From a virus, in IMG/VR virus record IMGVR_UViG_3300015371_000120, positions 1-31,620 of that record: a stretch of DNA of 31,620 nt; one strand, given 5' to 3'. The notes below the pieces were generated by a model. The model did not search any database, was not told the origin of the DNA, and saw only the letters and a program-made list of their open reading frames with translations. This document shows, piece after piece, positions 1 to 31,620 of this stretch. The position numbers and the translations under genes are program-made. Position 1 is the first letter of the stretch. Each line of letters opens with the position of its first letter.

Positions 1-1
1 G

Positions 2-748
2 GGGGCTGTGCGTCTTTTCCGCGAGAACGTCACGGGGAACGCCGACGGCCAGCTGGCCGCCCTCGTGCCGACACTGGAGTCAATGGGCTGCACTGTTGCG
101 GCTGGAATTTTCGCAGCGTCCGAAGTCGGGGCCAGCCACCGGCGCGAACGATTGTTCGTCATGGCCGACCGAAACCCCGGCACCAGCTGCGCCCGTGCAG
201 TGGACTACGCCATGTGCCGACGACACCGGGGCGAGGGTGCGGAAGTACGCGCAGGGTGGCACGGCACTGTCGTTCCAGGCGACGCAACCGGCATTCTGGC
301 CGACGGTCAGGCCGAGGGGCGGGGGGCCGGAATCGGCGCAGCGCAAGCAGGAACTTGGCCGGGTGAACAGCGGGGGCGGCGACTTGCAGGCGGCGGTCTT
401 GGGGGTGACTTGGTCGACCCCGATTGCCCGCGACCACAAGGACGGCGCGACGACCTTGGCGAACACGCCGGTGAATGGGATTCTCGGTCGGCAGGTGCTT
501 TGCTTCCGGCCTTTGCCCCCGGCCCCCGTGACCCCCGCTGGCCCGAATTCATTGAAGCTGCACCGGGTCTTGAACCCGCTATTCTGCGAGTGGCTGATGG
601 GGTGGCCTGTCGGGTGGACAGACTGCGGTGCGTCGGCAACGGCGCGGTTCCGCTGGTGGCAGCTTATGCGTGGCGCACTTTGGCAGCTGTGCTTGCCGAG
701 GGACGAGGCGCAGGGCCGTTTATTCTGAACGAAAGGGTCGCGGCATGA
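2..748 (+). CDS. DNA (cytosine-5) methyltransferase, C-terminal part (cut by window edge)
   Basis: This is the C-terminal part of a C5-cytosine DNA methyltransferase, which transfers a methyl group from S-adenosylmethionine to cytosine in DNA. The frame is open to the left edge, so the true start and the catalytic Pro-Cys motif lie outside the window. Visible motifs are the ENV of motif VI at about residues 8-10, the block GASHRRERLFVMA at about 43-55 (motif VIII), and RCVGNGAVP near residue 210 (motif X). The stretch between is the variable target-recognition region. The stop overlaps the next start (ATGA), so the gene belongs to the same early operon. No partner nuclease that would clearly make a restriction system is adjacent, so self-protection or an orphan role is likely. 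The family is confident; the target site is unknown. Confidence 0.88.
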   Translation, partial: GAVRLFRENVTGNADGQLAALVPTLESMGCTVAAGIFAASEVGASHRRERLFVMADRNPGTSCARAVDYAMCRRHRGEGAEVRAGWHGTVVPGDATGILADGQAEGRGAGIGAAQAGTWPGEQRGRRLAGGGLGGDLVDPDCPRPQGRRDDLGEHAGEWDSRSAGALLPAFAPGPRDPRWPEFIEAAPGLEPAILRVADGVACRVDRLRCVGNGAVPLVAAYAWRTLAAVLAEGRGAGPFILNERVAA

Positions 749-939
749 GACTGAAACAGGGCGACTATTTGCGACTGCACTTTCCCCTAGACGGCCTGAC
801 CGCCGACCAGCGGGCGCGGGCGGTGGCGGTCGCCAACCGGGCCGAGATTCTGGTGGGGGTGCTGCTGACCAACGGCGGCGACCCTGACCGCCTGCTCGAC
901 AAGATCGAATCATATTTGCCGGGTGGCGCTGCACCATGA
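745..939 (+). CDS. Small hypothetical protein, 64 aa
   Basis: A 64-residue protein of unknown function. The ATG at 745 overlaps the stop of the methyltransferase (ATGA) and has a GAAAGG-like ribosome site at 731-736. The sequence is soluble-looking, with an alternating charged N-terminus (MRLKQGDYLRLHF) and a helical middle rich in Ala and Arg. It overlaps the next gene by four bases, so the three genes should be translationally coupled. No motif allows a function to be assigned. Confidence 0.72.
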   Translation: MRLKQGDYLRLHFPLDGLTADQRARAVAVANRAEILVGVLLTNGGDPDRLLDKIESYLPGGAAP

Positions 940-1670
940 GTTTCGACGCCATGAAATGGGCCATACGCCAGCGCCTCGAACCCCTGACCCGGGTGGTGCT
1001 GGTGGCGCTGGCCGACAAGGCCGACAAGCAGGCCCGCGCCTTTCCCTCGGTCGGGTGGCTGGCCGAGTTTTGCGGGTGCAGCCGGTCGACCGTGGTGCGC
1101 GAACTGAAGCGCCTGCGCCGCATGGGATTGATTGACGACAGCGGCGACCGGGTCGGCCTCACCAGCCAAGTCAGGGTCTGGCAGCTGCGCGTGGCCGAAG
1201 ACAGCCTGCCGTTGGGGCAATCGCGACGCCGAAAGGGTGTCACCGTGCAAGACGCTTTGAACGGCCTGAAACAGTTTCAAGCTGCTGAACACCTTTCAGG
1301 GAGTCAAAAGGGTGTCAGGCGTGAAAGGGTTTCACGGGTGAAACAGTTTCAAAAGACGGATTCAAAGGCTGTCACCGGTGACACACATAATCAGTATGAA
1401 TCACATAGGGGGGCGGGCGCGCCTACGCCCGCGAATGCGGGCGCGCCCGCAAGGCAGCAGCTGACGTTCGAGGTCGCCGCCGATTGGCAACCGCCGGTGC
1501 TGCCGGAACGCAGCAAGGTCAGGTCATTCGTCGAACATTGGACTGCCGACGAATTGGGCAGGCAGGTCGAGCGGTTCCGCCGCAAGGCCAAACGCGACGG
1601 CGTCGGGCCTGACCTCAATGCCGCGTGGGCGGCCCACGTCTGGCAGGTCGAACTAGAAGGGGGTGTCTGA
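936..1670 (+). CDS. Helix-turn-helix replication-initiator-like protein
   Basis: A 244-aa protein whose first 95 residues look like the HTH_36 / phage replication protein O-type winged helix. The core reads FPSVGWLAEFCGCSRSTVVR, followed by a second helix, ELKRLRRMGLI, and a beta wing. Such domains bind origin repeats and recruit a helicase or its loader. Residues about 100-170 are low-complexity and Gln/Lys rich, and this stretch coincides with a cluster of DNA dyads (1231-1382), as in lambdoid O genes where the origin lies inside the coding sequence. The C-terminal 60 residues hold a short conserved-looking helical block (VEHWTADELGRQVERFRRKA). The start is ATGA-coupled to the gene before. 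Initiator function is inferred; a plain transcription regulator is the alternative. Confidence 0.78.
   Translation: MSFDAMKWAIRQRLEPLTRVVLVALADKADKQARAFPSVGWLAEFCGCSRSTVVRELKRLRRMGLIDDSGDRVGLTSQVRVWQLRVAEDSLPLGQSRRRKGVTVQDALNGLKQFQAAEHLSGSQKGVRRERVSRVKQFQKTDSKAVTGDTHNQYESHRGAGAPTPANAGAPARQQLTFEVAADWQPPVLPERSKVRSFVEHWTADELGRQVERFRRKAKRDGVGPDLNAAWAAHVWQVELEGGV
1231..1382. repeat. Cluster of dyads and iteron-like repeats inside the initiator gene (candidate replication origin)
   Basis: Within 150 bases there are two exact copies of TGAAACAGTTTCA (1267-1279 and 1339-1351, 72 bases apart, each an odd palindrome), the dyad GTGAAAGGGTTTCAC (1321-1335), the perfect palindrome GTCACCGGTGAC (1371-1382), and related direct repeats GAAAGGGTGTCAC (1231), CAAAAGGGTGTCAGG (1305) and TCAAAGGCTGTCACC (1362). 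An inverted relative, AACACCTTTCAGG, is at 1288-1300. An AT-richer stretch follows at 1383-1407. The arrangement matches iterons placed inside a phage initiator gene; origin function is inferred. Confidence 0.65.
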
Positions 1671-1672
1671 CC

Positions 1673-2230
1673 ATGACCAAGCAGCCACATCAGCCTTTGG
1701 AACCGTGCGAGGGTCGCGACCCCTGCGGGGCCTGCCAGCTAATCAGGGACGCCCTGACCGCCGCTGCCGTTCAGAGGTTCGCCGCCTGGAAGGCGGTTGA
1801 ACAGCGGTGCGAGAGTCCGATTGAATCGCTGCTGCTGGCGGCCCTGTTCGCTGCCGGTCAGATCGAACCGCAGCTGCGATTTTTCGCGGTCGAGGAAGGC
1901 CCCACGAATTACGGCCTTGTCGGCATTTACCAGCAGGCCCCGCTGCTTGGCCGTTACCGGGTCGACGTGTTCATTGACGACCGCAGCAGCGACCCGCACC
2001 AGCACCTCGTCGTCGAATGCGACGGTCACGACTACCATGAACGCACCAAGGAACAGGCGCAGGCCGACAAGGCCCGCGACCGGGCGCTGGTCAGGGCCGG
2101 GTTCAAGGTCATTCGGTTCACCGGCAGCGAACTGTTCAAAGACCCCAAGGCCTGCGCCACCGAGGTCTTGCAGCACCTTGGGTTCATTCAGCGGCGGCAC
2201 CAGCGCCAGCTGGCAAAGGCCACGCCATGA
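1673..2230 (+). CDS. DUF559/Vsr-like PD-(D/E)XK endonuclease-type protein
   Basis: A 185-aa protein with a nuclease fold of the PD-(D/E)XK superfamily, close in pattern to DUF559 and Vsr-like proteins. Candidate catalytic residues are Glu51 in CESPIESLL, Asp98 in YRVDVFI, and Glu115 in VVECDGHDYHERTKEQ. These are followed by the typical helix of the family (KARDRALVRAGFKVIRFTG). The N-terminal 25 residues carry CEGRDPCGAC, a possible metal-binding extension. The start at 1673 lies three bases after the previous stop, with GAAGGGGG about ten bases upstream. The last four bases overlap the next gene. Nicking or cleavage of DNA during replication or recombination is possible, but the substrate is not shown by the sequence. 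Confidence 0.8.
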   Translation: MTKQPHQPLEPCEGRDPCGACQLIRDALTAAAVQRFAAWKAVEQRCESPIESLLLAALFAAGQIEPQLRFFAVEEGPTNYGLVGIYQQAPLLGRYRVDVFIDDRSSDPHQHLVVECDGHDYHERTKEQAQADKARDRALVRAGFKVIRFTGSELFKDPKACATEVLQHLGFIQRRHQRQLAKATP

Positions 2231-2430
2231 CCACCAAGTTCAGGCAACCGGTCACCATGACGGTGACCACGACCGACCTCGCCGCAATCCTGACCGAGGC
2301 GCTTTGCACGTTCAACGCCTTGGCCGACCTAGAGGTCATGACCGTCAAGCAGCAGGGCCTCGACTTTGTGCTGTCGCTGGCCCCCAAGGAACGGCCCCGC
2401 GCCCCGGCACGAAAGGAACCGGCGGCATGA
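2227..2430 (+). CDS. Small hypothetical protein, 67 aa
   Basis: A 67-residue protein of unknown function, ATGA-coupled to the nuclease-like gene. It has a Thr/Val-rich first third that looks like two beta strands (TMTVTTTDLAAIL), a helical middle, and a basic Pro-rich tail (PRAPARKEPAA). Its stop overlaps an ATG at 2427 that opens the first five-base repeat tract, so ribosomes finishing here would re-start inside that tract. The SD-like GAAAGGAA at 2411-2418 sits correctly for that ATG. Confidence 0.68.
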   Translation: MTTKFRQPVTMTVTTTDLAAILTEALCTFNALADLEVMTVKQQGLDFVLSLAPKERPRAPARKEPAA

Positions 2431-2555
2431 ACTCTGCACCGCTGCGCCGCGCCACGCTACACGCCACGTCGCAGCACAGCGCGGCGTTCTGCTGCGCGCC
2501 CCGGCACGTCGCACCGCAACGCAACGTCTGCAAAAACCGCCGTGTTCTGCTATGA
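2427..2555 (+). CDS. Possible 42-aa ORF running through repeat tract 1
   Basis: An ATG overlapping the stop of the 67-aa gene opens a 42-codon frame through the five-base repeat tract. Because the DNA period is five, the peptide has a five-residue rhythm with Ala at position two (SAPLR, RATLH, SAAFC, CAPRH, VAPQR). A second ATG at 2552 overlaps its stop and leads to a seven-codon frame ending at 2575. A third at 2572 overlaps that stop and runs to 2703. The chain of ATGA overlaps would keep ribosomes moving across the tract. Whether any peptide has a function is unknown; an open frame is also expected because CGCNN seldom makes stop codons. Confidence 0.35.
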   Translation: MNSAPLRRATLHATSQHSAAFCCAPRHVAPQRNVCKNRRVLL

Positions 2556-2655
2556 ACTGCGAGGCAATGCCATGAACCGCGCCCCGCGCTGCCGCGCCGT
2601 GTTTCGCGCAGCATCGCATCGCAACATTCGGCATCGCTTCGCAGCGCAACGCCAG
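2436..2655 (+). repeat. CGCNN (GCNNC) five-base repeat tract, copy 1
   Basis: The sequence falls into consecutive five-base units of the form GCNNC, equivalent to CGCNN, held in one phase from 2436 to about 2650. Examples are GCACC GCAAC GCAAC at 2511-2525 and GCATC GCATC GCAAC at 2611-2625. The two N positions vary freely while the CGC core recurs. Units between 2526 and 2580 are more worn. The period is five, not three, so the regularity is at the DNA or RNA level. Three ATGAAC start codons lie inside or at the edge (2427, 2552, 2572). Confidence 0.88.
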
Positions 2656-2703
2656 TTCAGACTAGGGAGAAAATGCCATGAAAATCTGCACGGTCGAGTT
2701 TGA
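2572..2703 (+). CDS. Possible 43-aa ORF, second half of repeat tract 1
   Basis: This frame begins ATGAACCGC, like the other tract-associated starts, and overlaps the stop of a seven-codon frame (2552-2575). It reads an Arg/Ala/His-rich peptide (NRAPR, RAVFR, ASHRN) and ends inside the start of the 185-aa gene. It has a GAGG 8 to 11 bases upstream. I list it because of the repeated ATGAAC pattern and the overlap chain. There is no other support for a real protein. Confidence 0.25.
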   Translation: MNRAPRCRAVFRAASHRNIRHRFAAQRQFRLGRKCHENLHGRV

Positions 2704-3235
2704 AGGTCAGGCACCGTACAGCGCCAGCCGCGCCCACTGCGAACCCAAGCTGCCCAAGGAAACGCCCGACGCCTACGAGGAACGGACGTGGGCCGAAAAG
2801 GCCCATGTGATTGACGGGCAGGTCGTCATTCCCCCCATGGCGTGGAAAATGAGTGCTGACCAGGCGGCGAAGATGCTTGGCCGACAGATACCCGGCAAGG
2901 GCAAGTCGACCTATACCAAGTTTTTCCTGTCGGGGGTCATTGTCACCGAACCGGTGCCGATTGCCCCGGTCGAGGCAATCGAAAAGGAACGCATTCACGC
3001 CAACGCCGACGGGGTGCGCGGGTCGGGCAAGCGGGTCTGGCGCAATTTCCCGCGCATTGACGTCTGGCGCGGGGCGGTGACCTTTCACATTATCGCCGAC
3101 GAAATCACCGAAGACGTGTTCGAGGAAACGATTCGCTATTCGGGGCTGGCCGTCGGGGTCGGTCGGTTCCGGCCTGAACGGGGTGGTTACTTTGGCCGGT
3201 TCGAGGTCACCAAGTTCAATTGGCGCGAACTATGA
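2678..3235 (+). CDS. Conserved-looking phage protein of unknown function, 185 aa, bracketed by the two repeat tracts
   Basis: A 185-aa protein with a clear ribosome site (GGGAG, 2665-2669). It resembles a phage protein type common in replication modules. Features are a hydrophobic beta start (MKICTVEF), a conserved-looking block KLPKETPDAYEERTWAEK, a middle block IPPMAWKMSADQAAKMLG followed by IPGKGKSTYTKFFLSGV, then GSGKRVWRNFPRI, and a C-terminal glycine block GLAVGVGRFRPERGGYFGRF. That last block resembles the glycine loop of RAMP-type RNA-binding proteins such as Cas7, but this is only a resemblance. The gene sits between the two CGCNN tracts and ends in an ATGA overlap leading into tract 2. 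A nucleic-acid-binding role is the simplest guess, without proof. Confidence 0.75.
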   Translation: MKICTVEFEGQAPYSASRAHCEPKLPKETPDAYEERTWAEKAHVIDGQVVIPPMAWKMSADQAAKMLGRQIPGKGKSTYTKFFLSGVIVTEPVPIAPVEAIEKERIHANADGVRGSGKRVWRNFPRIDVWRGAVTFHIIADEITEDVFEETIRYSGLAVGVGRFRPERGGYFGRFEVTKFNWREL

Positions 3236-3642
3236 ACTCGCCTCGCCCTGCGTCACCACGCATCGCAGCGCCCCGCGACGCAACGATTCGCCACGTCGCG
3301 CACGGCGTCGCCTTGCATCGCGCCCTGTCGCCACACGCCGCAACGCAACGACTGTTTCACCACGGCGCTGCGCGTCGCTGCCCACCGCTGCTCACTGCCG
3401 CGCACCGCACCGCAACGCGACGTTTCGCAGCCCTCGGCCCCACGGCGCAGCACCGCGCACCGCCACGAATTGCGGCGCTTCGTTTCGCGCCGCCACGCAT
3501 CGCCCCGCCCGGTTCCGCACAGCAGCGCGGCGCAACGCACTGCCGCCCGCCGCCTCTTGACGCACCGCGACGCGACGCAGGGCGACGCAACGCTTCGCCG
3601 CGCAACGCAACGCCTCAACGCCCTGAAGGAATCCGGCCATGA
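3232..3642 (+). CDS. Possible 136-aa Arg/Ala/Pro-rich ORF spanning repeat tract 2
   Basis: This frame starts at an ATG overlapping the stop of the 185-aa gene and stops at a TGA overlapping the ATG of the 169-aa gene, so it is joined by ATGA at both ends, like the authentic genes of this operon. The DNA period of five gives a five-residue peptide rhythm, for example RIAAP RDATI early and FAPPR IAPPG, NASPR NATPQ later. Composition is extreme (Arg, Ala, Pro, His, Thr). No known fold is recognised, and it does not match the A(D/N)LXX pentapeptide-repeat family. It could be a real basic disordered protein, or only a frame kept open so that translation crosses the tract. Confidence 0.4.
   Translation: MNSPRPASPRIAAPRDATIRHVAHGVALHRALSPHAATQRLFHHGAARRCPPLLTAAHRTATRRFAALGPTAQHRAPPRIAALRFAPPRIAPPGSAQQRGATHCRPPPLDAPRRDAGRRNASPRNATPQRPEGIRP
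3239..3623 (+). repeat. CGCNN five-base repeat tract, copy 2 (about 75 units)
   Basis: From 3239 to about 3353 the sequence reads as CGCNN units in one phase (CGCAT CGCAG CGCCC CGCGA at 3259-3278). A single two-base phase shift follows near 3354-3365. From 3364 to 3613 it reads as NNCGC in unbroken phase, ending GACGC AACGC TTCGC CGCGC at 3584-3603. Most units keep the CGC core and a minority have one substitution. This fills the 403-base space between two well-formed genes. Long open frames appear on both strands here because the motif rarely makes stops. Confidence 0.92.
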
Positions 3643-4148
3643 AATTCACCACCAACCCGCAAACCCAAGTCGACATTGAAATGCTGGCAAACGCCCTTGC
3701 CGCCCTCGGCCCCGACGACCTGCTGACCTACGACGGCATGACCAACCTCGTCGGGTACGACGTGCGGGCAAGGCCGTGGGCCATGCTGACCGCCCGCGAC
3801 CGGGTCGAAAAGGAAACCGGCCTGCGGTTCGGCACCGTGCGCGGCGAGGGTTATTGCAAACTGACCGCAGCTGACCTGCCCGGTATCGGCATGGCCGCCC
3901 GGGCCAAGGTCAGGGGCCTCGCCAAACGGGCCGCCGCCCGCCTGACCCGCTTGCGGTACAATGACGTCGACACCCGCTTGCAGGCCCGCCTCGACGCCGA
4001 ACGGTCGCTGCTGTTCGCGATTGGCGCGGTTGCCTCGACAAGGGGCCACCACGTCGCCGCCCTGACCAAGACCGGGCCAATCGTGGCCGAGGCGGTTTTC
4101 GACTATGTTAGGCGCGACAGCGGGGCCGGAAAGGAACCCGCGCCATGA
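3639..4148 (+). CDS. Hypothetical phage protein, 169 aa
   Basis: A 169-aa protein of unknown function with a good start (CCTGAAGGA upstream of the ATG at 3639). The first 60 residues look like a small alpha/beta unit (NALAALGPDDLLTYDGMTNLVG), consistent with a preprimosomal or winged-helix-like domain. The part from about residue 70 is basic and helical (MAARAKVRGLAKRAAARLTR). It is ATGA-coupled to the next gene. Position downstream of the initiator-like gene suggests a DNA-metabolism accessory role, which is inference only. Confidence 0.72.
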   Translation: MKFTTNPQTQVDIEMLANALAALGPDDLLTYDGMTNLVGYDVRARPWAMLTARDRVEKETGLRFGTVRGEGYCKLTAADLPGIGMAARAKVRGLAKRAAARLTRLRYNDVDTRLQARLDAERSLLFAIGAVASTRGHHVAALTKTGPIVAEAVFDYVRRDSGAGKEPAP

Positions 4149-4492
4149 CCGACCTGCTTGCCCTCATGGCCGCCCGACAGGCTGGCCTCGACGCTGGCGA
4201 CCGGGCAGCGGCCCACGCCGACCGGGTCACCCCGGGGTGGCGACGGCGGGCAATCAATTTCGTGTACCGGTACGCCCGAACGCACCACCAGTTCAGGGCC
4301 GAACAGGTCAGGGCCGAGGCCGAGGCCCGGGGCCTGCCGCTGCCGCCCGACCGGCGGGCATGGGGCGGAATCATGCGGTGGGCCGAACGCATGGGCATGA
4401 TCGTCGCGGTCAAGAAAGAGGGCGGAATCGCCGCCCACGGTTCCGACGTGACCCTGTGGCAAAGCCGGGTTTTCGAGGGGGTGCCAGCGTGA
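4145..4492 (+). CDS. Small winged-helix-like phage protein, 115 aa
   Basis: A 115-aa protein with the pattern of a phage family that follows replication genes. It has a helix, WRRRAINFVYRYARTHHQF, then RAEQVRAEAEARGLPLPPDRRAWGGIMRWAERMGMI, a strand, and an end, HGSDVTLWQSRVFE. The layout (helix, recognition-like helix, wing) suggests DNA binding. It starts at an ATGA overlap with GAAAGGAAC as ribosome site and ends in a GTGA overlap. The exact function is not known. Confidence 0.75.
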   Translation: MTDLLALMAARQAGLDAGDRAAAHADRVTPGWRRRAINFVYRYARTHHQFRAEQVRAEAEARGLPLPPDRRAWGGIMRWAERMGMIVAVKKEGGIAAHGSDVTLWQSRVFEGVPA

Positions 4493-4689
4493 CGCATAGC
4501 CAAAACAAGCCCCCGACAAATCGGTATTTACAGGACTCGGCCAAGCCGACGCTGAACCGGGCCGTGCGGCATGAACCAGATTGGTCGGGCAAGTGCCTCG
4601 CCTGCGGTGCCACCCCGACACACCCGCTGACCGGCCTGTGCGGCCCCTGCACGTTCGGCGAGGCCGAAACGGTCGGGGGGAACTGGTGA
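4489..4689 (+). CDS. Small zinc-ribbon-like protein, 66 aa
   Basis: A 66-aa protein starting with GTG inside the previous stop (GTGA). Residues about 37-55 hold two Cys pairs, CLAC and CGPC, spaced as in a zinc ribbon. The N-terminus is polar and probably disordered. Zinc-ribbon mini-proteins in phage early regions often touch RNA polymerase or DNA, but no target can be read here. The end overlaps the next GTG start by four bases. Confidence 0.72.
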   Translation: MTHSQNKPPTNRYLQDSAKPTLNRAVRHEPDWSGKCLACGATPTHPLTGLCGPCTFGEAETVGGNW

Positions 4690-5003
4690 ATCCGTCGCGC
4701 CTGGAACGGGCCGCCGTGGCCCTTGCGGCCAAGCTGCACGAGGCCCGCCCGCACCTCGACAATGCCCTGACCATCGCGGCGGTTCACAGCTGCCCCTACA
4801 AGGGGCCGACCTACTACCGCGAACTGGCCGCCCTAGAGGGCGCGCTGGCGACCGCGCCCCTCGACCGCGAAATGATCGAAGACCTGCCGCGCATGATTGA
4901 ACTTGAAAAGCACACGGCACCGGATTCAGACTACACCGCCGGGTGGAACGCCGCCCTCGAACAGGCGGCGCAGCTGGCCCGGTTCGTTTTGACGAAAGGA
5001 TAG
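4686..5003 (+). CDS. Hypothetical helical protein, 105 aa
   Basis: A 105-aa protein of unknown function, started by the GTG at 4686 with GGGGGAA just upstream. It looks all-helical (LERAAVALAAKLHEA; GWNAALEQAAQLARFVL), with a central acidic stretch. It is coupled to the zinc-ribbon gene before it and followed three bases later by the tiny membrane protein gene. No motif gives a function. Confidence 0.7.
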   Translation: MNPSRLERAAVALAAKLHEARPHLDNALTIAAVHSCPYKGPTYYRELAALEGALATAPLDREMIEDLPRMIELEKHTAPDSDYTAGWNAALEQAAQLARFVLTKG

Positions 5004-5006
5004 GCC

Positions 5007-5156
5007 ATGCTTGCCCTCGCATTCATGATTGTCGCCGCCCTGCTGTTTCTGCTGGCGTCGATCAACCCCGCTGCGCTGGCCCCGCATCAGGGCCGCCTCA
5101 TGCCGCTTGGCCTGCTGTTCGCGGCCTTGTCGTGGCTGGTCGTCAACGTGCCATAA
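5007..5156 (+). CDS. Tiny membrane protein, 49 aa, two predicted helices
   Basis: A 49-residue frame with an SD-like GAAAGGA at 4994-5000 before the ATG. The sequence has two hydrophobic stretches, LAFMIVAALLFLLASI and PLGLLFAALSWLVVNV, separated by a short polar turn. It should be an inner-membrane protein with two passes. Neighbouring 112-aa membrane protein gene suggests they act together at the membrane. Holin-like or exclusion roles are possible; nothing decides between them. Confidence 0.68.
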   Translation: MLALAFMIVAALLFLLASINPAALAPHQGRLMPLGLLFAALSWLVVNVP

Positions 5157-5167
5157 CCCCGGCCACC

Positions 5168-5506
5168 ATGACCCCCACCGAATTCGAGGCGCTGGTGACG
5201 GCGCTTGAAATGGAACCTGCGTTTAGCGGCAAACTGGTCGCTGACATTCCAGAGCTGGCCGCGCCCCGACTTGCGTGGCGGCGGCGGTCATACCGCTTTG
5301 CCAACGGCGCGTTCGGCCTCACCATTTTCAACCTTTGGCTGGCGACCTCGCCGCAATATGGCCTGTGGTGGCTGTCGGCGCTGTCGGTCGGCCTGATGAC
5401 GTGGCTGCTGTGGTGGTGCGAGGGTCAGGCCCGGGCCATGACCCGGCAGCTGAAGCGGCGGGCGGCGGTGCAGCTGGCCCGCGACCTCGCCGGGTTCGAC
5501 CAATAG
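5168..5506 (+). CDS. Membrane protein, 112 aa
   Basis: A 112-aa protein with a polar N-terminal 45 residues, then two hydrophobic helices (about residues 46-58 and 64-84, FGLTIFNLWLATS and YGLWWLSALSVGLMTWLLWW), and a basic C-terminal tail (ARAMTRQLKRRAAVQLARDL). The basic tail argues that the C-terminus stays in the cytoplasm. It follows the 49-aa membrane protein after 11 bases. It is the last gene before an AT-richer gap and the MucR gene. Function is unknown. Confidence 0.7.
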   Translation: MTPTEFEALVTALEMEPAFSGKLVADIPELAAPRLAWRRRSYRFANGAFGLTIFNLWLATSPQYGLWWLSALSVGLMTWLLWWCEGQARAMTRQLKRRAAVQLARDLAGFDQ

Positions 5507-5595
5507 CTGGTCTTGCCTCGACCTCGAAAATCATTGAAAACCCCACCGCCAAAGAAAGGGCAAAGAACTGAAAATGCCAATTGGGAGTCAATGCC

Positions 5596-6045
5596 ATGAC
5601 CGATCAGTGGAACGGCGAGGAACGCCGCAAAGAGGACTCTGACCAGCTGCGAACACTCACTGCCGATATTGTCGCCGCCCACGTTTCTAATAACTCGGTC
5701 GCAGTGAACGACCTGCCGCAGCTAATCGCCAATGTTCACGGCGCATTGCGCGGCCTGGAACAGCCGACCGAGCCCGAAAAACAACAACCGAAAGTGCCAA
5801 TCCGGCAGTCGATCAAACCCGATTACATTGTCTGCCTAGAGGACGGCAAACGGCTGAAAATGCTGAAGCGCCACCTCATGACGCATTACCAAATGACGCC
5901 TGACCAGTACCGGGCCAAGTGGGGCCTGTCGGTCGATTACCCCATGGTCGCGCCGAACTATGCCGCGCAGCGCCGCAGCTTGGCGGTCGCAATCGGCCTC
6001 GGCACCAAGCGCCGCAAGTCAGGCAGGGCAGCGGCCAAAAAATAA
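5596..6045 (+). CDS. Ros/MucR family zinc-finger transcriptional regulator
   Basis: A 149-aa Ros/MucR-type regulator, a DNA-binding repressor family of alphaproteobacteria that controls cell-surface, motility and cell-cycle genes. The N-terminal oligomerisation part reads LTADIVAAHVSNNSVAVNDL, close to the family signature. The zinc-finger region from about residue 77 has Cys80, Asp83, His93 and His97 (YIVCLEDGKRLKMLKRHLMT), followed by the typical AKWGLSVDYPMVAPNYA block. I chose the ATG at 5596 because GGGAG lies nine bases upstream; the in-frame TTG at 5581 precedes that site. An N-terminal GEERRKED stretch and a basic tail are extra. It may act on phage or host promoters. Family confident, targets unknown. 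Confidence 0.94.
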   Translation: MTDQWNGEERRKEDSDQLRTLTADIVAAHVSNNSVAVNDLPQLIANVHGALRGLEQPTEPEKQQPKVPIRQSIKPDYIVCLEDGKRLKMLKRHLMTHYQMTPDQYRAKWGLSVDYPMVAPNYAAQRRSLAVAIGLGTKRRKSGRAAAKK

Positions 6046-6049
6046 GGCT

Positions 6050-6097
6050 GGTGGTGGCACAGGCCCGGTGTCCGAATCCCCTGCCTGTGATACCACC
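6050..6097 (+). other. Long hairpin just after the MucR gene
   Basis: Arms GGTGGTGGCACAGGC (6050-6064) and GCCTGTGATACCACC (6083-6097) pair over 15 positions with one G-U and one mismatch, around an 18-base loop. It starts four bases after the mucR-like stop. No U-run follows, so it is not a standard terminator; it may protect the 3' end, bind a protein, or serve as an operator. Confidence 0.7.
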
Positions 6098-6141
6098 GAC
6101 GCCGCCGCCCCGGGGGGCTTTGCGAGGCGGCGGAACAGGGG

Positions 6142-6179
6142 AACCCCCCGGTGCTGCGGGTGCCGGGGGGTTTCTCTTT
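6142..6179 (+). terminator. Rho-independent terminator after MucR
   Basis: A ten-base perfect stem, AACCCCCCGG (6142-6151) with CCGGGGGGTT (6163-6172), an 11-base loop, and a T-rich run TTTCTCTTT. A further GC hairpin (GCCGCC at 6101 with GGCGGC at 6127) lies just before it. It separates the mucR-like unit from the next small genes. Confidence 0.82.
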
Positions 6180-6192
6180 GAAAGGAACTGCC

Positions 6193-6411
6193 ATGACCAT
6201 CACAAACCTTGGGGTGCGCTGCTGCTCGAACTGCCGTTATTTTCAGCGGGCCGATGACGACCACCCGGGCGGGGAATGCCGCCGTCATGCGCCGCAGCTG
6301 GTGGTCGCTGCGATCACGCCGACCATGGCCGACGCCGCCCTGCCGGGTGGCGCATGGCCCGACGTCAAGGCCAGCGATTGGTGCGGTGAATTCGCTTTTT
6401 GCGAGGCCTGA
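6193..6411 (+). CDS. Small cysteine-rich protein, 72 aa
   Basis: A 72-aa protein with an excellent ribosome site (GAAAGGAAC) before the ATG at 6193. It has Cys pairs CCSNC near the N-terminus, then GECRRHAPQ, and ends with WPDVKASDWCGEFAFCEA. This Cys pattern with a DWCGEF end is seen in small proteins of phages and bacteria and fits metal binding (zinc or an iron-sulfur cluster). It starts about 14 bases after the terminator's T-run. Function is unknown. Confidence 0.75.
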   Translation: MTITNLGVRCCSNCRYFQRADDDHPGGECRRHAPQLVVAAITPTMADAALPGGAWPDVKASDWCGEFAFCEA

Positions 6412-6420
6412 ATTCGGCGC

Positions 6421-6449
6421 TTGACCAATAGGGCAGATTGCCCTACTTC
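6421..6449 (+). promoter_or_regulatory. Candidate promoter with a palindromic operator in its spacer
   Basis: TTGACC (6421-6426) and TACTTC (6444-6449) are separated by 17 bases, as in a sigma-70-type promoter. The spacer holds TAGGGCAGATTGCCCTA (6429-6445), a palindrome with seven-base arms and a three-base centre. A protein bound there would block polymerase. The downstream target is the 88-aa gene at 6498. The -10 box is weak, so promoter activity is inferred. Confidence 0.55.
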
Positions 6450-6459
6450 GAGTCGTACC

Positions 6460-6475
6460 GGGGCAATGACGCCCC
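6460..6475 (+). promoter_or_regulatory. Leader hairpin 1 (GGGGC / GCCCC)
   Basis: GGGGC and GCCCC around a six-base loop, followed by CACC and a purine-rich ribosome site, directly upstream of the 88-aa gene. It is one of three related hairpins before consecutive small genes (others at 6772 and 7062). Confidence 0.5.
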
Positions 6476-6497
6476 ACCAGACAAGGGAAACAAGACC

Positions 6498-6764
6498 ATG
6501 ACCACCACCACCGCCAAGACCGCCCGCAAGGTCGACCCCGCCAAGAAAAGCGGCAAGGCCGTCGAGGGCGAGGTTCGCGCCGTCGCCAAGTCGCTGCACA
6601 CGATCACCGTGCTAGTTCAGGTCGCCCGCCTGCACGGCGAATTTCAGACCAAGCAGTACCCCAAGGAAAAGCTGATTGCCTCGGCCATGGAAACCCTCGG
6701 CCTCGCCGGTCGCCCCGACCCCTACGGCCTCGCCGACAAGGCCCTGAAGCTGCTGAACGCCTAA
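6498..6764 (+). CDS. Hypothetical protein, 88 aa
   Basis: An 88-aa protein of unknown function. The ATG at 6498 follows AAGGGAAAC. The first 20 residues are Thr/Lys/Ala rich and basic (TTTTAKTARKVDPAKKSGK), like a nucleic-acid-binding tail. The rest is a compact helical domain with a hydrophobic core (LHTITVLVQVARLHGEF; LIASAMETLGLAG). It is the first gene behind the candidate promoter and operator at 6421-6449. No family was recognised. Confidence 0.7.
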   Translation: MTTTTAKTARKVDPAKKSGKAVEGEVRAVAKSLHTITVLVQVARLHGEFQTKQYPKEKLIASAMETLGLAGRPDPYGLADKALKLLNA

Positions 6765-6771
6765 CCAACCC

Positions 6772-6784
6772 GGGGCCACGCCCC
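6772..6784 (+). promoter_or_regulatory. Leader hairpin 2 (GGGGC / GCCCC)
   Basis: GGGGC CAC GCCCC, preceded by TAACCAACCC and followed by CACC and AAGGGAAAA. The flanks match those of hairpin 3 at 7062, including the stop codon context, so the two probably share an origin. Confidence 0.5.
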
Positions 6785-6804
6785 ACCAATCGAAGGGAAA
6801 ACCA

Positions 6805-7053
6805 ATGTATCAGTTCCAGATTCACTTTAGCCGGTACGACCTCAAAAAGTGCCAGCGGGTTCGCAGCACCCCGACGTTCACGCTGGCCGAAAGTTTCGAC
6901 GGCGCAGTCACGATTGCCAACGCAATTCTGACCGGCCTGCGGAACGACCCGACCGGCGAGTACTCGATTGAAAGCCTGTCGCAGGTCGGCAGTCAGGGCC
7001 TCGACGCCGACCCCGCCGGGGCCGGAATGTTCGCGGTCAAGGCCGACGCCTAA
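6805..7053 (+). CDS. Hypothetical protein, 82 aa
   Basis: An 82-aa protein of unknown function with AAGGGAAAA before the ATG. It begins with beta-like YQFQIHFSRYDL, has a helix (FDGAVTIANAILTGLR), and ends in a strand-rich part (EYSIESLSQVG). The compact alpha/beta pattern suggests a folded cytosolic protein. It stands between leader hairpins 2 and 3, in the run of three similarly organised small genes. Confidence 0.7.
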   Translation: MYQFQIHFSRYDLKKCQRVRSTPTFTLAESFDGAVTIANAILTGLRNDPTGEYSIESLSQVGSQGLDADPAGAGMFAVKADA

Positions 7054-7061
7054 CCAACCCG

Positions 7062-7082
7062 GGGGCGGCCAAGTGCCGCCCC
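7062..7082 (+). promoter_or_regulatory. Leader hairpin 3 (GGGGCGGC / GCCGCCCC)
   Basis: An eight-base perfect stem around CCAAGT-type loop sequence (7070-7074), preceded by TAACCAACCC as in hairpin 2, and followed by CACC and the ribosome site AAGGA. No T-run follows, so it is not a simple terminator. Confidence 0.55.
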
Positions 7083-7104
7083 ACCCCCTGAAGGAATGAA
7101 TGCC

Positions 7105-7320
7105 ATGACCGAACTATTGACCCGCGCCGACTGCTGCACCCTTGAGGAACTGATCGCCGCCCTGACCCAAGCCGCGACCGACGCCGGTGACCACCCCTCG
7201 ACCGTGTACGTTCATCTGAACGGGGCCGACCGGGTGCTGGTCGAACTGGTGCAGATCACCCTCGGCGACCGTAGCAAAGTGCGCGACATAATCCTGCGCG
7301 CCTCGCCGGTCGCGCCATGA
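7105..7320 (+). CDS. Small hypothetical protein, 71 aa
   Basis: A 71-aa protein of unknown function. An ATG at 7096 also exists, but AAGGA touches it directly, while the ATG at 7105 lies nine bases from AAGGA, so I use 7105. The sequence has an N-terminal helix (TLEELIAALTQAATDAG) followed by strands (TVYVHLNGADRVLVELVQITLGD). A small alpha/beta fold is likely. Its stop overlaps the next start (ATGA). Confidence 0.7.
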   Translation: MTELLTRADCCTLEELIAALTQAATDAGDHPSTVYVHLNGADRVLVELVQITLGDRSKVRDIILRASPVAP

Positions 7321-7721
7321 CCCGCCTGACCCTCGCCGTCGCCGCCATGGCCGTAACCACCTCGACCGGCGCGCTGGCGCAGACGGTCACCACCGACTGC
7401 TACAGCCACAAGAACCGGGTGCATTGCCGGTCGTCGGTCACGCCAAGCTGGTCTGACACCCTTGGCGAAATTGCCGCCATGGCCGCCGCCAGCCGCGAAC
7501 GGAAAGCACAGCGGCTGATCGACGAGGGCCAGCGCCAGCTGACCCCCGAACAGCTGGCCCGGGCGCACCCGGTCTTGCAGACCCCCGACTTTGACCGAAT
7601 GCGGGTCATTCAGTTCATCAGCAACAAAGATTGCCCGGGCGCGCACCGGTTCGCAGCTGGCACCAAGAACCCGGCGACCATTGCCCGGGTCGTCGAATTC
7701 TGCGGGCCAGCGACCCCCTGA
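7317..7721 (+). CDS. Secreted protein with signal peptide, 134 aa
   Basis: A 134-aa protein with a clear signal peptide: MTRLTLAVAAMAVTTSTGALA, with cleavage expected after ALA-Q at about residue 21-22. The mature part has four Cys (TDCYSHKNRVHCRSS and NKDCPG, EFCGP), which could form two disulfides in the periplasm. The middle is a charged helix (ASRERKAQRLIDEGQRQLTPEQLARAH). No enzymatic motif is seen. Superinfection exclusion, lysis help or envelope modification are possible. It ends the early operon in front of a terminator. Confidence 0.75.
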   Translation: MTRLTLAVAAMAVTTSTGALAQTVTTDCYSHKNRVHCRSSVTPSWSDTLGEIAAMAAASRERKAQRLIDEGQRQLTPEQLARAHPVLQTPDFDRMRVIQFISNKDCPGAHRFAAGTKNPATIARVVEFCGPATP

Positions 7722-7750
7722 CCTGATAGGGTGCCAGTTCCCCAACCCTG

Positions 7751-7785
7751 ACCCCCGGCCTAACCCGCCGGGGGTTTTTCTTTGG
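7751..7785 (+). terminator. Rho-independent terminator at the end of the early operon
   Basis: Nine-base perfect stem, ACCCCCGGC (7751-7759) with GCCGGGGGT (7767-7775), a seven-base loop and a TTTTT run followed by CTTT. It lies between the secreted-protein gene and the NusG-like gene. Confidence 0.85.
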
Positions 7786-7794
7786 GCAGCAAAT

Positions 7795-7826
7795 GGCCCT
7801 GCGCCGAATGCCAACAGCGCAGGGCC
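7795..7826 (+). promoter_or_regulatory. Perfect ten-base hairpin in the leader of the NusG-like gene
   Basis: GGCCCTGCGC (7795-7804) pairs perfectly with GCGCAGGGCC (7817-7826) around a 12-base loop. No T-run follows. A weaker hairpin (GCAGG 7834 with CCTGC 7851) comes next. Such leader structures could be the RNA or DNA site recognised during antitermination; this is inferred from position only. Confidence 0.55.
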
Positions 7827-7889
7827 GGGAGAGGCAGGCCATGCCAGCGACCTGCTTGCCCACTAGATACCCGATTGCCGTGTCAATTC

Positions 7890-7911
7890 GGAGTCCCCAA
7901 AATGGGGCATG
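7890..7911 (+). promoter_or_regulatory. Hairpin at the ribosome site of the NusG-like gene
   Basis: CCCCA AAA TGGGG (7895-7907) ends one base before the ATG at 7909. The GGGG nearest the start is inside the stem, and the only other SD-like site, GGAG at 7890-7893, lies upstream of it. Translation of the NusG-like protein may therefore be controlled by this hairpin. Confidence 0.5.
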
Positions 7912-8424
7912 GCCGACCAATCCGAAACGTGGGGCGTGTTGCGCTGCCATAGCCTGCAGACCCTGCAGCTGGCCGACAGCCTCGCCGCGACGGGTCTGGG
8001 CGGGTGGTCGCCCCGGGTGCCGCTGCGCCGCCGCCTGCCGCGCCAGCGCCGCACCGAGTACCGTCTGGTCGCCCTGCTGCCGTCATTCGTGTTCCTGCCG
8101 TTCGATCACCTCGAACAGGCGCTTGACCTCGCCGCTGCTGGCAAGGTGCCACCGCACCGCCCGTTCACGTTCCTCGGTGAACGGCCCGCCCTGCCGGTCG
8201 AGCAGCTGCAGGGCCTGCGGGCGACCGAGGCGAGGCGCAAGGGCGACCGCGACGGGTTCGCTGCATTCTCACCAGGCGGGCAGGTTCGGCTGCTGTACGG
8301 CCCGTTGCACGGCCTGCTGGCGACCGTCGTGGCGCGCAAGGGGCGCGACCATTGGGTGGTCGAGGTGGCCGCCCTGCACCGCCGCCTGCTGGCCCCCTCT
8401 TTCCTTTTGCAGGCAGTGGCCTGA
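7909..8424 (+). CDS. NusG/RfaH-family transcription elongation factor (phage antiterminator candidate)
   Basis: A 171-aa protein with the two-domain plan of NusG and RfaH. The NGN-like domain begins with TWGVLRCHSLQTLQLADSL (residues 7-25), continues through RLVALLPSFVFLPF (matching the hydrophobic strand of NusG) and FTFLGERPALPVEQL. The KOW domain is at about 120-150 (FSPGGQVRLLYGPLHGLLAT). NusG proteins bind RNA polymerase and ops-like DNA pauses, and specialised paralogues let polymerase read through terminators. The gene stands alone between the early operon's terminator and the 20-kb packaging and structural operon, exactly where lambda has its late antiterminator Q. That it serves the late genes is inference from place and family. 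Confidence 0.85.
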   Translation: MADQSETWGVLRCHSLQTLQLADSLAATGLGGWSPRVPLRRRLPRQRRTEYRLVALLPSFVFLPFDHLEQALDLAAAGKVPPHRPFTFLGERPALPVEQLQGLRATEARRKGDRDGFAAFSPGGQVRLLYGPLHGLLATVVARKGRDHWVVEVAALHRRLLAPSFLLQAVA

Positions 8425-8575
8425 TAATACGCCCCGGGTTCGCGGCCCCTTGGGGCTGACGAGGGCAGGCGTTGACGGGGCTGGTGTCGGACAACCAACC
8501 GCCCCTGCCGCACCTAGGTCGAGGCACCTGTCGCCCGGTCAGGTGCCACTGCATTGCCAGCTGACCACGACCACC
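8425..8575 (+). other. Non-coding gap with hairpins between the NusG-like and HNH genes
   Basis: No convincing gene is seen in these 151 bases. They hold GCCCC TT GGGGC (8450-8461 region) and a perfect eight-base hairpin, GGCACCTG (8523-8530) with CAGGTGCC (8540-8547). A CAGCTG follows at 8558. This would be a natural place for a late promoter or an antiterminator loading site, but no good promoter boxes are visible. Confidence 0.5.
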
Positions 8576-8851
8576 ATGACCGACCGGATGAACGAACGAA
8601 TGCGCGGGCGCAGGGGCGTGGCCCAACGCCGCCGCCGCCTGCGGGCCGAACCCCTCTGCCGCGATTGTGCGGCCAAGGGCATCATTCGGGCGGCGACCGT
8701 TCCTGACCACATTCGACCGCTGGCACAGGGCGGCCTCGACGTTGACGAGAACGTGCGCTGCCTGTGCGCCGACTGCCACAAGTTCAGAACCAATCAGCAG
8801 TTCGGTCGCCGGGGCGGGCGCCCCATCGGCCCCGACGGGTGGCCCATTTAG
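8576..8851 (+). CDS. HNH endonuclease (packaging-associated)
   Basis: A 91-aa HNH nuclease. Zinc ligands are Cys28 and Cys31 (LCRDC) and Cys64 and Cys67 (CLCADCHK); the catalytic block is DHI at 44-46, with Asn59 in DENVRC and His68. HNH proteins next to terminase genes in HK97-like phages support specific cos cleavage and head packaging together with the terminase. I chose the ATG at 8576; the longer frame upstream lies under the NusG-like gene and is not real. The basic N-terminus (RMRGRRGVAQRRRRLR) suits DNA binding. Confidence 0.92.
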   Translation: MTDRMNERMRGRRGVAQRRRRLRAEPLCRDCAAKGIIRAATVPDHIRPLAQGGLDVDENVRCLCADCHKFRTNQQFGRRGGRPIGPDGWPI

Positions 8852-9021
8852 GTCGGAGCTGGGTGCAAACGGCCACGAAACCCACCGGGGGCGGGGGGGG
8901 ACGGTCAAAAGTTCACAGCCGGGGGAACCGGACACCGACCCGGCACCCATCCTTTTGCTAAATCGCGTTTTTCCGGCCCCTCGTGGCCGCGATAAAGCGC
9001 CCCATGTTGCGAGATTTTCCC
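8852..9021 (+). other. Non-coding gap before terminase, candidate cos region
   Basis: These 170 bases have no convincing gene. They hold a run of five G, one C and eight G (8887-8900), a further GGGGG at about 8920, and an inverted pair ATCGCG (8962-8967) and CGCGAT (8988-8993). The place between an HNH nuclease and the terminase small subunit is where many HK97-like phages carry their cohesive-end site. The exact cut site cannot be read from this sequence alone. Confidence 0.4.
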
Positions 9022-9498
9022 ATGCCCCGAAAATCAGCGGCGGCGGCCCTCACCGTGGTCGCCAAGACCCGCATTGACGGACGGCAGCGGCCACCCGCTG
9101 GCCTGACTGCCGCACAGCGCCGACTGTGGGAACGGGTCACCGCGACCGAACCCGCCGACCTGTTCGCGACCGAGGCCACCCGGCAGCTGCTGACCGACTA
9201 CTGCAAGCACTCAACCGCCCTCGACTATTTCAGCAGGCAGATCGACGCCCACATTGCGCTGGCCGAAATGCCTGAAGACAAGCGGCCCGCCGACGTGCGG
9301 CTGCTGTCAATCAAGGAAATGGACTCCCTGCTGGTCATGCGGGCGCGGGAAACCAAGGCCTGCATTGACGTGGCGCGCCAGCTGCGCCTGACCAACCGCA
9401 GCCGGTACACCGACAAGCGGGCCGGAACGGCGGGCAGGCACATGGCCGAGGGCAACCTTGCCGAGGGCAGCAGCAAACCGTGGCACGTCGCAAGTTAA
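9022..9498 (+). CDS. Phage terminase small subunit (P27-like)
   Basis: A 158-aa terminase small subunit, which recognises the packaging site and hands DNA to the large subunit. The pattern fits the P27-type family: a basic N-terminus, a block LTAAQRRLWERVTATEPADLF, then ATRQLLTDYCKHSTALDYFSRQID, and the conserved region ARETKACIDVARQLRLTNRS. I prefer the ATG at 9022 because GCGAG lies nine bases upstream; an in-frame ATG at 9004 has no clear ribosome site. The 3' end overlaps the large-subunit gene by 19 bases. Direct neighbour of the large subunit supports the call. Confidence 0.88.
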   Translation: MPRKSAAAALTVVAKTRIDGRQRPPAGLTAAQRRLWERVTATEPADLFATEATRQLLTDYCKHSTALDYFSRQIDAHIALAEMPEDKRPADVRLLSIKEMDSLLVMRARETKACIDVARQLRLTNRSRYTDKRAGTAGRHMAEGNLAEGSSKPWHVAS

Positions 9499-11087
9499 CC
9501 GAGGCACCCGGGCGACCGGGTAATAATGGCCCGGGGGGTGCCAAGCGCAGAAAACCCCCCACCCGGGCGGGCCGCAACATCGCTTGGATTGAACGGTACT
9601 GCGTCGTTCCCGAGGGCCGCGACCGGGGCCAGCCGGTCAGGCTGCGGCCATGGCAGCGGCGCGACCTCGTCAAGATTTACGACAACCCGGCAGGCACCCG
9701 CACCGCGATCATTTCGTTCGGCAAGAAAAACGGCAAGACCAGCCTCGCCGCCATGCTGCTGCTGCTGCACCTGTGCGGGCCTGAAGCGGTGCCGAACTCG
9801 CAGCTGCCAAGCACCGCGCAAAGCCGCGACCAGGCGGCGGTGTTGTTCGCGCTGGCCGCCAAAATGGTGCGGCTGTCGCCCCGCCTGAACGCCGTGCTGG
9901 TCATTCGGGATTCGCTGAAACAGATTTACTGCCCCGACCTCGGCACCCTGTACCGGGCATTGAGCAGCGAAACCTCGACGGCCCACGGGCAGAGTCCGAT
10001 TTTCGCGGTTCACGACGAACTCGGTCAGGTGCGCGGGCCGGTCAGCGAACTGTTCAATGCAATCGAGAATGCCATGGGGGCGCACGAGGCCCCGCTGTCG
10101 ATCATCATCTCAACGCAGGCCCCGACCGACGCCGACCTGCTTTCAGTTCTGATCGACGACGCCCTGACCGGGCGCGACCCCTCGGTGGTCGTTTCGCTGT
10201 ACACCGCCGACCCGCAGCTCGACCCGTTTTCAGTCAAGGCGCTGCGCGCTGCGAACCCGGCATTCGGCGATTTTCTGAACCCGAACGAGGTCAAGAAACA
10301 GGCCGCCACGGCCAAGGCCCTGCCAAGTCAGGAGTCACTTTTCAGAAACTATGTGCTGAACCAGCGGGTCGACCGGGTCATGCCGTTCATCAGCAAGTCG
10401 GTCTGGCAGGCCAACGGCGCACCGCCTGCCGAGGATTGGGGGGCGGTCGAGGTCTATTCAGGACTCGACCTTGCGGCGGTCAATGACCTCACCGCCCACG
10501 TCGCAATCGCGCAGATCGAACCCGGGCTGTGGGACGTCAAACCGACCTTTTGGTTGCCCGGTGCAAACCTGCTCGAAAAGGCCCGCGCCGACCGGGTGCA
10601 ATACGACGTCTGGGCAGAGCAGGGCCTGCTCGAAACGACGCCCGGGTTCGCGGTCGAATATGAGTTCGTCGCCAAGCAGCTGTTCGAGTTCGAGCAGACT
10701 CACAATTGGCGGCGCTGTGCGTTCGACCGGTGGGCCATGAAATTCTTGCGGCCTTGGCTGGTCAATGCCGGGTTCACCGACAAGCGCCTCGACGAACTGT
10801 TCGTCGACTTTGGGCAGGGGTTCAAGTCAATGACCCCGGCGCTGCGCGACACCGAACAGGTGCTGTTGCAGGCCAAGGCGCGCCACGGCAATCACCCGGT
10901 TCTCGGGTTCTGCGCGGCGAATGCCGTGGTCACCACCGACCCGGCAGGCGGTCGCAAACTGAACAAGCACAAGTCATCGGGTCGCATTGACGGGCTGGTC
11001 GCGCTGGCAATGGCGTTCGGCGTTGCGCCGACCACTGCCGCGCCCGGGGTCGACCTCGACGAATGGATTAAGGCGGTCGCAGCATGA
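9480..11087 (+). CDS. Phage terminase large subunit (HK97 type)
   Basis: A 535-aa terminase motor, which pumps DNA into the prohead and cuts it. The ATPase domain has a Walker A-like FGKKNGKTSL at residues 80-89 and a Walker B, IFAVHDE, at 174-180 with the catalytic Glu at its end. The nuclease domain starts about residue 325 with the metal-binding Asp330 in YSGLDLAAVND and carries a second acidic site in SSGRIDGLVALAMAFG near residue 510. It begins with GTG inside the small-subunit gene and ends in an ATGA overlap with the portal gene. Length is normal for the family. Confidence 0.96.
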   Translation: MARRKLTEAPGRPGNNGPGGAKRRKPPTRAGRNIAWIERYCVVPEGRDRGQPVRLRPWQRRDLVKIYDNPAGTRTAIISFGKKNGKTSLAAMLLLLHLCGPEAVPNSQLPSTAQSRDQAAVLFALAAKMVRLSPRLNAVLVIRDSLKQIYCPDLGTLYRALSSETSTAHGQSPIFAVHDELGQVRGPVSELFNAIENAMGAHEAPLSIIISTQAPTDADLLSVLIDDALTGRDPSVVVSLYTADPQLDPFSVKALRAANPAFGDFLNPNEVKKQAATAKALPSQESLFRNYVLNQRVDRVMPFISKSVWQANGAPPAEDWGAVEVYSGLDLAAVNDLTAHVAIAQIEPGLWDVKPTFWLPGANLLEKARADRVQYDVWAEQGLLETTPGFAVEYEFVAKQLFEFEQTHNWRRCAFDRWAMKFLRPWLVNAGFTDKRLDELFVDFGQGFKSMTPALRDTEQVLLQAKARHGNHPVLGFCAANAVVTTDPAGGRKLNKHKSSGRIDGLVALAMAFGVAPTTAAPGVDLDEWIKAVAA

Positions 11088-12625
11088 ACAGGCCCGCGAC
11101 ATTGACGGCGTACCTTGGCGGTATCGCTGAAGCGGTTCGGCGCTTTCCAGGCGGCGAGCAAAAGGAAATTGTGCCGATTGGCAGCGACCCGCAGCTGGCC
11201 GGTTACTACGGGGCCAGCCGACAGGACGGCGTGAACTTTCGCACCAACATGGTCACGCTGGCCGAGTACCAAGACACGGTGCAAATGGGAACGGCGGCGG
11301 CGCTGTCGCTGTCGGCAGTCTGGGCCTGCGTCAACCTGCTGTCGGGTACGCAGGCATCGCTGCCGCTGCTCGTGTACGAGAACGTCGGGGGCAAGCGGGT
11401 CGTGGCCGACGAACACCCGCTTTACTACCTGCTGCACGACAGCCCCAACGCCGACCAGACCGCCCTCGACTTTTGGGATTTTGTCTGCGCCACGATTGAA
11501 CTGCGCGGCAACGGGTACAGCGAAATTCAGCGCCGCCTGGACGGCACGGTCATCGCCCTCGACGTGCCGCTGCCCCCCGAGTTCGTTAAGGTCAAACGGC
11601 AGCAGTCGGGGTCGCTCGAATATACCGTCACCCGCGACGGCGAAACGCGCACCGTGCCGCAGGAAAGAATGCTGCACATTCGCGGGTTCGGCGGTCACCC
11701 GCTTGGCGGCCTGTCGACCCTGACATTCGCCCGCCGCACGTTCGGCGCGGCCATGGCAACCGAGGGCGCGGCGCGCACCACGTTCAGCAACGGCATTCGC
11801 ACCAACGGCGCATTCATTTCGGAACACCCCCTGACCAAGGAACAGATGAACGAGGTCGAGGAAATTCTGCAGGAAAAGTACGCCGGGGCGATGAACGCCG
11901 GTCGACCGCTAATCCTGAACCACGGGATGAAATATGAGTCGATCACAATGAATCCCGAGGACGCGCAAATGCTCGAAACCCGGGGGTTCTCGGTCGAGGA
12001 AATCTGCCGGTTCTTTGGGGTGCCGCCGTTCATGATTGGTCACACCCAAAAGTCGACGTCGTGGGGTACGGGCCTCGAACAGCAGACTCTCGGGTTCCAG
12101 AAATTCACGCTGCGCCGCCGTCTGAAGCGAATTGAAATGGCGCTGGAAAAGCAGCTGCTGTCGCCCGCCGACCGCGCCCGTGGGGTGACCATTGAGTTCA
12201 ACCTAGACGGCCTGCTGCGCGGCGACAGTGCCAGCAGGGCGGCCTCGTATCAGTCGGGAATCCACAACGGATATTACACGATTAACGAGGTCAGGGCGTG
12301 GGAGAATCTGCCGCCGGTCGAGGGCGGCGACGTCGTGCGAATCCAGATGCAGAACGTGCCGATTGACGAGGAACCGGCAGCGGCCGGCCCGACCGCCGAC
12401 GCGACCGCCGCGACCGCCGCAGGCCTGCCCGCCGACGCCGTCGTTCAAGACACGGCGCTGAACGGGGCGCAAATCGCGGCGCTGCAATCCATTGTTCAGT
12501 CGGTGGCCGACGGGCTGCTGCCGTCTGCCAGCGCCATTGAAATGATTGTTACCGCATTCCCGTCGCTGACCACGGAAGACGCCCGCGCAATCGTGGCCCC
12601 TGCGGCCAATTTCAAACCCGCATAA
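11084..12625 (+). CDS. Phage portal protein (HK97 family)
   Basis: A 513-aa portal protein, which forms the 12-subunit ring at one capsid vertex for DNA entry and tail joining. Recognisable parts are SLSAVWACVNLLSGTQASLPLLVYE, HPLYYLLHDSPNADQTALDFWDF, LRGNGYSEIQR, MLHIRGFG, and the C-terminal core FGVPPFMIG with TSWGTGLEQQTLGFQKFTLR, all typical of HK97-type portals. The last 90 residues are Ala/Thr/Asp rich and variable. It is ATGA-coupled to the terminase. There is a short gap with AAGGGGA before the protease gene. Confidence 0.96.
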   Translation: MNRPATLTAYLGGIAEAVRRFPGGEQKEIVPIGSDPQLAGYYGASRQDGVNFRTNMVTLAEYQDTVQMGTAAALSLSAVWACVNLLSGTQASLPLLVYENVGGKRVVADEHPLYYLLHDSPNADQTALDFWDFVCATIELRGNGYSEIQRRLDGTVIALDVPLPPEFVKVKRQQSGSLEYTVTRDGETRTVPQERMLHIRGFGGHPLGGLSTLTFARRTFGAAMATEGAARTTFSNGIRTNGAFISEHPLTKEQMNEVEEILQEKYAGAMNAGRPLILNHGMKYESITMNPEDAQMLETRGFSVEEICRFFGVPPFMIGHTQKSTSWGTGLEQQTLGFQKFTLRRRLKRIEMALEKQLLSPADRARGVTIEFNLDGLLRGDSASRAASYQSGIHNGYYTINEVRAWENLPPVEGGDVVRIQMQNVPIDEEPAAAGPTADATAATAAGLPADAVVQDTALNGAQIAALQSIVQSVADGLLPSASAIEMIVTAFPSLTTEDARAIVAPAANFKPA

Positions 12626-12643
12626 ACCCCAAGGGGAATCGCC

Positions 12644-13297
12644 ATGCAGCTGCTGCACAAAGACTTTCGACTCGACCTGAAAGCGGTCGACGACGAGGGG
12701 GTCATTGAGGGTTACGCCAGCGTGTTCGGCGGCGCGCCAGACCTGTACGGCGACGTCATCGCCAAGGGCGCATTTACGGCCAGCCTCGCCGCCCACCAGC
12801 TGGCCGAAACCGCGCCGCTGATGCTGTGGGGCCATGACGGTTCACAGCCGCCCATCGGCAATTGGGTCGAGGTCGCGGAAGACCGCAAAGGCCTGTGGGT
12901 CAAGGGAACGATCGACCTCGACGACCCCCTCGGCCAGCGGGTTCACCGCGCCCTCAAACGCAGGGCCATGAAAGGCCTGTCGATTGGTTATGAAACCAAG
13001 GAATCCGAGGCCGACCCCAAGCGACCAGGCGTTCGGATTCTGACCGCCGTTGACCTGTGGGAAATCTCGCCGGTGAACTTTCCGGCGCAGACCCGGGCGG
13101 CGGTCGACACGGTCAAGAGTTACGCGACGGCGGGGTGCCTGCCGTCACTCAAAGAATTCGAGGGTTACCTGCGCGAGGCAGGGTTCTCGAAAAGCCAAGC
13201 CACCGCAATCGCGGGCAAGGGCTTGGCCCACCTTATTCGGAGTGAGTCCGGCGAGGGTGACCAGCGGGCCATGTTCCTGCGTGGCCTGAAGGGCTGA
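12644..13297 (+). CDS. Prohead (head maturation) protease, HK97 type
   Basis: A 217-aa serine protease of the U35 / HK97 prohead type, which removes scaffold parts of the capsid protein during maturation. The pattern is standard: IEGYASVFGGAPDLYGDVIAKGAF, then PLMLWGHDGSQPPIGNW (with the active His in WGHD), KGLSIGYET (with the active Ser in GLSIGY), and LWEISPVNFPA. AAGGGGA stands before the ATG. The gene order portal, protease, capsid is the common HK97 order. The C-terminal 50 residues are outside the conserved core. Confidence 0.95.
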   Translation: MQLLHKDFRLDLKAVDDEGVIEGYASVFGGAPDLYGDVIAKGAFTASLAAHQLAETAPLMLWGHDGSQPPIGNWVEVAEDRKGLWVKGTIDLDDPLGQRVHRALKRRAMKGLSIGYETKESEADPKRPGVRILTAVDLWEISPVNFPAQTRAAVDTVKSYATAGCLPSLKEFEGYLREAGFSKSQATAIAGKGLAHLIRSESGEGDQRAMFLRGLKG

Positions 13298-13328
13298 ACG
13301 CCCACCACCTAGTTCAAGGATTCCAATC

Positions 13329-14666
13329 ATGACCAAGACCAGCCTGCTTTGCGGGGCATATCCGCTTGGCCCGATGACTGCTGCCGAACGTGCGACCGGC
13401 AGGTATATGCGCGGGCCTGACCACACTGCCGACGGCGACGGCACCAGCGGCGACGGCCAGACCGTCGAGCAGCTGGCCGCCGAAGTGCGGGCCGAATTCG
13501 ACAAGCGCATTGACGAGGTGAAAGCGGTTGCCGAGGAAGCAATCGGCAAGGCCGCCAAGGGCGAGTTCACCGACGCCGACCGCAAGAAAGTCGACGACGC
13601 CCTGAATGACCGGGCCGAGAGCAAGCAGCGCCTCGACGAACTCGAACAGAAACTTGCCCGCCGGGGCAGCAGCGAACCGACCACGCCGCGCACCCCCGGG
13701 TATCAGTTCATCGAGTCCGACGAGGTCAAGCAGTTCTGCGCCAATCCGACGGCGGGCCGCCGGGTGGGGGTCGAGGTCAAGGCGATCATTTCCGGCGACA
13801 GCGGCGCAAGTGCCGGGGCCGCCGGTGACCTCGTGGTGCCGTTCCGTGTTCCCGAGGTCGTCGCCCCGCCGCAGCGCCGCATGACGGTTCGCGACCTGAT
13901 TACCCCGGGCCGCACCAATTCGAGCTCGATTCAATATCCGGTCGAGACGGCGTATGTGAACGCCGCCGCGACGGTCGCTGAATCGGGGGCGGTGACCAAG
14001 CCGCAGTCTGACCTGACGTTCGACATTCGCACGGCAGCGGTGACCACCATTGCCCATTGGGTATTGGCGACCCGGCAGATTCTCGACGACGCCCCGATGC
14101 TGCAAAGCTACATTGACGGCAGGCTGCGGTACGGCCTCGCCTACGCTGAAGAATTGCAGCTGCTCATGGGCGACGGCACCGGCACCAACCTGAACGGCAT
14201 TTACACGCAGGCCACGGCCATGACCGACCCGGGCATTGTCGCGACGCCGCAGAAACTCGACGTGCTGCGGTTCGCAATGCTTCAGTCGTCACTGGCCGAA
14301 TATCCGGCAAGCGGCATGGTGCTGCACCCGACCGATTGGGCAGGCATTGAACTGACCAAGGACTCGCAGGGCCGGTACATCATCGGCGACCCCAAGGCCG
14401 ACGCCCCGGCGCGGGTCTGGGGTCTGCCCGTGGTGGCAACGCAGGCCATGCTGGTCGGCAAGTTCCTCGTCGGTGCGTTCATGTTGGGCGCGCAGATTTT
14501 CGACCGGCAGGACGCCCGGGTCGAACTGTCGACCGAGGACTCGGATAATTTCAGGAAAAACTTGGTCACCATCTTGGCCGAGGAACGGCTGGCCCTTGCG
14601 GTCTATCGGCCCGGTGCATTCGTCAAAGGAGACTTTGCCGCAATGATTACCGCCCTGACCACCTAA
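13329..14666 (+). CDS. Major capsid protein (HK97 fold)
   Basis: A 445-aa HK97-type capsid protein. The first 125 residues form a charged coiled-coil delta domain (VEQLAAEVRAEFDKRIDEVKAVAEEAI...), which acts as internal scaffold and is normally cut away by the prohead protease. The shell part runs from about residue 130 and has the usual features: GGxLVP-like GAAGDLVVPFRVPEVV, RDLITPGRTNSSSIQYP, TIAHWVLATRQILDDAP, LLMGDGTGTNLNGI, and LVGKFLVGAF near the end. The ribosome site AAGGA precedes the ATG. A strong terminator follows the gene. Confidence 0.96.
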   Translation: MTKTSLLCGAYPLGPMTAAERATGRYMRGPDHTADGDGTSGDGQTVEQLAAEVRAEFDKRIDEVKAVAEEAIGKAAKGEFTDADRKKVDDALNDRAESKQRLDELEQKLARRGSSEPTTPRTPGYQFIESDEVKQFCANPTAGRRVGVEVKAIISGDSGASAGAAGDLVVPFRVPEVVAPPQRRMTVRDLITPGRTNSSSIQYPVETAYVNAAATVAESGAVTKPQSDLTFDIRTAAVTTIAHWVLATRQILDDAPMLQSYIDGRLRYGLAYAEELQLLMGDGTGTNLNGIYTQATAMTDPGIVATPQKLDVLRFAMLQSSLAEYPASGMVLHPTDWAGIELTKDSQGRYIIGDPKADAPARVWGLPVVATQAMLVGKFLVGAFMLGAQIFDRQDARVELSTEDSDNFRKNLVTILAEERLALAVYRPGAFVKGDFAAMITALTT

Positions 14667-14685
14667 CCCTGTCCGACCCCGGGCT

Positions 14686-14718
14686 TGGGGGCGGTGCGTC
14701 TTGCCGCCCCCATTTTTT
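14686..14718 (+). terminator. Terminator directly after the capsid gene
   Basis: Nine-base perfect stem, TGGGGGCGG (14686-14694) with CCGCCCCCA (14704-14712), a nine-base loop and six T. It sits in the middle of the structural operon, so it should lower transcription of the downstream genes relative to capsid, unless polymerase is made resistant to termination. Confidence 0.88.
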
Positions 14719-14736
14719 CAGAAAGGAACTGCCGCC

Positions 14737-14952
14737 GTGACCAAGCCAAGAAAGCCTGCCGACCAAGCACCGGCCACCGCGCCGCCGGTTGAACCCGGCA
14801 TAATCGAACCGGTCATTTATCCACCGAACGGCGACAACGGCGGCGACGCCGAACAGCTGCCGGTCGAGGAACCCGACGAGGAACCCGACGAGGTCGCGGA
14901 ACCCGACGAGGCCGACCATCCAGGCGAACCCGAATCCGAACCGAAAGGCTGA
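14737..14952 (+). CDS. Acidic Pro/Glu-rich small protein, 71 aa
   Basis: A 71-aa protein that is almost certainly disordered. The second half repeats EEPDE-type units (VEEPDEEPDEVAEPDEADH). It starts with GTG after GAAAGGAAC. Small acidic proteins next to the capsid gene can be head decoration or assembly factors, but no family was recognised. It lies behind the terminator at 14686-14718, and the next gene follows five bases later. Confidence 0.68.
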   Translation: MTKPRKPADQAPATAPPVEPGIIEPVIYPPNGDNGGDAEQLPVEEPDEEPDEVAEPDEADHPGEPESEPKG

Positions 14953-14957
14953 CCGCC

Positions 14958-15281
14958 ATGACCGACAAGACCAAGGCCGAGGTCGCGCTGACTGCCGACA
15001 CCGACCCGATTCTGACCGACGAGGAATTCGCCGACCTCGACACCGACGGCGACGGCGTCGTTCACCTGATGGAGTCCGAACTGATTGCCGGGGCATTGAG
15101 CAAGGACGCCGACGAACCGCAGCAGCGGCAGAACATCGTCATTCATAAAATGGAAGTGGAAATGAACAGCGACGGGGTCGCGCCAATCGACCCGACGCCG
15201 CCCGACCCCGAGGCCCCAATCGACTCCCGCAAGGGTGACGAACCCGGGCCAAGGCCGACGCTGCACAGCAAGCGCCGCTAG
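14958..15281 (+). CDS. Small protein with an EF-hand calcium-binding loop, 107 aa
   Basis: A 107-aa protein of the head region. Residues 28-39 (DTDGDGVVHLME) form a canonical 12-residue EF-hand loop, with acidic residues at positions 1, 3, 5 and 12 and Gly at 6. It is preceded by LTDEEFADL and followed by a helix. Only one loop is seen, so calcium binding would need a dimer or a partner. The C-terminal half is Pro/Asp rich and likely disordered. Placed between capsid and head-tail connector genes, it may help stabilise or decorate the head. The role is inferred; the loop is plain in the sequence. Confidence 0.78.
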   Translation: MTDKTKAEVALTADTDPILTDEEFADLDTDGDGVVHLMESELIAGALSKDADEPQQRQNIVIHKMEVEMNSDGVAPIDPTPPDPEAPIDSRKGDEPGPRPTLHSKRR

Positions 15282-15290
15282 GCCGAACCA

Positions 15291-15797
15291 ATGGCGACCG
15301 CGCCCCCCGAACCCCTCGACCTCGAAGACGTCAAAGAATATCTGCGGGTGACCGACGACGTCGAGGATTCCAAGATCACGGCCATGATTCCCCGCGCCCG
15401 CCTGTGGGTCGAGGAACACACTGGTATCGCCCTGATTGAACGGCAGTTCACCGAACTGCACACGCCACGAGGCGGGTCGGTCAGGCTGTACCGGGGGCCG
15501 CTGGTCGCGGTGGGTTCGGTCGCCTACGTTGACGGCGAGGACGCCGACCAGACGTTCGAGGCGGTGGCCTATCCACCCTCGACCAAGCTGACCGGCGATT
15601 GGCCCGCGACCAACAACGGCGAACCGTTCACGGTGCAGTACACCGCAGGCCTCGCCGCCGACCAGATCGACCCCCGCCTGGTCGGCGCAATGCTGGCCCT
15701 GATTGAGGGCGAATATACTGCCGGGTTCGCCTATCCCGACGACACGATCACGGCAGCGACGAACTGCCTGTTTTACCTGAAGTTCATTGCGCCATGA
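15291..15797 (+). CDS. Head-tail connector protein (gp6-like)
   Basis: A 168-aa head-tail connector of the gp6-like / phiE125 gp8-like type, which forms a ring under the portal. The typical start is LDLEDVKEYLRVTDDVEDSKITAMIPRARLWVEEHTGIALIERQF, followed by beta-rich residues for the sequence LYRGPLVAVGSVAYVDGED, and a final helical part including LVGAMLALIEGEYTAG. It starts ten bases after the EF-hand gene and overlaps the next start (ATGA). Position directly before the head-closure gene supports the call. Confidence 0.9.
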   Translation: MATAPPEPLDLEDVKEYLRVTDDVEDSKITAMIPRARLWVEEHTGIALIERQFTELHTPRGGSVRLYRGPLVAVGSVAYVDGEDADQTFEAVAYPPSTKLTGDWPATNNGEPFTVQYTAGLAADQIDPRLVGAMLALIEGEYTAGFAYPDDTITAATNCLFYLKFIAP

Positions 15798-16153
15798 ACA
15801 CCGGCAAGTTCGACCGTCTGGTGACGATATGGACTCCGGTGGCGACGGCCCTCGACGGGTGGCATGAACCCGCCGACGAACCGCCGACCGGCATTGAGGT
15901 TGACGCATGGGCGTCAATCAAGACGGCCCCCGGCACCGAACGCTTTGCCAACGCCGAAAACGCCGCGACCGCCCCGCTGCAGTTCTTTTTCCGGTGGCGC
16001 GCCAACCTCGTCACGCCGCTGTCGGTCATCAGTTACGACGGCCAGCAGTACGACGTGAAATCAATTGAGGAACTAGGCCGTCGGCAGCGCCTGCGGGTGC
16101 TGGCCGTGGCGCGACTTTCGACCGAGCTGGCGACGGTTCGGGCGGTGAACTAG
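15794..16153 (+). CDS. Head-tail joining / head closure protein
   Basis: A 119-aa beta-rich protein of the phage head-tail adaptor type (SPP1 gp16-like). Typical are an N-terminal GKFDRLVTIWTPVATALDG, a strand DAWASIKTAPGTERF, and a core FFFRWRANLVTPLSVISYDGQQYDVKSIEELGRRQRLRVLA. It closes the connector before the tail is attached. It starts in an ATGA overlap and ends in a TAGTG overlap with the next gene. Confidence 0.88.
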   Translation: MNTGKFDRLVTIWTPVATALDGWHEPADEPPTGIEVDAWASIKTAPGTERFANAENAATAPLQFFFRWRANLVTPLSVISYDGQQYDVKSIEELGRRQRLRVLAVARLSTELATVRAVN

Positions 16154-16593
16154 TGGCCGACGGGGCCGAGGTTAAAGGGTTTCAAGAGGCCCGCGAATCC
16201 TTGCACGAAATGAGCAAGGCCATGCAGCGCGGCGTCGGCAGGCGGGCGCTGTTCGCCGCTGCCGAGGTCATTGCCGCCGCCACCCGCGCCCGCGCCCCGG
16301 TGTCGAGCGACCCGAACGACAAGACCCCCGGGTCGCTGAAAGCGGCCCCCAAGGCGGTCACTGCCAAACCCGGCAAGCGGGCGCTGGTGCAGGCCGCCGT
16401 GCTGGTCGAAGACCCGGCGGCGGTCAGGGTCGAGTACGGCAGTGTTCACAACAAACCCGCCGAACCGTTTTTCAGGCCAGCAATCGACGCCACCAAGGCC
16501 GCCGCCACCGAGGTCTTTGCGGCGCAGCTGGCGGTCGAGGTGGTGGCCGCCGCCGAACGGGCGGCCAAGAGGTCAAAGGCAGCTGCGAAATGA
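16153..16593 (+). CDS. HK97 gp10-like tail completion protein
   Basis: A 146-aa protein of the HK97 gp10 type, involved in joining tail to head. It starts with GTG overlapping the previous stop. Family-like features are MQRGVGRRALFAAAEVIAAATRARAPV, then the strand region VLVEDPAAVRVEYGSVHNKPAEPFFRPAID, and a helical Lys/Ala-rich tail. The motif of a conserved GS..N/H..P.PF/FRPA sequence is well seen. It overlaps the next start (ATGA). Confidence 0.9.
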   Translation: MADGAEVKGFQEARESLHEMSKAMQRGVGRRALFAAAEVIAAATRARAPVSSDPNDKTPGSLKAAPKAVTAKPGKRALVQAAVLVEDPAAVRVEYGSVHNKPAEPFFRPAIDATKAAATEVFAAQLAVEVVAAAERAAKRSKAAAK

Positions 16594-17009
16594 TGCTTGG
16601 CCCCGCTTTGATTGCCCGCCTGGAAAGCGCCGCCGACGTGACGGCGCTGGTCGCCGACCGGATTTATTGGCTGGTCAGGCCGCAGGGCCAGACAGACGAC
16701 CTGCCTGCGATTGTCCTGCAGCTGGTCAGTGAGGAACGGGCGCAGCACCTCAAGGGCTGGCAGGATATGTTCGAGGCCCGCCTGCAAGTGGCCTGCATGG
16801 CGACCCGCTATTCGATCAGTCGCCAGCTGGCCGAGGCCGCAATCGCGGCGCTGGTCGAGGTGGCCGAGGTGACCGACCCGGCAGGCGACGACGTGCTGTT
16901 TTGGCGGGCGGCAATCGACGGCCCCCGCGACCTCGGTGGTCAGGATGACACCCGCTTTGTTCACCGGGCGGTGGTGGACATTTTGTTGCGGTACGGAACC
17001 GCCGCCTAA
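16590..17009 (+). CDS. Tail completion / terminator protein (DUF3168-like)
   Basis: A 139-aa protein of the DUF3168 / gp17-like type, which sits at the head-proximal end of the tail and ends tube growth. Typical residues are LIARLESAADVTALVADRIYWLVRPQGQTDDLPAIVLQLVSEE, a strand LQVACMATRYSISRQLAEA, and a final strand FVHRAVVDILLRY. It is ATGA-coupled to the gp10-like gene and precedes the major tail protein, the expected order. Confidence 0.88.
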   Translation: MMLGPALIARLESAADVTALVADRIYWLVRPQGQTDDLPAIVLQLVSEERAQHLKGWQDMFEARLQVACMATRYSISRQLAEAAIAALVEVAEVTDPAGDDVLFWRAAIDGPRDLGGQDDTRFVHRAVVDILLRYGTAA

Positions 17010-17027
17010 CCCAAAGGAAACCAGAAA

Positions 17028-17564
17028 ATGGCAGACGACCAGCTAGCCGGTATCGGCTGGGGCGGCGAGTTTTGGCTGTCCAACGGGGCGACCCCGACGC
17101 CCGTGCTTACTGAACTTGTGCAGGTCAAGTCTTTCACCCTGCCGCAAGACGAGGTCGAACAGGTGGAAACCAGCCACCTGAAGTCACCCGGTCGGCGTCG
17201 CGAATATGCCCCGGGCATGATCGAGGGCGGCGAGTTCGAGGTGGTGCTGAATTTCCGCGCAGGCAGCGACACCGACCAGCTGCTGGCCGAGGCGTTGACG
17301 GCAGGCGACACCCGCGACTTCAAGGCGGTCATTCCCGAACGGGGCGTTCCGGTCTGGGATATTGAAGGCGAGTGCATCGTGTCCGGTTACGACCGGGGCG
17401 AGGTGAACATTGATGACGCCATGGAAGCGACGGTAACCTGCAAGATCACAGGCCTGCCGGTCGAGGCCGCGCACACGATTACCGGCACCGAAGTCGTGCT
17501 GCCTGAAGTGGCCGCCAAGGAAAAGCAGGCCGAGGCCGACAAGGCCAAGAAAAAGGCGGCCTGA
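17028..17564 (+). CDS. Major tail (tube) protein
   Basis: A 178-aa beta-rich protein expected to build the tail tube. It fits major tail proteins of siphoviruses: an N-terminal LAGIGWGGEFWLSNG, LVQVKSFTLPQDEVEQVETSHLKSPGRRREYAPGMIEGGEFEVVLNF, and the terminal strands VNIDDAMEATVTCKITG. The Lys/Ala-rich C-terminal tail is disordered. The ribosome site is AAAGGAAA. It is followed directly by the tail-assembly-chaperone gene, as in most siphoviruses. Confidence 0.92.
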   Translation: MADDQLAGIGWGGEFWLSNGATPTPVLTELVQVKSFTLPQDEVEQVETSHLKSPGRRREYAPGMIEGGEFEVVLNFRAGSDTDQLLAEALTAGDTRDFKAVIPERGVPVWDIEGECIVSGYDRGEVNIDDAMEATVTCKITGLPVEAAHTITGTEVVLPEVAAKEKQAEADKAKKKAA

Positions 17565-17566
17565 CC

Positions 17567-17968
17567 ATGGCGAACAAAGTGTTCGGCGAGGCCATGCTGA
17601 CCCTCGCAGACGGTCGTGAACTGACCATGCGGTTCGACTTTGGCGCGCTGTGCGAGGCTGAAGACGCCGCCGACAAAGGCACCGAGGCCATCATGAAAGA
17701 AATGGCCTCGGGTGGTGCGCGCCTGTCGACCGCCCGGGCCATGCTGTACGGCGGCCTGCGCCACTATCACCCCGACGTCACGCTCGACGAGTGCGGCGAC
17801 CTGCTGATGAGTGACGGCAGCGCAGTCAGTAAGGCCATGGGCGACGCTATGCAGGCCATGGCCGACAGGCAGCAACCAAACCCTCGGCCCGGGGCGGCGG
17901 CAGGCAAGAAAGCACCGCCCCGTGGGATTGGGATTCGCTCCTCGAATGTTGGTGCGAAAGCGGCCTAG
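17567..17968 (+). CDS. Tail assembly chaperone, first part (gpG-like)
   Basis: A 133-aa protein matching the gene-transfer-agent / DUF3356-like tail chaperones: VFGEAMLTLADGRELTMRFDFGALCEAEDA, then STARAMLYGGLRHYHPDVTLDECGDLL, and a disordered Gly/Ala/Lys tail. These proteins coat the tape measure before the tube forms. It starts two bases after the major tail stop. The frame one step back is open from 17833 to 18267 without any start codon, which points to a frameshifted longer product as in lambda G/GT. Confidence 0.88.
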   Translation: MANKVFGEAMLTLADGRELTMRFDFGALCEAEDAADKGTEAIMKEMASGGARLSTARAMLYGGLRHYHPDVTLDECGDLLMSDGSAVSKAMGDAMQAMADRQQPNPRPGAAAGKKAPPRGIGIRSSNVGAKAA

Positions 17969-18267
17969 ACCCGGCGCAGTTCTGGCGACAGACGCCCCGC
18001 ACATTTGCCGCAACAATGCGCGGTCGGGTCAAAGGCCTGACTGAACGCATTGTGCTGGTCGCGCACCAGACCGAGGCCATGGCGCGGCAAAAGGTCTTGA
18101 AGTCGCCCGACCACTACCTGAACGGCAAGCACCAGCACCAGCGCCGACCGGGTGCGCGGGCCGTCGCCGCCGCCATGCTGCAAGCTGAAAAGCGTGGCCT
18201 GAACGTCACCGTTCGCCGCCTGGAACCCGGGCAGCACCGCCTGCTGCCACCACCCAGAAAGGACTGA
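17833..18267 (+). CDS. Tail assembly chaperone, second part (gpT-like), expected by -1 frameshift
   Basis: This stretch is open in the frame one base back from the gpG-like gene. It encodes APWDWDSLLECWCESGLDPAQFWRQTPRTFAATM starting near 17920, the block typical of the downstream tail chaperone (Trp-Asp-Trp near the start, FW..TPxxF later), then a helical basic end. No ATG, GTG or TTG occurs in this frame between the stop at 17830 and 17920, so the protein must come from ribosomes that slip. The first in-frame ATG, at 18016, would lose the conserved block. I do not see a textbook slippery heptamer; GGCAAGAAAGCA (17903-17914) is the best place. It ends seven bases before the tape measure. Confidence 0.75.
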   Translation, partial: GHGRRYAGHGRQAATKPSARGGGRQESTAPWDWDSLLECWCESGLDPAQFWRQTPRTFAATMRGRVKGLTERIVLVAHQTEAMARQKVLKSPDHYLNGKHQHQRRPGARAVAAAMLQAEKRGLNVTVRRLEPGQHRLLPPPRKD

Positions 18268-18274
18268 AAAGCCA

Positions 18275-20473
18275 ATGGCTGGCACCGTTCTCGGTTACCT
18301 GAAATTCATGCTTGGGTTCGACACGGTCGCATTCAAGAAAGGTATGACCGAGGCCGAAAAAGACCTCGTGCGCCTGCAAAAGAAAATGGAAAAATTCGGC
18401 AAGGGCATGGCCGACCTCGGCAAGAAAATGTCGATTGGAATCACTGCCCCGCTGACTGCCTTTGTTGCGGTCGGCATTAACGAGGCCCGCGAAACCGCCG
18501 ACGCCATGGCGCAGGTCGAGGCCAGCCTGAACTCAATGGGCGGAGCGTCGCGCAAGACCGCCGCCGAACTGGCCGACGTCGCCGACGAACTGGAACTGCA
18601 CAGTGTTTACGAGGCCGACCAGATTCTGCGCGACGTGTCGGCCAACCTGCTGACGTTCGGCAACATCAGCGGCGAGACGTTCAACCAGACGCAGCAGGTC
18701 GTGGTCGACTTGGCGACCAAGATGAAAACCGACCTGCTTTCAGCGACGCTGCTGGTCGGCAAGGCATTGAACGACCCGGTCAAGGGCATGGCCGGATTGG
18801 GCCGCGCAGGCATTCAATTCACCGCCTCGCAGAAAGAGGTCATCAAGACGCTGGCGACGACCGGCCACCTCGCCGAAGCGCAGGCCATTATTCTGAAAGA
18901 ATTGCAGCGGCAGTTCGGCGGTTCGGCGCAGGCCGCGCAGAATGCCGACCCCTACAATCGGCTGTCGGACTCTTTCAAAAATCTCGCCGAGTCAGTCGGC
19001 ACGACCCTGCTGCCGTTCCTCATTGAGTTCAGCAACAAACTGGCCGACCTGCTTGACGATTTTTCGCGCCTGTCGCCCGCGACCAAGAGTCTGATTGTCA
19101 CCCTCGTCGCCGTCGCCGCAGCGGCTGGCCCGGTGGTTTATGTCATCGGCAACCTGATTACCCTGTTTGCCAGCGTCAAGGTCGTGGCGCTGTTCGCACA
19201 GGGCCTGCTTGGCCTTGCCTCTGCCGAGGCGGCAGCGGCGTCGGGCGCGGTCGCGGCGGGCGTCGCGATCAACACGCTGCTGTGGCCGATTGGCCTGATT
19301 ACCGCCGGGGTCATTGCCTTGTATGTGGCATGGCGGAATTGGGAAAAGATTCAGGCGATTGCCGCAGGCGTTTATCGGGCTGTCGAAAACTTCCTCGGCC
19401 CGCGCCTGACCAAGCTGCTGATGAACCTGTTGGGGCCAATTACGCTTGTCGTGAAAGGCTTCAATGCCCTGATGAATCTAATCGGTGGCCCCGCCAAGGC
19501 CGAACCGAAAATGATTACTGACACGACCACGGCATTCGCGCAGCTGAAGTATGAATTCGGGCAGGGTGCCGCCAAGGCCGACGACGCGGCGGGCGGAATC
19601 ACCAAGGTCGCCAAGGCGGCCAAGGCGGCCAAACCCGAGGTCGACAAGCTGAAGCAGGCATTCGAGTCCATGTGGAACAGGCTGTTCCCCGAACAGGTCA
19701 AGTTCGACGAGTACATGGCCGACCTCGCGAGGATAAACAAAGCCCTCGCCGACCACAAGATCACGCTTGAAGCGGCGACCGAGGCGGCCCGCCGGTTGCA
19801 TAACGAGTACGCCGGAATGCCGACCATCGGCGCAGGCCTGCCCGACATTAAACTCGACACCGGATTCGACCCTGAAGAACAGATTATCAAGGACGAGGAT
19901 TGGGAACGGCAGCACAAGGAAAGCCTCGACAAAATGGTTGAGGCGAACCGGGCCAAGACGCAGGAAATGGCCGAGGCGTGGGGAAAAATGGCGTCGGAAG
20001 CAATCGGCAGCATGAAAGGCATGGTCGACGCATTCAAGTCGGGCGACATTCTTGGCGGCATTCAGAAACTGCTCGACGCCATTTTGCAGGTCACCAAGTC
20101 ATTGCGGACTCTCGGGGTCTTTGGGGCCGTCGGCGGCGCGTCTGTCGGCAGCGCCTCGGTCGGCGGGGCGCGGGCCGGGTTCGGCGGCGCGCTGGCGCGG
20201 GGCGGGCCGGTCGTACCGGGCAAGACCTACATGGTCGGCGAGAACGGCCCCGAATGGTTCAGCACCAAGCGCAAGGGGTTCGTCACCCCGAACAGCCGAG
20301 AGGCGCAGCCGCAGCGGGTGGTGGTCGTGCCGTCGCCTTACTTTGACGTCGTGGTCGACAGCCGCGCCGCCAACGTCGCCGCGCCCATGGCAGGGCAGGC
20401 GGCAGTGATTGGCGTGTCGGGCAGCGAGGCCCGCATGGCGCGCCGTTCCAGGCGAAACCTGTTGGCGGCCTGA
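18275..20473 (+). CDS. Tail tape measure protein
   Basis: A 732-aa tape measure protein, setting tail length and entering the cell envelope with the DNA. It has a coiled N-terminal region (FKKGMTEAEKDLVRLQKKMEKFGKGMADLGKKM), the TP901-type block with SLNSMGGASRKTAAELADVADELE and LLVGKALNDPVKGMAGLGRAGI, several hydrophobic stretches between about residues 270 and 370 (SLIVTLVAVAAAAGPVVYV; LITAGVIALYVAW), Lys/Glu-rich helices to about 610, and a Gly-rich end with ARGGPVVPGKTYMVGENGPEWF, a common closing motif. Its length is moderate, so a fairly short tail (order of 100 nm) is expected. Confidence 0.95.
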   Translation: MAGTVLGYLKFMLGFDTVAFKKGMTEAEKDLVRLQKKMEKFGKGMADLGKKMSIGITAPLTAFVAVGINEARETADAMAQVEASLNSMGGASRKTAAELADVADELELHSVYEADQILRDVSANLLTFGNISGETFNQTQQVVVDLATKMKTDLLSATLLVGKALNDPVKGMAGLGRAGIQFTASQKEVIKTLATTGHLAEAQAIILKELQRQFGGSAQAAQNADPYNRLSDSFKNLAESVGTTLLPFLIEFSNKLADLLDDFSRLSPATKSLIVTLVAVAAAAGPVVYVIGNLITLFASVKVVALFAQGLLGLASAEAAAASGAVAAGVAINTLLWPIGLITAGVIALYVAWRNWEKIQAIAAGVYRAVENFLGPRLTKLLMNLLGPITLVVKGFNALMNLIGGPAKAEPKMITDTTTAFAQLKYEFGQGAAKADDAAGGITKVAKAAKAAKPEVDKLKQAFESMWNRLFPEQVKFDEYMADLARINKALADHKITLEAATEAARRLHNEYAGMPTIGAGLPDIKLDTGFDPEEQIIKDEDWERQHKESLDKMVEANRAKTQEMAEAWGKMASEAIGSMKGMVDAFKSGDILGGIQKLLDAILQVTKSLRTLGVFGAVGGASVGSASVGGARAGFGGALARGGPVVPGKTYMVGENGPEWFSTKRKGFVTPNSREAQPQRVVVVPSPYFDVVVDSRAANVAAPMAGQAAVIGVSGSEARMARRSRRNLLAA

Positions 20474-20475
20474 CC

Positions 20476-21069
20476 ATGATCGACCTGCCTGAATATCCCT
20501 CACCAGCTGGCGCGACCCCGGGCCTGCTCGACTTTGGCGCGTTCCTGACCCCGTCGCTTGGCGGGCCGGTGCAGCGAGTCGAACGCATGGGCAACCGGTT
20601 CAAGATCAGCTGCACCATGCCGCCCATGCCGAACGCCAAGCTAGGGCGGCAGTGGGTGGCGCGGCTGGTCAGGGGCAAGCAGGAAGGGGCGCGAATGCCG
20701 TGGCCCCTGCTTGGGTTCGACCCGGGTTCACCGGGCGCGGTGCTGGTCAATGCCGCCGGTCAGTCGGGCCGGTCGCTGGCGATCAAGGGCGCGACCCCGA
20801 ACTACACGTTCCGCGAGGGCCAGTTCTTTTCAATCGTCATCAATGCGCGGCACTACCTGTACATGGTCACAGTCGAGGTCATTGCCGACGCGACCGGCGT
20901 GGCGACCCTCGCAATCGAACCAATGCTGCGGCTGTCGCCGCCCGCCAACGCCGTCTGCAATTTCGGCAAGCCAATGGTCGAGGGGTTCATCATGGGCGAC
21001 TCGTTCGCGTGGGAAATGGCCCTTGCCAATTTCGTCGGGGTGTCATTCGACCTCGTCGAAATCGAGTAG
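20476..21069 (+). CDS. Distal tail protein, 197 aa
   Basis: A 197-aa tail-tip protein. It follows the tape measure and has the beta-rich make-up of distal tail proteins (VERMGNRFKISCTMPPMP; YTFREGQFFSIVINARHYLYMV; ATLAIEPMLRLSPPANAVCNFG). It starts two bases after the tape measure stop. In gene-transfer-agent-like tails this position holds the protein that joins tube to hub; sequence similarity to a named family is not certain from reading. Confidence 0.8.
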   Translation: MIDLPEYPSPAGATPGLLDFGAFLTPSLGGPVQRVERMGNRFKISCTMPPMPNAKLGRQWVARLVRGKQEGARMPWPLLGFDPGSPGAVLVNAAGQSGRSLAIKGATPNYTFREGQFFSIVINARHYLYMVTVEVIADATGVATLAIEPMLRLSPPANAVCNFGKPMVEGFIMGDSFAWEMALANFVGVSFDLVEIE

Positions 21070-21072
21070 GCC

Positions 21073-21666
21073 ATGGCCCTTAATTCGACCGTCTTGCTGC
21101 TGGCCGGTCTGGTTGAGCTGCAGCTGCCAAGCCGCACCGTGCGGCTGTGCGACGGCGGGTTCCTGAACTGGCCCGGGCGGGGAATGTTCACCAGCCAAGA
21201 CTCCAAGTTCGGCACGATTGAATCGGTCGAGTCCATTACCGACGCCGTCGGCGACGAGGCCCCCGGGGCGCGGCTGACCCTGCTGCCGACCGAGACTGCC
21301 GCCGCCAGCGACCTGTTCCAATCGAACGCACAGGGGTCGCCCATCCTGTTTTGGCTGGCCGAGGTCGACCGGGCGACCGGCCTGCTGGTCGGAACCCCGA
21401 CCCTGCTGTTCCTTGGCATGGTCGATTTTATGCGGCTGTCGGTCGCCAAGAACCAGCGCAAGGTCGAGGTCGAATTCGTCGCCGCCGCCGAACGGTTGTT
21501 TCTCGTTCGCGAGGGCAACGTGCTGACACCCCGGTTTCACCAAAACGCTTGGCCGGGTGAAAACGGATTCAATCACTGCACCGGCAACGCGACGCAAGTG
21601 CCATGGGGAATCACCGGCCCGCCCCGGGGGTCGATTTATTCAAGCGGCGTCTGGATTCAAAATTGA
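21073..21666 (+). CDS. Tail-tip protein, 197 aa
   Basis: A 197-aa protein common in tail-tip modules of alphaproteobacterial phages. It reads ALNSTVLLLAGLVELQLPSRTVRLCDGG, a beta-rich middle with FLGMVDFMRLSVAKNQRKVEVE, and VAAAERLFLVREGNVLTPRFHQ followed by WPGENGFNHCTG. The last block, in which hub-like contacts are likely, is typical of this class. It starts three bases after the stop before it. It is coupled to the next gene by TTGA. Hub or baseplate role inferred from position. Confidence 0.8.
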   Translation: MALNSTVLLLAGLVELQLPSRTVRLCDGGFLNWPGRGMFTSQDSKFGTIESVESITDAVGDEAPGARLTLLPTETAAASDLFQSNAQGSPILFWLAEVDRATGLLVGTPTLLFLGMVDFMRLSVAKNQRKVEVEFVAAAERLFLVREGNVLTPRFHQNAWPGENGFNHCTGNATQVPWGITGPPRGSIYSSGVWIQN

Positions 21667-22121
21667 CCAAGCGGGCCAAGACCAAGCCGGTGCCTGACCT
21701 CGTTCGGCGCAACCGGGCGCTGACCGCGACCATGGCGAAATTCGCGGGCCAGCAGCAGGTTCTCGGTCAAAGCGACTGCGCCCTGCTGGTGCGGTTCCAC
21801 CTTGTCAAAATGGGCCACCGGCGACTGCCGAAACCCGGCCCCTACTCGACGCCCAACGGGGCGCGCCAAGTGCTGAAAGGGTGGGGGTTCGACGACCTCG
21901 AACAGCTGTTTGATTCGCTGCTGCCGAGGATTGCCCCGGCGTTCATGCGACCCGGCGACATTGCGCTGGTCAAAGCGGAACCGGGCGCGCCTGCGTGGCG
22001 GGTCGGCACGGTGGTCGTTTCGGTCGGGCGCAAGTTCCTCGGCTGGCACCCCGACCACCCGGTGCTGGCGATCATTGAACCTATTGTCGACCAACCGTTC
22101 ATCGCAGCCTGGAGAGCGTGA
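21663..22121 (+). CDS. NlpC/P60-like (DUF6950) tail protein, 152 aa
   Basis: A 152-aa protein resembling DUF6950 / NlpC-P60-like proteins of tail tips, which may open peptidoglycan during entry. The block QSDCALLVRFHLVKMGHRR carries the conserved Cys in SDC; ARQVLKGWGFDDLEQLF and PAFMRPGDIALVK follow, and the end FIAAWRA is typical. The His partner could be in KFLGWHPDHP. I use the TTG at 21663, which overlaps the stop of the previous gene, because the ATG at 21603 would overlap it by 64 bases. Catalysis is not certain, since several members of this family lack a full triad. Confidence 0.78.
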   Translation: MTKRAKTKPVPDLVRRNRALTATMAKFAGQQQVLGQSDCALLVRFHLVKMGHRRLPKPGPYSTPNGARQVLKGWGFDDLEQLFDSLLPRIAPAFMRPGDIALVKAEPGAPAWRVGTVVVSVGRKFLGWHPDHPVLAIIEPIVDQPFIAAWRA

Positions 22122-22122
22122 C

Positions 22123-24177
22123 TTGTCAAAGGCGGCCAAGATTGTCGGCATCATTGCGACCGTCGTGGCGATAGCGGCGTCAATCGCGATTCTCGTCGGG
22201 TCGGGCGGGACGTTCGCGCCGTTCGTCTTGCTAACGTGGTCAGAGGTCGGAGCAATAGCGGGGGCCGTGGCGGCAGTAGCCTCTGCCGTCGCTGTCGCGA
22301 CAGCCAAGCCCCCCGATGCAAGGGGCAGCGTAAACCAAGTGGTCATCGGTCGGAACTCGGCTGTGCCTTATGCCATGGGCCGCACCTACGCAGGCGGAAT
22401 GCAGGTTTATGACAACAGCGCAGGCGAGGACAACAAAGACCGCACCCAGATCATGGTGCTGACGGGTGCTGGCCCGGTCGAGGCGATTGAAGACCTGTTC
22501 GCCGATTACACGTCAATCACGCTCGACGCCTCGACGGCAGACCGCATCAGCGGGCAGGCGGTCGGCTATTATGACAATTTCCTGTGGGTCGACTCCCGCC
22601 TCGGCACCCGGCCCGATACCGCCCTGCTGAACCACCCAACCCGCGCCCCGCTGCGCGAATGGGATTCGACCTACAAGCTGTCAGGGTTCGCCGCCTATCG
22701 GCTGACCATGAAATTCGACAAGGACGCCAAGCGGTACGGGTCGGGGGTGCCGCAGTGGGGGTGCGTGTTCAAGGGCGTCAAGGTGTACGACCCGCGCCTC
22801 GATTCAACCTACCCCGGCGGCAGCGGCCCGTGCCGGTGGAATGACGAGTCGACGTTCACCTACGGCAGCGGCACGACCCCCGGGGGCGAGAACCCGGCAA
22901 TCCACGCGCTGAACTATGCCCGGGGCCGGTTCATTGAAAAGACGGCGGCGGGGGTGGCGCTGGTGCCGCCGGTCAAGATTGTCGGTTGCGGGTTCGAGTT
23001 CGACCAGATTGAGGTGGCGCAATTCGTCGAGCTGGCGAACACTTGCGACGCCAACGGGTGGGTCGTCGGCGGCCTGATTTACGAGGCCCCGGGCCTTTCC
23101 AAATGGGAAAACCTCAAGCGCATTCTGGCCGTCGCAGCTGCTGAACCGGTCTGGTCGGGCGGCAAGCTAGGAATCAAGATCAGCGCGCCAAGGGTGTCGG
23201 TCGTGACCATCGGCCTGCCTGACCTCGCCGAAGGTGAACAGTCGGTGCAGGCCATGAAAAGCTGGCGCGAAAAGGTGAACACGGTGGTTCCCCGGGTCAG
23301 GCTTGAAGACCACCGGTGGGAATATACGCAGTTAGAGGAAGTCACCAGCACGACCTACCTGACCGAAGACGGCGAACCCAAGATTGCCGAGGTGCAGTTC
23401 GACCTCTGCCAGCGCCGCGACCAAGGCGCGGAACTGGCCGCCTACACGCTGGTCAATGGCCGCGAATTCGGCCCGGTGCAGCTGGCGCTGAAACCAAGTT
23501 TCATGGTCTTCAAGGTCGGCGAGGCGGCCACCCTGAACATTCCCGAACTCGGCCTTGTGAACCAGCTGTGCATTATCACGTCGCGGTCGGTCGACCCGGG
23601 CAACGGCACGGTCGTCGTGACGCTCGAAAGTGAAACCACGGCCAAGCACTCGTTCGCCCTCGGCCAGACCGGCATTGCACCGCCGACCCCGACCATCGTG
23701 CCGCCGCAGGAACTCGACGAGACGACCGGAACGCAGCAGGTTTCGGTGACCGACGTGACGACCCTGATTGCCACCAGCAGCACGACCAACCTGCTTGCCA
23801 CGATCAGCACCACCGGGGCGGTGACGGTGTCGGCCCATCAGCGGCTGTACACCGACAAGACGGTGGCGGTGACCGGCGCGACGGTGACCGCCCCGGCGGG
23901 CGCGGTGGTCGGTGACACGGTGGTCATTTTCTACGACGACGCCGACCGGGCGGGCGGCGCGGTCGCTTACCAGGCGGCGCGCATTCCCGCCAGCACCGGC
24001 CAAATTGACGCCTACTACCCAAGCGTGACCAACCCGTACCGCCATTTCGTGGTGGCCCTGCCGGTGCCGAGTACCGGCACCGCGACCGGCGGCAGCGGCG
24101 TCGGCCCCGGCACCGGCGGCACCGGCGGCGGCGGCGCAGGCGGCGGCGGCGGGTGGCAGGAAACCGAACCAATCTAA
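22123..24177 (+). CDS. Central tail hub / tip attachment protein (J-like)
   Basis: A 684-aa protein, the largest of the tail tip, corresponding to the J-like or gp15-like hub. It starts with TTG after GGAGAG. Two hydrophobic stretches open it (IVGIIATVVAIAASIAIL; VGAIAGAVAAVASAVAVA), then KPPDARGSVNQVVIGRNSAVPYAMGRTYAGG, typical of such hubs. The centre has LAVAAAEPVWSGGKLGIKI and LPDLAEGEQSVQAMKSWREKVNTVVPRV. Residues 525-684 are Thr/Gly-rich strands, ending with a GTGGTGGGGAGGGGG linker, where fibre proteins probably attach. It precedes three fibre genes. Confidence 0.9.
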   Translation: MSKAAKIVGIIATVVAIAASIAILVGSGGTFAPFVLLTWSEVGAIAGAVAAVASAVAVATAKPPDARGSVNQVVIGRNSAVPYAMGRTYAGGMQVYDNSAGEDNKDRTQIMVLTGAGPVEAIEDLFADYTSITLDASTADRISGQAVGYYDNFLWVDSRLGTRPDTALLNHPTRAPLREWDSTYKLSGFAAYRLTMKFDKDAKRYGSGVPQWGCVFKGVKVYDPRLDSTYPGGSGPCRWNDESTFTYGSGTTPGGENPAIHALNYARGRFIEKTAAGVALVPPVKIVGCGFEFDQIEVAQFVELANTCDANGWVVGGLIYEAPGLSKWENLKRILAVAAAEPVWSGGKLGIKISAPRVSVVTIGLPDLAEGEQSVQAMKSWREKVNTVVPRVRLEDHRWEYTQLEEVTSTTYLTEDGEPKIAEVQFDLCQRRDQGAELAAYTLVNGREFGPVQLALKPSFMVFKVGEAATLNIPELGLVNQLCIITSRSVDPGNGTVVVTLESETTAKHSFALGQTGIAPPTPTIVPPQELDETTGTQQVSVTDVTTLIATSSTTNLLATISTTGAVTVSAHQRLYTDKTVAVTGATVTAPAGAVVGDTVVIFYDDADRAGGAVAYQAARIPASTGQIDAYYPSVTNPYRHFVVALPVPSTGTATGGSGVGPGTGGTGGGGAGGGGGWQETEPI

Positions 24178-24193
24178 ACGAGGAGTCACCGGC

Positions 24194-24649
24194 ATGATTA
24201 GCCCGGGGCGGTATGACATTAACGCCGACCGTTGGGTGGCCTGCGTTCGCACGTTCACGTTCGTCGGCAAAGACTTTACCGGCGCGACGTTCAACAGCGA
24301 AATTCGGCTGACCAAGGACGCCACCGGCGCGGCGCTGGTGACCCTGACCAATGCCGCAGCTGGCGCGCAGGGCCTGCGGGTGGTGGCGGTCTATACCGAC
24401 ACGGTCGCGAACCACATTGCCAACGGCCACCTGAACGAGGTGCCGCCCGGGTACAAGCTGACCGACACCGTCACCCTGACCGAGGTGGCGCTGCGGGTGA
24501 ACGAGGTGACCATGGAATCGCTGCCGTTTCCAGGCGAACGCGGAAACGACGCCACGCTGCAATGGGACTTGCACATAACCCCCACCGGGGGCCTCAAAGA
24601 TAAGTACCTCGGTGGTGACTTTGTCGTTCGCGCAGGGGCCACCCAATGA
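24194..24649 (+). CDS. Tail fibre-associated beta protein, 151 aa
   Basis: A 151-aa beta-rich protein with strands VACVRTFTFVGKDFTGATF, ALVTLTNAAAGAQGLRVVAV, and LQWDLHITPTGG, followed by LGGDFVVRAGATQ. The pattern looks like an upper baseplate / fibre-attachment domain (BppU-type N-terminal domain). GAGGAG precedes the ATG. It overlaps the collagen-like fibre gene by four bases, so the two are likely partners in the fibre. Confidence 0.72.
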   Translation: MISPGRYDINADRWVACVRTFTFVGKDFTGATFNSEIRLTKDATGAALVTLTNAAAGAQGLRVVAVYTDTVANHIANGHLNEVPPGYKLTDTVTLTEVALRVNEVTMESLPFPGERGNDATLQWDLHITPTGGLKDKYLGGDFVVRAGATQ

Positions 24650-27159
24650 CCAGCCTGACCATTTTCGAGGCCTCGCAAAAGGCCGTCATTTACGACAGCG
24701 ACTTGGCGATACCGGTGTACGTCGGCGGCGGCGACGGGCCTGCCGGTGCGGTCGGCCCGCCCGGGCCAGCAGGGCCAGCCTCGACCGTACCCGGGCCAGC
24801 GGGGGCCGACGGCAAGACCATCTTGAACGGCAGCGGCGCGCCTAGCAGCGGCATCGGCGCGAACGGCGATTACTACATCGACAACACCGCACACGCGATT
24901 TACGGCCCCAAGACCGCAGGCGCATGGGGGCCGCCGACCAGCCTAATCGGGCCGACCGGCGCGCAGGGAATTCAGGGCATTCAGGGGGTCGCCGGCCCTC
25001 GTGGTTATTCGGTTTTGAACGGCGCTGGCACCCCTGTCGGCGGCACCGGAATTGACGGCGACTTTTTCATTAACACCGTCGCGTGGACAATTTACGGGCC
25101 AAAGACCGCAGGGGCGTGGGGCGCACCGACGTCGCTCGTCGGGCCTGCCGGTGTCGCTGGCCCGACCGGGCCAGCTGGCCCCACTGGCCCGCAGGGATTG
25201 CCCGGGGCAGGGTCGACCAGCGACACCCCGTTCGGCCCCGCATGGGACGGCGTGACCAACGTGTCGCCGTCACAGAACGCCGTGTTCGACAAGATCAATT
25301 CAATGACGGCGGGCGGCGGCCTGACCGACGGCGACAAGGGCGACGTGCTGGTGGCAAGCGGCGGTGCGTCGCTGACCGTGCAGAGTGCGGCGGGCGACTT
25401 TACGGCGTCGGGCCTTGTCACCTCGGATATGGCCGGGGGCGGTTACGTTAGCTTGAGCGACGCCGGAAATGAAACGGTCGCTCTATTGGGAACCCCCACC
25501 GTCTTTTACCAGCTATGCCACGGGCAATTTTTCCTTGGCGACTACGATACTGAAACTGCGTGGGCGACCATCAATTCGGCGGGAATCGACTTGCCAGCGG
25601 GCAAGGTCTTTTCGGTTGCCGGGGTGCCGGTCGGCGGCGGTGGCGGCCTGACCGACGGCGACAAGGGTGACGTCGTAGTCGGTGGCACCGGCACCACCAT
25701 GACCGTCGAAAGCGCCCCCCCCGCCGACGGGTCGTTCGACGTGTTGGGCCGGGTCAATATCGTCAACAATGCGAATACCGCACTCACAATAAATGCGGGC
25801 AACCTGACCAATGTTTTTGCCGTTGCGATCAGCAACGTCGGGGCCGGAACCGCTGGCGTTTTGCTGCAGGCCAGCGACGGCGGCGGCATCTCTATTAACC
25901 CCTGCAATTCTGGCGACGGCGTCAACAATCAAATTGTCATCGGGTCGGCCAATCGGACGCAATGGTTTCAGGTCGCCAATCAAGCGTATGACGCCAGCCC
26001 CCACGCTTTCATGTTCACGCAATCGGCAGGCGGCACCCGCGACATAATCCGAATCATGAACGGTCAAGTCGGCGGCACAAACGACTTTGTGAATTGCCGC
26101 GACTCAACCGACGCGATCAAGGCGCGGATTAAGGCCGACGGCAGCATTGCGGCAGCGGGCCTGTCGTTCACGGCCAACGGCACGTTCGCCGCTGGCAGCT
26201 TTTACAAAGATGCAACCTATGGCCTCGTCATGGCCTCGGTCACCGGCAGCGCCAGCGACGCCCTGTTCGTTACCCCGGCGGGGGCGTCGGTCTGGCAGGT
26301 TCCGACCGGGACGCCGAATGTTCGCTTTTACGGTGCGGTGACCGTTGACGGCACACTAACCGGCGCAGGCCTCAAAACGACGAACGGGGTCATTACACGG
26401 AGCGACGGGAATCCAATCGTCAATGGCCGGGTCGGGGCCAGCACCCTGTTTTACAATAATACCGGCGGCGTTTTCGAGTTTTGCAACAGCAGCAACACCG
26501 CGAAAATTTCGCTGGATTGCGACAGCGGGCTGTTCACATTTACCGGCAAGGTTATCACCACGGCCTCGGCAGCGGGCGGAGCTGGCCTCAATTTACCGCA
26601 CGGCGCGGCCCCCTCGGCCCCGGTCAATGGCGACCTGTGGACGACCACCGCCGGGTTCTTTGTTCGGGTCAATGGGGTCACCAAGACCAACGCTTTCACC
26701 GATTCCAACATCACCGGTTCGGCGGGTTCGGTCGCCAATGCCGCCACCTGGAACAGCAGCGGCGCGGGCGTCGCCTCGGGTACGACCTACGACGGGTCGG
26801 TGGCCCGCACCCTGTCGTGGAACACGATTGGCGCATTGCCCCAGACCCCGCGCAAGAACACCTCGACCAGCGCGGCGACGCTGGTGCCGACGTTCAGCGA
26901 CGACATTGTCGAACGCACCACCCAGACCGTCAACCTAGCGGTGTCGGCCCCGACCGGCACCGCGATTGACGGAATGAAACAGGTCGTTCGCATCAAGGCG
27001 ACGGCGGCGGCGCTGACCTTGACCATGAACGCAATTTACCGGGCGGTCGGCGTCACGTTCCCGGCCACGCTGACCAATGGCAAGTGGCTTTATCTCGGCT
27101 GCATCTACAATGCGACCGACACCAAATGGGACGTCGTCGCACTCGCGCAGGAAGCGTAG
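24646..27159 (+). CDS. Tail fibre protein with collagen-like repeats
   Basis: An 837-aa tail fibre protein. After about 30 N-terminal residues for attachment, three collagen-like Gly-X-Y blocks occur: near residues 31-60 (GPAGAVGPPGPAGPAS), 103-123 (GPTGAQGIQGIQG) and 165-188 (GPAGVAGPTGPAGPTGPQG). Between them lies a module seen twice (NGSGAPSSGIGANGDYYID... and NGAGTPVGGTGIDGDFFIN..., each ending IYGPKTAGAWG). A second motif, GGGLTDGDKGDV, also occurs twice (about 221 and 337). The rest is beta-rich repeats and a C-terminal domain typical of host-binding fibres. Trimeric. Confidence 0.92.
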   Translation: MTSLTIFEASQKAVIYDSDLAIPVYVGGGDGPAGAVGPPGPAGPASTVPGPAGADGKTILNGSGAPSSGIGANGDYYIDNTAHAIYGPKTAGAWGPPTSLIGPTGAQGIQGIQGVAGPRGYSVLNGAGTPVGGTGIDGDFFINTVAWTIYGPKTAGAWGAPTSLVGPAGVAGPTGPAGPTGPQGLPGAGSTSDTPFGPAWDGVTNVSPSQNAVFDKINSMTAGGGLTDGDKGDVLVASGGASLTVQSAAGDFTASGLVTSDMAGGGYVSLSDAGNETVALLGTPTVFYQLCHGQFFLGDYDTETAWATINSAGIDLPAGKVFSVAGVPVGGGGGLTDGDKGDVVVGGTGTTMTVESAPPADGSFDVLGRVNIVNNANTALTINAGNLTNVFAVAISNVGAGTAGVLLQASDGGGISINPCNSGDGVNNQIVIGSANRTQWFQVANQAYDASPHAFMFTQSAGGTRDIIRIMNGQVGGTNDFVNCRDSTDAIKARIKADGSIAAAGLSFTANGTFAAGSFYKDATYGLVMASVTGSASDALFVTPAGASVWQVPTGTPNVRFYGAVTVDGTLTGAGLKTTNGVITRSDGNPIVNGRVGASTLFYNNTGGVFEFCNSSNTAKISLDCDSGLFTFTGKVITTASAAGGAGLNLPHGAAPSAPVNGDLWTTTAGFFVRVNGVTKTNAFTDSNITGSAGSVANAATWNSSGAGVASGTTYDGSVARTLSWNTIGALPQTPRKNTSTSAATLVPTFSDDIVERTTQTVNLAVSAPTGTAIDGMKQVVRIKATAAALTLTMNAIYRAVGVTFPATLTNGKWLYLGCIYNATDTKWDVVALAQEA

Positions 27160-27162
27160 GCA

Positions 27163-28152
<990 letters not shown>

Positions 28153-28153
28153 C

Positions 28154-28276
28154 ATGACCCGCCGCCGCAAACAGCGCCAGCTGGCCTTTCTGATTTTCGG
28201 ATTGCCGCGCCTGGTCGCCTGTTTGCTGCTGGTCGGCATGGCCGCCCTGCTGTGGTACGCTGCCACCCATGCCTGA
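28154..28276 (+). CDS. Tiny membrane protein 1, 40 aa
   Basis: A 40-aa frame, too short for ordinary gene finding. It starts two bases after the adhesin stop. A basic N-terminus (MTRRRKQRQ) is followed by one hydrophobic helix (LVACLLLVGMAALLWYAA). The orientation should be N-terminus in the cytoplasm. It overlaps the next tiny gene by eight bases. With the two following frames it forms a set of three. Confidence 0.55.
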   Translation: MTRRRKQRQLAFLIFGLPRLVACLLLVGMAALLWYAATHA

Positions 28277-28367
28277 CCGTCGAATCTCGGCAATCCTGTG
28301 GGCCGCGTGGGGCGCGCTGGTTTCGATCATGGTGGTTCTGTGGCTGTGCGGGCGGGGCCATGGCTGA
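28269..28367 (+). CDS. Tiny membrane protein 2, 32 aa
   Basis: A 32-aa frame starting inside the previous one. It reads MPDRRISAILWAAWGALVSIMVVLWLCGRGHG in two parts: a short charged start and one helix rich in Trp, Val and Leu. Its end overlaps the next frame by eight bases. It is supported by order, overlap spacing and the repeated helix character, not by known family. Confidence 0.5.
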   Translation: MPDRRISAILWAAWGALVSIMVVLWLCGRGHG

Positions 28368-28473
28368 CCCCGACGAGGCCCCGGGCAGCGGCCTGTGCTG
28401 CGTCGCCGTGGTGGCGCTGGCATTCGCGGCCCTCGCCGCCCTGCTGTGGGTGGTGACCGCCGGGTTCAGATAG
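28360..28473 (+). CDS. Tiny membrane protein 3, 37 aa
   Basis: A 37-aa frame with an acidic start (MADPDEAPGSGLCC) and one hydrophobic helix (VAVVALAFAALAALLWVVTA). It is the last plus-strand gene before the convergent minus-strand operon. Acidic N-terminus in contrast to the first frame suggests the opposite membrane orientation. Holin, antiholin or spanin-like roles are possible, but no endolysin is adjacent. Confidence 0.55.
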   Translation: MADPDEAPGSGLCCVAVVALAFAALAALLWVVTAGFR

Positions 28474-28513
28474 GCCAGCAATCGAACGGAAACGGGCCGT
28501 ACAGGCGAATGAC

Positions 28514-28546
28514 AGGGCGCGGGGTCTTACGGGGCCGCCGCGCCCT
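28514..28546. terminator. Hairpin between convergent operons (possible two-way terminator)
   Basis: AGGGCGCGG (28514-28522) pairs perfectly with CCGCGCCCT (28538-28546) around a 15-base loop, in the gap between the plus-strand late operon and the minus-strand genes. No T-run stands on either side, so termination would be weak or Rho-assisted. Confidence 0.5.
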
Positions 28547-28564
28547 GCTTGCGTTCAGGGGGCC

Positions 28565-29494
28565 TTATTTGCCGATACGGTGAACCGCCGACAGAAACCC
28601 GTTTTCCTCAATCGTGAATCGCAGGTTATTGCCTAGGCGGGCCTTGGCCTTGTTCAGCACTGTAATGGCGGTTTCAATGCTGACCCCCTGCTTGGGCAGC
28701 TGCAAGTTCAGCGGCTGGTCGGGGAACATGACGTTCGGCACGACCAGCTGCGGCGCAGCTGCCGGGGCCGGGGCGGCCTGTGGCTGCGGGGCCAGCGCCT
28801 CGGCAGCTGGTGGCTGCTCGACCGGCGGCGTGGGGTGCTTGGTGAACCCGGTCGGCAGGGTGCCGGGTGGCATCTGAAAGACCAGTTCGGTGCCGTTATC
28901 CTCGTACAGGGTCAGGCCGACCGTGGGCAGGAACTCGACTCGCTGGTCGAGGGCCGGAAACACCGACCGGCCCATGGTTAGACGCCACGCCCCACTAACA
29001 TTGAACCCGGCGACGAGGCCCCCCTGAACCTTTTTGCCGGGTGGCACGTCGGCCTGCTTGACCACCAGCAGGGGCGGCGCTTGCAGATCGACCGACGGGC
29101 GCAGGCTGAATTTCCAGTGCGCGGCGGCTTTGCCGTTAGGGGTTCGGAACCTCTTTAAGAGTTTCGAGGCGGCGGGAATGTGCAGCACCACCAGCTTTTC
29201 ATTCATTCCAAAATGGGCAATGGCCCCCTTGCGGGCGCGGCCTCTTTTGCGGGGCGGCGGCATTGCATCCAGGCGGGGCGCGCCGAGTTCGGTCATGGTC
29301 TTTCGTAAGTCTCTCATGGCATTCTTTCCTGCGCGCCAATCACTCGGCGTTCTTGGGACTGTTAAAAAGCGGGTGGCATTGCCTCGGCTGAACACGAGGC
29401 GGTCGTGCTTGCCCCGGTTGTGAAATTCCATTTCGACGCCCGGGTAAAATTGCAGCTCTTGTTCGACAGCTTTGACTATTGGACTCGCACTCAT
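28565..29494 (-). CDS. Hypothetical protein, 309 aa
   Basis: A 309-aa protein of unknown function on the minus strand, with GGAG nine bases before the ATG. The first 65 residues, GKHDRLVFSRGNATRFLTVPRTPSDWRAG followed by NAMRDLRKTMTELGA, look like a small HicA-type alpha/beta fold (Gly-His motif, beta strand pair, helix). The middle is mainly strands. Residues about 225-255 are Pro/Ala rich (EQPPAAEALAPQPQAAPAPA). A helical end (VSIETAITVLNKAKARLGN) follows. A HicA-like toxin activity is doubtful, as the fold occurs in other phage proteins. It is set apart from the genes upstream by a terminator. Confidence 0.78.
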   Translation of the reverse strand: MSASPIVKAVEQELQFYPGVEMEFHNRGKHDRLVFSRGNATRFLTVPRTPSDWRAGKNAMRDLRKTMTELGAPRLDAMPPPRKRGRARKGAIAHFGMNEKLVVLHIPAASKLLKRFRTPNGKAAAHWKFSLRPSVDLQAPPLLVVKQADVPPGKKVQGGLVAGFNVSGAWRLTMGRSVFPALDQRVEFLPTVGLTLYEDNGTELVFQMPPGTLPTGFTKHPTPPVEQPPAAEALAPQPQAAPAPAAAPQLVVPNVMFPDQPLNLQLPKQGVSIETAITVLNKAKARLGNNLRFTIEENGFLSAVHRIGK

Positions 29495-29530
29495 GGCGGT
29501 GACTCCTGCGGTTGTGAGGCCCGACGCAAA

Positions 29531-29553
29531 ACAAACGGGGGAAAAATCCCCCG
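29531..29553 (-). terminator. Minus-strand terminator
   Basis: On the minus strand CGGGGGA TTTT TCCCCCG (29553-29536) is followed by TTTGTTTT. The seven-base perfect stem with a T-rich tail closes the operon of small genes at 29618-31620 ahead of the 309-aa gene. Confidence 0.8.
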
Positions 29554-29617
29554 CTTGTCAAGATCATCGGGCCGAAACCCGGTTAAGAGTTAACGCCAAA
29601 ACGGGGCGCAGCTGCGC

Positions 29618-29821
29618 CTAGGCGAGGCCTGCCCGTTCGAGCAACAGCCTGATTGCCACCCGGGCGGGGCCAGTGATTGACCGCGCCCCGCTTTCCCATT
29701 TCCGAACGGTGTCTTTGCCGTTCGGCGGTTCGAGTTCGAGGGCGTCGGCCATTTCCGACAGGGTCAGGCCGAGGGCGTGGCGGGCGTCTTTGATTGTGGC
29801 CGGGTCGGTCAGGTCGATCAC
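29618..29821 (-). CDS. XRE-type helix-turn-helix protein, 67 aa
   Basis: A 67-aa DNA-binding protein. The start is a GTG at 29821 overlapping the previous stop (GTGA) with GAGG six bases upstream. The HTH covers ARHALGLTLSEMADALEL followed by KDTVRKWESGARSITGPARVAIRLL; KWESG is the family's signature in helix three. Proteins of this type in phages act as repressors or antitoxin-like regulators. A paralogue with the same ending is cut by the right edge (31435-31620). Confidence 0.85.
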   Translation of the reverse strand: MIDLTDPATIKDARHALGLTLSEMADALELEPPNGKDTVRKWESGARSITGPARVAIRLLLERAGLA

Positions 29822-30066
29822 TGCCTCGGTTCCCCTGTCGCGGTGACGTCGGCGGCCTCTTTGCCTGCGTCGGTAATGTACCAATCGCCGTGGGCGTTGG
29901 GGCGCAGCAGGCCCTGCTCGACCAGCCAAGCAATGTTGCGGCGTTCGGCGACGGCCTCGAACCCCTGAATGTGCTGCCGGGTCACGACGCCTAGGTCAGG
30001 GCCACCGTGGCGGCCATAGCGCGCCCCGCGCAGGATTCGCAGGCGGGCGCTGGTCAGGTAGGTCAT
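29818..30066 (-). CDS. Winged-helix-like small protein, 82 aa
   Basis: An 82-aa protein. The ATG at 30066 is coupled to the stop of the 183-aa gene (ATGA). The C-terminal half, AVAERRNIAWLVEQGLLRPNAHGDWYITDAGKEAADV, is a typical winged-helix end with a beta wing. The N-terminal half is basic (SARLRILRGARYGRHGG). It is coupled to the XRE gene, so both may control the same promoter. A longer reading start at 30126 would overlap the upstream gene and is not needed. Confidence 0.75.
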   Translation of the reverse strand: MTYLTSARLRILRGARYGRHGGPDLGVVTRQHIQGFEAVAERRNIAWLVEQGLLRPNAHGDWYITDAGKEAADVTATGEPRQ

Positions 30067-30614
30067 TCGCTTTCCCCCTCGACGACGTGGGCCGGAATGA
30101 CCCCACCGTCTTTTGAATCTTTCCAATCGACCATGGCGGCGTCAAGCAGGGTCGCGCCAAAGCTGACCCCGCCCCTGCAGCTGGCGTCGGCCAGCCGCAG
30201 CACCCGCCGCAGGCCGAACTGCCGGTCGAGGCGCAGCAGCTGCGGGCGGGTCAGAATGCGGAAGTCGTGCGCCCGGTTGACGGCATAGTACCCGGCCCGG
30301 TTCTGCGCGATCAGCGCGCCGCCGGTTCGTTCAATGGTGGTCGGGGCGTACACGCAGCCCCGGTACTCGGCCCACGCATGAATGAACGGTACGGCGCTGT
30401 CGCCCGGTTCGCGTTCGATTGCGGGCCGGGGTTCAAACGTGCCGAACACGAGGTTCGCCCCCGGCACGTCGAACACGAATGCAGCTGACCGGTGAATGCA
30501 GAGGCCGTGCGGGCCGACCCGGTAGAACATTTGTTCACGCTGTTCGCGGGCAATGGCGGCGGCCAGCAGCTTCAGCGGCGGCAGCTTGGGGGCCGGGGAA
30601 CCGGGGGCGGTCAT
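30063..30614 (-). CDS. Hypothetical protein, 183 aa
   Basis: A 183-aa protein of unknown function. It begins with a polar Pro-rich stretch and a helix (LKLLAAAIAREQREQMFYRV), followed by a mostly beta domain (HGLCIHRSAAFVFDVPGANLVFGTFEPR; VPFIHAWAEYRGCVYAPTTIERTGGALIAQ). Basic residues cluster at residues 105-145. It is ATGA-coupled at both ends (30611-30614 upstream and 30063-30066 downstream). No motif is recognised. Confidence 0.72.
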   Translation of the reverse strand: MTAPGSPAPKLPPLKLLAAAIAREQREQMFYRVGPHGLCIHRSAAFVFDVPGANLVFGTFEPRPAIEREPGDSAVPFIHAWAEYRGCVYAPTTIERTGGALIAQNRAGYYAVNRAHDFRILTRPQLLRLDRQFGLRRVLRLADASCRGGVSFGATLLDAAMVDWKDSKDGGVIPAHVVEGESE

Positions 30615-30988
30615 TGGCCGCGCCTCGCAAAGGCGTGGGCCACCTCGAACGCGACGTGCGCTAGGTCGCCGCTGTTCAGCTTGCCAATCTGAAAGCAGAG
30701 TTCGCGCAGGGCGGGCGGGCGCGGCTTGAACATCGCCTCGACCAAGCCGCTGCTGTAGGCGACCCGGTGTTCGGGGAACCCGTCGCTGGCGACCGGCGGC
30801 ACAAAGTCGTCGGCCAGCTGCGGCATTGCCGGTTGGGCCTCGACCGGGGCGGCCAGCTTGTCGTTCAGGTAGGCGATCAGGTCGGCCTTTTGGTCAGGCA
30901 CCAGTTCGAGGTGCCAACCCTTGCCGTCGACTTTCGCCTCGTCTTGGGTTCCGGCGTAACGGCCTTTGGCGGTCAGGTAGAGTCGCAT
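30611..30988 (-). CDS. Hypothetical protein, 125 aa
   Basis: A 125-aa protein of unknown function. I chose the ATG at 30988 because GAAAGGAAC stands just upstream on the minus strand; the in-frame ATG at 31003 would precede that site. The N-terminus looks like beta strands (MRLYLTAKGRYAG; GWHLELVPDQKADLIAYLNDK), and residues 85-125 are a helical block (PPALRELCFQIGKLNSGDLAHVAFEVAHAFA). The stop overlaps the start of the 183-aa gene. Confidence 0.72.
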   Translation of the reverse strand: MRLYLTAKGRYAGTQDEAKVDGKGWHLELVPDQKADLIAYLNDKLAAPVEAQPAMPQLADDFVPPVASDGFPEHRVAYSSGLVEAMFKPRPPALRELCFQIGKLNSGDLAHVAFEVAHAFARRGQ

Positions 30989-31044
30989 TGGTGTTCCTTT
31001 CATGGCGGGCCGTGGTGGCCCTGTGGGTTCCGCTGGTGCGGTTA

Positions 31045-31068
31045 AGCGGGCCGCCGGAACGGCCCGCT
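31045..31068 (-). other. Perfect nine-base hairpin between minus-strand genes
   Basis: AGCGGGCCG (31045-31053) pairs with CGGCCCGCT (31060-31068) around six bases, in the 93-base gap between the 118-aa and 125-aa genes. There is no T-run. It may be a weak terminator, an RNA-processing site or an operator. Confidence 0.5.
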
Positions 31069-31081
31069 AGAGCGCAACAGG

Positions 31082-31438
31082 TCAGACGACGTCGACTCCG
31101 TCTTTCGGTATGGGGCGCAGGGTGACCTCGGTGCCGCCGTTCGGGCCGTCGCGCAGGGTGACCTCGCAAACCCGGCCACTGACCGCGACCACCCTGACCG
31201 CCCCAATCAGGTCGGTGACGCAGTCGGCATTGGTGACCGAGGCCAGCGGCGGGTCGCCTGCCCATTCGCCCCCATAGGTGCAGAGCAGCCAATCGTTGCG
31301 GGTGGGCAGGTCGAGGCCGTCGCGGGCGGTGACGACGTCGGTGTACCCGTCGCGGCGGCGAACAAGGGCGTGGCACCCGCCGCCGGTGCAGCTGGTCAGG
31401 AACCCCTGCGCGGCCAGCTGGTCGACTAGGCGGGTCAC
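31082..31438 (-). CDS. Hypothetical protein, 118 aa
   Basis: A 118-aa protein that begins with GTG in a GTGA overlap with the XRE-like gene upstream. The first 40 residues (VTRLVDQLAAQGFLTSCTGGGCHALVRRRDGY) look like the end of a winged helix, and the rest is strand-rich (GAVRVVAVSGRVCEVTLRDG; TEVTLRPIPKDG). Five Cys are present. Because of position next to an XRE gene it may be a partner regulator or a toxin-like protein, but nothing in it proves this. Confidence 0.7.
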   Translation of the reverse strand: MTRLVDQLAAQGFLTSCTGGGCHALVRRRDGYTDVVTARDGLDLPTRNDWLLCTYGGEWAGDPPLASVTNADCVTDLIGAVRVVAVSGRVCEVTLRDGPNGGTEVTLRPIPKDGVDVV

Positions 31439-31620
31439 TTGGCACCGCCAAGGTGGGCGGCGACGAGGAACCGCATTGCGACGGTGACGGGGCCATTGAT
31501 TGCGGACTCGCCGCTTTCCCACCGGCGCACCGTGCGCCCGCCGCCGGTGCCAAGCAGCAGGGCGTCGGCGAGGCCAGCGGCGGTCAGGCCGAGGGCCATG
31601 CGGTGGTCGCGGAATTCAGA
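31435..31620 (-). CDS. XRE-type helix-turn-helix protein, partial (cut by window edge)
   Basis: The C-terminal 61 residues of an HTH protein whose start lies outside the window. It reads EFRDHRMALGLTAAGLADALLLG, then GRTVRRWESGESAINGPVTVAMRFLVA. The RWESG block and the ending match the 67-aa XRE protein at 29618-29821 (KWESGARSITGPARVAIRLL), so the two are paralogues. Its stop overlaps the GTG start of the 118-aa gene. Confidence 0.82.
   Translation of the reverse strand, partial: SEFRDHRMALGLTAAGLADALLLGTGGGRTVRRWESGESAINGPVTVAMRFLVAAHLGGAK

What the first reader, a model, noticed from the sequence alone, without database searches (positions are those of the whole stretch)
2436..3623. Two long tracts of a degenerate five-base repeat (CGCNN) bracket a single phage gene
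Reading 2436-2650 and 3239-3613 in blocks of five shows a near-constant CGC core with two free bases, kept in phase for over 40 units in the first tract and about 50 unbroken units (3364-3613) in the second, with one phase slip near 3354-3365. The unit is not a codon multiple and the N positions are not conserved, so this is neither a normal tandem repeat nor a coding pattern. The tracts lie immediately on both sides of the 185-aa gene and nowhere else I could see. Five bases is close to half a helical turn, so CGC cores would alternate between opposite DNA faces. The tracts could be protein-binding scaffolds, templates for a structured RNA, or traces of a diversity-generating or slippage process. 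This is the best candidate for something undescribed.
Basis: seen in the sequence. Interest (0 to 1): 0.82.

Follow-up and report, generated by a model that had tools for sequence, protein, structure and literature searches.

The report
Phage VIPR guide RNAs, altered code
The odd five-base repeats are very probably guide RNAs of a newly described CRISPR-like phage weapon (VIPR), written with a different fixed triplet from the one tested in the laboratory, and one guide appears to point at a bacterial anti-phage defence gene.

Summary
Two tracts of CRC+NN units (mostly CGC) flank the 185-aa gene and occur nowhere else in the window. The 185-aa protein is a RAMP (Cas7/Csm3 fold, model pLDDT 95.8). 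Its family profile matches the solved SUSP1 Vipr protein (PDB 36pp, E 7e-8), and the gene after tract 2 is homologous to the SUSP1 Vap. So this is a VIPR system (preprint PMC13142463, 2026), in which vrRNAs of GGY/NN pentamers guide Vipr to DNA; the NN pairs specify the target, one target base being skipped between them.

What is different: the fixed triplet is not GGY. Across 85 related loci it switches among CGC, GGC, CAC, CTC, GTC and GAC. Near-identical phages keep gene and triplet while NN changes (99.8%, 92% and 39.5% identity), as expected if guides are swapped. One window guide, decoded with the 1-base skip, fits the JAMM motif of a bilC gene (Bil antiphage system) at 19/20 bases; a second phage's guide independently extends the match. 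This suggests counter-defence, not proven. The 140-aa ORF in tract 2 is open only because CRCNN cannot contain a forward stop. The preprint's supplement could not be read, so part of the triplet variation may be known.

The parts
2678..3235 (+). vipr gene, 185 aa, RAMP (Cas7/Csm3-like) protein
   Evidence: AF2 model pLDDT 95.8; top PDB fold matches are Csm3/Cas7-type RAMPs; family profile matches SUSP1 Vipr 36pp, E 7.4e-8
3639..4148 (+). vap gene (169 aa), homologue of the SUSP1 Vipr accessory protein
   Evidence: profile from this protein matches SUSP1 Vap (L027 28031-28471) at 1.9e-17 and the LESphi2 gene at 5.2e-14; found in most homologous loci
2440..2526 (+). vrRNA-like tract A, 17 units; NN = TG CG CA TA GC GT AG AG GG TC TG GC GG GT AC | AA AA
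2580..2654 (+). vrRNA-like tract B, 15 units; NN = CC GC CG CG TT GC AT AT AA TC AT TT AG | AA CA
3239..3288 (+). vrRNA-like tract C1 (10 units; limits inferred from the AA unit near its end)
   Evidence: boundary is inference
3289..3350 (+). vrRNA-like tract C2 (12 units, ends AA AA CG)
3361..3420 (+). vrRNA-like tract C3; NN = GG TG GT TG AC TG AC CG AC AC | AA GA. Shares 6 NN with phage L032; candidate bilC guide
3426..3535 (+). vrRNA-like tract C4 (one or two overlapping guides); units 3471-3510 share 8 NN with phage L095
   Evidence: limits inferred
3536..3615 (+). vrRNA-like tract C5 (last units before the vap ribosome-binding region, ends AA AA)
   Evidence: limits inferred
3232..3642 (+). 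140-aa open frame through tract 2: not regarded as a gene, stop-free by construction of CRCNN
   Evidence: enumeration of codons of (CRCNN)n gives no forward stop
2525..2579 (+). non-repeat stretch between guides A and B (candidate 3' tail)
   Evidence: sequence; function inferred

Best explanation
The locus is a phage VIPR system with an altered fixed triplet. The tracts are transcribed on the + strand into several vrRNAs, each of about 9-17 CRC/NN units ending in AA AA. The 185-aa Vipr (RAMP) coats the RNA, one subunit per pentamer, holding CRC and presenting NN. The NN pairs base-pair with double-stranded DNA, skipping one target base between pairs, which usually falls on codon wobble positions. 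Vipr, helped by the Vap protein encoded downstream, thereby silences the targeted genes of rivals or of the host. Shown here: anatomy, homology, fold, hypervariable NN against conserved triplet, triplet switching across the family. Supported but not proven: the 1-base skip and a bilC target. Inferred from the SUSP1 relative: transcription, RNA binding, silencing.
For: Profile match to solved SUSP1 Vipr, E 7.4e-8; RAMP fold. Vap homology to SUSP1 Vap, E 1.9e-17. Tracts in 84 of 85 homologous loci; 188 near the gene against 2 far. 353 decoded tracts, most often 9-14 units, penultimate NN = AA in 220, fitting the published 9-16 repeats (PMC13142463). Guide swapping: L076/L084 gene 99.8%, triplet 92%, NN 39.5%; L046/L048 gene 100%, triplet 97%, NN 57%. 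L012 (GGC) tract ends GCAAGGCAAGGTC where CRC loci end GCAACGCAACGTC, giving the same strand and register. Target: window guide C3 fits bilC at 19/20 and a second bilC at 18/20 with skip 1, against at most 14/20 for other skips; the L032 guide fits at 21/26, against at most 16/26 for other skips.
Against: No RNA or binding data for this branch. The fixed triplet is not GGY. Targets for window guides A, B and C2 were not found. The bilC hit was not above its reversed-pattern control in raw counts (2 forward, 3 control). No sigma-70 promoter was seen. A structured tail is clear in L002 but not in the window.
Confidence: 0.93

Rival explanations
1. Autoregulatory RNA target: the protein binds the CRCNN leader of its own message and represses translation, as TRAP does with GAGNN repeats; the NN bases are mere spacers.
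For: Tracts lie directly before the start codons of vipr and vap and end at the ribosome-binding region. TRAP as analogue is from general knowledge.
Against: Spacers would drift at the same rate as neighbouring neutral DNA, but NN changes far faster than everything around it in near-identical loci. Long arrays lie away from start codons with repeated linkers (L047). The fold is RAMP, not TRAP. Guides are shared between phages.
Confidence: 0.04
2. The tract is a real repetitive protein-coding gene (140-aa ORF 3232-3642, ATGA overlaps with both neighbours).
For: Open frame with ATGA overlaps at both ends.
Against: (CRCNN)n cannot contain a forward stop in any frame. The autocorrelation is as strong at lags 5 and 10 as at 15. 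In other loci the tracts lie in non-coding gaps and vary in phase.
Confidence: 0.01
3. Neutral DNA: slippage-born repeat or diversity-generating-element remnant.
For: CG-rich pentamers could expand by slippage; some tracts hold runs of identical units (L002).
Against: Present beside the gene in 84 of 85 loci and nearly absent elsewhere. The fixed triplet stays 92-97% identical while NN turns over.
Confidence: 0.02

Closest known systems
VIPR of Escherichia phage SUSP1 (type II in PMC13142463)
   Same: Vipr homologue, Vap homologue, guides both upstream and downstream, pentamer repeats with hypervariable NN
   Different: Fixed triplet CRC instead of GGY; Vipr too diverged for pairwise search (no tblastn hit in phages); guides end AA AA CG with a short or different tail
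Class 1 CRISPR RAMPs (Cas7/Csm3)
   Same: Same fold, glycine-rich loop, guide RNA coating (by homology)
   Different: No CRISPR array or cas operon seen; guide read two bases in every five rather than continuously
TRAP/trp leader (GAGNN repeats)
   Same: Pentamer with fixed triplet and free dinucleotide
   Different: Different fold; NN there are spacers, here they change as guides do
Bil (bacterial ISG15-like) antiphage system
   Same: Not a relative but the candidate target: BilC/BilD by PADLOC
   Different: Host defence system, not part of this locus

Membership tests
VIPR | Vipr: single small RAMP with glycine-rich loop | tested here: met
   185 aa; GVGRFRPERGGYFGRF; Csm3/Cas7 fold matches E 2e-7; SUSP1 Vipr 36pp E 7.4e-8
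VIPR | vap accessory gene | tested here: met
   window 3639-4148 profile to SUSP1 Vap E 1.9e-17
VIPR | tandem pentamer vrRNA genes, 9-16 units, flanking vipr | tested here: met
   (sequence only; transcripts not tested)
VIPR | fixed triplet GGY, or a related consensus as the preprint words it | tested here: inconclusive
   GGY itself is not met: CRC here. The preprint's definition allows an unspecified 'related consensus' (fig. S17, not readable), so whether CRC falls inside it cannot be decided here
VIPR | hypervariable NN | tested here: met
   (related CRC and CAC loci)
VIPR | target reading with 1-base skip | tested here: inconclusive
   bilC fits support it; other guides gave no target
VIPR | expressed ~100-nt RNA bound by Vipr | not testable with these tools
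   needs small-RNA sequencing and pull-down
VIPR | conserved structured 3' tail | tested here: inconclusive
   strong hairpin after L002 guides, not in the window guides; conserved AA AA end
Class 1 CRISPR-Cas | CRISPR array plus cas operon | tested here: not met
   no Rfam match, CRISPR repeats included; tested neighbours have no cas-family match
TRAP-type autoregulation | TRAP fold binding NAG repeats | tested here: not met
   fold is RAMP; NN is not a neutral spacer

The most novel reading that the evidence does not exclude
A branch of VIPR uses an evolvable fixed triplet (C or G; G, A or T; then C) whose first base follows Vipr residues 108-109 (VP with G; AN, LP, MN, CN or others with C), giving mutually incompatible guide dialects. 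Phages also use these guides against host immunity: guides of the window phage and of L032 target the catalytic-motif codons of bilC, so the phage would silence the Bil antiphage system at a site where synonymous changes cannot help the host escape.
Probability: 0.5. Interest if true: 0.87.

Novelty: new variant of a known kind. Interest (0 to 1): 0.77.

Why it matters
VIPR is a few months old and, in the part of the preprint that could be read, its code was tested with GGY guides. A natural series of related Vipr proteins beside six different fixed triplets makes the protein-RNA recognition rule directly testable and could yield guide systems that do not cross-talk. Natural guides that seem to hit a ubiquitin-like defence operon would add counter-defence to the known uses of VIPR. 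At least 241 relatives in environmental phages indicate that the branch is common.

Tried and rejected
(1) Window guide A, 8 units, viral contigs: 7 hits, all chance by extension. (2) Guide B, 9 units: 6 hits, 4 in one HsdR-N-like family (FAIIKSILR). Upstream units do not match and proteobacterial homologues fit at only 11-13/28, so rejected as chance. (3) Guide C2: no hit. (4) Guide A in 401 family-level genomes, up to 3 mismatches: none. (5) All-against-all decoding inside VIPR neighbourhoods: nothing clear at skip 0-2 (shuffles run for skip 1 only). (6) L064 and L059 guides: one exact 9-unit hit each, both wobble-aligned, but about 0.4 expected by chance each; left open. (7) Structured RNA: rejected for the window tracts. 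(8) Neighbouring nuclease 1673-2230 as a fixed partner: not seen in related loci. (9) Residues 108-109 as triplet readers: strong correlation (22 of 22 G-type are VP; exceptions are three CTC loci that also have VP) but only 4 changes on the tree, so a lead only.

Full report
OBSERVATION. Lag-5 identity is 0.51 in both tracts (z 6.8 and 7.6 against dinucleotide shuffles), with similar peaks at lags 10, 15 and 20. No other place in the window shows it. Per-position counts in the window: C 86%, G 84% plus A 10%, C 90%, then two nearly even positions. The unit is therefore CRC plus two free bases.

THE GENE AND ITS FAMILY. The 185-aa protein had no Pfam hit above threshold and matched only phrog_4652, of unknown function. 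A structure built from 72 homologues has pLDDT 95.8. All 50 listed PDB matches belong to type III and type VII CRISPR effector complexes or their Csm3/Cas7-type subunits. The family profile finds one PDB sequence significantly: SUSP1 Vipr, entry 36pp, E 7.4e-8, through the region with the glycine-rich loop. The gene after tract 2 (3639-4148) is homologous to the SUSP1 Vap (E 1.9e-17) and to its LESphi2 counterpart (E 5e-14). SUSP1 itself was fetched and shows GGY tracts on both sides of its vipr and vap pair. The system is thus VIPR as described in PMC13142463.

THE TRACTS ELSEWHERE. Homologues were taken from viral contigs and one Rhizorhabdus assembly. 84 of 85 loci carry lag-5 tracts; the exception ends 30 bases after the gene. 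There are 188 tracts near vipr in 245 kb and 2 in the other 269 kb of the same loci; 139 kb of unrelated phage DNA gave one weak signal. Decoding gave 353 tracts, commonly 9-14 units, with the penultimate NN equal to AA in 220. L047 shows a regular array: guide, then a conserved linker CGTTTCTTTTGGC, then the next guide.

THE FIXED TRIPLET CHANGES. The dominant triplet per locus is CGC, GGC, CAC, GTC, CTC or GAC, sometimes two mixed, nearly always ending in C (six loci could not be assigned). On a maximum-likelihood tree these labels need 18 changes (shuffled mean 34), so the triplet follows descent but switches repeatedly. L012 (GGC) and the CRC loci end their guides with the same string apart from the triplet, which fixes strand and register. 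The first base of the triplet correlates with residues 108-109, just before the loop ADGVRGSGKR. With only 4 changes on the tree this is a lead, not a demonstration.

NN IS THE PROGRAMMABLE PART. In L076 against L084 the gene is 99.8% identical, the triplets 92% and NN 39.5%. L046 against L048: 100%, 97%, 57%. L075 against L089: 87%, 94%, 25%. L059 against L064: 98%, 95%, 80%. Spacer DNA with no information would not change faster than the rest.

A CANDIDATE TARGET. Window guide C3 shares six consecutive NN with a guide of the close relative L032 (0 of 300 shuffles). With the 1-base skip, C3 matched 19 of 20 bases in a genome of the order that holds Rhizorhabdus, antisense to codons GVRVQVHTHP, with every skipped base at a wobble position. 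The gene is a JAB protease: PADLOC BilC, E 1.5e-15, beside BilD, E 1.6e-14, and a ubiquitin-like gene. JAB domains of this kind belong to ISG15-like and CBASS type II defence (PMC10952713). Raw counts were not above the reversed-pattern control (2 against 3), so the hit alone is weak. Independent support comes from L032: its units outside the shared six were not used in the search, and in the homologous Rhizobium bilC (L132) they match 9 of 14 bases (binomial p 0.002), decoding to P-G-x-A-Y-H where the protein reads PGAAYH. On the G999 gene they match 7 of 14 (p 0.04). Skip 1 is best for both guides on both genes: 19, 18, 19 and 21 matches, against at most 13, 14, 16 and 16 for other skips (the C3 part of that comparison is biased because C3 was searched with skip 1, the L032 part is not). 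I put this target at about 0.7. Silencing of Bil by the phage is an inference.

WHAT REMAINS OPEN. Transcription, RNA binding and silencing are taken from the SUSP1 relative. Guides A, B and C2 have no accepted target. Guide limits in 3239-3615 are inferred; this part looks like a staggered or overlapping array, a type the preprint mentions. The preprint's supplement was out of reach, so the CRC consensus may already be in its fig. S17.

ORF IN TRACT 2. Enumeration shows that (CRCNN)n has no stop codon in any forward frame, so the 140-aa frame needs no coding explanation.

Noticed in passing
window 3471-3510 and the L095 tract 681-765: Eight consecutive NN units (GG TT TT GC CA AT CC CC) and most of the DNA around them are shared by two phages whose Vipr proteins are only about 49% identical: a shared target or a transferred guide.
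   Followed up: partly
L003 344-818, L004 3290-3764: vipr gene broken by an internal deletion with frameshift, while the guide tracts on both sides persist.
   Followed up: partly
L015 3001-3591: vipr homologue without an ATG at the expected start (ATA), with a long frame running through the upstream tract.
   Followed up: no
L002 3567-4000: Three near-identical hairpin tails (TCTTCG...CGAAGA) each follow a CAC/CGC guide: a clear tailed vrRNA array in a low-GC phage.
   Followed up: partly
window 1673-2230: REase-fold protein (MTES_1575/DUF559) just upstream of the guides, with weak PADLOC matches; not seen beside vipr in related loci.
   Followed up: yes
window 5596-6045: ROS/MucR-type transcriptional regulator on a phage (Pfam E 1e-49), suggesting an alphaproteobacterial host.
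   Followed up: no
L064 4518-4577 against L114 3539-3564; L059 4518-4582 against L115 6621-6646: Single exact 9-unit, 1-base-skip matches in phage contigs, both wobble-aligned; about 0.4 expected by chance each.
   Followed up: partly
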